In this document: piece by piece, positions 1 through 35,983 of the stretch
Position numbering within the stretch: position 1 is the stretch's first letter
Layout: each line of letters opens with the position of its first letter
IMG/VR virus record: IMGVR_UViG_3300006805_000077
Span: 1 to 35,983 of that record
DNA length: 35,983 nt
Reading direction: 5' to 3' (one strand)
Origin: a virus
The notes under the pieces: model-generated
The model's database searches: none
Told to the model about the DNA's origin: nothing
The model's input: the letters and a program-made list of their open reading frames with translations, nothing else
Program-made: the position numbers and the translations under genes

Positions 1-32
1 CAACCCACAACTAATGTTTAATAGAATTACAA

Positions 33-824
33 ATGATGAATTTACAACTTCCGCCCCACTATTGCAAAACCGATGTTATGCGTAGTGTTTTAGTCCACGC
101 TGATTGCTTTGATGTGTTTCCGTACATTGCTGATAAAAGTGTAAATCTTATTTTATGTGATTTGCCTTACGGAACGACTGCTTGTAAATGGGATAGCATT
201 TTACCTTTTGATAAACTTTGGAAGGAATACGAAAGAATAATTACAGATAATGGAGCAATAGTATTAACCGCTTCGCAACCTTTTACAAGTGCATTGGTAA
301 TGAGTAACCCGAAAATGTTTAAATATGAATGGGTTTGGGATAAGGTATCACATACTAATCCATTTATTGCAAAATATCGGTGCTTATCCGTTCACGAAAA
401 TATTTTAGTATTTGCAAAAGGTAAAACGACATACAACGCACAAAAATATTTTAATGGTGTCGTTAGAAATGACAAGGGCAAAAACGGAAAAAGACTTGGA
501 GAGTTATTTATAAATAATGATGCAGGATATACCCGAAATATGGACGGATTTGCAAACCCTAAAAGCATTATTACAATACAAAGAGAAAGTATATCTGGAA
601 GCAATGAGCAAAGAACTAAAAACTCATTACATCCAACTCAAAAACCTTTGGAGCTTATGAAATATTTAGTTAAAACCTACTCAAATGAAGATGATGTAGT
701 AATGGATAATTGTATGGGTAGCAACACAACTGGATTAGCTTGTAAAGAGTTGAACCGTCAATACATAGGAATTGAAAAAGACAAAAATTATTACGATGTT
801 TCGGTTAGCAGGGTGCTGTCTTAA
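33..824 (+). CDS. DNA adenine N6-methyltransferase (beta-class type)
   Basis: Probably transfers a methyl group from S-adenosylmethionine to adenine (N6) in DNA, protecting phage DNA from host restriction or marking it. The catalytic DLPY motif is at residues 43-46, a variant of DPPY. The HPTQKP motif is at 200-205, followed by the SAM-binding DNCMGSNTTG stretch at 225-234. Catalytic motif before SAM motif is the beta-class order. Length (263 aa) suits an orphan phage enzyme, and no restriction endonuclease gene lies beside it. Translation may instead start at 36 or at the ATG at 78, where the conserved part begins; 33 is simply the longest frame. Function class is clear; target sequence is unknown. 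Confidence 0.9.
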   Translation: MMNLQLPPHYCKTDVMRSVLVHADCFDVFPYIADKSVNLILCDLPYGTTACKWDSILPFDKLWKEYERIITDNGAIVLTASQPFTSALVMSNPKMFKYEWVWDKVSHTNPFIAKYRCLSVHENILVFAKGKTTYNAQKYFNGVVRNDKGKNGKRLGELFINNDAGYTRNMDGFANPKSIITIQRESISGSNEQRTKNSLHPTQKPLELMKYLVKTYSNEDDVVMDNCMGSNTTGLACKELNRQYIGIEKDKNYYDVSVSRVLS

Positions 825-888
825 CATTACGCATAACTAATATGTGTAAGAAACCTTTATAATTAATTAATAATCAAATATTTACAGT

Positions 889-1689
889 ATGAATATTCCT
901 AAGTACTCAGAATTGTTCAGGAAAGAGCTTCTTCTTAAAAATTATGCAAAAAGCAGTATAGATAACTATGTAAGTCAAGTTATTAAATTTATGTCTGATA
1001 TGAATACATTTACAGAACCATCGAAAGTAAACGAATCGGAGATTAAATCTTGGTTAATGAAATCTTTATCCGTAAACGGAATGAAACATAGATTGTCGGC
1101 ATTAAAACTTTTTTACAAGACTGTCGTAAAGCAACCTATGAAATTTAGATATATCGAATACCCTAGATCAGAAAAAAGATTGCCAAAAATAATAGACAAA
1201 GACTTTTTGGTATCTAAGATAAACTCAATTGCAAACCTAAAACACAAGTCAATAATAATGTTGGCATATTCCACAGGTATGCGAGTTTCAGAAATTTGTA
1301 ATTTGTTAATTTCAGATATAGATAGCGCAAGGATGATAATCACTATAAGACAATCAAAAGGAAATAAAGATAGAATTGTTCCGTTATCCGTAAATGTATT
1401 ATATTTGTTGCGATTATATTTCAAAGAGTATAAACCAAAAGAGTATTTATTTAATGGTCAGTTTTCGTTAAAATACAGTCACAAGTCATGTAACGAGATA
1501 GTAAAAAAGTATATAGGTAGCAATTATCACTTCCATTTACTCAGGCACTCAACCGCAACTGCATTGCTTGAAAGCGGAACAGATTTTAGAATTATTCAAA
1601 AACTCTTAGGTCACAGTTCAAGTAAAACCACTGAAATCTATACTCACGTATCGACAAATATCATTTCAAAAATAAACACACCAATATGA
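889..1689 (+). CDS. Tyrosine recombinase / phage integrase
   Basis: Site-specific recombinase of the XerC/D-lambda Int family, expected to integrate and excise the phage chromosome. An N-terminal SAM-like core-binding domain covers about residues 5-80. The catalytic domain carries Arg132 (TGMRVSEIC), Lys157, His216 and Arg219 (HLLRHS), His242 (LGHSS) and nucleophile Tyr251, so the full set is intact. At 266 aa it is short, close to Xer proteins and lacking an arm-binding domain. A 64-base gap with no clear promoter separates it from the methyltransferase. It overlaps the next gene by 4 bases. No attachment site could be identified because the host sequence is absent. A dimer-resolving role is an alternative. 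Confidence 0.93.
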   Translation: MNIPKYSELFRKELLLKNYAKSSIDNYVSQVIKFMSDMNTFTEPSKVNESEIKSWLMKSLSVNGMKHRLSALKLFYKTVVKQPMKFRYIEYPRSEKRLPKIIDKDFLVSKINSIANLKHKSIIMLAYSTGMRVSEICNLLISDIDSARMIITIRQSKGNKDRIVPLSVNVLYLLRLYFKEYKPKEYLFNGQFSLKYSHKSCNEIVKKYIGSNYHFHLLRHSTATALLESGTDFRIIQKLLGHSSSKTTEIYTHVSTNIISKINTPI

Positions 1690-1874
1690 ATATATTAAGA
1701 GAATTTGAGCAAATAAAGACACTGATCCAAGAAGCAGAGAACAAGATATCAAAAGGCGTCTCCATGAATAAGAAGCGTCCAGTTGTCGAAGGAAGGCGAA
1801 TGTTTCGGACTATTCGTGAAAAGATGGAAGCCATAGGTAAGTTTGCACATAACAAAGTAAATACAAAAGAGTGA
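1686..1874 (+). CDS. Small basic protein resembling histone H1-like (Hc1) proteins
   Basis: A 62-residue, lysine/arginine-rich protein. An N-terminal amphipathic helix (about 1-22) is followed by a basic segment (KKRPVVEGRRMFRTIREKM) and a second helix. This arrangement, a helix, a short loop, then an Arg/Lys-rich helix, recalls the small Hc1-like chromatin proteins common in Bacteroidota and their phages. That is a pattern match by eye, so the name is tentative. It starts inside the integrase stop (ATGA) and overlaps the resolvase gene by 4 bases, so the three are probably co-translated. Likely role, by inference: DNA binding or compaction. Confidence 0.5.
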   Translation: MNILREFEQIKTLIQEAENKISKGVSMNKKRPVVEGRRMFRTIREKMEAIGKFAHNKVNTKE

Positions 1875-2308
1875 AAATATTAGCATTAGACATAGCCACT
1901 AAAACAGGATGGCGAACAGCAACAAGTTCAGGAGTATGGGATTTGAAGCCAAATAAGGGGGAGAGTTCAGGCATGAGGGTAGTTAGGTTTAAGTCAAAAG
2001 TAAGGGAACTTGTAAAGTTGGAAGGCATAACGCAAGTTTCATATGAACGTCCTGCTGGTCTTCACAAGTTAAGCATTATGGTAGCTTCTGAAATGATTGG
2101 CGTACTTATGGACTTGTGTATAGAACTTGGAGTTGAATACGCTTCTTATTCTGCATCCGAAATAAAGAAGTTTGCAACAGGAACAGGAAACGCCAATAAA
2201 GAAAAAATGATCAGGGCTGCTATTGAGTTAGGATTTAATGTAATTGATGATAACCATGCAGATGCGATTCACCTTTACAATCTTACTTTTAAAGACTTGG
2301 GCAAATGA
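1871..2308 (+). CDS. RuvC-like Holliday junction resolvase
   Basis: RNase H-fold endonuclease expected to cut four-way or branched DNA during recombination or before packaging. Visible motifs are the first-strand aspartate D7 (ILALDIATKTGW), the glutamate E59 in SYERPAG, and the C-terminal acidic cluster DDNHADA at 126-132. SASEIKKFATGTGNANKEKM (about 94-113) is typical of phage RuvC relatives. The start is GTG at 1871, overlapping the previous stop by 4 bases; the conserved core begins at residue 3, which fixes this start. Length (145 aa) is normal for phage RuvC-like enzymes. Confidence 0.85.
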   Translation: MKILALDIATKTGWRTATSSGVWDLKPNKGESSGMRVVRFKSKVRELVKLEGITQVSYERPAGLHKLSIMVASEMIGVLMDLCIELGVEYASYSASEIKKFATGTGNANKEKMIRAAIELGFNVIDDNHADAIHLYNLTFKDLGK

Positions 2309-2925
2309 ATGTAACTGTTTGCTTAACTTCGTGCGGTAGGCAAGACCTACTATATAAGACTTTAAAGAGTTTCTTTGAGTTTAATACCTACCCGATTGAA
2401 AGATTTATCGTTTCAGAAGATTCAGGAAAATTTGGAGTTAATGACGAACTTCAGTTGATGTATCCGGAAATTGAATTCATAAACGACGGTTACAAGCAAG
2501 GTCAAATAAAATCCATTGATTCCATGTACAAGATGGTTGAAACAAAATATATCTTTCACATGGAAGATGATTGGGAGTTTTATCGAAGTGGATTCATAGA
2601 ATACTCAATGGCGAAACTTGAAGCAGATCCGGAAGTTATAAACGTATGGCTTCGAGAAAGAAACGATACGAACGGACACCCACACTTTAATGGAATGGTT
2701 TCTTTGAATCATAATGGATGGGGTGGGTTTACTTTTAATCCTACGCTAAAAAGGCTGAGCGATTACAAGCGAATTAATTCGTATGGCAAGTATGCAACAT
2801 TCGACCCAAGAAGACCTTGGGAAAGCGAAAAAAGAATTGGTAAAGTTTACCGTAACTTAGGATACCATGCTGAAATATCAGAGTATGGATTCGTAAAACA
2901 CTTAGGCGATGACAGACACATTTGA
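2305..2925 (+). CDS. GT-A-fold glycosyltransferase (GT2-like)
   Basis: Probable nucleotide-sugar-dependent glycosyltransferase. It starts with the GT2-like opening VTVCLTSCGRQDLLYKTLKSF and has a HMEDDW motif near residue 90 that fits the metal/nucleotide-binding acidic site. No membrane segment or signal peptide is seen, so it should be cytosolic. It is the first of four glycosyltransferase-like genes at 2305-6029 and overlaps the resolvase gene by 4 bases. Acceptor unknown: host surface polysaccharide (receptor masking), virion protein or modified phage DNA are all possible. Confidence 0.75.
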   Translation: MNVTVCLTSCGRQDLLYKTLKSFFEFNTYPIERFIVSEDSGKFGVNDELQLMYPEIEFINDGYKQGQIKSIDSMYKMVETKYIFHMEDDWEFYRSGFIEYSMAKLEADPEVINVWLRERNDTNGHPHFNGMVSLNHNGWGGFTFNPTLKRLSDYKRINSYGKYATFDPRRPWESEKRIGKVYRNLGYHAEISEYGFVKHLGDDRHI

Positions 2926-3115
2926 AGGATTTAAAGATAAGGAACAAAGAGATGATTTTATAGAATTTATTAAAAATCAAACCTTAGAAGAACTTAAAAA
3001 CAAAACAGTTACGCTAGAAGTATTAGAGTATTCTTTAATATCATATCAAAAAGATGAATTATTTGAAACGTGCGAAGGCATAAAAAAAGCAATAAAAGAA
3101 TGGTCAGATACGTAA
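2909..3115 (+). CDS. Hypothetical small acidic protein
   Basis: Unrecognised 68-residue protein, rich in Glu and Lys and predicted to be mostly helical. It overlaps the upstream glycosyltransferase by 17 bases and the downstream gene by 16 bases. This placement makes it part of the glycosyltransferase operon. No known motif is visible. Confidence 0.6.
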   Translation: MTDTFEGFKDKEQRDDFIEFIKNQTLEELKNKTVTLEVLEYSLISYQKDELFETCEGIKKAIKEWSDT

Positions 3116-3777
3116 CAAGGCATAACAACGACGAACTTTACGAAATGATGAACTCACTTCTTCCAATAGAAGTAGAAAAAATTCAAGGATTCGACGATTG
3201 GGTAGGAGCGGTCAAATATTTAGAGCATATCTTAGAATCAGAATCTAAGCTAGTTGTCAATATAGACTTAGATTGTTTTATATTTGATTGGAGCGTGGTA
3301 GAAGAACTTATTAAAGATATGAGCGACTGCAATCTTGGTTATACCCATTGCGGAGCGTCTGACGCATCTATGAAGGGCAGAGAGAATAGTTCTTGGGTAG
3401 TCATGAATCCGTTTTTCAATATTTTTGATATTGGCAGCATACCGACGATTAATTTTAAAGAAGCCTATCACGAAGGATATCGTTCAGAATGGTCGAAGGA
3501 CAGATGTTTATATTTGCCAGAACCTATAGAAATGGAAGCGTACAAGCAACCATTTACCGAGCCTTTCAATGGACTTTTCAACACGTTGTTCTTGTATGGC
3601 AATCCTTTGTTTTTAAAAACGAGAGAACATGAAGATGGTATTTCTACAGTGTTGATGTACAAAGATAAGGAATTTGCGCTACATTCATGGTACAGCAGGG
3701 AGTTTAATTTTGATGAATTTCACCGAGAAAGAATTTTAAATTTATATCGTGAAGCACTTGACAAAAAGAATAAATAG
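3100..3777 (+). CDS. Putative glycosyltransferase-like protein
   Basis: A 225-residue protein with a hydrophobic strand ending in a DxD-like motif (VVNIDLDCFIFDW, near residues 61-73), the usual metal-binding feature of GT-A enzymes. It lies within a run of glycosyltransferases. A longer reading from a GTG at 3070 adds a basic decapeptide, but the ATG at 3100 is preferred because it reduces the overlap with the previous gene. No transmembrane segment. Function rests mostly on the DxD motif and context. Confidence 0.55.
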   Translation: MVRYVTRHNNDELYEMMNSLLPIEVEKIQGFDDWVGAVKYLEHILESESKLVVNIDLDCFIFDWSVVEELIKDMSDCNLGYTHCGASDASMKGRENSSWVVMNPFFNIFDIGSIPTINFKEAYHEGYRSEWSKDRCLYLPEPIEMEAYKQPFTEPFNGLFNTLFLYGNPLFLKTREHEDGISTVLMYKDKEFALHSWYSREFNFDEFHRERILNLYREALDKKNK

Positions 3778-3788
3778 TATTATCTTTG
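3758..3788 (+). promoter_or_regulatory. Bacteroidota-type promoter
   Basis: TTGACA at 3758-3763, a 17-base spacer, then TATCTTTG at 3781-3788. It lies inside the 3' end of the preceding gene and points at the small gene at 3807, restarting transcription within the glycosyltransferase cluster. Confidence 0.85.
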
Positions 3789-3806
3789 TGTATAAAATAA
3801 GTAAAA

Positions 3807-3956
3807 ATGAACCAAAAGATTGAAAAACCGATTCCAGAAAAATACGGATGTCACAATCAAGAAAACTATGATGACATGCCGAGCGGATGGATGATAGAAG
3901 GCGGTGAAGAAGCCTATTACGAAGCATTAAAAAAATGGGAAGAAGAAAATGGATAG
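3807..3956 (+). CDS. Hypothetical 49-residue acidic protein
   Basis: Short frame placed 18 bases downstream of a strong promoter and overlapping the methyltransferase gene by 8 bases. The product begins MNQKIEKPIPEKYGCHNQ and ends in an acidic helix. No family was recognised. Coding status is supported by promoter placement and overlap geometry. Confidence 0.55.
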   Translation: MNQKIEKPIPEKYGCHNQENYDDMPSGWMIEGGEEAYYEALKKWEEENG

Positions 3957-4500
3957 CACAGGTATTTGGAACATCGAAGAAGCAAAAGTTGAACACGCTT
4001 TTGATAAGAAGTTAGCAATCAAACTAACTAAAGTTTTACCCAAAGGAGAAAAAGTAGTTGACTTAGGTTGTGGGCGTGGAGATTACTTAAGTTTATTGCA
4101 ATTCAATGGATTTGACTGTATAGGATATGAAGGAACGCCAGACATTAAATCTATAGCGTCTTTCCCTTTTATTCATCAGGCTGATCTAAGCAAACCAATA
4201 GAGACTGAAAAAGGAACTGTATTGTGTTTTGAAGTGGCAGAGCATATCCCAAAAGAGTACGAAGATATATTTTTAAGAAACGTTGTGAATGCTTCGACAG
4301 GATTAATTATAATCAGTTGGGCAGTAAAAGGGCAAGGTGGTCATGGACATGTCAATGAACAGGATGCCGAGTATGTGATAGGAAAGTTTAAGGAACTTGG
4401 ATATCAGTTTTTTGATGTAACTTCAAGACACCTTCGTGATCATGCAAGTTTATGGTGGTTTAAAAAAAGCATTTATGTATTTAGTAGAATTCCAGAATGA
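3949..4500 (+). CDS. Class I SAM-dependent methyltransferase
   Basis: Rossmann-fold methyltransferase. Motif I is KVVDLGCGRGDYLSLL (near residues 35-50), with a following acidic position in GYEG, a QADLS motif and a post-I strand ending CFEVAEHIPKEY. This is the pattern of small-molecule, sugar or lipid methyltransferases, not DNA methyltransferases (no catalytic D/N-PPY or PC motif). Flanking glycosyltransferases suggest a glycan substrate, by inference. It overlaps the next gene by 4 bases (ATGA). Confidence 0.8.
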   Translation: MDSTGIWNIEEAKVEHAFDKKLAIKLTKVLPKGEKVVDLGCGRGDYLSLLQFNGFDCIGYEGTPDIKSIASFPFIHQADLSKPIETEKGTVLCFEVAEHIPKEYEDIFLRNVVNASTGLIIISWAVKGQGGHGHVNEQDAEYVIGKFKELGYQFFDVTSRHLRDHASLWWFKKSIYVFSRIPE

Positions 4501-5114
4501 CAAAAGCCATAGTAATACCATACAGAAACAGAAAGGAACATCTTGATCGTTTTTTAGAACACTATCAAGGATGGAAGATATTCGTAGTAGAGCAATACGA
4601 CAGAAAGCCTTTCAATAGGGCAAAACTATTTAACGTATGGTTTTCTGAATACGGTCTCATGTATGATTATTTTATCACTCACGACGTAGATATGTACTTG
4701 GATTTTTCTAAAAGTCATTCAAATGTTTATGACTATCCTATTAATCCAACTCACATAGCTACAAGGTGCGAACAATTCGATTACAAAATGCCATACGCTG
4801 ATTACTTCGGTGGTGTGACAATATTTTCAAGAGAACAATTCATTGCGGTCAATGGGTTCTCGAACGAGTTTTGGTCTTGGGGTGCGGAGGACGATGAAAT
4901 GCGAGAGAATGTTTTGAATAAATATCAGATAGACAGGAGAGAAGCGTTTTTCCATTCTGCTCTCCATACCAAAGTAATGGATAAAGTTTTTTACAGGCAA
5001 AACGTTGAGCGATTAAAGAGCGGTAGGTCTAAGACTGACGGCTTGAGTAATTGCAAATATACGGTTGTGTCTGATACGACAGATAAATTCACTCACTTAA
5101 AAGTACTTTTATGA
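4497..5114 (+). CDS. Beta-1,4-galactosyltransferase-type glycosyltransferase (GT7-like)
   Basis: Strong resemblance to the GT7 family known best from animals and from some bacterial capsule loci. In order: IPYRNRKEHLDRFL (7-20), FNRAKLFNVWF (39-49), the metal-binding HDVD (62-65), YFGGVTIFSREQF (103-115) and NGFSNEFWSWGAEDDE (119-134), the acceptor/catalytic loop. Unlike the animal enzymes it has no signal anchor, so it should be cytosolic. It likely transfers galactose or GalNAc to a GlcNAc- or Glc-type acceptor, by family inference. Overlaps both neighbours by 4 bases. Confidence 0.88.
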   Translation: MTKAIVIPYRNRKEHLDRFLEHYQGWKIFVVEQYDRKPFNRAKLFNVWFSEYGLMYDYFITHDVDMYLDFSKSHSNVYDYPINPTHIATRCEQFDYKMPYADYFGGVTIFSREQFIAVNGFSNEFWSWGAEDDEMRENVLNKYQIDRREAFFHSALHTKVMDKVFYRQNVERLKSGRSKTDGLSNCKYTVVSDTTDKFTHLKVLL

Positions 5115-5356
5115 AGTTTGATCAAATATTAAAAGAACTAAACAGTATTTCTACTGAAGATAAAAGCAAGTTTAATTACCATATTGAAAAGTCTTTATCT
5201 GTAGGACATGATTCTGATAGCTTCTATGTAAGAGTTAAAATAAATACTTTTATGACAAAAGCTACTTTGGAAACATTTGACATAAACGACGATTTTATTA
5301 ATTCCATTAAATTATTACTCAATGATAATACTTGTTCCAACCTGCAATCGTGCTGA
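5111..5356 (+). CDS. Hypothetical protein
   Basis: Unrecognised 81-residue protein, charged and without membrane segments. It starts at the stop of the galactosyltransferase (ATGA) and overlaps the next gene by 35 bases, which is long for this genome. The C-terminal residues may therefore be under constraint from the next frame. It belongs to the glycosyltransferase operon by position. Confidence 0.55.
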   Translation: MKFDQILKELNSISTEDKSKFNYHIEKSLSVGHDSDSFYVRVKINTFMTKATLETFDINDDFINSIKLLLNDNTCSNLQSC

Positions 5357-6029
5357 AATGGCATGGAATCTTTGCAACCAACTTAAGAAAGCTGAAAAGA
5401 TAGTCTTATGTGTAAATAACTGTTCTGTATTTCCGTATTATAAGTACAAATGGAACGACAATGTACATATTCAATACTTCGAGTTCAAAGGAGATCCTAA
5501 ATTATGCCATAATCTTACGTTCAGGCGTATGATCGACATACCATACAACGATATACTTGTATTGGAAGATGATGTGACGTTGTGCGATGATTTTTTGGGT
5601 AAATTGAAGCATTTTGTTAGAGAATTAGAATGGTTGCAATATAAGCCTTCAAATAATGTAGCTACCACTGATCGTCCAAAACCATTTGCTTTCACACCTA
5701 TTTACATTCCAGAGAAAAAATGCAACTACACGACAGTCGTAAGTGAAGATATTTTTGAAGAATTTGGACATAAAGTTTTTACTCAAAAGTACGTTGACGG
5801 CATTTTCTACATGACTAAAGGATTGCACCATGAAGTTAAAGATTGGCTTAAGCATGAAGTACCAGTACTAAAAAGCAGTTCAGGAATAGGTAGGTTCTTA
5901 TCTCAAAAGATGTTCGGAGCTAAATTTAATATGTACGGAATCAGTCCTTCATTGGTTGGGCATGGAGACCATGAAAGTTTACAGTTTCCTGAAGGCAGAA
6001 AGAAAGTACCATTAATTGCTAAAATTTAG
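5322..6029 (+). CDS. GT-A-fold glycosyltransferase-like protein
   Basis: A 235-residue protein. The opening IILVPTCNRAEMAWNLCNQL matches the first beta-strand and helix of GT2-like enzymes. ILVLEDDVTLCDDFL (about 70-84) supplies the acidic metal site, as in glycosyltransferase family 25/LPS-type enzymes. No membrane segment. It is the last of the four glycosyltransferase-like genes. Substrate unknown. Confidence 0.7.
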   Translation: MIILVPTCNRAEMAWNLCNQLKKAEKIVLCVNNCSVFPYYKYKWNDNVHIQYFEFKGDPKLCHNLTFRRMIDIPYNDILVLEDDVTLCDDFLGKLKHFVRELEWLQYKPSNNVATTDRPKPFAFTPIYIPEKKCNYTTVVSEDIFEEFGHKVFTQKYVDGIFYMTKGLHHEVKDWLKHEVPVLKSSSGIGRFLSQKMFGAKFNMYGISPSLVGHGDHESLQFPEGRKKVPLIAKI

Positions 6030-6032
6030 AAT

Positions 6033-6305
6033 ATGTATAGATTGATTTTTTTATTATTTTTATTTGCTTGTGAGAAGGATTGTGAGCAATGTTTTATCGC
6101 AACAGAGACTAATGAAGTACAGGCGAAGCTAAAGTGCGCAGGATTGGCTAATACCTTCCCTATTATGGATTATTCAGAGAGTTTTCAAGGAACGAAGTGC
6201 GGAAGCGAAATAGACGACTTTACTATGAAGCAAGGCTTACAGGGTTCAAGTGTTGCTTATTGTGGGATGACGATAACGACAAAATATTATAGAGTTTGTA
6301 GGTAA
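6033..6305 (+). CDS. Small cysteine-rich lipoprotein
   Basis: The 90-residue product begins with a hydrophobic stretch and a lipobox-like LFAC ending at Cys13, followed by Glu-Lys-Asp. In Bacteroidota a charged run after the lipidated Cys is associated with export of lipoproteins to the cell surface. Six further cysteines (17, 20, 35, 56, 77, 89) suggest disulfides in the mature part. Candidate roles, by inference, are superinfection exclusion or envelope modification together with the upstream glycosyltransferases. A lysis (spanin) role is less likely because no proline-rich or coiled-coil region is visible. Confidence 0.65.
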   Translation: MYRLIFLLFLFACEKDCEQCFIATETNEVQAKLKCAGLANTFPIMDYSESFQGTKCGSEIDDFTMKQGLQGSSVAYCGMTITTKYYRVCR

Positions 6306-6309
6306 AAAC

Positions 6310-6340
6310 TTGACAAGTAGGAAAAAGTAGTTTATCTTTG
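6310..6340 (+). promoter_or_regulatory. Bacteroidota-type promoter driving a small RNA
   Basis: TTGACA at 6310-6315, 17 bases, TATCTTTG at 6333-6340. There is no start codon with a usable frame before the terminator at 6455, so its transcript is probably non-coding. Confidence 0.85.
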
Positions 6341-6346
6341 TGTGGT

Positions 6347-6487
6347 AATAAGTATAACGATATCGAATTATTTTTCACTTTAAAATTAAAAGCATGAAGT
6401 AGTCAAAAGTAAAACAGTGGATCCGAAATAAGCTGTTAATTAGACCTTAGTTGAAGTCAGAACGTAAAAATTCTGACTTTTTTTTTT
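6347..6487 (+). ncRNA. Candidate small RNA (about 140 nt)
   Basis: This stretch starts where the promoter at 6310 should initiate and ends in a strong intrinsic terminator. The only ATG (near 6393) is followed at once by a stop. Inside are short self-complementary elements: CGATATCG near 6358, CTTTAA/TTAAAG around 6380-6394, and ACAG/CTGT around a GGATCC. The next gene has its own promoter at 6497. The unit therefore looks like a free-standing small RNA gene, not a leader. Ends are estimates. Confidence 0.6.
6455..6487 (+). terminator. Intrinsic terminator
   Basis: A perfect 8-bp stem pairs AGTCAGAA (6455-6462) with TTCTGACT (6471-6478) around an 8-base loop. A run of about ten T follows. 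Confidence 0.9.
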
Positions 6488-6496
6488 GCATTTTAC

Positions 6497-6527
6497 TTGA
6501 CAATTAAAATATTTATACTTATCTTTG
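6497..6527 (+). promoter_or_regulatory. Bacteroidota-type promoter
   Basis: TTGACA at 6497-6502, 17 bases, TATCTTTG at 6520-6527. It starts 10 bases after the preceding terminator and reads into the gene at 6559. Confidence 0.87.
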
Positions 6528-6558
6528 TGGTATTATTTCACATAATTAAATAAAAATT

Positions 6559-6921
6559 ATGTCACAAGTAATTTCAATAGATCCAAACAGTTATGGCATA
6601 CAGCCAAAAGAAGCTGACGAACTATTATTAAATCTCAAACAGCTAAAGGCTGAAAAAGAAAAGTGGATTAAAAAAATGATTGATCATGGTAATGGAATTT
6701 TACTTTTACCTGAACGTGGATCTGCCCCTTGGTTTGGGCCACTTGCTATGTCGTGCGGTAGGTACTTCGTAATGGGTAAAAAAATAAACTTCATTGGTGG
6801 ATCATCATCGAATAATGTTGGTAGCGTTTTATTCCATTTTGGCGGTGAAGCAATTGCTAAAATTAAGAACTCAGGACTTTCAGGACACTTCGTAAATGTA
6901 GAATATTTCAATCCAAGATAA
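6559..6921 (+). CDS. Hypothetical protein
   Basis: Unrecognised 120-residue protein with its own promoter and a 24-base leader. The N-terminal third is helical (KEADELLLNLKQLKAEKEKWIKK); the rest is mixed and glycine-rich (WFGPLAMSCGRYFVMGKKINFIGGS). No signal peptide or membrane segment. It is monocistronic, between two RNA-like units. Confidence 0.6.
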   Translation: MSQVISIDPNSYGIQPKEADELLLNLKQLKAEKEKWIKKMIDHGNGILLLPERGSAPWFGPLAMSCGRYFVMGKKINFIGGSSSNNVGSVLFHFGGEAIAKIKNSGLSGHFVNVEYFNPR

Positions 6922-6939
6922 AATAATCACCATTTTTAC

Positions 6940-6970
6940 TTGCGTGTATGGAAGGAATATCGTATATTTG
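6940..6970 (+). promoter_or_regulatory. Bacteroidota-type promoter (TTGCGT / TATATTTG)
   Basis: TTGCGT at 6940-6945, 17 bases, TATATTTG at 6963-6970. Spacing is identical to the other promoters, with a less canonical upstream box. Transcription should start near 6977 and enter a structured RNA. Confidence 0.78.
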
Positions 6971-6976
6971 TGCTGT

Positions 6977-7078
6977 TGTTTTTCGCTTGAAGTCGTGAGC
7001 AGGTAAAAAACAATTGCGAATTTTTATAAATTCAAATATAAAGGGCAGCGTCAACTCACGACACGCTGACCCTTTTTT
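6977..7078 (+). ncRNA. Candidate pseudoknotted small RNA or attenuator
   Basis: About 100 nt between a promoter and a T6 terminator, just before the GIY-YIG gene. A middle hairpin pairs GAATTT (7018-7023) with AAATTC (7028-7033). The terminator hairpin pairs GGGCAGCGT (7043-7051) with ACGCTG-A-CCC (7063-7072). Its loop holds CTCACGAC (7055-7062), exactly complementary to GTCGTGAG at 6992-6999. An 8-nt loop-to-upstream match implies a pseudoknot or kissing interaction. It could be a stand-alone RNA or an attenuating leader for the gene at 7086. Confidence 0.62.
7043..7078 (+). terminator. Intrinsic terminator with loop complementarity upstream
   Basis: A 9-bp stem with one bulged A at 7069, an 11-base loop and six T at 7073-7078. 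The only gene immediately downstream starts 8 bases later without its own visible promoter. Read-through or attenuation is therefore implied. Confidence 0.8.
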
Positions 7079-7085
7079 ATTTTAT

Positions 7086-7454
7086 ATGAAATCTCATTGG
7101 AATCACAACATTATTTGGCATAATTTCCCTAAGTCAAATAGGGTAATTAAAGGAGTTTATTTAATTGAAGACTTATACGTTGGAGCATCTATTAGTATTA
7201 GGCAAAGAATATTAAACCATATAAATACTGCATATTCTAATTTGAACAAATACAAATACGTACAATCAGAACTTGCAAGAAATATTTTAGATTTACTTGA
7301 GACTAATAAAGAAATTAATATATACTACTTATCAGACGATCCACTTGAAGAAGAAATATACTACTGGATATGTAAGCCAAAACTAAATAACTTATCGAAA
7401 GGTAAATTTTATGGTCAGCGTTCCGATTACGTTAAAAAATTACAAAACACATAA
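7086..7454 (+). CDS. GIY-YIG domain nuclease
   Basis: Short GIY-YIG endonuclease-fold protein (122 aa). The two-part signature is GVYLI (23-27) and YVGASISIRQRI (31-42), with the catalytic-type Arg39. A Glu-rich helix, EEEIYYWICKPKLN, supplies the usual acidic residue and the typical P-x-LN ending. The ATG at 7086 is chosen because upstream in-frame sequence is the terminator hairpin. No DNA-binding module is fused. Such proteins act as homing or repair nucleases; here the target is unknown. Its position directly after a structured RNA is notable. Confidence 0.75.
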   Translation: MKSHWNHNIIWHNFPKSNRVIKGVYLIEDLYVGASISIRQRILNHINTAYSNLNKYKYVQSELARNILDLLETNKEINIYYLSDDPLEEEIYYWICKPKLNNLSKGKFYGQRSDYVKKLQNT

Positions 7455-7465
7455 AATAATTTTAA

Positions 7466-8566
7466 ATGAGATATAATTTATATATAAATCAAGTAAAGGC
7501 AGTAGAATGGAAATTGACTCTTAGTGAATCAATAATATTTGGTTATATTGCAGAATCAACAGGTTGGAAAAAGAAATTTATATTATCAGGCGTTCTTTAT
7601 TATTGGATGGCAAAGTCAAAGGTAATAAAAGACATTCCACTCCTTACTGATAAGCCTGATACTATTTATAACATCTATAAATCTTTGCATAAAAAAGGAC
7701 TTATAGTTTATAAAAATTACCAAAAAAAGGACTTAATAGCATTGACGCAAAAGGGATTTTCTTGGCAAAACAAGAACTCGGATTTAAATCCGAGTGAAAT
7801 TGATACGGATTTAAATCCGACTTATCTCGGATTAGAATCCGACAAAACAGCCGATAACTCGGATTACGATCCGACATATAATGAAAGCTTTTTATTAGAG
7901 AGTGAAAGATTAGAAAGCGGAAACCTTCAACCTTCACATTCAGATTTTTCGCCTATTAATTCTAAAACAGGTGGCACTAAAAAACCTTCATTAGAACCTT
8001 CAGGAGAGAGTGAGTATTCCAAGACTAACGGAGGAGGAGAAGTTAGAAACCTTCAACTTTCAACCCCCCAGCCCCCCGACGTTGAAAAGATTAGCACTCA
8101 AATGTTTAATTTACTTAGGAAGCGAGTTCCTAAAATTGAAATGTCTGAAATATTAGATTCAATAGACATTGACTTACCAGTATTGAGCGCAATGTTTACC
8201 GAGTATTGGTTATTCCAAAAGATGGAGAAGTTTAATCCTGATAATTGGAAGGGATTGGTTGGTAGCTTTAAAAAATGGATAGCTATTGCGAAGAACAAAG
8301 AAATCCCCGAAAAGGAAGTGAAAGAAGGATTGCATACTAATCCACTTATGGACAAGATAGTTGAAGCTATCAAAAAAAGAAAGCTAATGCAGTTCACGCC
8401 ACAGGATGCGCAGAAGGTAAATAAATTCATTCGAGAGATAAATCCAAGCGAACCTGCATTGCGTGACGGCACAGACAGCTTTTTAGCAGGACAAGGTAAG
8501 GAATGGGATCATTGGATAAAAGCGATTAAGGGAGCGATTGGTCGTGAGAAAATGGGAGAGTTATGA
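7466..8566 (+). CDS. Replication initiation protein with internal iterons
   Basis: Resembles phage initiators of the lambda O / DnaD-like kind. The N-terminal 100 residues form a winged-helix-type region (LSESIIFGYIAES, YNIYKSLHKKGLIVYKN). A low-complexity Asn/Ser/Asp-rich linker spans about 105-205. The C-terminal part (210-366) includes NPDNWKGLVGSFKKWIAIAK, typical of helicase-loader-contacting domains. Four dyad repeats at 7777-7875 lie inside the linker-coding part, as iterons lie inside lambda gene O. Expected role: bind the origin and recruit the helicase encoded at 17220. Confidence 0.72.
   Translation: MRYNLYINQVKAVEWKLTLSESIIFGYIAESTGWKKKFILSGVLYYWMAKSKVIKDIPLLTDKPDTIYNIYKSLHKKGLIVYKNYQKKDLIALTQKGFSWQNKNSDLNPSEIDTDLNPTYLGLESDKTADNSDYDPTYNESFLLESERLESGNLQPSHSDFSPINSKTGGTKKPSLEPSGESEYSKTNGGGEVRNLQLSTPQPPDVEKISTQMFNLLRKRVPKIEMSEILDSIDIDLPVLSAMFTEYWLFQKMEKFNPDNWKGLVGSFKKWIAIAKNKEIPEKEVKEGLHTNPLMDKIVEAIKKRKLMQFTPQDAQKVNKFIREINPSEPALRDGTDSFLAGQGKEWDHWIKAIKGAIGREKMGEL
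7777..7875 (+). repeat. Four dyad iterons, probable replication origin
   Basis: Four palindromic repeats with consensus CGGATTNNNATCCGA. Unit 1 is at 7777-7794, a perfect 18-base palindrome. The core of unit 2 is at 7806-7819, unit 3 at 7828-7841 and unit 4 at 7860-7873. The last two diverge only in the centre. Core starts are 27, 22 and 32 bases apart. Lying inside an initiator gene, they are the best origin candidate. Confidence 0.75.
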
Positions 8567-8793
8567 GATTAGAAAGCCTTCAGATAGAATTCAAGTACCG
8601 TCAGCAATGCACTAGATTTGCAAAGATGATACGAAAAGGTACAGATCACTTTGACTGCAAGGCTTCAAATTGTGTATGGTTAAAATTTGACAGTGTTGAA
8701 AGTCGGGAGAAGGTTAAGGCTGTTTTGTTGGAGAACGTGAAGTGTGAGTTGAGATATAGGGATAGTGGAGTTGATTATTTGTATGTAAATTAG
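8563..8793 (+). CDS. Hypothetical protein
   Basis: Unrecognised 76-residue protein with an alternating basic/hydrophobic pattern and four cysteines (three before residue 40). It starts inside the stop region of the initiator gene with a 4-base overlap, so it is probably translated with it. Confidence 0.6.
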   Translation: MRLESLQIEFKYRQQCTRFAKMIRKGTDHFDCKASNCVWLKFDSVESREKVKAVLLENVKCELRYRDSGVDYLYVN

Positions 8794-8798
8794 AAAAT

Positions 8799-9182
8799 AT
8801 GAATTATAGTTTAGAAGATTTAGAAAAATTTGTAAATGGACATGGAGACGTAGTATATTACAGAGTTGAAAAATTTTGGTACACTGCAAACCATTATTTA
8901 GCAGACGAGAATAATATTTTTGAAAAATGGAAGTCAAATATAATATTCCCAGTTTATTCAGGAAATTACGAAATGGTTGACCATCCTTCGCATTATGGTG
9001 GAGCAGATAATGTTTACGAAGTGATTAAAATAATCGAACATTTTGGTTTATGCTTCCATCTTGGAAATTTATTGAAGTACGTTTTAAGATGCGGTAAGAA
9101 GGACGACGAGTTACAGGAGTTAAAAAAAGCCAGATGGTATTTGGATAGGAAAATACAAAATTTAGAAAATGGAAGTAAATAA
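8799..9182 (+). CDS. DUF3310 domain protein
   Basis: The C-terminal half matches DUF3310, a domain common in phages: DHPSHYGGADNVYEVIKIIEHFG, then LGNLLKYVLRCGKKDDELQE and LKKARWYLDRKI. Some phage members are annotated as nucleotide-kinase-like, but the biochemical role is not settled. Residues 1-60 are an unrecognised extension. It overlaps the cytosine methyltransferase gene by 14 bases. Confidence 0.82.
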   Translation: MNYSLEDLEKFVNGHGDVVYYRVEKFWYTANHYLADENNIFEKWKSNIIFPVYSGNYEMVDHPSHYGGADNVYEVIKIIEHFGLCFHLGNLLKYVLRCGKKDDELQELKKARWYLDRKIQNLENGSK

Positions 9183-9846
9183 AAAATTAAAGGTATTAAA
9201 TTTGTACGCTTGCCTTGGTGGTAATCGTTATAAGTGGAATCAAGTTGCAGACATAGAAGTTACAGCAGTTGAATGGGATGAAGAATTAGCACGTCTTTAT
9301 CAAGAAAGATTTCCTAATGATAAAGTTATTGTTGCAGATGCTCACCAATATTTATTAGACCATTATAAAGAATTTGATTTTATTTGGTCAAGCCCACCAT
9401 GTCCTAGTCATTCACGTGCTAGGTATTGGAATAGTTCTAATTATGATACTACAACCGAGCCTATCTATCCGGATTTAAAGTTGTATGAGGAAATATTGTT
9501 TTTACAACATTATTACAAAACAGGTAAATATGTAGTTGAAAATGTAATTCCATATTACGAACCATTAATTAATTCTCAAAAACGTGGCAGACATTTATAT
9601 TGGACTAACTTTAAATTACCGAATGATTTAAAAGATAGACGTTTTGCTATTAGCCAAACAAAAGATGAATTAAAAGAATTATGTAAATTCCACGAAATAG
9701 ATATATCAACTTATAAAGGAGATCAAAGTTTAGTTAAAATAGGCAGAAATTTAGTTGACTACGAAGCAGGTAAAACGATATTTGAAACGGCATTAGGGAT
9801 TATCCAGTCAAACAAAAATATTATGCAGTCAGAATTAATATTTTAA
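9169..9846 (+). CDS. DNA C5-cytosine methyltransferase, compact
   Basis: Motif I is seen as VLNLYACLGGNRYKW (9-23). The catalytic Pro-Cys is in SSPPCPSHSRAR, with Cys78 the nucleophile. The ENV motif is at 124-126, and a C-terminal DYEAGKTIFETALGII resembles motif X. At 225 residues it is shorter than usual (300-400), with a reduced target-recognition region and no clear QxRxR motif. It may have narrow or relaxed specificity. Methylation of phage cytosines to evade restriction is the likely role. It is followed by a promoter, so it ends its transcript group. Confidence 0.82.
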   Translation: MEVNKKLKVLNLYACLGGNRYKWNQVADIEVTAVEWDEELARLYQERFPNDKVIVADAHQYLLDHYKEFDFIWSSPPCPSHSRARYWNSSNYDTTTEPIYPDLKLYEEILFLQHYYKTGKYVVENVIPYYEPLINSQKRGRHLYWTNFKLPNDLKDRRFAISQTKDELKELCKFHEIDISTYKGDQSLVKIGRNLVDYEAGKTIFETALGIIQSNKNIMQSELIF

Positions 9847-9863
9847 AATAATAACAAAAGTAC

Positions 9864-9894
9864 TTGACAATTAAAGGAATTGTAATTATCTTTG
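9864..9894 (+). promoter_or_regulatory. Bacteroidota-type promoter for a leaderless HTH gene
   Basis: TTGACA at 9864-9869, 17 bases, TATCTTTG at 9887-9894. The ATG of the regulator is at 9899, only 5 bases after the -7 box. Transcription should start at or next to the A of the start codon. Confidence 0.88.
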
Positions 9895-9898
9895 CGCT

Positions 9899-10123
9899 AT
9901 GGCAAAAAATAAAAATAGAAATGAAGTTTGGGGAGAAGCCATTAAAAGGGCTAGAACCATACAAGGTATAACTCAATACGACCTTAGTGAAATGCTAGGA
10001 TGCTCACAGGCATACGTAAACCAAATGGAGAAAGGTGCTTTGGGCGGTAATAAGTTCCAAGAAGTATTGGGAGTTTTGGGATATGATTTTTTAATTCAAC
10101 TAAAGAAGATTGAGAAAGTATAA
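9899..10123 (+). CDS. Cro/CI-type helix-turn-helix regulator
   Basis: A 74-residue protein with an HTH_3 domain: AIKRARTIQGITQYDLSEMLGCSQAYVNQMEKG (about 14-46), with Q-x-x-L-S as helix 2 and S-Q-A-Y-V-N as the recognition helix. No dimerisation or peptidase domain follows, so it is Cro-sized. Its promoter and start codon nearly coincide, implying a leaderless mRNA like that of lambda cI. Candidate role: lysogeny or early-gene control. An antitoxin role is an alternative, but the next gene is not a recognisable toxin. Confidence 0.85.
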   Translation: MAKNKNRNEVWGEAIKRARTIQGITQYDLSEMLGCSQAYVNQMEKGALGGNKFQEVLGVLGYDFLIQLKKIEKV

Positions 10124-10583
10124 CTTCAAGACTAACTCTTCCGATCAGAGACCAATTAAGCATTGTCCTACAACTTGGGCGATCGTTGGTTGTGGAATCA
10201 ATAATAAGAAGAGATTTTGGCAAATGGTAATATGGCTGAATGAAGGAGAAGATGTTTTTGAGTATTACCCAGAAGCGTATGATGTTACGGTTCAGTTAGA
10301 TCGAGACATTGAAATCAAAAGGGGTGGAAAACACCATATAGTCACGAATTATAAAACTTTGGGTTTTATAGATGGGATAGACTATGGTTTTGAAGAAGTT
10401 AATCCGACTTTGTTAGCGATCATTGAGAATTTGAGTTATCAAGGGAAAAGTGTAAGCACAATTGCGAAGCGTGCAGGCATAAACTTGAATAGTATGAAAA
10501 AGCTTATACAGAAGCCTTTGGTAGCGAGAGCGATAGCAGAAGGTCAGGAGAAGAGATTAGATGAAATAGCAAATTTTTTATAA
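10110..10583 (+). CDS. Hypothetical protein with C-terminal HTH-like segment
   Basis: Unrecognised 157-residue protein. Residues about 100-150 (QGKSVSTIAKRAGINLNSMKKLIQKP) look like a helix-turn-helix. The rest is beta-rich with acidic and aromatic residues. The start is unclear: TTG at 10110 overlaps the HTH gene by 14 bases, and the first ATG (10224) would remove 38 residues. A stretch at 10136-10146 matches part of a common sequencing adapter, so the 5' end may be an assembly artefact. Confidence 0.6.
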   Translation: MRKYNFKTNSSDQRPIKHCPTTWAIVGCGINNKKRFWQMVIWLNEGEDVFEYYPEAYDVTVQLDRDIEIKRGGKHHIVTNYKTLGFIDGIDYGFEEVNPTLLAIIENLSYQGKSVSTIAKRAGINLNSMKKLIQKPLVARAIAEGQEKRLDEIANFL

Positions 10584-10584
10584 T

Positions 10585-10899
10585 ATGACAGGCGTAGAAT
10601 TAATATCTAAAGAAAGGCGAGAGCAAATAGAAAAGCATGGTAGAACTGTTCAAATGGACGTTGACCATAATAGAGCATATCAATTAGCTGAAGCTGCATC
10701 TGTTTTGACTACTGAAAAATTTAGAAATTCTAAACATAGATTTTCTTTGATGCCAGAAGAATGGGATGATGAAATTTCGCTAAAGATGTGCAAGAAAGGT
10801 AGAAAAGAGAGACTTGCTATTGCAGGTGCTTTGATTGCGGCAGAACTAGACAGAATCATTGAAAACGAAAAGGACAACATTTTAAATTTTATAATATGA
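10585..10899 (+). CDS. Phage protein of the ERRxQI / dATP-dGTP pyrophosphohydrolase N-domain-like type
   Basis: The pattern SKERREQIEKHGRTVQMDVDHN, followed by LAEAASVL, PEEWDDE and RLAIAGALIAAELDRI, matches a widespread small phage family. That family resembles the N-terminal region of dATP/dGTP-pyrophosphohydrolase-annotated proteins. Whether this stand-alone form is catalytic is not known. Overlaps the next gene by 4 bases. Confidence 0.6.
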   Translation: MTGVELISKERREQIEKHGRTVQMDVDHNRAYQLAEAASVLTTEKFRNSKHRFSLMPEEWDDEISLKMCKKGRKERLAIAGALIAAELDRIIENEKDNILNFII

Positions 10900-11105
10900 C
10901 ACTAGGACAGAAAAGAGTTGGAATTAATTTCAATCCATCAGGAGAAGAAATAGTTGACCAAATAAAAGCTAAGTCAGCAGAACTTATTGATTTGTGCGAA
11001 AGCATGAAAACAAGTATGCCTGAAAGAAATAGGCTGATTGCACTTGCTCAGACTAATTTCGAGATAGCTTCAATGTTTGCGGTAAAAGCCAACTTTGCCG
11101 AATGA
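10896..11105 (+). CDS. Acb2/Tad1-hairpin family protein (cyclic-nucleotide sponge)
   Basis: A 69-residue protein matching the Acb2 family by eye. It has GQKRVGINFNPSGEEIVDQI with the conserved F-N-P-S at 12-15, then K-x-K-x-A-E-L-I-D, an Arg-rich turn (PERNRL) and a C-terminal helix ending MFAVKA where the family has MWAVKA. Known Acb2 proteins form hexamers that bind cyclic di- and trinucleotides, blocking CBASS; Tad1-type relatives bind Thoeris signals. It overlaps the genes on both sides by 4 bases, in an early-type operon with the HTH regulator. The assignment needs a profile search. Confidence 0.75.
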   Translation: MTLGQKRVGINFNPSGEEIVDQIKAKSAELIDLCESMKTSMPERNRLIALAQTNFEIASMFAVKANFAE

Positions 11106-11305
11106 AAGTAAAGGAACACTTTGCAAAGATGGCACTAGATTTAATTGGTGACGAAAAAGCCAAAGAGATCATAGACCATATTTGCAAGGTAAGCCGTATA
11201 TCAAGAAACGTCGCAAGAGGACATTTTGAAGAATTGAAAAGGTGTAAGTATATCAAGGTAGAAGATCAAGAAGTAGTCAAGATAAAGCAAGTATCATATG
11301 AGTAA
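11102..11305 (+). CDS. Hypothetical small protein
   Basis: Unrecognised 67-residue protein with two predicted helices and a C-terminal basic strand. KVSRISRNVARGHFEELKRCKYIKVEDQEVVKI looks like a minimal winged-helix end (recognition helix then wing). A DNA-binding adaptor role next to the putative small terminase is possible, by inference. Overlaps its neighbours by 4 and 8 bases. Confidence 0.55.
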   Translation: MKVKEHFAKMALDLIGDEKAKEIIDHICKVSRISRNVARGHFEELKRCKYIKVEDQEVVKIKQVSYE

Positions 11306-11846
11306 AGAAATTGTTGTAATAGGTGGATTAGAAAAGCGTAAACCCGAAATAATGGGAGACGTGGAGTATGATGCTATTACCAATTTATTCTCAATGGGAT
11401 TATCTAGGGAAGAAGTGATCAAAAAGATGAACTTCGACAAAAGTTGGTACTACAGGAGACTTGGTAAAGATCCATCTTTGAAGTTGGCAGAACAGCGAGG
11501 ATATGATGCAGTGGTCGGAAACTTGTCTAAAGATATTGCGGTAGGAGTTAAAAAAGGACTTCTAGGTCATACTTTCAAGAAAACTAAGAGAGCCTATGAG
11601 TGGGTTGACGTGGTAAATGATAGTGGAGTGGTCGAGAGAGTAAAAGTTCTGAAAGCGGAAGTTATCGAAGATGTTTACTACCCACCTAATGCAGCTATAG
11701 TAAACGCAGTAGGGCGACAGGTAATAGCTAGTATGAAGGAGAGCGACGACACGACTTTAGAGATTGAAAAGAGAATGAGCGAGTTGAGCGACGAAGATAT
11801 AGCAGCGATGCACATTATAGCAAACAAAGTAATTTCTAGTAAATGA
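11298..11846 (+). CDS. Putative terminase small subunit
   Basis: A 182-residue protein with an N-terminal HTH (FSMGLSREEVIKKMNFDKSWYYRRL, about 34-58). A middle segment, KGLLGHTFKKTKRAYEWVDVV, is followed by EVIEDVYYPPNAAIVNAVGRQVI, which recalls the PPD-x-x-A-x-x-F-x-L-K segment of many small terminases and related phage packaging proteins. A C-terminal acidic helix follows. The large terminase is far away (24002), which is unusual. The call is tentative. Confidence 0.5.
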   Translation: MSKEIVVIGGLEKRKPEIMGDVEYDAITNLFSMGLSREEVIKKMNFDKSWYYRRLGKDPSLKLAEQRGYDAVVGNLSKDIAVGVKKGLLGHTFKKTKRAYEWVDVVNDSGVVERVKVLKAEVIEDVYYPPNAAIVNAVGRQVIASMKESDDTTLEIEKRMSELSDEDIAAMHIIANKVISSK

Positions 11847-12010
11847 GTTATTTCACAAATAAAAAATTGTACAAAGAGTACAACATCAAGCGACAAAAAG
11901 ATCAAAAACATTATGAATCTTATTTCGCCATAAAAAATAGAATCCACAAGACTTCTGCTTATGTAGGTCTTGGAATTATTATATCATTCTTAATCTTAAT
12001 TTTTATATGA
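11843..12010 (+). CDS. Small tail-anchored membrane protein
   Basis: A 55-codon frame with 4-base ATGA overlaps on both sides, strong evidence for translation. The first 35 residues are basic and tyrosine-rich. The last 20 (YVGLGIIISFLILIFI) form one transmembrane helix ending at the C terminus. A holin-like or membrane-localising role is possible, but nothing specific is visible. Confidence 0.65.
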   Translation: MSYFTNKKLYKEYNIKRQKDQKHYESYFAIKNRIHKTSAYVGLGIIISFLILIFI

Positions 12011-12462
12011 TACCATTTATTGATCCAGAACAACTAGAAGAAAACTATTACAAGAAGTCACAAGAAACCGTAATAATAAAACTAACCGACGAATCAAGAC
12101 AGGATTTAGAACACAGATACGCTTCTTTATCAACAGACCTAAAAGAAAAGACGGACTTTGTTGATAGTATTCGAGACTTGATGAATGTGGATGCCGACGA
12201 CGTAGAAGCATTGAGACAATCAGTTTACGATAATGCCGAAATGGCAAAGTTTTCAGTAGATGGTATCAAGACTTTGAAAAAGCAAACATCTGATATATTG
12301 ACTAGCCTTAAAAAAGGGTTCATAGAAGAAGAAATGGTTATTTACTATATGGACGACATGGTGACAAAAGAAATGCACATCTATTTGGAGAATGGAAACT
12401 TTTACGAAACTAGACCATTTGAGCCAGAAGAATTTCAAACAAAAATTAAAAACATAGGGTAA
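12007..12462 (+). CDS. Hypothetical coiled-coil protein
   Basis: Unrecognised 151-residue acidic protein. Heptad-like spacing around residues 30-100 (ESRQDLEHRYASLSTDLKEK, VDGIKTLKKQTSDILTSLKK) suggests a coiled coil. The C-terminal part (VIYYMDDMVTKEMHIYLENGNFYETRPF) is beta-rich. Coupled to the next gene by TAATG. Confidence 0.6.
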   Translation: MIPFIDPEQLEENYYKKSQETVIIKLTDESRQDLEHRYASLSTDLKEKTDFVDSIRDLMNVDADDVEALRQSVYDNAEMAKFSVDGIKTLKKQTSDILTSLKKGFIEEEMVIYYMDDMVTKEMHIYLENGNFYETRPFEPEEFQTKIKNIG

Positions 12463-12935
12463 TGTATGAATCGTTATTAGCGCAACTAAGACTTGCAGTA
12501 GAGAAAGGAGATCCGATAGCAGCAAATTTAAGAAATTTCATCTTGAATAATTATCTAGGTTCAAAAGTATTGGATCAGGTAAACGCTATTTACGGAGTTG
12601 AAAAAAAAGTAAAGTCAGGGAAAAGGGGAGTATTGAGTTTTACTGCTGAAGATTTTCAGCCCAAAAAAAAAGTTCCATTAACACCGAGTATAGAAGTTGT
12701 TGTGGAGGATGATAGCGACCAATACGGTAATATGTGGAAAAAGATGTTGGAGTTGACCGACGATCAATTCAAGATCAAGTTTGACAACAACATTCAGGTA
12801 GCCATAAACTTCTTGAACAATTTAAGACAGGAAGAAAGTTTGGAATTGGTTGGCGAAGATGAATTTAAGAGTTTCTCTCATAAATTTATGGATATGCTAA
12901 GGGGAACGATAAGTTTAAAATTAACAAAGAAGTGA
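12462..12935 (+). CDS. Hypothetical protein
   Basis: Unrecognised 157-residue protein. Residues 1-45 and 95-157 are helical, separated by a basic, proline-containing linker (FQPKKKVPLTPSIEVVVEDD). It starts on the stop of the previous gene and its stop overlaps a GTG start of the next. Context suggests virion assembly, not proven. Confidence 0.6.
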   Translation: MYESLLAQLRLAVEKGDPIAANLRNFILNNYLGSKVLDQVNAIYGVEKKVKSGKRGVLSFTAEDFQPKKKVPLTPSIEVVVEDDSDQYGNMWKKMLELTDDQFKIKFDNNIQVAINFLNNLRQEESLELVGEDEFKSFSHKFMDMLRGTISLKLTKK

Positions 12936-13111
12936 TAGAAGATTTATTAGAACATATCTCAAATGGTTGGCCGCAGAAAACAGTAGGCAGGTGGTTTGCT
13001 AAAAAAGAAGTAGATCAATTAAAAGCAGCCATTGATAAGCAGAAGGAATTCGGGAACGTAGAAAGATGGAAATTATACTTTGATAATATTAAATGCCACC
13101 AAATTGATTGA
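12932..13111 (+). CDS. Hypothetical 59-residue protein (GTG start)
   Basis: The GTG at 12932 overlaps the previous stop by 4 bases. The product opens MIEDLLEHISNGWPQKTVGR and continues with charged helical sequence (KKEVDQLKAAIDKQKEF) to a stop at 13109-13111. It overlaps the next gene by 32 bases. It fills an otherwise empty gap of about 145 bases. No family recognised. Confidence 0.6.
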   Translation: MIEDLLEHISNGWPQKTVGRWFAKKEVDQLKAAIDKQKEFGNVERWKLYFDNIKCHQID

Positions 13112-13757
13112 AGTAAAGATAAACGATAAATTATGTCAAGTTCCGACGGAGTTAAGTGAGATATCTTTGAGTTCCTACATTGAGTTTTCCGAGCATCATA
13201 GACATTTTATCGAAAAGCACAATTCAGGATTCTTGGACATAGCCATTCAGGACGGATACAAAGCAGTTTCTGCCGTTGTAGAAGGATTTACCCAAGAAGA
13301 TGCTAAAGAGATAGCAGTTGGAAGATATAGCAAGGACAGTAAACAAGGAACGCTGTTTAATTTGTTGTATTTGATAAATTCGGTTATCGTAAGTTATTTT
13401 CCTGAACCATTAAACGAAAATGGTTATAAATTCACCTACAAGGATAAAGAGTATGTCGTTCCGATCTTGAAGTTATACGACGGAACAATTAACCCTGATT
13501 TGACTTATGGGCAGTACATCGAAGCAATGGAGACCATAAGAATGTGCAACAGCCAAGAAGAAAAAACACCAAGCGTTCAATTCTCCGAGTATTTGAGAGT
13601 ATTGGCATCGGTTGTTAGGGAATATGGATTTACGAGAGAAGAAACAGTTTTGAGTTTGCGACAAAGGTGTGACGATATGGCTAAGTACTTCAATGAAATC
13701 GACATGAAAAGTGGTCTCGATGTTTTTTTTTTCTTGAACGGTACGATCAGTATTTAA
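13080..13757 (+). CDS. Putative tail assembly chaperone, zero-frame product
   Basis: A 225-residue protein (TTG start at 13080; no in-frame ATG nearby). It shows no obvious enzyme motif. LTYGQYIEAMETIRM in its C-terminal half resembles sequences seen in tail chaperone-type proteins. The reading frame runs through ten T at 13723-13732 (codons GTT TTT TTT TTC) and stops 8 codons later. An open continuation exists in the -1 frame to 13987. This arrangement mirrors lambda G/GT, where a minority of ribosomes shift to make a longer chaperone. Confidence 0.62.
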   Translation: MIILNATKLIEVKINDKLCQVPTELSEISLSSYIEFSEHHRHFIEKHNSGFLDIAIQDGYKAVSAVVEGFTQEDAKEIAVGRYSKDSKQGTLFNLLYLINSVIVSYFPEPLNENGYKFTYKDKEYVVPILKLYDGTINPDLTYGQYIEAMETIRMCNSQEEKTPSVQFSEYLRVLASVVREYGFTREETVLSLRQRCDDMAKYFNEIDMKSGLDVFFFLNGTISI

Positions 13758-13987
13758 GGGAAAGCCATTTGTTCTTTTGGTATTTCAATCCGCCTGACAG
13801 GATTTACACAGGGAACACGAACGAAGAAGCGAAAAGTCACGCTCGAAGTGTCGAGATAGGTAAGAAGATAGGTAAGACATTATTTGAGAGAATAGGTTAT
13901 TACATCGAATTAAAACCCGAATACGTGAATAGAAATAGTATGGACGTTATTTATGAATTAGCTTTGGCAAATGCCGCAAGTGTTTGA
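13697..13987 (+). CDS. Putative -1 frameshift extension of the tail chaperone
   Basis: Open reading from 13697 in the -1 frame relative to the upstream gene, with no ATG near its start; the only initiator-like codon is a TTG at 13769. After a slip on T TTT TTC the sequence would read FFFLERYDQYLRESHLFFWY and continue for about 84 codons, giving a fusion of about 301 residues. The sequence (NPPDRIYTGNTNEEAKSHAR, ALANAASV) looks coding. A sequencing error in the T10 run could mimic this by splitting one gene. Confidence 0.62.
   Translation, partial: NRHEKWSRCFFFLERYDQYLRESHLFFWYFNPPDRIYTGNTNEEAKSHARSVEIGKKIGKTLFERIGYYIELKPEYVNRNSMDVIYELALANAASV
13723..13732 (+). promoter_or_regulatory. T10 slippery site, candidate -1 ribosomal frameshift
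   Basis: Ten consecutive T in the zero frame GTT-TTT-TTT-TTC contain the heptamer T TTT TTC, an X XXY YYZ slippery type. No clear stimulatory hairpin was found just downstream; a weak TAC/GTA pairing exists near 13742-13752. Confidence 0.6.
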
Positions 13988-14019
13988 TTATTTCGTTACC
14001 TTTGTAAAAATTTAGACCT

Positions 14020-14790
14020 ATGTTACCTTTGTATTCCGATTACCTAAGACTTCTGCGAGAAGCAGTAATGTACGCTCCAGTAATAAAATCAAAAGACAAA
14101 GAGATAGTATGTAAACGCCCAAACAGTTTTGCATACGTGGAAAACATAGAACAGTTTATGTCTCCTAACGTAGGATCACCAACATCAAGGGGGAAAGACT
14201 TCTTTTTCGATAGAAAAATGGCTAATGTCAAAAACCCACAAGAAAAAACAGAAGTCAGCTATCCTTTGGTTGCAGTCTCCGAAAGAACATTCCAATATGA
14301 TTTTATTTTTGATGAAAACGTAGGACATTCATTGACCAACGCAAAGGTATTTGTATTAGATACCTTGAAGCACAAATCTTGCAACGCTGGATATTGCGAC
14401 AACAGACACCCAGTAGAGTTATTCCAAGATTGTAGCGACATTTACGTATCATTGTTGAGTTATCTATTTAATGTGAGTTATTACGCTAAGGACGATTACT
14501 ATGTGTGGCTTAACGAAAGTTTTTATAGATGGAAAGTAGCTGAAGGAAAATTAACCAAAGGTGGAATATTATTTTCTGATTTAAAGGAAAATAGAGGACA
14601 CAAAATGGAATATCTAAAATACCTAAGATTGAGAAACAAAGACATATTGGGTAGAAACTATTCTATGGAAGGTCAAGGTGCGCTTTATGGAATTATGGTA
14701 GATTTAAACCTACCTATGGATCCATGTTTTGATGTTGATCACAATTTTAGGGAATATCCAGACACCGTAGTAGGAAGTTGTTGCATATGA
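14020..14790 (+). CDS. Hypothetical protein
   Basis: Unrecognised 256-residue protein, rich in aromatic residues and with several cysteines, including a terminal Cys-Cys. No signal peptide or membrane segment. It follows the frameshift pair and precedes another unrecognised gene, so a tail or connector role is possible by context only. A TACCTTTG box at 13997-14004 lies just upstream but has no partner at the right spacing. Confidence 0.6.
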   Translation: MLPLYSDYLRLLREAVMYAPVIKSKDKEIVCKRPNSFAYVENIEQFMSPNVGSPTSRGKDFFFDRKMANVKNPQEKTEVSYPLVAVSERTFQYDFIFDENVGHSLTNAKVFVLDTLKHKSCNAGYCDNRHPVELFQDCSDIYVSLLSYLFNVSYYAKDDYYVWLNESFYRWKVAEGKLTKGGILFSDLKENRGHKMEYLKYLRLRNKDILGRNYSMEGQGALYGIMVDLNLPMDPCFDVDHNFREYPDTVVGSCCI

Positions 14791-15347
14791 TTCACATAGA
14801 TAGATTTACAGCAGCAGTACTCACAGAGTTATCTAATTATTCCGTAAAAGGATTAAGAGTACAACTAGAGCAAGGTGGGTATAACTACACCAAGACACTA
14901 AGTAATAGTGCTGACTTTAAAATATTCAAAAAAGGATTCTCAAATATATTAGTTGAAGATTACGGTATCGACATAAACGAAGGGTATTCAGCAGATGCAG
15001 CCAAAAAGAGATTACAACGAATAGGCAGACAAAACTACATCGACGAATTACAGAAATGGTTTGAAGAAAAAGTTGGTATAGACGAAGAGTTTAGTTATAA
15101 TTTTGCAGTCCGAACACTTAAGAAGCATCTTGAAAAAGGGTACAACTCTAAGAAGTCAGGCAGGGGCAACGAAGGATTTATAGACGTGGTAGCCAAGTTT
15201 CTACAAAAAACAGGAGTAGACATCATAGAAAGCAAGTCAGATGATCTCACCGAAGTATTATATAGAGAATTGTTGACTTTAGCAGATAAAAACTTCAAAG
15301 TAAGACTTAAAAATATAGGTGGAATTTCAAGTAATAAAAACTTTTAA
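14787..15347 (+). CDS. Hypothetical protein, possible virion-associated
   Basis: A 186-residue protein whose ATG overlaps the previous stop (ATGA). A longer reading from a TTG at 14778 is less likely. It is mostly alpha-helical and basic, with repeated Lys-Lys pairs (FKIFKKGFSNILVEDYGIDI, RTLKKHLEKGYNSKKSGRGN). The family is not recognised. It is the last gene before a new promoter. Confidence 0.6.
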   Translation: MIHIDRFTAAVLTELSNYSVKGLRVQLEQGGYNYTKTLSNSADFKIFKKGFSNILVEDYGIDINEGYSADAAKKRLQRIGRQNYIDELQKWFEEKVGIDEEFSYNFAVRTLKKHLEKGYNSKKSGRGNEGFIDVVAKFLQKTGVDIIESKSDDLTEVLYRELLTLADKNFKVRLKNIGGISSNKNF

Positions 15348-15367
15348 AATCTTTTTTGATAAAATAC

Positions 15368-15398
15368 TTGACATTTAAAATAATTGTACTTATCTTTG
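15368..15398 (+). promoter_or_regulatory. Bacteroidota-type promoter
   Basis: TTGACA at 15368-15373, 17 bases, TATCTTTG at 15391-15398. The short leader that follows contains AACACCACAA, a motif that recurs before several start codons in this genome. Confidence 0.9.
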
Positions 15399-15423
15399 TG
15401 TCAATAAATAACACCACAAAAAT

Positions 15424-15711
15424 ATGGGCAGACAGATAGTACGGCAACCAAACGGTAAGTATTTAGTTTATAGCAGTATATGTGATAATGTCGTTTTATA
15501 TGACGCTACACCGCAAGAAATAATTGATTGCTTTGCTGAAGAAGAAAAGGAAAAAATAACTTCTAGTATAAATTCAATTATAGAGAAGTTAGAAAAAGGA
15601 GAAAAGCCTTATTATCAGTTTACAATGAATTTTGAAGAAGTAATAGAAAATATAAAACTTATTCATGGTAAAAAAGAGAGTGATAAGGTATTAAATTTCA
15701 TTACTAAATAA
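15424..15711 (+). CDS. Hypothetical protein
   Basis: Unrecognised 95-residue protein opening MGRQIVRQPNGKYLVYSSICDNVVLYD, followed by an acidic helical part. The N-terminal beta pattern recurs in small phage accessory proteins, but no function is known. It is the first gene after a strong promoter. Confidence 0.62.
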   Translation: MGRQIVRQPNGKYLVYSSICDNVVLYDATPQEIIDCFAEEEKEKITSSINSIIEKLEKGEKPYYQFTMNFEEVIENIKLIHGKKESDKVLNFITK

Positions 15712-15719
15712 CACCACAG

Positions 15720-16073
15720 ATGTTTGACGCAACAGTAGGAAAGCCAAGAAAAGCAGATGTCAATAAAATAGTAAATGAAATGTGGATAGCGTTTCAGATT
15801 GACATTGACTTTGAAGATATCGTAAAAATATGGAATATCGTTTTAGATTCAAACGGAATTTATAGACCATATTTAGAAGGATGGGATCAGGAAGCAGAAA
15901 TGCCATATATCCAAACCAAACCACAAAGTTTTGAATACGAAAGTGAATTGCACTTTCATGACGATACGCTGTATTTCGTTTTTAGTGAAAATCTTAATGA
16001 TAAAACGACTGAAAACGATTGGAAGCAAAAAGTAAAAAATTGGTTTGAGTGGAACAGTATCACTCAACAGTAA
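15720..16073 (+). CDS. Hypothetical acidic protein
   Basis: Unrecognised 117-residue protein. The N-terminal half is helical and the C-terminal half has alternating hydrophobic strands (ESELHFHDDTLYFVFSENL). It follows the previous gene by 8 bases, and its start is preceded by ACACCACAG, the leader motif again. It ends where the structured RNA region begins. Confidence 0.6.
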   Translation: MFDATVGKPRKADVNKIVNEMWIAFQIDIDFEDIVKIWNIVLDSNGIYRPYLEGWDQEAEMPYIQTKPQSFEYESELHFHDDTLYFVFSENLNDKTTENDWKQKVKNWFEWNSITQQ

Positions 16074-16075
16074 GA

Positions 16076-16523
16076 AGCATAAATCCAACACAACGACGTG
16101 GTAGCCTAGAAATAGGAGAGTAATGTCACTGCCTTATTAAATAAGGTACACAAGCATATCCTTAATGTGTAAGGAACGTGCAATGGTTGACACGCTGGAA
16201 AGACAGCTTTTACATCGGGGTGATACAGTAAGGTTAACTGGTAACTGGCTGGGTCAGTGTACTGAAAGTTCGTAGCTTTCCATTCCGACAACACATCAAC
16301 GGAGAGAGCCGCAGAGTGATCGAATCGGGTGAAAGCATCTGAAATTACAGACGAAAACGTGAATAGTACTAGGACGCTAGTTTTGGGTTATGTCTTTTTT
16401 TGATTATGGCATAACAGCAATTTAAATCAATATATCTGTAATCTAAGTGTTAGTAAAGTTTTGAGCGGCTAAATTTTATTACAAACATAGGAACGGTAGA
16501 ATGCACCTTCTCCGTTCCTTTTT
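16076..16523 (+). ncRNA. Large structured non-coding RNA region
   Basis: No convincing reading frame exists here, and the base composition is more G+C-rich than the genes around it. Local hairpins are dense. They include CCTA-GAAA-TAGG (16105-16116), CCTTAT/ATAAGG (16132-16146), TCCTTA/TAAGGA (16159-16175), GCTG/CAGC (16194-16207), TCAG/CTGA (16254-16265), ACTAG/CTAGT (16368-16381) and GTTATGTC/GGCATAAC (16387-16415). A strong terminator closes it at 16490. It lacks the conserved tmRNA and RNase P segments I know, and I could not confirm a group I or group II intron core. It has no promoter of its own and is presumably co-transcribed from 15368. Confidence 0.65.
16490..16523 (+). terminator. 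Intrinsic terminator
   Basis: GGAACGG (16490-16496) pairs with CCGTTCC (16512-16518). An inner AGAA/TTCT pairing and one bulged base extend the stem, and five T follow. It sits 12 bases before the next start codon. Confidence 0.82.
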
Positions 16524-16534
16524 AAAAATTCAAA

Positions 16535-16759
16535 ATGACACCAAAAGAAAAGGCAGATTATTTAGTTACCAAAATATATAGATCTGATATCTCTATACAT
16601 ATAAATGTTTACAGGTCTCGTAAGTTGGCAAAAATATTAGTTGACGAAATATTGGAAGCCACAAAAGGCATGGTTGACGAAGTTTTTGAAGAAGGAGTTA
16701 TTAATTCAAATGAATATTGGATTAAAGTAAAAGGAGAAATTGATAACGCTAGTATATGA
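16535..16759 (+). CDS. Hypothetical small protein (MTPKEKA type)
   Basis: A 74-residue protein opening MTPKEKADYLVTKI and continuing KLAKILVDEILEATKG. This helical pattern is frequent in small genes of Bacteroidota phages, without known function. The protein at 21758 has a similar opening (MTPKEQLHAKI). It overlaps the next gene by 4 bases. Confidence 0.6.
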   Translation: MTPKEKADYLVTKIYRSDISIHINVYRSRKLAKILVDEILEATKGMVDEVFEEGVINSNEYWIKVKGEIDNASI

Positions 16760-17223
16760 AGAAACAATGTAAAGTTTGCTTACAGTCCAAAGATCCAATT
16801 GAAGACTTCTTCAAGAAAGTCAACGTGTGCAAGTCTTGTAAAAACATTCAGCAAAATTTAAGGAACAGAAAATTACCTTTGCCTGAAAGCATGATGGTTA
16901 AAAAGGTAGAATTTAATTGTGTTTGTTCTGTATGTGATACTAAGCAACCAAAGGATTACTTTCAGAAAAAATCAAATGTTTGCAAGGAGTGTATAGCCAA
17001 AAGACAAAAGTTTTACGCTAAGAAAGTTCCACTTCCTGATTACTTGAAATCAAAGAATACCCACAAGGTTTTAAATTTAAACCATGTTTATACTGAAAGA
17101 GTAAGCCAAGAACTAGAGCCATTAAAAATTTGCACTCATACTAAAATATATGAGAATAATGGCTTATCTTTATTGTTGGAATATTCCATAAACGGAAATC
17201 TTTTACATACTCGCAGCTTATGA
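16756..17223 (+). CDS. Tandem zinc-finger protein
   Basis: A 155-residue protein with two matching four-cysteine modules: Cys5/Cys8 with Cys25/Cys28, and Cys57/Cys60 with Cys76/Cys79. Each has a Phe-rich spacer and the ending C-K-x-C. The modules resemble the Zn-binding part seen before phage HNH/endonuclease VII domains, but no HNH motif follows. The C-terminal 60 residues are unrecognised. Directly upstream of the primase-helicase with a 4-base overlap, so a replication accessory role is plausible. Confidence 0.65.
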   Translation: MKKQCKVCLQSKDPIEDFFKKVNVCKSCKNIQQNLRNRKLPLPESMMVKKVEFNCVCSVCDTKQPKDYFQKKSNVCKECIAKRQKFYAKKVPLPDYLKSKNTHKVLNLNHVYTERVSQELEPLKICTHTKIYENNGLSLLLEYSINGNLLHTRSL

Positions 17224-19049
17224 TTTTACAAAAATTGAATGACTTAGGTATAGACCTAAACGGATCCACATCAGGGAGTAAGAAAACTTGGTGTCCAGTT
17301 TGTGCTATCCGTAAGGGTGGAGACAGAAAAGACAAAGACCTTTCTGTAAATATAGATACAGGAGCATACAAGTGTCATTCAAATAACTGTAACTTTCAAG
17401 GTAGAGTTTCGCTGAAGGAATACAAAAGGCCCGAATGGAAACCAAACTTAGCAGGAGTTCCGAGAGACTTAGCGAATTTTGCTTTGAGCAGAGGATTGAG
17501 CCAAGAAACAATCGTTAAAGAGAAAGTCACATTTGAAGGTGGTAATATATTTTTCAATTACTTCAAGAATGAATTGTTGGTCAACTTTAAAAAGAGATCA
17601 ATCAAGGATAAGCATTTCTCACAGTTCCCAGAAGCAGAAAAGATTCTTTACAGACATGATTCTTTGATAGGTAAGACCAAAGGAATTATTGTCGAAGGCG
17701 AGATTGACGCACTTACTTGGGTAGAATTAGGATTTGATTCAGAATACGCCATAGTTAGTTTGGATAACGGAGCAGGAGACAAAGGAGTTCTTGACGGTAA
17801 ATTGGAATGTCTTAAGAATGGAGCGTTATTGGTTGACAAAATTACCGAATGGTATTTAGCAGGAGACAACGACGCAGCAGGAGATTATACATTTAAGGAA
17901 ATTGCTCGAAGGATCGGTGAGTACAGGTGTAAGAAAATAGATTTTGGGAAACATAAAGATTCAAACGAGAAGCTAACCGAACTTATCAATAACGGATTAT
18001 CCAAAGATTTGATCGCTGAGACGTTCAGGAGACTTGTGGACGACGCAAACCCATTGCCAGTCTTAGGTATTCAGCCATTGGATAATCGAATGGTGGACGA
18101 AATGATAGACAGGTATCATAACGGAGTTTCAACAGGTGACGGCATAGGTTCTTCTTTGGATAGTTATTGGACGAACTTAGATGGAGAGTTGACATTGATC
18201 ACAGGATATCCGGGAGACGGCAAATCTCAATTTCTTAGATTTGTAGCCGTTAACCTAGCAATGAAGAAAGGATATAAATTCGCTTGTTATTGCGTTGAGG
18301 ACAACCCTGCTAGTTATTTCTATGAAGATTTGGCGACAATATTCATGGGTAAAAACTTAGACCCAAAATATCCTGATCGTGCTTCAGAAGCAGAATATAG
18401 ATCAGCATTGAATTTTATAAAGGATAAGTTTTTCTATATTCACCCTGAACCTGACCCAATTACAGGAATGTACCCACTGCCTGATAATAAGTGGATAAAC
18501 GAAAAGATAGCATTCTTGAAGTTGCAATATGGCGTTAATTCGTACATCAAAGATCCTTGGAATAAAATATACCACAATTTAGCGATGGCAGAACACAAGT
18601 ACCTAGAGAACGAGTTAAGCAACGAGAAGCTGTTTGGAGGTGGGTACAAGGCGTGTTTGTATGTTGCTCACCCAGTTGGATCGGTTGACAGGGAAAAAGA
18701 TGGAAGCCTAAAAGCACCTACACAGTACAAGATAAGTGGTGGAGCCATGTTTAATAACATGATGGATAACATTATGGTAGTTTTCAGACCCGAAAGAGAG
18801 CTAGACCCAAAAAGTAAGAGAGTTCAAATTTTAATCAAGAAGATCAAGAAAAAGAGAATTAGGGGAGACGAGGGTATTGTTGAGTTTACGTTTCATAAAT
18901 CTACGAATAGGTACGACGAAGCGTTGGACGATATGGGATTTGAAAATTACAACCCGAAGATCGAGAAGAAGATCGAAATGAATGTTGTGGATGGATTTGA
19001 CTTTGAAGACTTAGGCAATCCACTTAATTTTGGCGAAATACCTTTTTAA
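17220..19049 (+). CDS. DNA primase-helicase (T7 gp4/Twinkle type)
   Basis: Bifunctional replication protein, 609 residues. The N-terminal zinc-binding domain has Cys25, Cys28, Cys52 and Cys57. The TOPRIM primase core has VEGEIDALTW (158-167) and GDNDAAGD (215-222). The RecA-like helicase domain has a Walker A GYPGDGKS (329-336), with later conserved segments including YVAHPVG. It would unwind the fork and make primers for phage replication, loaded by the initiator at 7466. All three domains look intact. Confidence 0.93.
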   Translation: MILQKLNDLGIDLNGSTSGSKKTWCPVCAIRKGGDRKDKDLSVNIDTGAYKCHSNNCNFQGRVSLKEYKRPEWKPNLAGVPRDLANFALSRGLSQETIVKEKVTFEGGNIFFNYFKNELLVNFKKRSIKDKHFSQFPEAEKILYRHDSLIGKTKGIIVEGEIDALTWVELGFDSEYAIVSLDNGAGDKGVLDGKLECLKNGALLVDKITEWYLAGDNDAAGDYTFKEIARRIGEYRCKKIDFGKHKDSNEKLTELINNGLSKDLIAETFRRLVDDANPLPVLGIQPLDNRMVDEMIDRYHNGVSTGDGIGSSLDSYWTNLDGELTLITGYPGDGKSQFLRFVAVNLAMKKGYKFACYCVEDNPASYFYEDLATIFMGKNLDPKYPDRASEAEYRSALNFIKDKFFYIHPEPDPITGMYPLPDNKWINEKIAFLKLQYGVNSYIKDPWNKIYHNLAMAEHKYLENELSNEKLFGGGYKACLYVAHPVGSVDREKDGSLKAPTQYKISGGAMFNNMMDNIMVVFRPERELDPKSKRVQILIKKIKKKRIRGDEGIVEFTFHKSTNRYDEALDDMGFENYNPKIEKKIEMNVVDGFDFEDLGNPLNFGEIPF

Positions 19050-19067
19050 TAATTAAATAAATACATT

Positions 19068-19622
19068 ATGTCTTACACAGAAATTTACAAGTTTAAAAAA
19101 GATGGCAATATTGAATGTTTTGCCGAAGTAAAAAATGCTTTTCGTGGAGCAATGGCAATCTGGAGTAATGTAGAGAAAAGATATCTACCTAAGTTTATGC
19201 CTATTTGGGCAATGGGAGACACTTCAAAATATTATAGTAGAGTGTCCGACATTATGGGCGGTGGAATAAAAGAAATATGGGCATTGTTTGAAACTACCAA
19301 GATATCTGAAACTGATAAAATTGTGCTTGGTTCTTCTTTTGACAATGTAGTAGTGATGAAAGAAGATTTGCCGAAATTAATAGAAGCGTTTAGGAATTTT
19401 GTAGGAGAAACTTCGCTAAATGAACAAGCAGACTTGATTGAGAAAGCTTATAATACGGATGATGATCTAATTGCAATTGCATGGAATCAAACTTCTGTAA
19501 ATGGTGATGCTTGGCAGTCTAACGAAACAGGACTTGATGAAGATGGTGACGAAATTTATTTGCCATATAATTTACTAAAAGAAGATAAGCATTGGAATCT
19601 TTTTGAAGAAATAAAACAATAA
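19068..19622 (+). CDS. Conserved phage hypothetical protein
   Basis: A 184-residue protein of a family I recognise from unrelated phages but cannot name. It opens SYTEIYKFKKDGNIECFAEVKNAFRGAMAIW and ends with a block including SFDNVVVMKEDLPKLIEAFR and WNQTSVNGDAW. It looks cytosolic, mixed alpha/beta. It follows the primase-helicase by 18 bases and ends its operon; a new promoter follows. Confidence 0.65.
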   Translation: MSYTEIYKFKKDGNIECFAEVKNAFRGAMAIWSNVEKRYLPKFMPIWAMGDTSKYYSRVSDIMGGGIKEIWALFETTKISETDKIVLGSSFDNVVVMKEDLPKLIEAFRNFVGETSLNEQADLIEKAYNTDDDLIAIAWNQTSVNGDAWQSNETGLDEDGDEIYLPYNLLKEDKHWNLFEEIKQ

Positions 19623-19648
19623 TAGTTAATAAAAAACTGCGTAAAAAC

Positions 19649-19679
19649 TTGACTAAAACAAGTAAATGTGTTATCTTTG
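19649..19679 (+). promoter_or_regulatory. Bacteroidota-type promoter
   Basis: TTGACT at 19649-19654, 17 bases, TATCTTTG at 19672-19679. Reads into the small-gene/helicase operon starting at 19703. Confidence 0.87.
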
Positions 19680-19702
19680 TATAAAATAAAATAATATTTA
19701 TT

Positions 19703-19897
19703 ATGGATAAATCAAAGCAATTAGAATTCAATGATTTGCCTAAAGACACAGTAGTGGTTTATAATAAAAAATATCCAGACTATCATATCTTTGTTCAGTC
19801 AGTAGGAAGGGTAGATAGATTTATTGGTGGTGGAAAAAAGTTTTTAGAAAGTGCAGATGCGGTAATAACTATTACTAAAACGCCAGTAAGACAATGA
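19703..19897 (+). CDS. Hypothetical small protein
   Basis: Unrecognised 64-residue beta-rich protein (DTVVVYNKKYPDYHIFVQSV). It is the first gene after a strong promoter and overlaps the next by 4 bases. Confidence 0.6.
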   Translation: MDKSKQLEFNDLPKDTVVVYNKKYPDYHIFVQSVGRVDRFIGGGKKFLESADAVITITKTPVRQ

Positions 19898-20085
19898 GTA
19901 AACATAAACTAATCCATTTTAAGCCAAAAGTAGATACTGATTTAGATTTAGAAATAATAGAATCTATGGAGTATAAACTTAAAAAATATAAGGAAGAATT
20001 AGCGGAAAATCCTAATAGTGTATTTTATCAAGGCTTAGTTAAGAATACTCAGGAATATATAAACGAATTAAAAGGTATAAATTAA
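19894..20085 (+). CDS. Hypothetical small helical protein
   Basis: Unrecognised 63-residue charged protein, predicted to form one long helical hairpin (LEIIESMEYKLKKYKEELAE). It abuts the helicase gene directly, the stop being followed at once by the helicase ATG. Confidence 0.58.
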   Translation: MSKHKLIHFKPKVDTDLDLEIIESMEYKLKKYKEELAENPNSVFYQGLVKNTQEYINELKGIN

Positions 20086-21546
20086 ATGCTTCGTGATTAC
20101 CAAAAATTGACCATACATCAACTTTTTACCGAGATAAGAAACGGTAACAAAAGAGTATTGGTAGTATTAAGTTGTGGAGCAGGTAAGAGTACTATATTTA
20201 GTCAGGTCTGCAAGATGGCGCAAGATGGTGGAAGGAAAGTTCTTTTTGTTGTCCATAGAAAAAAGTTAGTACACCAATTCAAGGAAAGACTTCAAAAGCA
20301 GTTTGGAGTAGGAAGCGGTTTGATATTAGCAGGAAACAAAGAAAACAGAAGATGGAACGTACAAGTTGCTTCTATTCAGACATTAGTAGGCAGAGATTTT
20401 CCCGAAGCAGATTTGATAATTTTTGACGAAAGCCACCATATCAAGTCCAATCAGTTCATGAAAGTAGTTGACCACTATTCCGATAAGGCATTAATTGGTT
20501 TAACTGCTACGCCAGAAAGACTAGATGGCAGTGGATTAGGAGACGTGTTTACAAGTTTGATCAATCCCATAAAGATGGATCAGCTTATAAGCCAAGGATT
20601 TTTAGTAAAGACCAAACCATACGCACCAAGTAGGAAAGTCGATTTATCTAAAGTTCACATTAGAGCAGGAGAGTTCGTCGAGAGTGAAATGTTTGATGCT
20701 TTCAATTCTATCCATGCTTATGCAGATGTGGTAGCCATGTACAAAAAACATTGCTCAGGGAAAAGAATGATCGTTTTCAATGTGAACGTTCAGCACTCAA
20801 TAACCATGACGCAATACTTTAACGAAGCAGGAATACCTTCAGCACACATCGACGGTAATACGCCTGATGATGAAAGAGAAGCGTTACTAGCTAAGGTAGA
20901 ACGAAATGAGTTATTGGTGTTGAATAATGTAGCGGTATTTATCGAAGGATTGGACGTACCAATGATAGAAGCATGTTGTTTAAATCGGGCGACCAATTCT
21001 AAGACCGTTTACGTTCAGACCATTGGTAGAGCGCAGAGACCAGCCGAAGGAAAAACCGAAGCCATAGTTTTAGATTTTGGCGGAAATACTGAAAGACATG
21101 GATTTGTGGAAGATTACGACCAACAGGTATTTTTATTGGAGAAATCAAAAGGTAAAAAGCAAGTCCAAGAAGCGAAAGCAAAAGAATGTCCAGAGTGCGG
21201 AAAAATGAATCCACCGAGAACTAAAATTTGTGAGTGTGGTCATGAGTGGAAAGCAGTAACCGAGAAAGTAGTTTTGGGTAGTGGCGTTGAAATGGAAGTA
21301 TTGTCTAGGGATGCTATTATGGTGAGACAAATATTAGCGATGCCATTCAAGAAACTAAAAGCAGTACACGAAGGGAAATTGTTGTTGGCAGAGAAGGTTA
21401 AGGGTTACAAGAAAGGGTGGGCGTTAAGAGTACTGAATGAGCGAGACCCGAAGTGGGGAGAATGTTCATGGAATCAGTGCATAAAGTTTTTGGAAGATCA
21501 GGAAATTGAATTAGGATTAGATGAATTACGAAAAAGTTTAAAATGA
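20086..21546 (+). CDS. SF2 DEAD/DEAH-type DNA helicase
   Basis: A 486-residue superfamily 2 helicase of the RadD/UvsW-like kind. Motif I is SCGAGKST (29-36), motif II DESHH (114-118), motif III LTATPERLDG, motif VI QTIGRAQRP. A C-terminal four-cysteine zinc ribbon has Cys368, Cys371, Cys382 and Cys384. Such enzymes remodel recombination intermediates, R-loops or stalled forks. Located with NinB-, NinG- and SSB-like genes in one operon, it fits recombination-dependent replication. Confidence 0.9.
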   Translation: MLRDYQKLTIHQLFTEIRNGNKRVLVVLSCGAGKSTIFSQVCKMAQDGGRKVLFVVHRKKLVHQFKERLQKQFGVGSGLILAGNKENRRWNVQVASIQTLVGRDFPEADLIIFDESHHIKSNQFMKVVDHYSDKALIGLTATPERLDGSGLGDVFTSLINPIKMDQLISQGFLVKTKPYAPSRKVDLSKVHIRAGEFVESEMFDAFNSIHAYADVVAMYKKHCSGKRMIVFNVNVQHSITMTQYFNEAGIPSAHIDGNTPDDEREALLAKVERNELLVLNNVAVFIEGLDVPMIEACCLNRATNSKTVYVQTIGRAQRPAEGKTEAIVLDFGGNTERHGFVEDYDQQVFLLEKSKGKKQVQEAKAKECPECGKMNPPRTKICECGHEWKAVTEKVVLGSGVEMEVLSRDAIMVRQILAMPFKKLKAVHEGKLLLAEKVKGYKKGWALRVLNERDPKWGECSWNQCIKFLEDQEIELGLDELRKSLK

Positions 21547-21758
21547 CGATAGCAGAAAACATGAGGCAGTTAGCCTTCAAAAACAAGGACGTAAAGGAAG
21601 CGTATCAAAAAGTTTTAAAAGATATTAAGGAATCTTCCGAAAACGGAGACTTATCTCTAGATGCCTACAATGACGAAACGGTACTTATTTTATTGATTAA
21701 AGATGGTTTTACTATTGAAGGCACGCATTTGAAAGACACAGTAAAAGTAAGGTGGTAA
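21543..21758 (+). CDS. Hypothetical protein
   Basis: Unrecognised 71-residue protein, helical N-terminus and short beta C-terminus. It overlaps the helicase stop by 4 bases and joins the next gene through TAATG. Confidence 0.6.
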   Translation: MTIAENMRQLAFKNKDVKEAYQKVLKDIKESSENGDLSLDAYNDETVLILLIKDGFTIEGTHLKDTVKVRW

Positions 21759-21937
21759 TGACACCAAAAGAGCAGTTACACGCAAAGATTAAAGAAGTTT
21801 GGGGCAGTTCTCCTTCGGGATATCAATATCAAGTTATATTAGAATTTATTGACAAATGTTCGTTGAGTGATTTTGAAAAACTTAATGACCTAAAATACGA
21901 TGCTGATGAAGAAGTTGGAGTACACAGTGACGATTAA
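21758..21937 (+). CDS. Hypothetical small protein
   Basis: A 59-residue acidic protein. The ATG at 21758 shares its A with the previous stop (TAATG) and is preferred over a GTG at 21752. MTPKEQLHAKIKEVW recalls the opening of the protein at 16535. It overlaps the NinB-like gene by 38 bases. Confidence 0.55.
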   Translation: MTPKEQLHAKIKEVWGSSPSGYQYQVILEFIDKCSLSDFEKLNDLKYDADEEVGVHSDD

Positions 21938-22451
21938 TCCTGATGGCACATGGTCTAAGAACGACAGAGTAAGACCCGAAGTAATGAAGATGTTTCATAC
22001 TCAAGGATACACTACTTATTTGACCATGACTTTCTTTGGACAAGATAAGCAAAGGACGAATGATCAAAACGCTTATTATTGGGCAGTAGTCATTCCGATG
22101 GTGACAGCAGGATTTATTTTACAGGGAAATGAATTAAGAATCGGATCGAATAGAGATTACGCATTAGTTCACGAAATGATGAAGGATCGGTTTATCCCAG
22201 AAGGAGATATGGTTTTTTTCGATAGGAACGGAACTAAGTACGGAATCAAAGAAAAGACGACCACAGCTTTGGACACTAGAGCGTTTAAAAAATACTTGAA
22301 GGACATAAAAGCGTGGACATTTGATTGTTTAGCGGTTGACATTCCTGAACCTAATGGAATGGTAAGGCTGCCAGTATCGAATGGTAAAATTTTAGAAATG
22401 AGTGTTGAAGAATTTTTGGAATCAGTTAAATCACAGGAAAACAATGAGTGA
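21900..22451 (+). CDS. NinB-like recombination protein
   Basis: A 183-residue protein. The conserved part is FFGQDKQRTNDQNAYYWAVV (about 46-65), the counterpart of the R-S-x-D-Q-N-x-x-x-W motif of NinB/Orf-type recombination mediators. A C-terminal STxEF-like segment (LDTRAFKKYLKDIKAW) also fits. Lambda Orf assists RecA or Red loading on SSB-coated DNA, which suits neighbours SSB and NinG. Start could be 21900 or 21906. Confidence 0.6.
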   Translation: MLMKKLEYTVTINPDGTWSKNDRVRPEVMKMFHTQGYTTYLTMTFFGQDKQRTNDQNAYYWAVVIPMVTAGFILQGNELRIGSNRDYALVHEMMKDRFIPEGDMVFFDRNGTKYGIKEKTTTALDTRAFKKYLKDIKAWTFDCLAVDIPEPNGMVRLPVSNGKILEMSVEEFLESVKSQENNE

Positions 22452-22587
22452 CATTTTTGGTATAAAAGAATTTGTATGCAGACATTGTGCTATATTTTTG
22501 TCATACGAAGAACTGATAGAAGGTAAATGTCCTGAATGCGATAGCGACGATAGTGTGTTTCTTAATGACATAGAAGAAGAAGAATGA
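22444..22587 (+). CDS. Small zinc-ribbon protein
   Basis: A 47-residue protein with C-R-H-C near residue 12 and C-P-E-C near residue 29, a minimal zinc ribbon, followed by an acidic tail. The ATG at 22444 overlaps the NinB-like stop by 8 bases and is preferred; an earlier in-frame start would run 50 bases into that gene. Confidence 0.6.
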   Translation: MSDIFGIKEFVCRHCAIFLSYEELIEGKCPECDSDDSVFLNDIEEEE

Positions 22588-22733
22588 ATAAGATATTGTT
22601 ATTTTTTAAGCGGTTTAATCAAAAAATGCCAAGAATTATTGGAATAATTCTTGACAAGTCAGAAGCGCTTAAAGGCAATGAAGAATACAGGTGGGAAATC
22701 GTTAATAGTATTTGGAATGAAGAATTAGTTTAA
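22584..22733 (+). CDS. Hypothetical 49-residue protein
   Basis: ATG at 22584 overlaps the previous stop (ATGA) and the frame stops at 22731-22733, just before the next start. The product opens MNKILLFFKRFNQKMPRIIG, basic and hydrophobic, then becomes acidic. No family recognised. Confidence 0.55.
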   Translation: MNKILLFFKRFNQKMPRIIGIILDKSEALKGNEEYRWEIVNSIWNEELV

Positions 22734-22734
22734 T

Positions 22735-22980
22735 ATGTATAAAAGCCTTGAATTTTTAAAACAAATAAAGTCTCCACTTATCAGACACTCAAACCCACAG
22801 GTAAAAAATTATCTGATAATGATGTGCAAGATAACACTAGACCACTATAAAGATTGGCCAGTTAAATGCACTAGGTGGATGGACTTTGAAGTTCCTTTGG
22901 CAGTGCAGCCTTTTTTGGGTGAAAAATTGTCGATAGAGATCGACGAAAGTATGAGTTTAAGTATAAAAATTCGTAAATAA
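22735..22980 (+). CDS. Hypothetical protein
   Basis: Unrecognised 81-residue protein beginning one base after the previous stop. Helical N-terminus and beta-rich C-terminus (LSIEIDESMSLSIKIRK). No motif. A weak -7-like TAAATTTG for the SSB gene lies just after it. Confidence 0.58.
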   Translation: MYKSLEFLKQIKSPLIRHSNPQVKNYLIMMCKITLDHYKDWPVKCTRWMDFEVPLAVQPFLGEKLSIEIDESMSLSIKIRK

Positions 22981-22984
22981 TTTG

Positions 22985-22992
22985 TAAATTTG
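22985..22992 (+). promoter_or_regulatory. Possible weak promoter (-7 box only) for ssb
   Basis: TAAATTTG at 22985-22992 lies 4 bases before the SSB ATG at 22997, as in the leaderless promoters. There is no good TTG 20 bases upstream, so this is weak. Confidence 0.35.
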
Positions 22993-22996
22993 CATT

Positions 22997-23383
22997 ATGG
23001 TTAATAAAGTTTTTTTGATTGGTTCGCTTGGGAAAGATCCCGAAGTCAGAATATTAGAAAATGGAACAAAGGTAGCTAGTTTCAGCTTGGCTACGTCAGA
23101 ATCGTACAAGGATAAAAATGACACTTGGCAGAACTTGACCACTTGGCACAATATTGTCGCTTGGAGAGGATTAGCAGACAGAGCAGAAAAGCTAGTGAAG
23201 GGAGCAACTGCTTACGTTGAAGGTAAAATCTCACATCGGGAGTACACCGACAAGGAAGGAAACAAAAAATATCTGACAGAGATCGTTGCTAGTAGTATTT
23301 TGTCTTTTGCTAAGAGTGAAAAAAGTTCTTCTAGTAACGAAGAAGTTTCTTTGCCTACAGTGGATGATTCTTTGCCATTCTGA
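22997..23383 (+). CDS. ssb: Single-stranded DNA-binding protein
   Basis: Typical bacterial-type SSB. An OB fold runs from residue 1 to about 105 (NKVFLIGSLGKDPEVRILENG, WHNIVAWRGLADRAEKLVKG, YVEGKISHREYTDKEGNKKY). A short Ser-rich linker and the protein-binding acidic tip DDSLPF follow. It is 128 residues, shorter than most chromosomal SSBs through a reduced linker. It would coat single strands in replication and recombination. Its stop overlaps the NinG-like start. Confidence 0.95.
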   Translation: MVNKVFLIGSLGKDPEVRILENGTKVASFSLATSESYKDKNDTWQNLTTWHNIVAWRGLADRAEKLVKGATAYVEGKISHREYTDKEGNKKYLTEIVASSILSFAKSEKSSSSNEEVSLPTVDDSLPF

Positions 23384-23793
23384 TGAGCAAAGCAGTAGCA
23401 GAGCAGTTATTTTCGAGATACATTAAACTTCGTGACAGTAACCAATATGGATACGGATATTGTATTGACACAGGAAAACCTTTCTTCCATTATATCAAAG
23501 ATGGGAAGTGGTGTAGTAATGTCGAGTGCGGTCATTATATTTCTAGGGAAATTAAGAGTATAATGTTTAATGAGAATAACTGCCATGCTCAATTAGCGGT
23601 TGCAAATAGAAGTATGGTATTCACTAATTACCGAGAAAATCTGATCGAAAAGATAGGAATTGAAGAAGTGGAATGGTTGGAAAGTAAAAAATACGAATGG
23701 GGATCCAAGACTTATTTCGAGTTGGATTACGAAGCAATCGCTGAAGAGTATAGGGTTAAGGTAGATAAATTGTTAAAAAATAAAATGTTTTGA
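23383..23793 (+). CDS. NinG/Rap-like recombination nuclease, zinc ligands altered
   Basis: A 136-residue relative of lambda NinG (Rap). The recognisable block runs GYCIDTGKPF, ECGHYISR, NNCHAQLAVANRS, then YRENLIEKIGIEEVEWLE. In the usual family the first block is C-x-x-C and the third ends in C-N. Here one cysteine is replaced by Thr and the Cys-Asn is lost, so the metal site may be degenerate. Rap cuts branched DNA; a RuvC-like enzyme at 1871 could back it up. Confidence 0.75.
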   Translation: MSKAVAEQLFSRYIKLRDSNQYGYGYCIDTGKPFFHYIKDGKWCSNVECGHYISREIKSIMFNENNCHAQLAVANRSMVFTNYRENLIEKIGIEEVEWLESKKYEWGSKTYFELDYEAIAEEYRVKVDKLLKNKMF

Positions 23794-23981
23794 AAGTAGG
23801 TAATAAAAAGTTGACAGCCATGCAATACAATGTTTATAGATTTGTAATTGTAAATGGCATCCAAAACAGTGAAGGGCTTGAAAAATTAATGTACCCTAAT
23901 CCTACTGAGTGGGAAAGTAAATTTATTCTACCTAAAATTCAGACATGGTATTCAGCACTTAAACATTTAAAAGTTATATGA
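23790..23981 (+). CDS. Hypothetical protein (TTG start)
   Basis: A 63-residue protein. The TTG at 23790 overlaps the NinG-like stop (TTGA); an ATG start at 23820 would shorten it by ten residues. Helical, with YNVYRFVIVNGIQNSEGLEK resembling a minimal winged-helix. It precedes the large terminase by 20 bases. Confidence 0.52.
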   Translation: MKVGNKKLTAMQYNVYRFVIVNGIQNSEGLEKLMYPNPTEWESKFILPKIQTWYSALKHLKVI

Positions 23982-23989
23982 AAAATTTG

Positions 23990-23997
23990 TAACTTTG
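23990..23997 (+). promoter_or_regulatory. Possible weak promoter (-7 box only) for large terminase
   Basis: TAACTTTG at 23990-23997, 4 bases before the terminase ATG at 24002. No clear TTG at the -33 position, so weaker than the twelve full sites. Confidence 0.4.
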
Positions 23998-24001
23998 CCG
24001 C

Positions 24002-25489
24002 ATGGATAAAAAAGAACTTATTGCGGCATCTAGAATATTAATGACCGATTACAATCGTTTCCCAAGCGCATTGTATGAGTTCACCAAAGCATTTTGGCAT
24101 GAAGTTGTCAAAGATCCGTTTATTGATAATTGGCATATTAAATTCCTTTGCGACGAAATACAAGCATGGTCAATATCTATGATCGAGCGACGCCCAAAGG
24201 AACAAGACATGATCATCAACATAAGTCCGGGAGAGAGTAAGTCAACTATTTGCTCAGTAATGCTTCCTGCATGGTTGTGGACAGTTGACCCTACAATTCA
24301 GTTGATTACAGTTTCTTACAATGCTGATTTGAGCGTGGAGTTATCCGTAAAAAGTAAGGATATCATTCAAAGTGACAAGTACAAGACTATATTTGGACAC
24401 AAATTTAAGATAAGAGACGACCAAGATTCCAAAGCGTTTTACAAAAACACCAAAGGAGGTTGGAGATTTGCCACTTCAGTAGGAGCAAAAGTAACAGGTT
24501 ACCACGCACATATGAAAATAATGGACGACGGTAATAATCCTGCGTTTACGAGCAACCCTGATTTGTTTGAAGGAGACTGCTATTGGTATGACACAGTGTA
24601 CCGAAACAGGAACGTCGAAGAAAGTATAACTTTGGAGTTGTTTGTACAGCAGAGAGTAGCTTTGAACGATATCACAGCTTACATACTAGGAAAACCAGCT
24701 ACTAATATCCGACACATCAAAATTCCTGCCACTTTGGAACATTCAGTAAGTCCGCCAGAGATCATTAAATACTACTCAGATGGCTTAATGAACCCCAAAA
24801 GGAGAGGATGGGCAGTAATGAACAAGATCAAAAGTGACGTTGGAGACTTTGTTTATGCAGCGCAATACGGTCAAGAACCCGACCAAGCAGGTGGTGGATT
24901 GGTGAGCGATGAAGATTTTGACATCATTGATGCAGCAGACATGCCAAGTGACTTTTGGGCAAGTCCAGTATTTTACTTTGTGGATTCAGCTTTCAAGGAC
25001 AAAAGTTCAAATGACCCAACAGGAATATTAGTTTGTTTGCTGTTTGATTTTGATATTTACGTGTTGGATTTTATAGAGGAGAGACTAACTTATTTAAAAC
25101 TCAAAGATAGACTAAGGGAAATATACTATGAATATTCGGGTAGTAATTCAAACAGTTTAATGGTGGTGGAAGCAGCGAGTTCAGGATATGCCATTTTGGA
25201 CGAGTTAGCAATTGATCAGCCAATGAATTTGATGGAGTACCCAAAGAGCCAAGATTCCAAGATATCTAGATTCAGTTCATGTACCAATATCATCAAGGGA
25301 AGGAGAGTAAAATTAATCAATGATAGCTTTGTTGGAAGAAAATGGAATAAAAAATACAAAGATATTTTGTGTAAGTTTCCGAACGTTCCACACGACGAAG
25401 CAGCCGATATTACGGTGATGGCAATAGAAGAACTGATCAAAAAAGCTAGAGCGTTTGAAGTTAATGAAAGAAAAATTTACGATTTTTGA
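24002..25489 (+). CDS. terL: Terminase large subunit
   Basis: DNA packaging motor and nuclease, 495 residues. Walker A is at SPGESKST (75-82), with Glu-Ser where most have Gly or Arg before Lys. Walker B is KIMDDG, Asp175/Asp176, with Asp in place of the usual Glu. The RNase H-type nuclease has Asp328 (YFVDSAF), Glu390 (VVEAAS) and Asp469 (PHDEAAD). It would cut concatemers and drive DNA into capsids. It stands within replication genes, far from the tentative small subunit at 11298. Confidence 0.93.
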   Translation: MDKKELIAASRILMTDYNRFPSALYEFTKAFWHEVVKDPFIDNWHIKFLCDEIQAWSISMIERRPKEQDMIINISPGESKSTICSVMLPAWLWTVDPTIQLITVSYNADLSVELSVKSKDIIQSDKYKTIFGHKFKIRDDQDSKAFYKNTKGGWRFATSVGAKVTGYHAHMKIMDDGNNPAFTSNPDLFEGDCYWYDTVYRNRNVEESITLELFVQQRVALNDITAYILGKPATNIRHIKIPATLEHSVSPPEIIKYYSDGLMNPKRRGWAVMNKIKSDVGDFVYAAQYGQEPDQAGGGLVSDEDFDIIDAADMPSDFWASPVFYFVDSAFKDKSSNDPTGILVCLLFDFDIYVLDFIEERLTYLKLKDRLREIYYEYSGSNSNSLMVVEAASSGYAILDELAIDQPMNLMEYPKSQDSKISRFSSCTNIIKGRRVKLINDSFVGRKWNKKYKDILCKFPNVPHDEAADITVMAIEELIKKARAFEVNERKIYDF

Positions 25490-25498
25490 TAAAAAAGC

Positions 25499-25529
25499 TT
25501 GACAAATAAAATAATTACCATTATCTTTG
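25499..25529 (+). promoter_or_regulatory. Bacteroidota-type promoter
   Basis: TTGACA at 25499-25504, 17 bases, TATCTTTG at 25522-25529, directly after the terminase gene. It reads into an 80-base structured leader. Confidence 0.9.
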
Positions 25530-25530
25530 T

Positions 25531-25611
25531 GGCGTAATTAGTTCAGAAGGACACGAGAAACACCAACTGATTATAATAACCGCCACTGCAAATGGCACAA
25601 ATTAAATAATC
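25531..25611 (+). promoter_or_regulatory. Structured 5' leader
   Basis: The leader can fold with GGCG (25531-25534) pairing CGCC (25581-25584), and TAATTAGTT (25535-25543) pairing AACTGATTA (25565-25573), including one G-U. An alternative hairpin GCCA/TGGC (25582-25596) competes with the closing GGCG/CGCC helix. It then reaches CACAAATTAAATAATC before the ATG. Possible cis-regulation of the gene at 25612. Confidence 0.5.
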
Positions 25612-26148
25612 ATGAAAGATTTAATCTTAGAAAATATTGACCCTTCATTTGAAAGATGGGATGAAATTAAAGGAATAGCAACTACACAAGGTGATCCAAA
25701 TAAAAGAAAATGGTGGATATGTAGCGTACAGCCATTTAAATCTGATTCAGATAACTTTTGGGTATGTATATATTCAGAAGATCAACCCGACTTAGATTTA
25801 GTTGGATGGGACGGTGATGGTAAATACCAAGTTTGGGCAAAAGAAGAATTTTCAGAAACCAAAAATCAAAAAGAAGAAATAAAAAGAAAGTTTCAGCTAA
25901 GTATCTTTGAAGACTTGTTTAACGATAATTGCATAGAAACTGACTTTAACTTTAAAGAATATGTTTTTAATTTCAAAGGATTCAAAGTATCAATAAAAGA
26001 TATCTATGGCAGTGTTACTACAATTATTGAAAACTTAGACAACGAGCATGAATATAAAGTATTTGAATCTTTATCTATTAATTTAGATTGGATGGATTAC
26101 ATACATGGATTTAATAGGGAAAATAGAAGACACAAAGCAGCGGTATGA
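25612..26148 (+). CDS. Hypothetical acidic protein
   Basis: Unrecognised 178-residue protein, acidic, with aromatic-rich beta segments (KWWICSVQPF, NFWVCIYSED) and a helical middle. Single gene between a strong promoter and a terminator-like hairpin, so transcribed alone at high level. No signal peptide. Confidence 0.65.
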   Translation: MKDLILENIDPSFERWDEIKGIATTQGDPNKRKWWICSVQPFKSDSDNFWVCIYSEDQPDLDLVGWDGDGKYQVWAKEEFSETKNQKEEIKRKFQLSIFEDLFNDNCIETDFNFKEYVFNFKGFKVSIKDIYGSVTTIIENLDNEHEYKVFESLSINLDWMDYIHGFNRENRRHKAAV

Positions 26149-26166
26149 TTTGTACTGCTTTGTCAA

Positions 26167-26215
26167 GGTCGGGAGTTTTGCAGTAACGTCCCGACCAATT
26201 TTAAAATAATTTTTT
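26167..26215 (+). terminator. Probable intrinsic terminator
   Basis: GGTCGGGA (26167-26174) pairs perfectly with TCCCGACC (26189-26196), 14-base loop. A T-rich tract follows after two A, with another T6 run at 26210-26215. Confidence 0.7.
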
Positions 26216-26236
26216 AACACCACAAATAATTTAGTC

Positions 26237-26428
26237 ATGTTTAAAGGAGTTCGTCGTACAAAAGAAACTAGAGAGAGTAAAGAATTTATGTCATTGGAAG
26301 AAGCTATTTCATTTTTGGAAGGATTCTGCGGAACTGAAGAGAAAAAGGAAAACGAAGTGAGTTTAAAGAGCAAGTGGGGAATGGTTATTCATGTGGATCA
26401 ATTCGTTAACGTTAAATATTTTCAATAA
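26237..26428 (+). CDS. Hypothetical small protein
   Basis: Unrecognised 63-residue charged protein, basic at the N-terminus. Its leader carries AACACCACAAATAATTTAG, the recurrent pre-start motif, at 26216-26234. Stop and next start share one base. Confidence 0.58.
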   Translation: MFKGVRRTKETRESKEFMSLEEAISFLEGFCGTEEKKENEVSLKSKWGMVIHVDQFVNVKYFQ

Positions 26429-26715
26429 TGGAAGAATTGATAAAAGATATAAAATCTGTTTGCTTGGATTATATGAGTATAGTTATTTCTGATGAACAAG
26501 CAGTCAATATCCTTGAAAACAATCCTAGTATTTTAGAGTATGGAGCATACGATACCGAAGAGAGAAGTAATATTTTAGATTTTGTGTGTTTGGATATTTG
26601 CAATATGAGAGTACCTATGTATAAAGATACTGATGAATATTGCGAACTTTTCAATAAGTCTTTAGTAGCGAACGCAACTTTAAAAGGTTATGTTTTAACA
26701 GATTATTGGAATTAA
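26428..26715 (+). CDS. Hypothetical protein
   Basis: Unrecognised 95-residue acidic, mainly helical protein with four cysteines and no motif. It shares one base with the previous stop and precedes a small membrane protein by one base. Confidence 0.6.
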   Translation: MEELIKDIKSVCLDYMSIVISDEQAVNILENNPSILEYGAYDTEERSNILDFVCLDICNMRVPMYKDTDEYCELFNKSLVANATLKGYVLTDYWN

Positions 26716-26716
26716 C

Positions 26717-26812
26717 ATGGAAATATTAGTAACCGCATTATTAACCTTTGGCTTCTTCTATATTATTTTTTGCAAGGAAGAGAAGGAGTTCAGAATAAAA
26801 AATAGAAAGTGA
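26717..26812 (+). CDS. Small membrane protein (31 residues)
   Basis: ATG one base after the previous stop, and its TGA overlaps the next start as GTGA. Residues 2-18 (EILVTALLTFGFFYIIF) form one transmembrane helix, followed by a strongly charged tail. Position and topology support translation; role unknown. Confidence 0.55.
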   Translation: MEILVTALLTFGFFYIIFCKEEKEFRIKNRK

Positions 26813-27069
26813 GCAGAGAAATTCAAAAAATAGCAGCCAAGCGAAAGAAAAAAGAGAAGGATATCATAATGATAGCCTTTCACACCGTCGGAGTACAGGA
26901 TATAAAAGATGTAGTTGAGCAAGTAAACGGAGACACAAAGAGTTTCATTTTTGAAGGTAAAGTGTTTTTGATATTGCGAAGTTGGTTGGAAGGATCGGAG
27001 ATAAAATTCGAGATCAATTCCACTAAGGAAGTTTTGATTGCGTTGAAATTAAAAAAATTGATATCATAA
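26809..27069 (+). CDS. Hypothetical protein (GTG start)
   Basis: An 86-residue protein from GTG at 26809 (GTGA overlap). Very basic N-terminal helix (IQKIAAKRKKKEK) followed by a mixed alpha/beta part. It may bind nucleic acid. Shares one base with the next start. Confidence 0.58.
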   Translation: MSREIQKIAAKRKKKEKDIIMIAFHTVGVQDIKDVVEQVNGDTKSFIFEGKVFLILRSWLEGSEIKFEINSTKEVLIALKLKKLIS

Positions 27070-27332
27070 TGGAGAAGCACATTTTAGAAAATTGGTCAGC
27101 GATTGAAAAAGCAGAACAAGCAGTAAGAGAAAAAACAGGAGATCCCGAAGCTGGATTTAATGCAAGTACTTGGTTCTTAGGTTCGGAGCATCGACACTTA
27201 ATGATACCATGTTTATATCGTGGCAAGAAGGGTAAAAAGGGGCAAGAAGAATTTACATCATCTTATAAAGAAATGATGATATATGCTAAGTTTTGCCCAT
27301 TTACAGGAAAGCCATTGTACGAAGATGTGTAA
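27069..27332 (+). CDS. Hypothetical protein
   Basis: Unrecognised 87-residue protein: helical N-terminus (ENWSAIEKAEQAVREKTGD), basic middle with Lys-Gly repeats, and a C-terminal FCPFTGKPLYE that resembles half of a zinc ribbon. Last gene of this group; an A+T-rich gap follows. Confidence 0.6.
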   Translation: MEKHILENWSAIEKAEQAVREKTGDPEAGFNASTWFLGSEHRHLMIPCLYRGKKGKKGQEEFTSSYKEMMIYAKFCPFTGKPLYEDV

Positions 27333-27507
27333 AATTAATATTTCAATATAAAACACTTTCTTTAATTTCATTTCAAATAATTAGGAATTTCAGTTTTTAA
27401 AGTGTGGAATATAATCAATAAAATATTAATATAAGCATTTGATTATCAAAACTTTTAACTTTATACAAAAATATGACAAAAAACAATAAATAATCTTAAG
27501 GAAATAT
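27333..27507. other. A+T-rich intergenic spacer
   Basis: No reading frame of note. ACACTTT and AAAGTGT, about 40 bases apart near 27351-27408, are complementary and could form a weak hairpin. Otherwise nothing is recognised until the promoter at 27508. Confidence 0.6.
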
Positions 27508-27538
27508 TTGACATTTAAATAATAAATCATTAAATTTG
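27508..27538 (+). promoter_or_regulatory. Bacteroidota-type promoter (TTGACA / TAAATTTG)
   Basis: TTGACA at 27508-27513, 17 bases, TAAATTTG at 27531-27538. The ATG of the next gene is at 27543, so its mRNA is probably leaderless. Confidence 0.85.
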
Positions 27539-27542
27539 TATC

Positions 27543-27959
27543 ATGGTAGCATTACAAACAAGAACTTGGACAAGAAGCAGAGACTTAGAACTTGCGGATG
27601 CAGTAAGTATTCTTAAAGTTGAGCCTGAAAGATTAGGTAATATGTGGGATTCTTACGACTTGCTGAAAGCAGCGAACAACGAAAGGGTAAACAGGCTGAA
27701 TACCCAGATAGAACTTTTTGAAGGAGAAAGACAAGAGTTGGTCGAAGCGGCTTTCAGGGTAAACAAGGAATTAAAGCAAAGCGAAGCCAAACTTGTAGAT
27801 ATGGAAGCGCAAAGAAACTCTCTTAGAGATCTTTTGTCGAGAGAGACATCTCTGAAGAATAAGTACTACATGAAAAGTAGGTCGCAGTTTTTCTTTCAAG
27901 TTGTGAGTGTAGTTTCTTTATTGGCGGTATTAGTTTTGACCATTATGGTTTTAAGATAA
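27543..27959 (+). CDS. Coiled-coil tail-anchored membrane protein
   Basis: A 138-residue protein. Long coiled coil at about 45-105 (ERVNRLNTQIELFEGERQEL, FRVNKELKQSEAKLVDMEAQ) and a single C-terminal transmembrane helix (VVSVVSLLAVLVLTIMVL). The bulk should face the cytoplasm. Such architecture suits a membrane-anchoring or superinfection-exclusion factor; a lysis role is less likely given the cytoplasmic coiled coil. It is a monocistronic unit between its own promoter and terminators. Confidence 0.7.
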   Translation: MVALQTRTWTRSRDLELADAVSILKVEPERLGNMWDSYDLLKAANNERVNRLNTQIELFEGERQELVEAAFRVNKELKQSEAKLVDMEAQRNSLRDLLSRETSLKNKYYMKSRSQFFFQVVSVVSLLAVLVLTIMVLR

Positions 27960-27991
27960 TAATTCCAAAAGTGGAGTTATGGATTTTTGGG

Positions 27992-28057
27992 ACACGGTAA
28001 CGTGTAATTTTATTAAAAACATTGGTGTGGGTTGCTGATCGGTCGCCCACACCTTTT
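27992..28057 (+). terminator. Two consecutive hairpins, terminator region
   Basis: First hairpin: ACACG (27992-27996), GTAA loop, CGTGT (28001-28005). Second: GGTGTGGG (28024-28031) pairs perfectly with CCCACACC (28046-28053), followed by four T. Together they end the upstream gene's transcript, but the next gene begins 12 bases later with no promoter of its own. Partial read-through is implied. Confidence 0.75.
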
Positions 28058-28069
28058 AAAAACAAACAA

Positions 28070-28336
28070 ATGGTTATACTTACAGATCACGCAGTTATGA
28101 GACTTAAACAAAGGGAAGTTCCTGATCCACGACACGTTAAGATCAAGAAAGCAACCGACAAAGTTATAAAACAGAACGACTTTGGGTATAGGCTTAAAGG
28201 TAGAGTTGGATATACTTATAACGAAGGCAATAATTGTTATCTATACATCTGTTTGGAGAATGAAGAAGATATCGTTGTTTTGACAGCATACAAATACGGA
28301 GTAAAAAGAAACACTAAAGGTAGGAGACACAAATGA
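28070..28336 (+). CDS. Small protein resembling DUF4258-type proteins
   Basis: An 88-residue protein. Opening TDHAVMRLKQREV, then a beta-sheet pattern (GRVGYTYNEGNNCYLYICLE, DIVVLTAYKY) and a basic end, is reminiscent of DUF4258-like small RelE-fold-type proteins. The resemblance is weak. An earlier TTG start at 28022 would place the N-terminus inside the terminator hairpin and is rejected. No partner antitoxin-like gene is evident. Confidence 0.5.
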   Translation: MVILTDHAVMRLKQREVPDPRHVKIKKATDKVIKQNDFGYRLKGRVGYTYNEGNNCYLYICLENEEDIVVLTAYKYGVKRNTKGRRHK

Positions 28337-28575
28337 AAGCACCAATATGTGAGAAATGCGGTAAGTACTGTAATCCATCAGGCGGAATAATTGGAACGAG
28401 CATTAAGTTTTGGAAGTGCTTTGGTTGTGGTTATGAGGTAGACGAAGTTACGCCAAGACATCATTGGAAGAACAGAAACGAAGGTGACAGGTGGAATCCG
28501 ATTGAAGGTGGCGATCGTGTAGTTCCATTGAGTAAAAGACATATTTTTGAAAGCAATATTAAATTGATATCATGA
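28333..28575 (+). CDS. Zinc-ribbon protein
   Basis: An 80-residue protein with C-E-K-C (residues 6-9) and C-F-G-C (about 33-36), a zinc ribbon, plus a basic/aromatic C-terminal part. It overlaps both neighbours by 4 bases. Function unknown. Confidence 0.65.
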   Translation: MKAPICEKCGKYCNPSGGIIGTSIKFWKCFGCGYEVDEVTPRHHWKNRNEGDRWNPIEGGDRVVPLSKRHIFESNIKLIS

Positions 28576-28922
28576 GAAAAGGAATTAAAAAGTGGCACAG
28601 CAAAAACGCTAAGATTGCCCAGCTAAAAAAGGACTTAAATAAAAATGTCCATAAACGCTTATATCTTGAAGAAAAGCAATCAGTACTTGAAGGATTTATA
28701 GTCGATATTTACAATTTCACAAAGAGAGACCAAAAGCTAGTTGTTGAAAACAAAGACGTACATCATTTAATCTTTATGCGTGAAAACGGAATAGCGGACA
28801 TAGGAATATTCCACGACCAAAGACCTATTGTAATAAAGAAGCCTATTGAAGTTGCTCAGGAATACCAATTTGAGCAAAGGGCAAAAGATATAGACAGAAT
28901 GTTCGATTGTAACTTTTATTGA
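28572..28922 (+). CDS. Hypothetical protein
   Basis: Unrecognised 116-residue protein with a very basic N-terminal helix (MRKGIKKWHSKNAKIAQLKK) and beta-rich middle (GIADIGIFHDQRPIVIKKPI). It may bind nucleic acid. Overlaps the zinc-ribbon gene by 4 bases. Confidence 0.6.
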   Translation: MRKGIKKWHSKNAKIAQLKKDLNKNVHKRLYLEEKQSVLEGFIVDIYNFTKRDQKLVVENKDVHHLIFMRENGIADIGIFHDQRPIVIKKPIEVAQEYQFEQRAKDIDRMFDCNFY

Positions 28923-28923
28923 T

Positions 28924-29358
28924 ATGGACAAGTGTAATTTTAAACCGCATCCTTTGTTTGATAAAGGAATGACAATTGAGCAAATGAATAAGGCTTATGC
29001 TGAAGAGTTTGCATCCAAAGTTGAATTAGTTCCTATTCATTACAACGCAGAAGCAATCCCAGATAGTGAGTGGGAAGAAATGTTTAACAATATGGATAAC
29101 TTATTGCCTACAGAAACAATAGAAACATATAGCGAAGGATTTGAAGTTTGGACAGAAGGATATTCAGTAACAGGCAATTCATCTAAGGCTAATTTTCATG
29201 GTAGATTTAAGGGGGAAACATTTAGAGATGCAGTAATAGCTTTCAAGGAATCAGTTACCGACGAATATTCTAGAAAATGTATTGACGTAGATAGAATGAC
29301 ATTTTGGGGTTGTAGGTTTTTTGACAACCAAGCTGAAGCTAGTAAAAGTTTCGGTTGA
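28924..29358 (+). CDS. Hypothetical acidic protein
   Basis: Unrecognised 144-residue protein. The N-terminal half is acidic and helical. The C-terminal half (GFEVWTEGYSVTGNSSKANF, FKGETFRDAVIAFKES) has a beta-beta-alpha pattern common in uncharacterised phage proteins. Confidence 0.62.
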   Translation: MDKCNFKPHPLFDKGMTIEQMNKAYAEEFASKVELVPIHYNAEAIPDSEWEEMFNNMDNLLPTETIETYSEGFEVWTEGYSVTGNSSKANFHGRFKGETFRDAVIAFKESVTDEYSRKCIDVDRMTFWGCRFFDNQAEASKSFG

Positions 29359-29410
29359 TGGGAAGATATGTGGAAATAGTGAAGATCATAATTTATTTAA
29401 TAGTTTTAAT

Positions 29411-29626
29411 ATGGATAGTATGAGTATTTTTATTGCAGCAATGCTAATCATGATAGATTTAATGATTGAACACTTTCATTCTGAACAATCTTTTTTTATT
29501 GATGATGAAGAGTATCTAGAGAATTTCTTTGTTGCTCACAAACAATATATGTCTGGTGATTATATTCATGTAACATTTGAAGAATGGTGTCGTATGAATT
29601 TAGAAAAAGTAAAAAAAGTAGCATGA
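29411..29626 (+). CDS. Hypothetical small protein, possible membrane association
   Basis: A 71-residue acidic protein whose first 20 residues (MDSMSIFIAAMLIMIDLMIE) are hydrophobic and Met-rich, possibly membrane-associated. The first ATG is at 29411; the frame is open from a TTG at 29321 inside the previous gene, so the true start is uncertain. Overlaps the next gene by 4 bases. Confidence 0.52.
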   Translation: MDSMSIFIAAMLIMIDLMIEHFHSEQSFFIDDEEYLENFFVAHKQYMSGDYIHVTFEEWCRMNLEKVKKVA

Positions 29627-30093
29627 GCAATAAAAACATAGCCCAAAGGTTACAGGAAAGCAATCCTGATATGTTCGATAGAGTAATGGCATTGAAAGAT
29701 AAGCAGTACCAAGAACATGCAGATTTTTTAAAAACCATAACAATTCCTGACGATCAGTTTAAATTACAGGTTGAAGCGCAGAATAAGTTTCTATGCGAAT
29801 TGGCTGAAAAGTACGAACTTAGGAGAGAGTTGATGCACATAGATGGAAGGTCTTATGTAGGTAGAGCAGATCAAATTTATATTTTTTACGATCACAAAGC
29901 AATAGGAACCGTAACTATGGAATACAGAACCGAAGGAAGAAGTTATTTCTTAGATCAGACTTTCACACCTAACGATAACGCTCACATTATTGTTGGAGAA
30001 GTCAACGCAATAAAGGAACGTGAAGAAGCGTTTGACTACTTTCTTACTAAGCCAAAAGGCAGTGCTATTACTAATTTTGAGCATAAAAAATAG
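29623..30093 (+). CDS. Hypothetical protein
   Basis: Unrecognised 156-residue protein: helical acidic N-terminus (RLQESNPDMFDRVMALKDKQ), then a beta-rich core (RSYVGRADQIYIFYDHKAIG). The ATG at 29623 overlaps the previous stop (ATGA) and is preferred to a GTG at 29584. Last gene before the promoter at 30103. Confidence 0.62.
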   Translation: MSNKNIAQRLQESNPDMFDRVMALKDKQYQEHADFLKTITIPDDQFKLQVEAQNKFLCELAEKYELRRELMHIDGRSYVGRADQIYIFYDHKAIGTVTMEYRTEGRSYFLDQTFTPNDNAHIIVGEVNAIKEREEAFDYFLTKPKGSAITNFEHKK

Positions 30094-30102
30094 CCGCAAT
30101 AG

Positions 30103-30133
30103 TTGCATAGTATCTAAATAATCCTTATCTTTA
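30103..30133 (+). promoter_or_regulatory. Bacteroidota-type promoter (TTGCAT / TATCTTTA)
   Basis: TTGCAT at 30103-30108, 17 bases, TATCTTTA at 30126-30133. The last base of the -7 box is A instead of G. A near-copy stands at 31273, so the variant is reproducible. Confidence 0.75.
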
Positions 30134-30152
30134 TAACGAAATCCATAGGAAT

Positions 30153-30353
30153 ATGAGCCAAGACATAAAAATAGATACAGACGCAATAATAGTTGAGACA
30201 TGGAAGCTTTTAGGAATGACTAAACCAATGGACATAAAGAACGCTTCCAAAAGAATCATCATGAAGAAGCGTTACCGAGAACAAGAAGCTAAAGTAAAGC
30301 AGATGGTCAGTGACTACATGGTTGTAAATCATTTCACAGATATTTCTTTTTGA
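30153..30353 (+). CDS. Hypothetical small protein
   Basis: Unrecognised 66-residue basic helical protein (DIKNASKRIIMKKRYREQEA). First gene after the promoter at 30103. Confidence 0.58.
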   Translation: MSQDIKIDTDAIIVETWKLLGMTKPMDIKNASKRIIMKKRYREQEAKVKQMVSDYMVVNHFTDISF

Positions 30354-30354
30354 T

Positions 30355-30618
30355 ATGACACAAGTAGAATTCATAACCAAAGTAAAGATAGACCACGAGT
30401 TTTACAGATTAACTCTAGTGGATTACACAGGATATCAGTTTACTTATAAAGGCAAGTTTAAGGAAATGCCTAATTATATCAACGAGATCATTAATTCAGA
30501 TATAACTATTTCTGCCAGTAAGGTTGTATTGAAAGACGGTAGTAATGAATTTATGTCTAGGCATCAGTTTGTTAAAAGTAGAATCTCATTAAGTGAAATG
30601 AATAAATTGTTGTCATAG
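30355..30618 (+). CDS. Hypothetical protein
   Basis: Unrecognised 87-residue protein with beta-strand-rich sequence (FYRLTLVDYTGYQFTYKGKF) starting one base after the previous stop. Followed by a structured non-coding stretch. Confidence 0.6.
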   Translation: MTQVEFITKVKIDHEFYRLTLVDYTGYQFTYKGKFKEMPNYINEIINSDITISASKVVLKDGSNEFMSRHQFVKSRISLSEMNKLLS

Positions 30619-30770
30619 GCAATCGAAACAAAGGTAAGAATTAGTTAGATAACAAATAATCCAAAGTGAAGTAGTCTCGGATTCTATACTTGTAATACGT
30701 GAGGAGTTACTGACTACCAATTGCCAATAATCGTTTAGTTAAAATGTTTGACACCCTCTCGATTGTTTTT
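30619..30770 (+). ncRNA. Candidate structured RNA or leader
   Basis: A non-coding gap of 165 bases. CAATCGA (30620-30626) is complementary to TCGATTG (30759-30765), and five T follow, so a long-range stem ends in a terminator-like T run. Inside, GTAGTC (30671-30676) pairs with GACTAC (30712-30717) and encloses a possible GTAA/TTAC hairpin. The HAD-like gene starts 13 bases after the T run without its own promoter. A regulatory leader or a processed RNA are both possible. Confidence 0.5.
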
Positions 30771-30783
30771 AAGAAAATAAGTA

Positions 30784-31272
30784 ATGAAGATAATATTTCT
30801 TGACATAGACGGAGTTCTTAATTGTAATGATACTTATACCATCAAGCATGATGTAGAATACCCATACAACCATTTTGATCCTAAATTGGTAGTAAACCTA
30901 AATAAGATTACAGAAGCCACAGGAGCCAACATTGTAATATCTTCTTCGTGGAGAATAAACAGAACGTTCGACGAACTCATAGATATACTAATCAAAGCAG
31001 GAGTTACAGGCAAGATCATAGGGCAGACAGAAAGGCTACACTTTAGTAATTGGTCTAAGTCAGTACCTCGTGGTTGCGAAATACTTCATTGGATGGAAAC
31101 AAACAAATATCTTATAGGAAACTTGTTGGAATGGAAAGAGTACGTTATTATTGACGACGACAGCGATATGCTTTATTTACATAAGGCAAACTTCTTTCAG
31201 ACAGATCCTTCAGGTGGTGGACTAACAGATAATTTAGTTTATAGGATTATCAATTTTTTAGGCAGAAAATAG
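30784..31272 (+). CDS. HAD-superfamily phosphatase-like protein (HAD_SAK-like)
   Basis: A 162-residue haloacid dehalogenase fold protein. Motif I is IIFLDIDGVLN, with Asp7 the nucleophile and Asp9. Motif II is NIVISSSWRI (Ser). Motif IV is YVIIDDDSDM. This combination fits the small HAD domain found alone or in Swiss-Army-Knife RNA repair proteins. Possible roles are 5'/3' end processing of nucleic acids or nucleotide dephosphorylation; the substrate is not evident. Confidence 0.82.
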   Translation: MKIIFLDIDGVLNCNDTYTIKHDVEYPYNHFDPKLVVNLNKITEATGANIVISSSWRINRTFDELIDILIKAGVTGKIIGQTERLHFSNWSKSVPRGCEILHWMETNKYLIGNLLEWKEYVIIDDDSDMLYLHKANFFQTDPSGGGLTDNLVYRIINFLGRK

Positions 31273-31303
31273 TTGCACAATTCATTAATTAATCGTATCT
31301 TTA
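31273..31303 (+). promoter_or_regulatory. Bacteroidota-type promoter (TTGCAC / TATCTTTA), leaderless
   Basis: TTGCAC at 31273-31278, 17 bases, TATCTTTA at 31296-31303. The next start codon is at 31308, so the transcript should begin at or near the ATG. Confidence 0.75.
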
Positions 31304-31307
31304 TACC

Positions 31308-31520
31308 ATGATGACATTCAAAAAAGCATTAGAAATATTGAAAACTCACCAGCAGTGGAGAATAGGCGATATTGAAGAAATGCCATTTAAGCCATTAGAG
31401 ATAACTGAAGCCTTAGACATTCTGTTGTTGGTTGTTGACGACAAACTTGAAGCCAGCGCAAAGGATCGTAAGTGGGGAAACATGGAAAACAATATTCACG
31501 AACATCTTAATAAACCATAG
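31308..31520 (+). CDS. Hypothetical small protein
   Basis: Unrecognised 70-residue acidic helical protein (TFKKALEILKTHQQWRIGD). Probably leaderless; two ATGs in a row (31308, 31311) are possible starts. Confidence 0.58.
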   Translation: MMTFKKALEILKTHQQWRIGDIEEMPFKPLEITEALDILLLVVDDKLEASAKDRKWGNMENNIHEHLNKP

Positions 31521-31524
31521 GAAA

Positions 31525-31740
31525 ATGCCAACATGGAACTCAAAGGTAGACGACAAACCAAACAAGGATACCAACAAAATTATTAGGAAAGTAAAGAATA
31601 GTTGCACCCTAGTTTTAATTAATGAAGATGTAGTAGCTCAACCGTTTCCAGAAAAGCCAATGATCATTCACGACAATCCTAAGTATTTAATGATCACAAC
31701 CGATAAAGACTTTAATACTCAGGCATCAGAAATTAAATAA
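31525..31740 (+). CDS. Hypothetical small protein
   Basis: A 71-residue protein starting at ATG 31525, 4 bases after the previous stop. MPTWNSKVDDKPNKDTNKII is hydrophilic; the rest has short strands (SCTLVLINEDVVAQPFPEKP). A longer reading from TTG 31432 would overlap the previous gene by 89 bases and is rejected. Confidence 0.55.
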   Translation: MPTWNSKVDDKPNKDTNKIIRKVKNSCTLVLINEDVVAQPFPEKPMIIHDNPKYLMITTDKDFNTQASEIK

Positions 31741-31778
31741 CACTTCATAGGAATTTCATACTCCACAATCATTTTAAT

Positions 31779-31929
31779 ATGACTTACGAAGATCAACGCA
31801 AACAACAGATTTCAATAGAAATACAATGGCTTAAAGAAAAACTAAAGACCACAACCAAAACACATCAAAGACATTAACAGGCAGATAACCGAAAGAGAAT
31901 TAAACCTAGAACTAGGAATCTTTAATTAA
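31779..31929 (+). pseudogene. Small gene interrupted by a frameshift
   Basis: An ATG at 31779 opens MTYEDQRKQQISIEIQWLKE and goes on through a Lys-rich helix, but its frame stops at 31875-31877. In the +1 frame the sequence after about 31857 reads KHIKDINRQITERELNLELG and reaches a TAA at 31927-31929. Both halves look like one helical protein of about 50 residues. A single-base loss or gain in the AC-rich run near 31850-31862 would restore it. Either a real mutation, a frameshift site or a sequence error. Confidence 0.5.
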
Positions 31930-32016
31930 TGTTTTATCACTTATTTACATAAAGTCACGATTTTAACCGCTTTTCAAGACTTTTGGGTATTCACAGCCGT
32001 CGAAAACTCAGCGTGA
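31930..32016. other. Intergenic stretch before the 21-bp repeats
   Basis: Nothing recognised besides short A+T-rich sequence. The repeat array begins at 32017. Confidence 0.5.
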
Positions 32017-32121
32017 GCAGGAATTCCACTCAAAAATACAGGAAAATCACTTGAATTTATAGGAATTTCGTTCGGTTTTATAGGAAAATGGTTTAAAAAC
32101 ATAGGAAAATCACTTGACAAG
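32017..32121 (+). repeat. Five tandem 21-bp repeats upstream of a promoter
   Basis: Five consecutive units of exactly 21 bases start at 32017, 32038, 32059, 32080 and 32101. The consensus opens ATAGGAAAATCACTTGAA. Units 2 and 5 agree best (CAGGAAAATCACTTGA and TAGGAAAATCACTTGA). The last unit runs into the TTGACA box at 32114. A 21-bp period equals two helical turns, so all units face the same side of DNA, suggesting an array of protein-binding sites. Confidence 0.8.
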
Positions 32122-32144
32122 TGGGCGGAATAGGTGTATCTTTG
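32114..32144 (+). promoter_or_regulatory. Bacteroidota-type promoter fused to the repeat array
   Basis: TTGACA at 32114-32119, 17 bases, TATCTTTG at 32137-32144. The -33 box is part of the fifth 21-bp repeat, so a protein on the array could directly repress or recruit polymerase. Confidence 0.9.
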
Positions 32145-32151
32145 TGGTATT

Positions 32152-32283
32152 ATGGTAGATATAGATAAGTTAAGTAAGGAAGAGTTGGAGAAGTTGAGAT
32201 TGGCGCAAGAAGCTGATAAAGAGCGAGTTAGGAGTGGATGGTATCTTGGGAAGCTGTTTAATGGAGCAATAAAACTCAAATAA
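32152..32283 (+). CDS. Hypothetical 43-residue charged helical protein
   Basis: ATG 7 bases after the -7 box, so a leaderless or near-leaderless mRNA. The product opens MVDIDKLSKEELEKLRLAQE and is a highly charged helix with a basic C-terminus. It is flanked by a repeat-controlled promoter and an intrinsic terminator, which marks it as an independently regulated gene. Possible small regulator. Confidence 0.65.
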   Translation: MVDIDKLSKEELEKLRLAQEADKERVRSGWYLGKLFNGAIKLK

Positions 32284-32325
32284 GTTTGCTGATTTATATA
32301 TAATTATTTTGTGGTGAGATAATGG

Positions 32326-32360
32326 AGTCGCTTAGAGATGATCTAGGCGGCTTTTTCTTT
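32326..32360 (+). terminator. Intrinsic terminator
   Basis: AGTCGCTTAGA (32326-32336) pairs with TCTAGGCGGCT (32342-32352) over 11 bp with two G-U pairs and a 5-base loop. T-rich sequence follows. Confidence 0.85.
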
Positions 32361-32820
32361 TATAGTGGTAGTATGTAGCGGAAGTGGGTATAAAGTGCGT
32401 CAGCGTTAAGCTAAAGTGGGTAATTAGACGTGTTAAAGAACTATGGAAACGTTAACATGAGCGTTGGAACGTGTTAAAGTGCGAACATGAGTATTTATAA
32501 TTGCGATTATGGGTGAAAGTGCAAGTATGGAAAGGCAGAAATGATGCTCAAAAAGCGTCTAAAAAGGGCGTTAGTAACGAAATTCCCGATAAAACACTTT
32601 TGTGTATGTTAATATACGGCAAATATTTGCATTTAGTCTCGTTTTACAGGTGGTCGGAGCGGCTTTTGGGGTCGAATTTGTCAGCTATGGGGTCTCGGAG
32701 ACGCAAATCTCAGCCTGATATGGGCTTTTCGTGGTGAATTTCTCAGCCATAGACGAAAATATGTCATGTATATTTGCATAAGTGTCCGATATATGTCGTA
32801 TATTTGCACAAAGTATTAAA
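32361..32820. promoter_or_regulatory. Repeat-rich non-coding control region
   Basis: No convincing gene in about 460 bases. Direct repeats include AAGTGGGTA (32392, 32414), ACGTGTTAAAG (32428, 32469) and AACATGAG (32454, 32484). An AATTTCTCAGCCATGG-like element starts at 32675, 32705 and 32737. TATATTTGCA occurs at 32769 and 32799. The last pair looks like two -7 boxes; the second has a TTGCAT at 32774 with 19-base spacing, a possible promoter for the gene at 32821. A frame at 32501-32737 is judged spurious. Confidence 0.6.
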
Positions 32821-33267
32821 ATGAAAGTATATTTATTCCAACAGGATGGACGGTCGAAGTTTTACGGTTCTATATCTGCTTTATGTTTGGATCTTGGTTT
32901 GTCAGTTCACACCTTATATAAACATGACTTCAAAAACAAATACGATGGTAAAGACTTTCAAATTGAGATGGGAACAGTTTTGACAATTGGCGACGTGAAG
33001 AAAACTAAACTACCTGAAGTGAAGCAAGTTAAAAAGTCCCCCTTGCTTGATGACTTGCCACTACCCGAACCAACCAAACAAACTAATTTGAAAGTCAATA
33101 TCCAAGATGGTACATATATAAAGAAACCTGACGGGTATTATTTCAAACTAAATGGTCTTACATTCCATGAAAATGAGTTTTTTACTAAATATGGCGAAAA
33201 ATATAGTTATCCAGAAAAAATAATTGGAGACATTCCAGACTTACTTTATTCATTAACAGCAATTTAG
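32821..33267 (+). CDS. Hypothetical protein
   Basis: A 148-residue protein from ATG 32821, about 15 bases after the possible promoter. The N-terminal 60 residues (KVYLFQQDGRSKFYGSISAL, LSVHTLYKHDFKN) could be a small HTH-like domain, resembling a phage-type DNA-binding module that reads sequence-dependent cues. A Lys/Pro linker and a beta-rich C-terminal part follow. Being the first gene after the control region, it may be a regulator, by inference. Confidence 0.58.
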   Translation: MKVYLFQQDGRSKFYGSISALCLDLGLSVHTLYKHDFKNKYDGKDFQIEMGTVLTIGDVKKTKLPEVKQVKKSPLLDDLPLPEPTKQTNLKVNIQDGTYIKKPDGYYFKLNGLTFHENEFFTKYGEKYSYPEKIIGDIPDLLYSLTAI

Positions 33268-33306
33268 ATATTACATAAATAAAAATGTGAAAATAATTAT
33301 AATAAT

Positions 33307-33340
33307 TGTTATTATATATGGTTAGGATTGTTTACCTTTG
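33307..33340 (+). promoter_or_regulatory. Possible promoter with long spacer
   Basis: TTGTTA at 33307-33312 and TACCTTTG at 33333-33340, with 20 bases between, three more than the standard here. The -7 box is good. It precedes a group of very small genes. Confidence 0.45.
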
Positions 33341-33379
33341 TGTATCGTTTAGAAGTTAAGCGAGTATGTTAGAGCAGAA

Positions 33380-33490
33380 ATGCAGCCATTGGACGGCAGA
33401 CAAGAGACCAAACGAAAGTTATTTGAAACGTGGAACGAAAGAAAAGAAAAACAGACACCTATATATAAGGAGCTACACAAGACATATTAA
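33380..33490 (+). CDS. Hypothetical 36-residue basic protein
   Basis: ATG at 33380 and stop at 33488-33490. The product opens MQPLDGRQETKRKLFETWNE and stays charged and helical, unlike random translation. The overlapping frame from ATG 33366 is less protein-like. The next leader begins within the stop. Confidence 0.45.
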   Translation: MQPLDGRQETKRKLFETWNERKEKQTPIYKELHKTY

Positions 33491-33515
33491 TTTTTTCACC
33501 ATATAATAAAGTATT

Positions 33516-33656
33516 ATGTACACTATAATTAAAAGTAGGGAAATGTTTTTTATTTGGATAAACGGAACATCTAAAAACACCTACAGTCATTTAGCTTTTT
33601 CAACTAAAAGAGAAGCGACAAAATTCTGCAAGATTAATAATCTTAATTTTAAATAA
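33516..33656 (+). CDS. Hypothetical 46-residue protein
   Basis: ATG at 33516 preceded by TTTTTTCACCATATAATAAA, a form of the recurrent leader motif. The product opens MYTIIKSREMFFIWINGTSK, followed by a basic segment (FSTKREATKFCKI). This resembles a short beta-alpha module. Supported by the leader and by spacing to the next gene. Confidence 0.5.
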   Translation: MYTIIKSREMFFIWINGTSKNTYSHLAFSTKREATKFCKINNLNFK

Positions 33657-33683
33657 TTTTTTCACCACTTAAATAATAAAGAA

Positions 33684-33941
33684 ATGAATAATATTCATAT
33701 AGAAACGCAAGGAGTAAAAGGCGGTAACACCAAAGTATCACAAGTTGGTTATCTTATAGCTTGTTTGAGACATCAACAAGATAGGATTACAATAGATGAT
33801 TTTGAAGGGTACGGAAAAGACTACAAGCAAAGAGAAATGCAATTAATTGAGATCATCCAGAATGGTAAGGTTTTATTTAGTGGCGACAAGTACCAACTTT
33901 TTGAAATCTTAAAAAGTCATACTAATGGAAACACTATTTAA
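33684..33941 (+). CDS. Hypothetical protein
   Basis: Unrecognised 85-residue protein with leader TTTTTTCACCACTTAAATAA. Helical middle (SQVGYLIACLRHQQDRITID) and a C-terminal alpha/beta segment. The stop is followed within 4 bases by the next ATG. Confidence 0.6.
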   Translation: MNNIHIETQGVKGGNTKVSQVGYLIACLRHQQDRITIDDFEGYGKDYKQREMQLIEIIQNGKVLFSGDKYQLFEILKSHTNGNTI

Positions 33942-33945
33942 CACC

Positions 33946-34029
33946 ATGCAAAACTTTGACCTATCAGTTTTCGGGTACGTCACAGAAGAGACAATAATTT
34001 TTATTAACCGCTTAAATTCAATGCAATGA
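33946..34029 (+). CDS. Hypothetical 27-residue peptide
   Basis: ATG at 33946 follows TTTAACACC, the leader motif, and the TGA overlaps the next start (ATGA). The product, MQNFDLSVFGYVTEETIIFI plus seven residues, is short and acidic/hydrophobic. May be a real small protein or a coupling peptide for the next gene. Confidence 0.4.
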   Translation: MQNFDLSVFGYVTEETIIFINRLNSMQ

Positions 34030-34202
34030 AATGCAAGACAGCACCAGCGAGCCACCAAGACAGATTTAGTATATTCCCAAACTTCCACAAAAGCGGATCC
34101 ATCAAGGGAATGAAAAAGCTTTATTATGGTTTTGACGCTCTTCTTATAAGATGTGGCAGCTACATTTATAAAGTAACTGAAGAGATCTATAACCAATATT
34201 AA
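34026..34202 (+). CDS. Hypothetical 58-residue protein
   Basis: ATG at 34026 overlaps the previous stop by 4 bases; stop at 34200-34202. Opening MKCKTAPASHQDRFSIFPNF is followed by a basic, tyrosine-rich part (SGSIKGMKKLYYGFDALLIR, SYIYKV). The compact alternation looks like a small folded beta protein. Function unknown. Confidence 0.55.
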   Translation: MKCKTAPASHQDRFSIFPNFHKSGSIKGMKKLYYGFDALLIRCGSYIYKVTEEIYNQY

Positions 34203-34210
34203 TTTAATTT

Positions 34211-34230
34211 TATCACCACCACAATAATTT
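34211..34230 (+). promoter_or_regulatory. Recurrent pre-start leader motif
   Basis: TATCACCACCACAATAATTT directly before the gene at 34235. Related forms precede starts at 15424, 15720, 26237, 33516, 33684, 33946 and 34803. Possibly a translation-enhancing leader in a host that does not rely on Shine-Dalgarno pairing. Confidence 0.55.
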
Positions 34231-34234
34231 AAAA

Positions 34235-34510
34235 ATGAAATTTCAAACAGGCGAACTTATCGCAACATACGCAATTAATGAAATGTTACACAACAGCCAA
34301 GAAGAACACGACTTTATTACTAACAGTATAAGGCGTCATGTTTCTGGAGACTGGGGAGACTTAGAGCAGCAGGACAAAGAATCGAACGACGATGCCGTAA
34401 TAAACGGAGGTCATATTTTAAGTGCATACATACAGGACGATGTAAAGATATGGATAAACACCACAGCAGACAGAACCGCAACTGTTATAATGTTTCCACA
34501 TGAATATTAG
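34235..34510 (+). CDS. Conserved mobile-element hypothetical protein
   Basis: A 91-residue protein of a family I recognise from Bacteroidota mobile elements and other plasmids or phages, without known function: RRHVSGDWGDLEQQDKESND, then GGHILSAYIQDDVKIWINTT and ADRTATVIMFPHEY. The conserved core is GDWGDL plus ADR-x-ATxxxFPxEY. It overlaps the following frame by 11 bases. Confidence 0.7.
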   Translation: MKFQTGELIATYAINEMLHNSQEEHDFITNSIRRHVSGDWGDLEQQDKESNDDAVINGGHILSAYIQDDVKIWINTTADRTATVIMFPHEY

Positions 34511-34802
34511 TATCACAAGGAAAGACGCAGCACAAGCGATGGCAGCCTTCCGCAAAGCAGGTATCAAAGCGCCCACAAGCGCAAAGATAGGAGAGTATTA
34601 TATTGACTATTATGCAATGAATATTTTAAACAGTACATTAAAGACTTTTGACGACGACACCCACACAATAGAGATGAACGACAACAAGGTAACAATAAGT
34701 TATGGCACATTTAAAGGAAGTTTTTTAGTTGATAAAGAACTAATTTGGCCACAAGAAATCTTTTTAAATCATCAAATTTTAACACCACCACAATTTAATA
34801 AA
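34500..34802 (+). CDS. Hypothetical N-terminal region, in frame with the AAA+ gene
   Basis: A frame from ATG 34500 runs without a stop into the ATPase gene. It encodes about 101 residues, opening MNISITRKDAAQAMAAFRKA, with a beta-rich middle (DTHTIEMNDNKVTISYGTF) and the ending ILTPPQFNK. The last ten codons coincide with the recurrent leader motif before ATG 34803. It is either the N-terminal domain of a fusion with the ATPase, or a former separate gene whose stop has been lost. Internal start at 34803 may also be used. Confidence 0.55.
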
Positions 34803-35983
34803 ATGGATACAAATACAATTTTCGCAGGTCTTCAAGCAGCAAGACAAAACAAAACAATGAAGTCTTTTGTGAAGGAAACAAAGGAGCTTTATAACATTGA
34901 CCTAAGTGTACAGGGTATTAGAAGCGCAGGACACCACGAAGGGCAGGTTTACAACAAGTATGCAGCATTCGAGAGATACGCAAAATCAGAGAAGCCACAG
35001 AGAGACGAGATGCCAAAAGAAAAGCCACAGAAAGCGCAGCCAGAGCCAAAACATTATGGTTTTAGTAATAAGTTAACAGAAAAGAGCAACGACGACGCAG
35101 CCACCGCAGCAAGCAACGCTCTAATCCAGTTAGTTAACAATCTTAATCTAATGAATGAAGATAAGGTCATCCAATTGATACAAAAACATGCTCAGTTGGA
35201 TATCGAAGAAGTAATAGAGCTAATAAAGCAACACAGCAGCAGCGCACCACAAACGCACATACATATAAATGGAGTGCAGGAAGTCACTAAGATTGACGGA
35301 TTGACACACCCGAAATTTAAAACAATCCTAACTTTGTTGTCAGTAGGTTTAAACCCATACATAACAGGGCCTGCCGGTAGTGGTAAAACATTCACAGCCA
35401 AACAATGTGCTGACGCATTGAATTTACCGTTTTACGCTCTTAGCTTGAGCGCACAAACCACCCAATCACAAATTTTTGGGTACATGAACGCAAACGGAAA
35501 TTTTGTAGAGACTGATTTTTATAAAGCATTCACGAACGGAGGTGTATTTGTATTCGATGAGATCGACAACGGTAATCCAAATGTGTTAGCAGCCATCAAT
35601 AGTGCATTATCAAACGGTGTGTGTAGTTTTGCAAATGGTATGCAGGAGAAACACCAAAATTTTAAATGTGTAGCAACCGCCAATACTATTGGCAACGGTG
35701 CAACCGCTCAATACGTTGGTAGAAATCAAATCGACAAAGCAACGTTAGACCGTTTTCAGATAGTTTATTATGATTATGACCCAGCACTTGAGTTAATGAT
35801 GTGCAACGATAGAAAGGATATTTATAATATGGTTGTCAATACTAGAAATCTACTCAAGGGTACAAAAGCAGTAGTAAGCCCTAGAGCAACAGCAGCCATT
35901 TACAAGCTTACTTCTGTAGGTATGGACATTAAGGAAGCTTTTGACCTAGCAGTGACAAATAAATTAACTGACAACGAAAAAGC
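34803..35983 (+). CDS. MoxR/CobS-like AAA+ ATPase (partial, cut by window end)
   Basis: AAA+ ATPase of the MoxR/CbbQ/CobS kind, common in phages. A variable N-terminal part (1-150) ends in an Ala/Lys-rich linker. Walker A is TGPAGSGKT (188-196), Walker B FVFDEID (Asp252/Glu253), followed by NGNPNVLAAINSAL. Sensor 1 is ATANTIG, and YVGRNQIDKATLDRF carries the arginine-finger region. Such ATPases usually work with a von Willebrand-type partner, expected beyond the window. Residue numbers assume ATG 34803; the frame is open 101 codons upstream. No stop before the window edge. Confidence 0.88.
   Translation, partial: MDTNTIFAGLQAARQNKTMKSFVKETKELYNIDLSVQGIRSAGHHEGQVYNKYAAFERYAKSEKPQRDEMPKEKPQKAQPEPKHYGFSNKLTEKSNDDAATAASNALIQLVNNLNLMNEDKVIQLIQKHAQLDIEEVIELIKQHSSSAPQTHIHINGVQEVTKIDGLTHPKFKTILTLLSVGLNPYITGPAGSGKTFTAKQCADALNLPFYALSLSAQTTQSQIFGYMNANGNFVETDFYKAFTNGGVFVFDEIDNGNPNVLAAINSALSNGVCSFANGMQEKHQNFKCVATANTIGNGATAQYVGRNQIDKATLDRFQIVYYDYDPALELMMCNDRKDIYNMVVNTRNLLKGTKAVVSPRATAAIYKLTSVGMDIKEAFDLAVTNKLTDNEK

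Follow-up and report, generated by a model that had tools for sequence, protein, structure and literature searches.

In the window analyzed here, the whole 35,983 bp stretch of DNA that makes up a linear IMG/VR virus record, a promoter, two small genes, a noncoding stretch, and a terminator follow one another ahead of the replication genes, and within the noncoding stretch there most likely lies a proline tRNA that is either worn or highly divergent. This tRNA-like cloverleaf is preceded by a 20-nt hairpin that belongs to a covarying module found 5′ of other phage tRNAs. Judged by sequence comparison, this hairpin, common to phage tRNA leaders and to other phage RNAs, is the best-conserved element of the stretch. 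The original prediction had taken the region for one large ornate RNA, perhaps of a new class; the evidence speaks rather for a divergent tRNA locus accompanied by a hairpin that recurs in phages.

Genomic Context of the Noncoding Stretch

The record apparently comes from a Bacteroidota phage, judging from its TTGAC...TATCTTTG promoters and from its primase and terminase, whose relatives belong to phages of Flavobacteriia and related hosts. A Bacteroidota-type promoter, TTGACA ... TATCTTTG, was identified from a motif list on the + strand at 15368–15398, with a predicted transcript start at 15391; the TTGAC...TATCTTTG pattern is also present at 3781, 6333, 6520, 9887, 19672, 25522, and 32137. 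This promoter probably drives the open reading frames (ORFs) at 15424–15711 and 15720–16073 and then the untranslated stretch, and the motif list holds no comparable promoter between 16074 and 16535. The stretch ends, as had been claimed, in a strong intrinsic terminator (GGAACGG...CCGUUCC-UUUUU, + strand, 16489–16524), comprising 7 bp, a one-base bulge, a further 4 bp, and a U-run. The terminator precedes the replication genes; the genes downstream of it, at 16535–19049 on the + strand, are a 74 aa ORF (phrog_21441), a 155 aa ORF rich in Cys pairs, and the primase/helicase. No promoter motif was found between the terminator and 16535.

Elsewhere in the window, a probable ORF at 10585–10899, whose assignment is a guess, encodes a protein with a match to PF24729, the Acb2/Tad1 hairpin domain (E 1.9e-11); anti-CBASS and anti-Thoeris proteins are known to have this fold. 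The region at 7014–7454, which has its own promoter motif in front, shows weak similarity to GIY-YIG endonucleases (E 0.02).

Composition and Folding

The 461 nt between the ORFs at 15720–16073 and 16535–16759 contain no + strand ORF of at least 60 aa. On the minus strand there is a 93-codon stop-free run, to which nothing in Pfam corresponds and only a single weak entry in PHROG (E 0.23); this run and a 30 aa + strand peptide were rejected as genes, neither having a credible family match. The G+C content (0.44 at 16090–16390 versus 0.348 for the whole record) ranks among the highest of the genome's 300-nt windows. Hairpins are abundant, with CCUA-GAAA-UAGG (16105–16116), which carries a GAAA tetraloop, accompanied by more than eight others. 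The region is thus noncoding, rich in hairpins, and less A+T-rich than the genes, all as originally described.

Structure beyond chance is borne out only in part: two sub-blocks, 16094–16182 (z −3.7) and 16440–16524, the terminator block (z −3.2), clearly beat shuffles. When folded entire, the + strand of the stretch shows only a modest gain over shuffles (z −2.1, 1/100 shuffles) and the minus strand scores much the same (z −2.05, 6/100 shuffles), while most 150-nt windows within it have unremarkable fold energies. The 5′ block consists of three + strand hairpins at 16095–16182, including CCUA-GAAA-UAGG (fold z −3.7, 1/200 shuffles as good), and a 3′ block of weaker + strand hairpins occupies 16289–16400 (z −1.0).

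Searches for Known RNA Families and Homologs

A covariance search against Rfam 15 (4227 families), which had been proposed as a check, was run and matched no known class: nothing reaches its gathering score, and the matches at E up to 10 are at chance level. The Rfam models of GOLLD, ROOL, HEARO, and group I and group II introns are unmatched, and no 3′ exon frame lies downstream. For tmRNA, Rfam gives no match and ARAGORN is silent even at 70% thresholds; at default thresholds ARAGORN makes no call in the window. These results bear out the earlier statement, in which no elements of either tmRNA or RNase P had been found and no group I or group II intron could be confirmed. Likenesses noticed by eye to group II D1, the 23S rRNA 3′ end, and a cobalamin leader were unsupported by models.

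A blastn search revealed no homolog of the stretch among 50,697 phages, 72,556 plasmids, and 395 + 397 + 295 (about 1,090) Bacteroidota genomes, nor in the loci of primase relatives, and IMG/VR searches returned no homolog of the whole. A hunt via neighboring proteins and DNA patterns also gave none; matches to GTGAAAGCATCTG were rejected as homologs, those read out having resembled gene sequence. The stretch is absent from Tenacibaculum phage JQ, tooticki, PJN03, and L005, whose primases are 26–42% identical. Because relatives of the region were not found, there is neither conservation of the tRNA nor covariation to be read within the region itself. In tooticki (L003: 3027–3125) and JQ (L002: 2855–2965), short possible H-type pseudoknots lie before the small gene that opens the primase operon; their second stem enters a T-run, and they are perhaps attenuators.

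A tRNA-Pro(UGG)-like Cloverleaf

The sequence 3′ of the UGAC hairpin described below was examined because this hairpin so often precedes tRNAs. A divergent tRNA-Pro(UGG)-like cloverleaf is found there on the + strand (16216–16289), recognized by ARAGORN at lowered thresholds, by its minimum free energy (MFE) fold, and by its resemblance to the tRNAs of a library. ARAGORN, with its thresholds lowered to 90% or 85%, makes a single call in 36 kb, namely this tRNA-Pro(UGG); noise begins at 80%, and of 2000 shuffled versions of the region used as a control, 6 gave any call at 90%. The MFE fold of 16216–16289 alone is the cloverleaf, which is also seen in the fold of the whole stretch, and the similarity of this segment to 143 library phage tRNAs exceeds that of all 60 of 60 shuffles. 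The blocks on either side are unremarkable, with a tRNA resemblance not above shuffles, and were rejected as remnants of tRNA-Leu or tRNA-Ser on that ground.

All four arms are present: a 7-bp acceptor (16216–16222/16281–16287), a D-arm (16226–16240), an anticodon arm (16244–16258) whose stem has four pairs, not five, and a T-arm (16264–16280). None of the stems is broken, and two of the pairs are G-U. Proline identity is given by C1-G72, A73 (16288), and the UGG anticodon; C1 occurs in 6 of the 7 tRNA-Pro of the library versus 7 of its 136 other tRNAs. The closest comparison is drawn with the tRNA-Pro(UGG) of locus L249 (4995–5069), which has the same C1-G72, A73, 7-bp acceptor, GG D-arm, and UGG anticodon, and whose CGUUCCGACCA is resembled by the 3′ end of the cloverleaf, CAUUCCGACAA. 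In both, a GAAAGAC hairpin stands 5′ of the tRNA-Pro, at a gap of 6 nt in L249 and 8 nt in the window.

Unlike phage tRNA-Pro(UGG), the window cloverleaf has C33 in place of the canonical U33, a T-loop UUCGUAG that departs from UUCRANY and lacks A58, one additional base ahead of U8, and CAA replacing CCA at 16289–16291, and it is called at lowered thresholds only; default ARAGORN and the Rfam tRNA model do not call it. The features C33, UUCGUAG, the extra base, and CAA therefore indicate a decaying tRNA or an unusual tRNA-like structure, and because of them, with A58 missing and CCA not encoded, the cloverleaf may not be a working tRNA.

The UGAC/GARAGA Hairpin

The hairpin at 16188–16207 (+ strand), UGAC-AC-GCUG[GAAAGA]CAGC, ends eight bases 5′ of the cloverleaf and fits exactly the consensus of a module that we define here as UGAC, 0–2 nt, a covarying stem, 4 bp or longer and with G-C as its closing pair, and a GARAGA loop. 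Discovery of the module started from the window's own 16-mer, ACGCTGGAAAGACAGC (16192–16207), with which a scan of IMG/VR returned 45 loci. Some of these are coding, and many others fall in noncoding DNA in the neighborhood of phage tRNAs; several bear additional hairpins with the same loop on different stems. Among G[GARAGA]C hairpins built on different stems, 15/18 have GAC at most 2 nt 5′, versus 1/57 permuted-loop controls. When matches to GAC-N4-8-GARAGAC were taken by sequence only, 13 of the 19 at hairpin-bearing loci can pair (1.8 expected), as can 2 of the 15 at loci fetched for other reasons (0.21 expected). The latter two are L096 and L183, fetched as loci with relatives of window proteins. 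The stems carry compensatory changes across instances of the module; separate pair counts agree with this covariation, but they come from rows selected for pairing and are not independent.

In 395 Bacteroidia genomes the hairpin pattern has 7 sequence matches, at most one of them with a stem (3 bp), and the module is therefore not a general chromosomal element. It is the unexpected result of this analysis: no Rfam family matches it, and a literature search, whose scope left out most subscription journals, returned no paper that describes it.

Settings of the Hairpin in Other Phages

At five called phage tRNAs, for Lys (L225), Leu (L242), and Val, Pro, and Thr (L249), the module stands 1–6 nt to the 5′ side, versus a gap of 8 nt between hairpin and cloverleaf in the window. 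It also lies within an Rfam-called phage tmRNA (L249: 5114–5494) and, as tandem triplets, just before a gene judged by eye to be a putative capsid/scaffold gene in L213, L222, and L243. Many instances have no adjoining tRNA, namely those in the capsid leaders, in a family of ∼220-nt RNAs, and in L096. In L096, which was fetched only for its primase, the module is just 5′ of a terminator-like hairpin, near the primase gene.

The ∼220-nt RNAs are ORF-less and belong to tRNA-array phages (L223: 10786–11001; L226: 1602–1825, minus strand; L231: 8269–8503, minus strand; L234: 13672–13893; L247: 3409–3632). The family has covarying helices, ends that pair as GGGAUGA/UCAUCCC, and a UGACGCUGGAAAGACAGC hairpin that is invariant, and it has no Rfam match. 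In the window its model, R1, matches the hairpin alone: a GACGCUGGAAAGACAGC-type hairpin is present in both, the remainder does not align, and no other 10-mer is common to the window and the hairpin-bearing RNAs.

Three further observations concern these and other loci. An inter-tRNA repeat, GGAUGnnUACAGC...CAUCCyGUUGU, occurs in L234 (8080–8147), L226 (7162–7228, minus strand), and L223 (8093–8154, 8239–8356, and 11009–11126), and could form an H-type pseudoknot in which ACAGC pairs with GUUGU. A Chryseobacterium contig (L183: 15900–16300) has two unusual tRNA-like genes, both missed by default ARAGORN; in one of them the call places a 39-nt intron within the anticodon loop, and a UGAC/GARAGA hairpin follows the two genes. 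On the minus strand of L256, about 8840–9390 in reverse-complement coordinates, a region that looks tmRNA-like by eye has an acceptor GGGCGUG/CACGUCC-ACCA, a tag ending in ALVA, and three internal UGAC/GARAGA hairpins; it is called by neither ARAGORN nor Rfam.

Discussion

We consider it probable that a transcript from the promoter at 15391 has this stretch as its untranslated tail, in which a decayed or divergent tRNA-Pro stands together with its leader hairpin. According to this model, an early transcript would start at 15391, cover the two small genes, cross the hairpin-rich block, the UGAC/GARAGA leader hairpin, and the divergent or decaying tRNA-Pro(UGG), and stop at the terminator at 16489–16524. 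As a leader element, the hairpin would act in cis on the RNA that lies to its 3′ side, insulating or positioning the processing of that RNA (cleavage by RNase P, stability of the 5′ end). The tRNA would be charged now or would have been recently, and leaky termination could supply the replication genes, in front of which no promoter is visible. The tRNA and hairpin leave about 200 nt of flanking blocks without explanation.

Were the stretch a single structured RNA of 300–330 nt and of a new class, the cloverleaf and the UGAC hairpin would be domains of one trans-acting molecule. Its richness in hairpins and G+C and the lack of an Rfam match would suit such an RNA, as would the presence of the UGAC hairpin inside the Rfam-less, ORF-less ∼220-nt RNAs of L223, L226, L231, L234, and L247. 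However, a homolog of the whole is absent from every collection searched, R1 and shared 10-mers reach no further than the hairpin, the fold energy is barely above that of shuffles, and a recognizable tRNA fills the middle; we regard this explanation as rather improbable. Nothing shows the 440 nt to be one RNA class, because no homolog of the whole was found. What survives of the original prediction is an untranslated, structured RNA without an Rfam family; a new large ornate RNA is unsupported as stated, and the divergent tRNA-Pro at its center had been overlooked. GOLLD and ROOL are large ornate phage RNAs near tRNA islands, and the stretch resembles them in being untranslated, structured, phage-borne, and tRNA-associated, but it is much shorter, has no sequence in common with them, and matches neither covariance model. 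Size, hairpin content, and phage position would also fit an intron or large RNA of a known kind (group I, group II, HEARO, GOLLD, ROOL, tmRNA, or RNase P), yet with 4227 Rfam families giving nothing beyond chance level at E up to 10, no tmRNA call at 70% thresholds, and no downstream 3′ exon frame, we consider this extremely improbable.

It is also unlikely that the stretch is a dead tRNA remnant plus chance hairpins in ordinary phage intergenic DNA. The defects in the T-loop, at C33, and at the CAA end point that way, as do the modest fold energy and flanks no more tRNA-like than shuffles, whereas the cloverleaf stems, which include the two G-U pairs, are intact, the hairpin is an exact consensus match, and the 5′ and terminator blocks fold far better than shuffles. 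Compatible with the tRNA, and possible though doubtful, is a cis regulatory leader of the nut/put type, in which the RNA ahead of the terminator, and the UGAC hairpin most of all, would let RNA polymerase pass the terminator at 16489–16524 into the replication genes. This alternative arises because those genes have no visible promoter and because the L096 hairpin stands before a terminator-like hairpin close to a primase gene; the module also stands at the start of other transcripts that are long and untranslated or late (tRNA arrays, tmRNA, and putative capsid/scaffold leaders). HK022 put and lambda nut are likewise cis hairpins heading transcripts that must pass terminators, and put works without a dedicated gene product. 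However, put RNA is a ∼70-nt element with two long stems that binds the β′ zinc-binding domain (PMC9378689), whereas the UGAC/GARAGA hairpin has ∼20 nt and is a candidate antiterminator only. Placement just 5′ of tRNAs suits processing equally, and unrecognized promoters may be present. For the hairpin itself, we would give a nut/put-like antitermination role and a processing role similar weight.

For the tRNA-Pro locus, part of an apparent large RNA is a tRNA missed by default programs, which cautions against counting such gaps as new classes. With slightly more confidence than doubt, we see in the hairpin a phage RNA module that is widespread, as yet without a name, and has a common function, which may be leader processing, RNA protection, or antitermination, in its tRNA, tmRNA, capsid/scaffold, and ∼220-nt RNA settings. 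The recurrence in unrelated phages of a hairpin whose flank and loop are invariant and whose stem covaries freely points to a common mechanism at the level of RNA.
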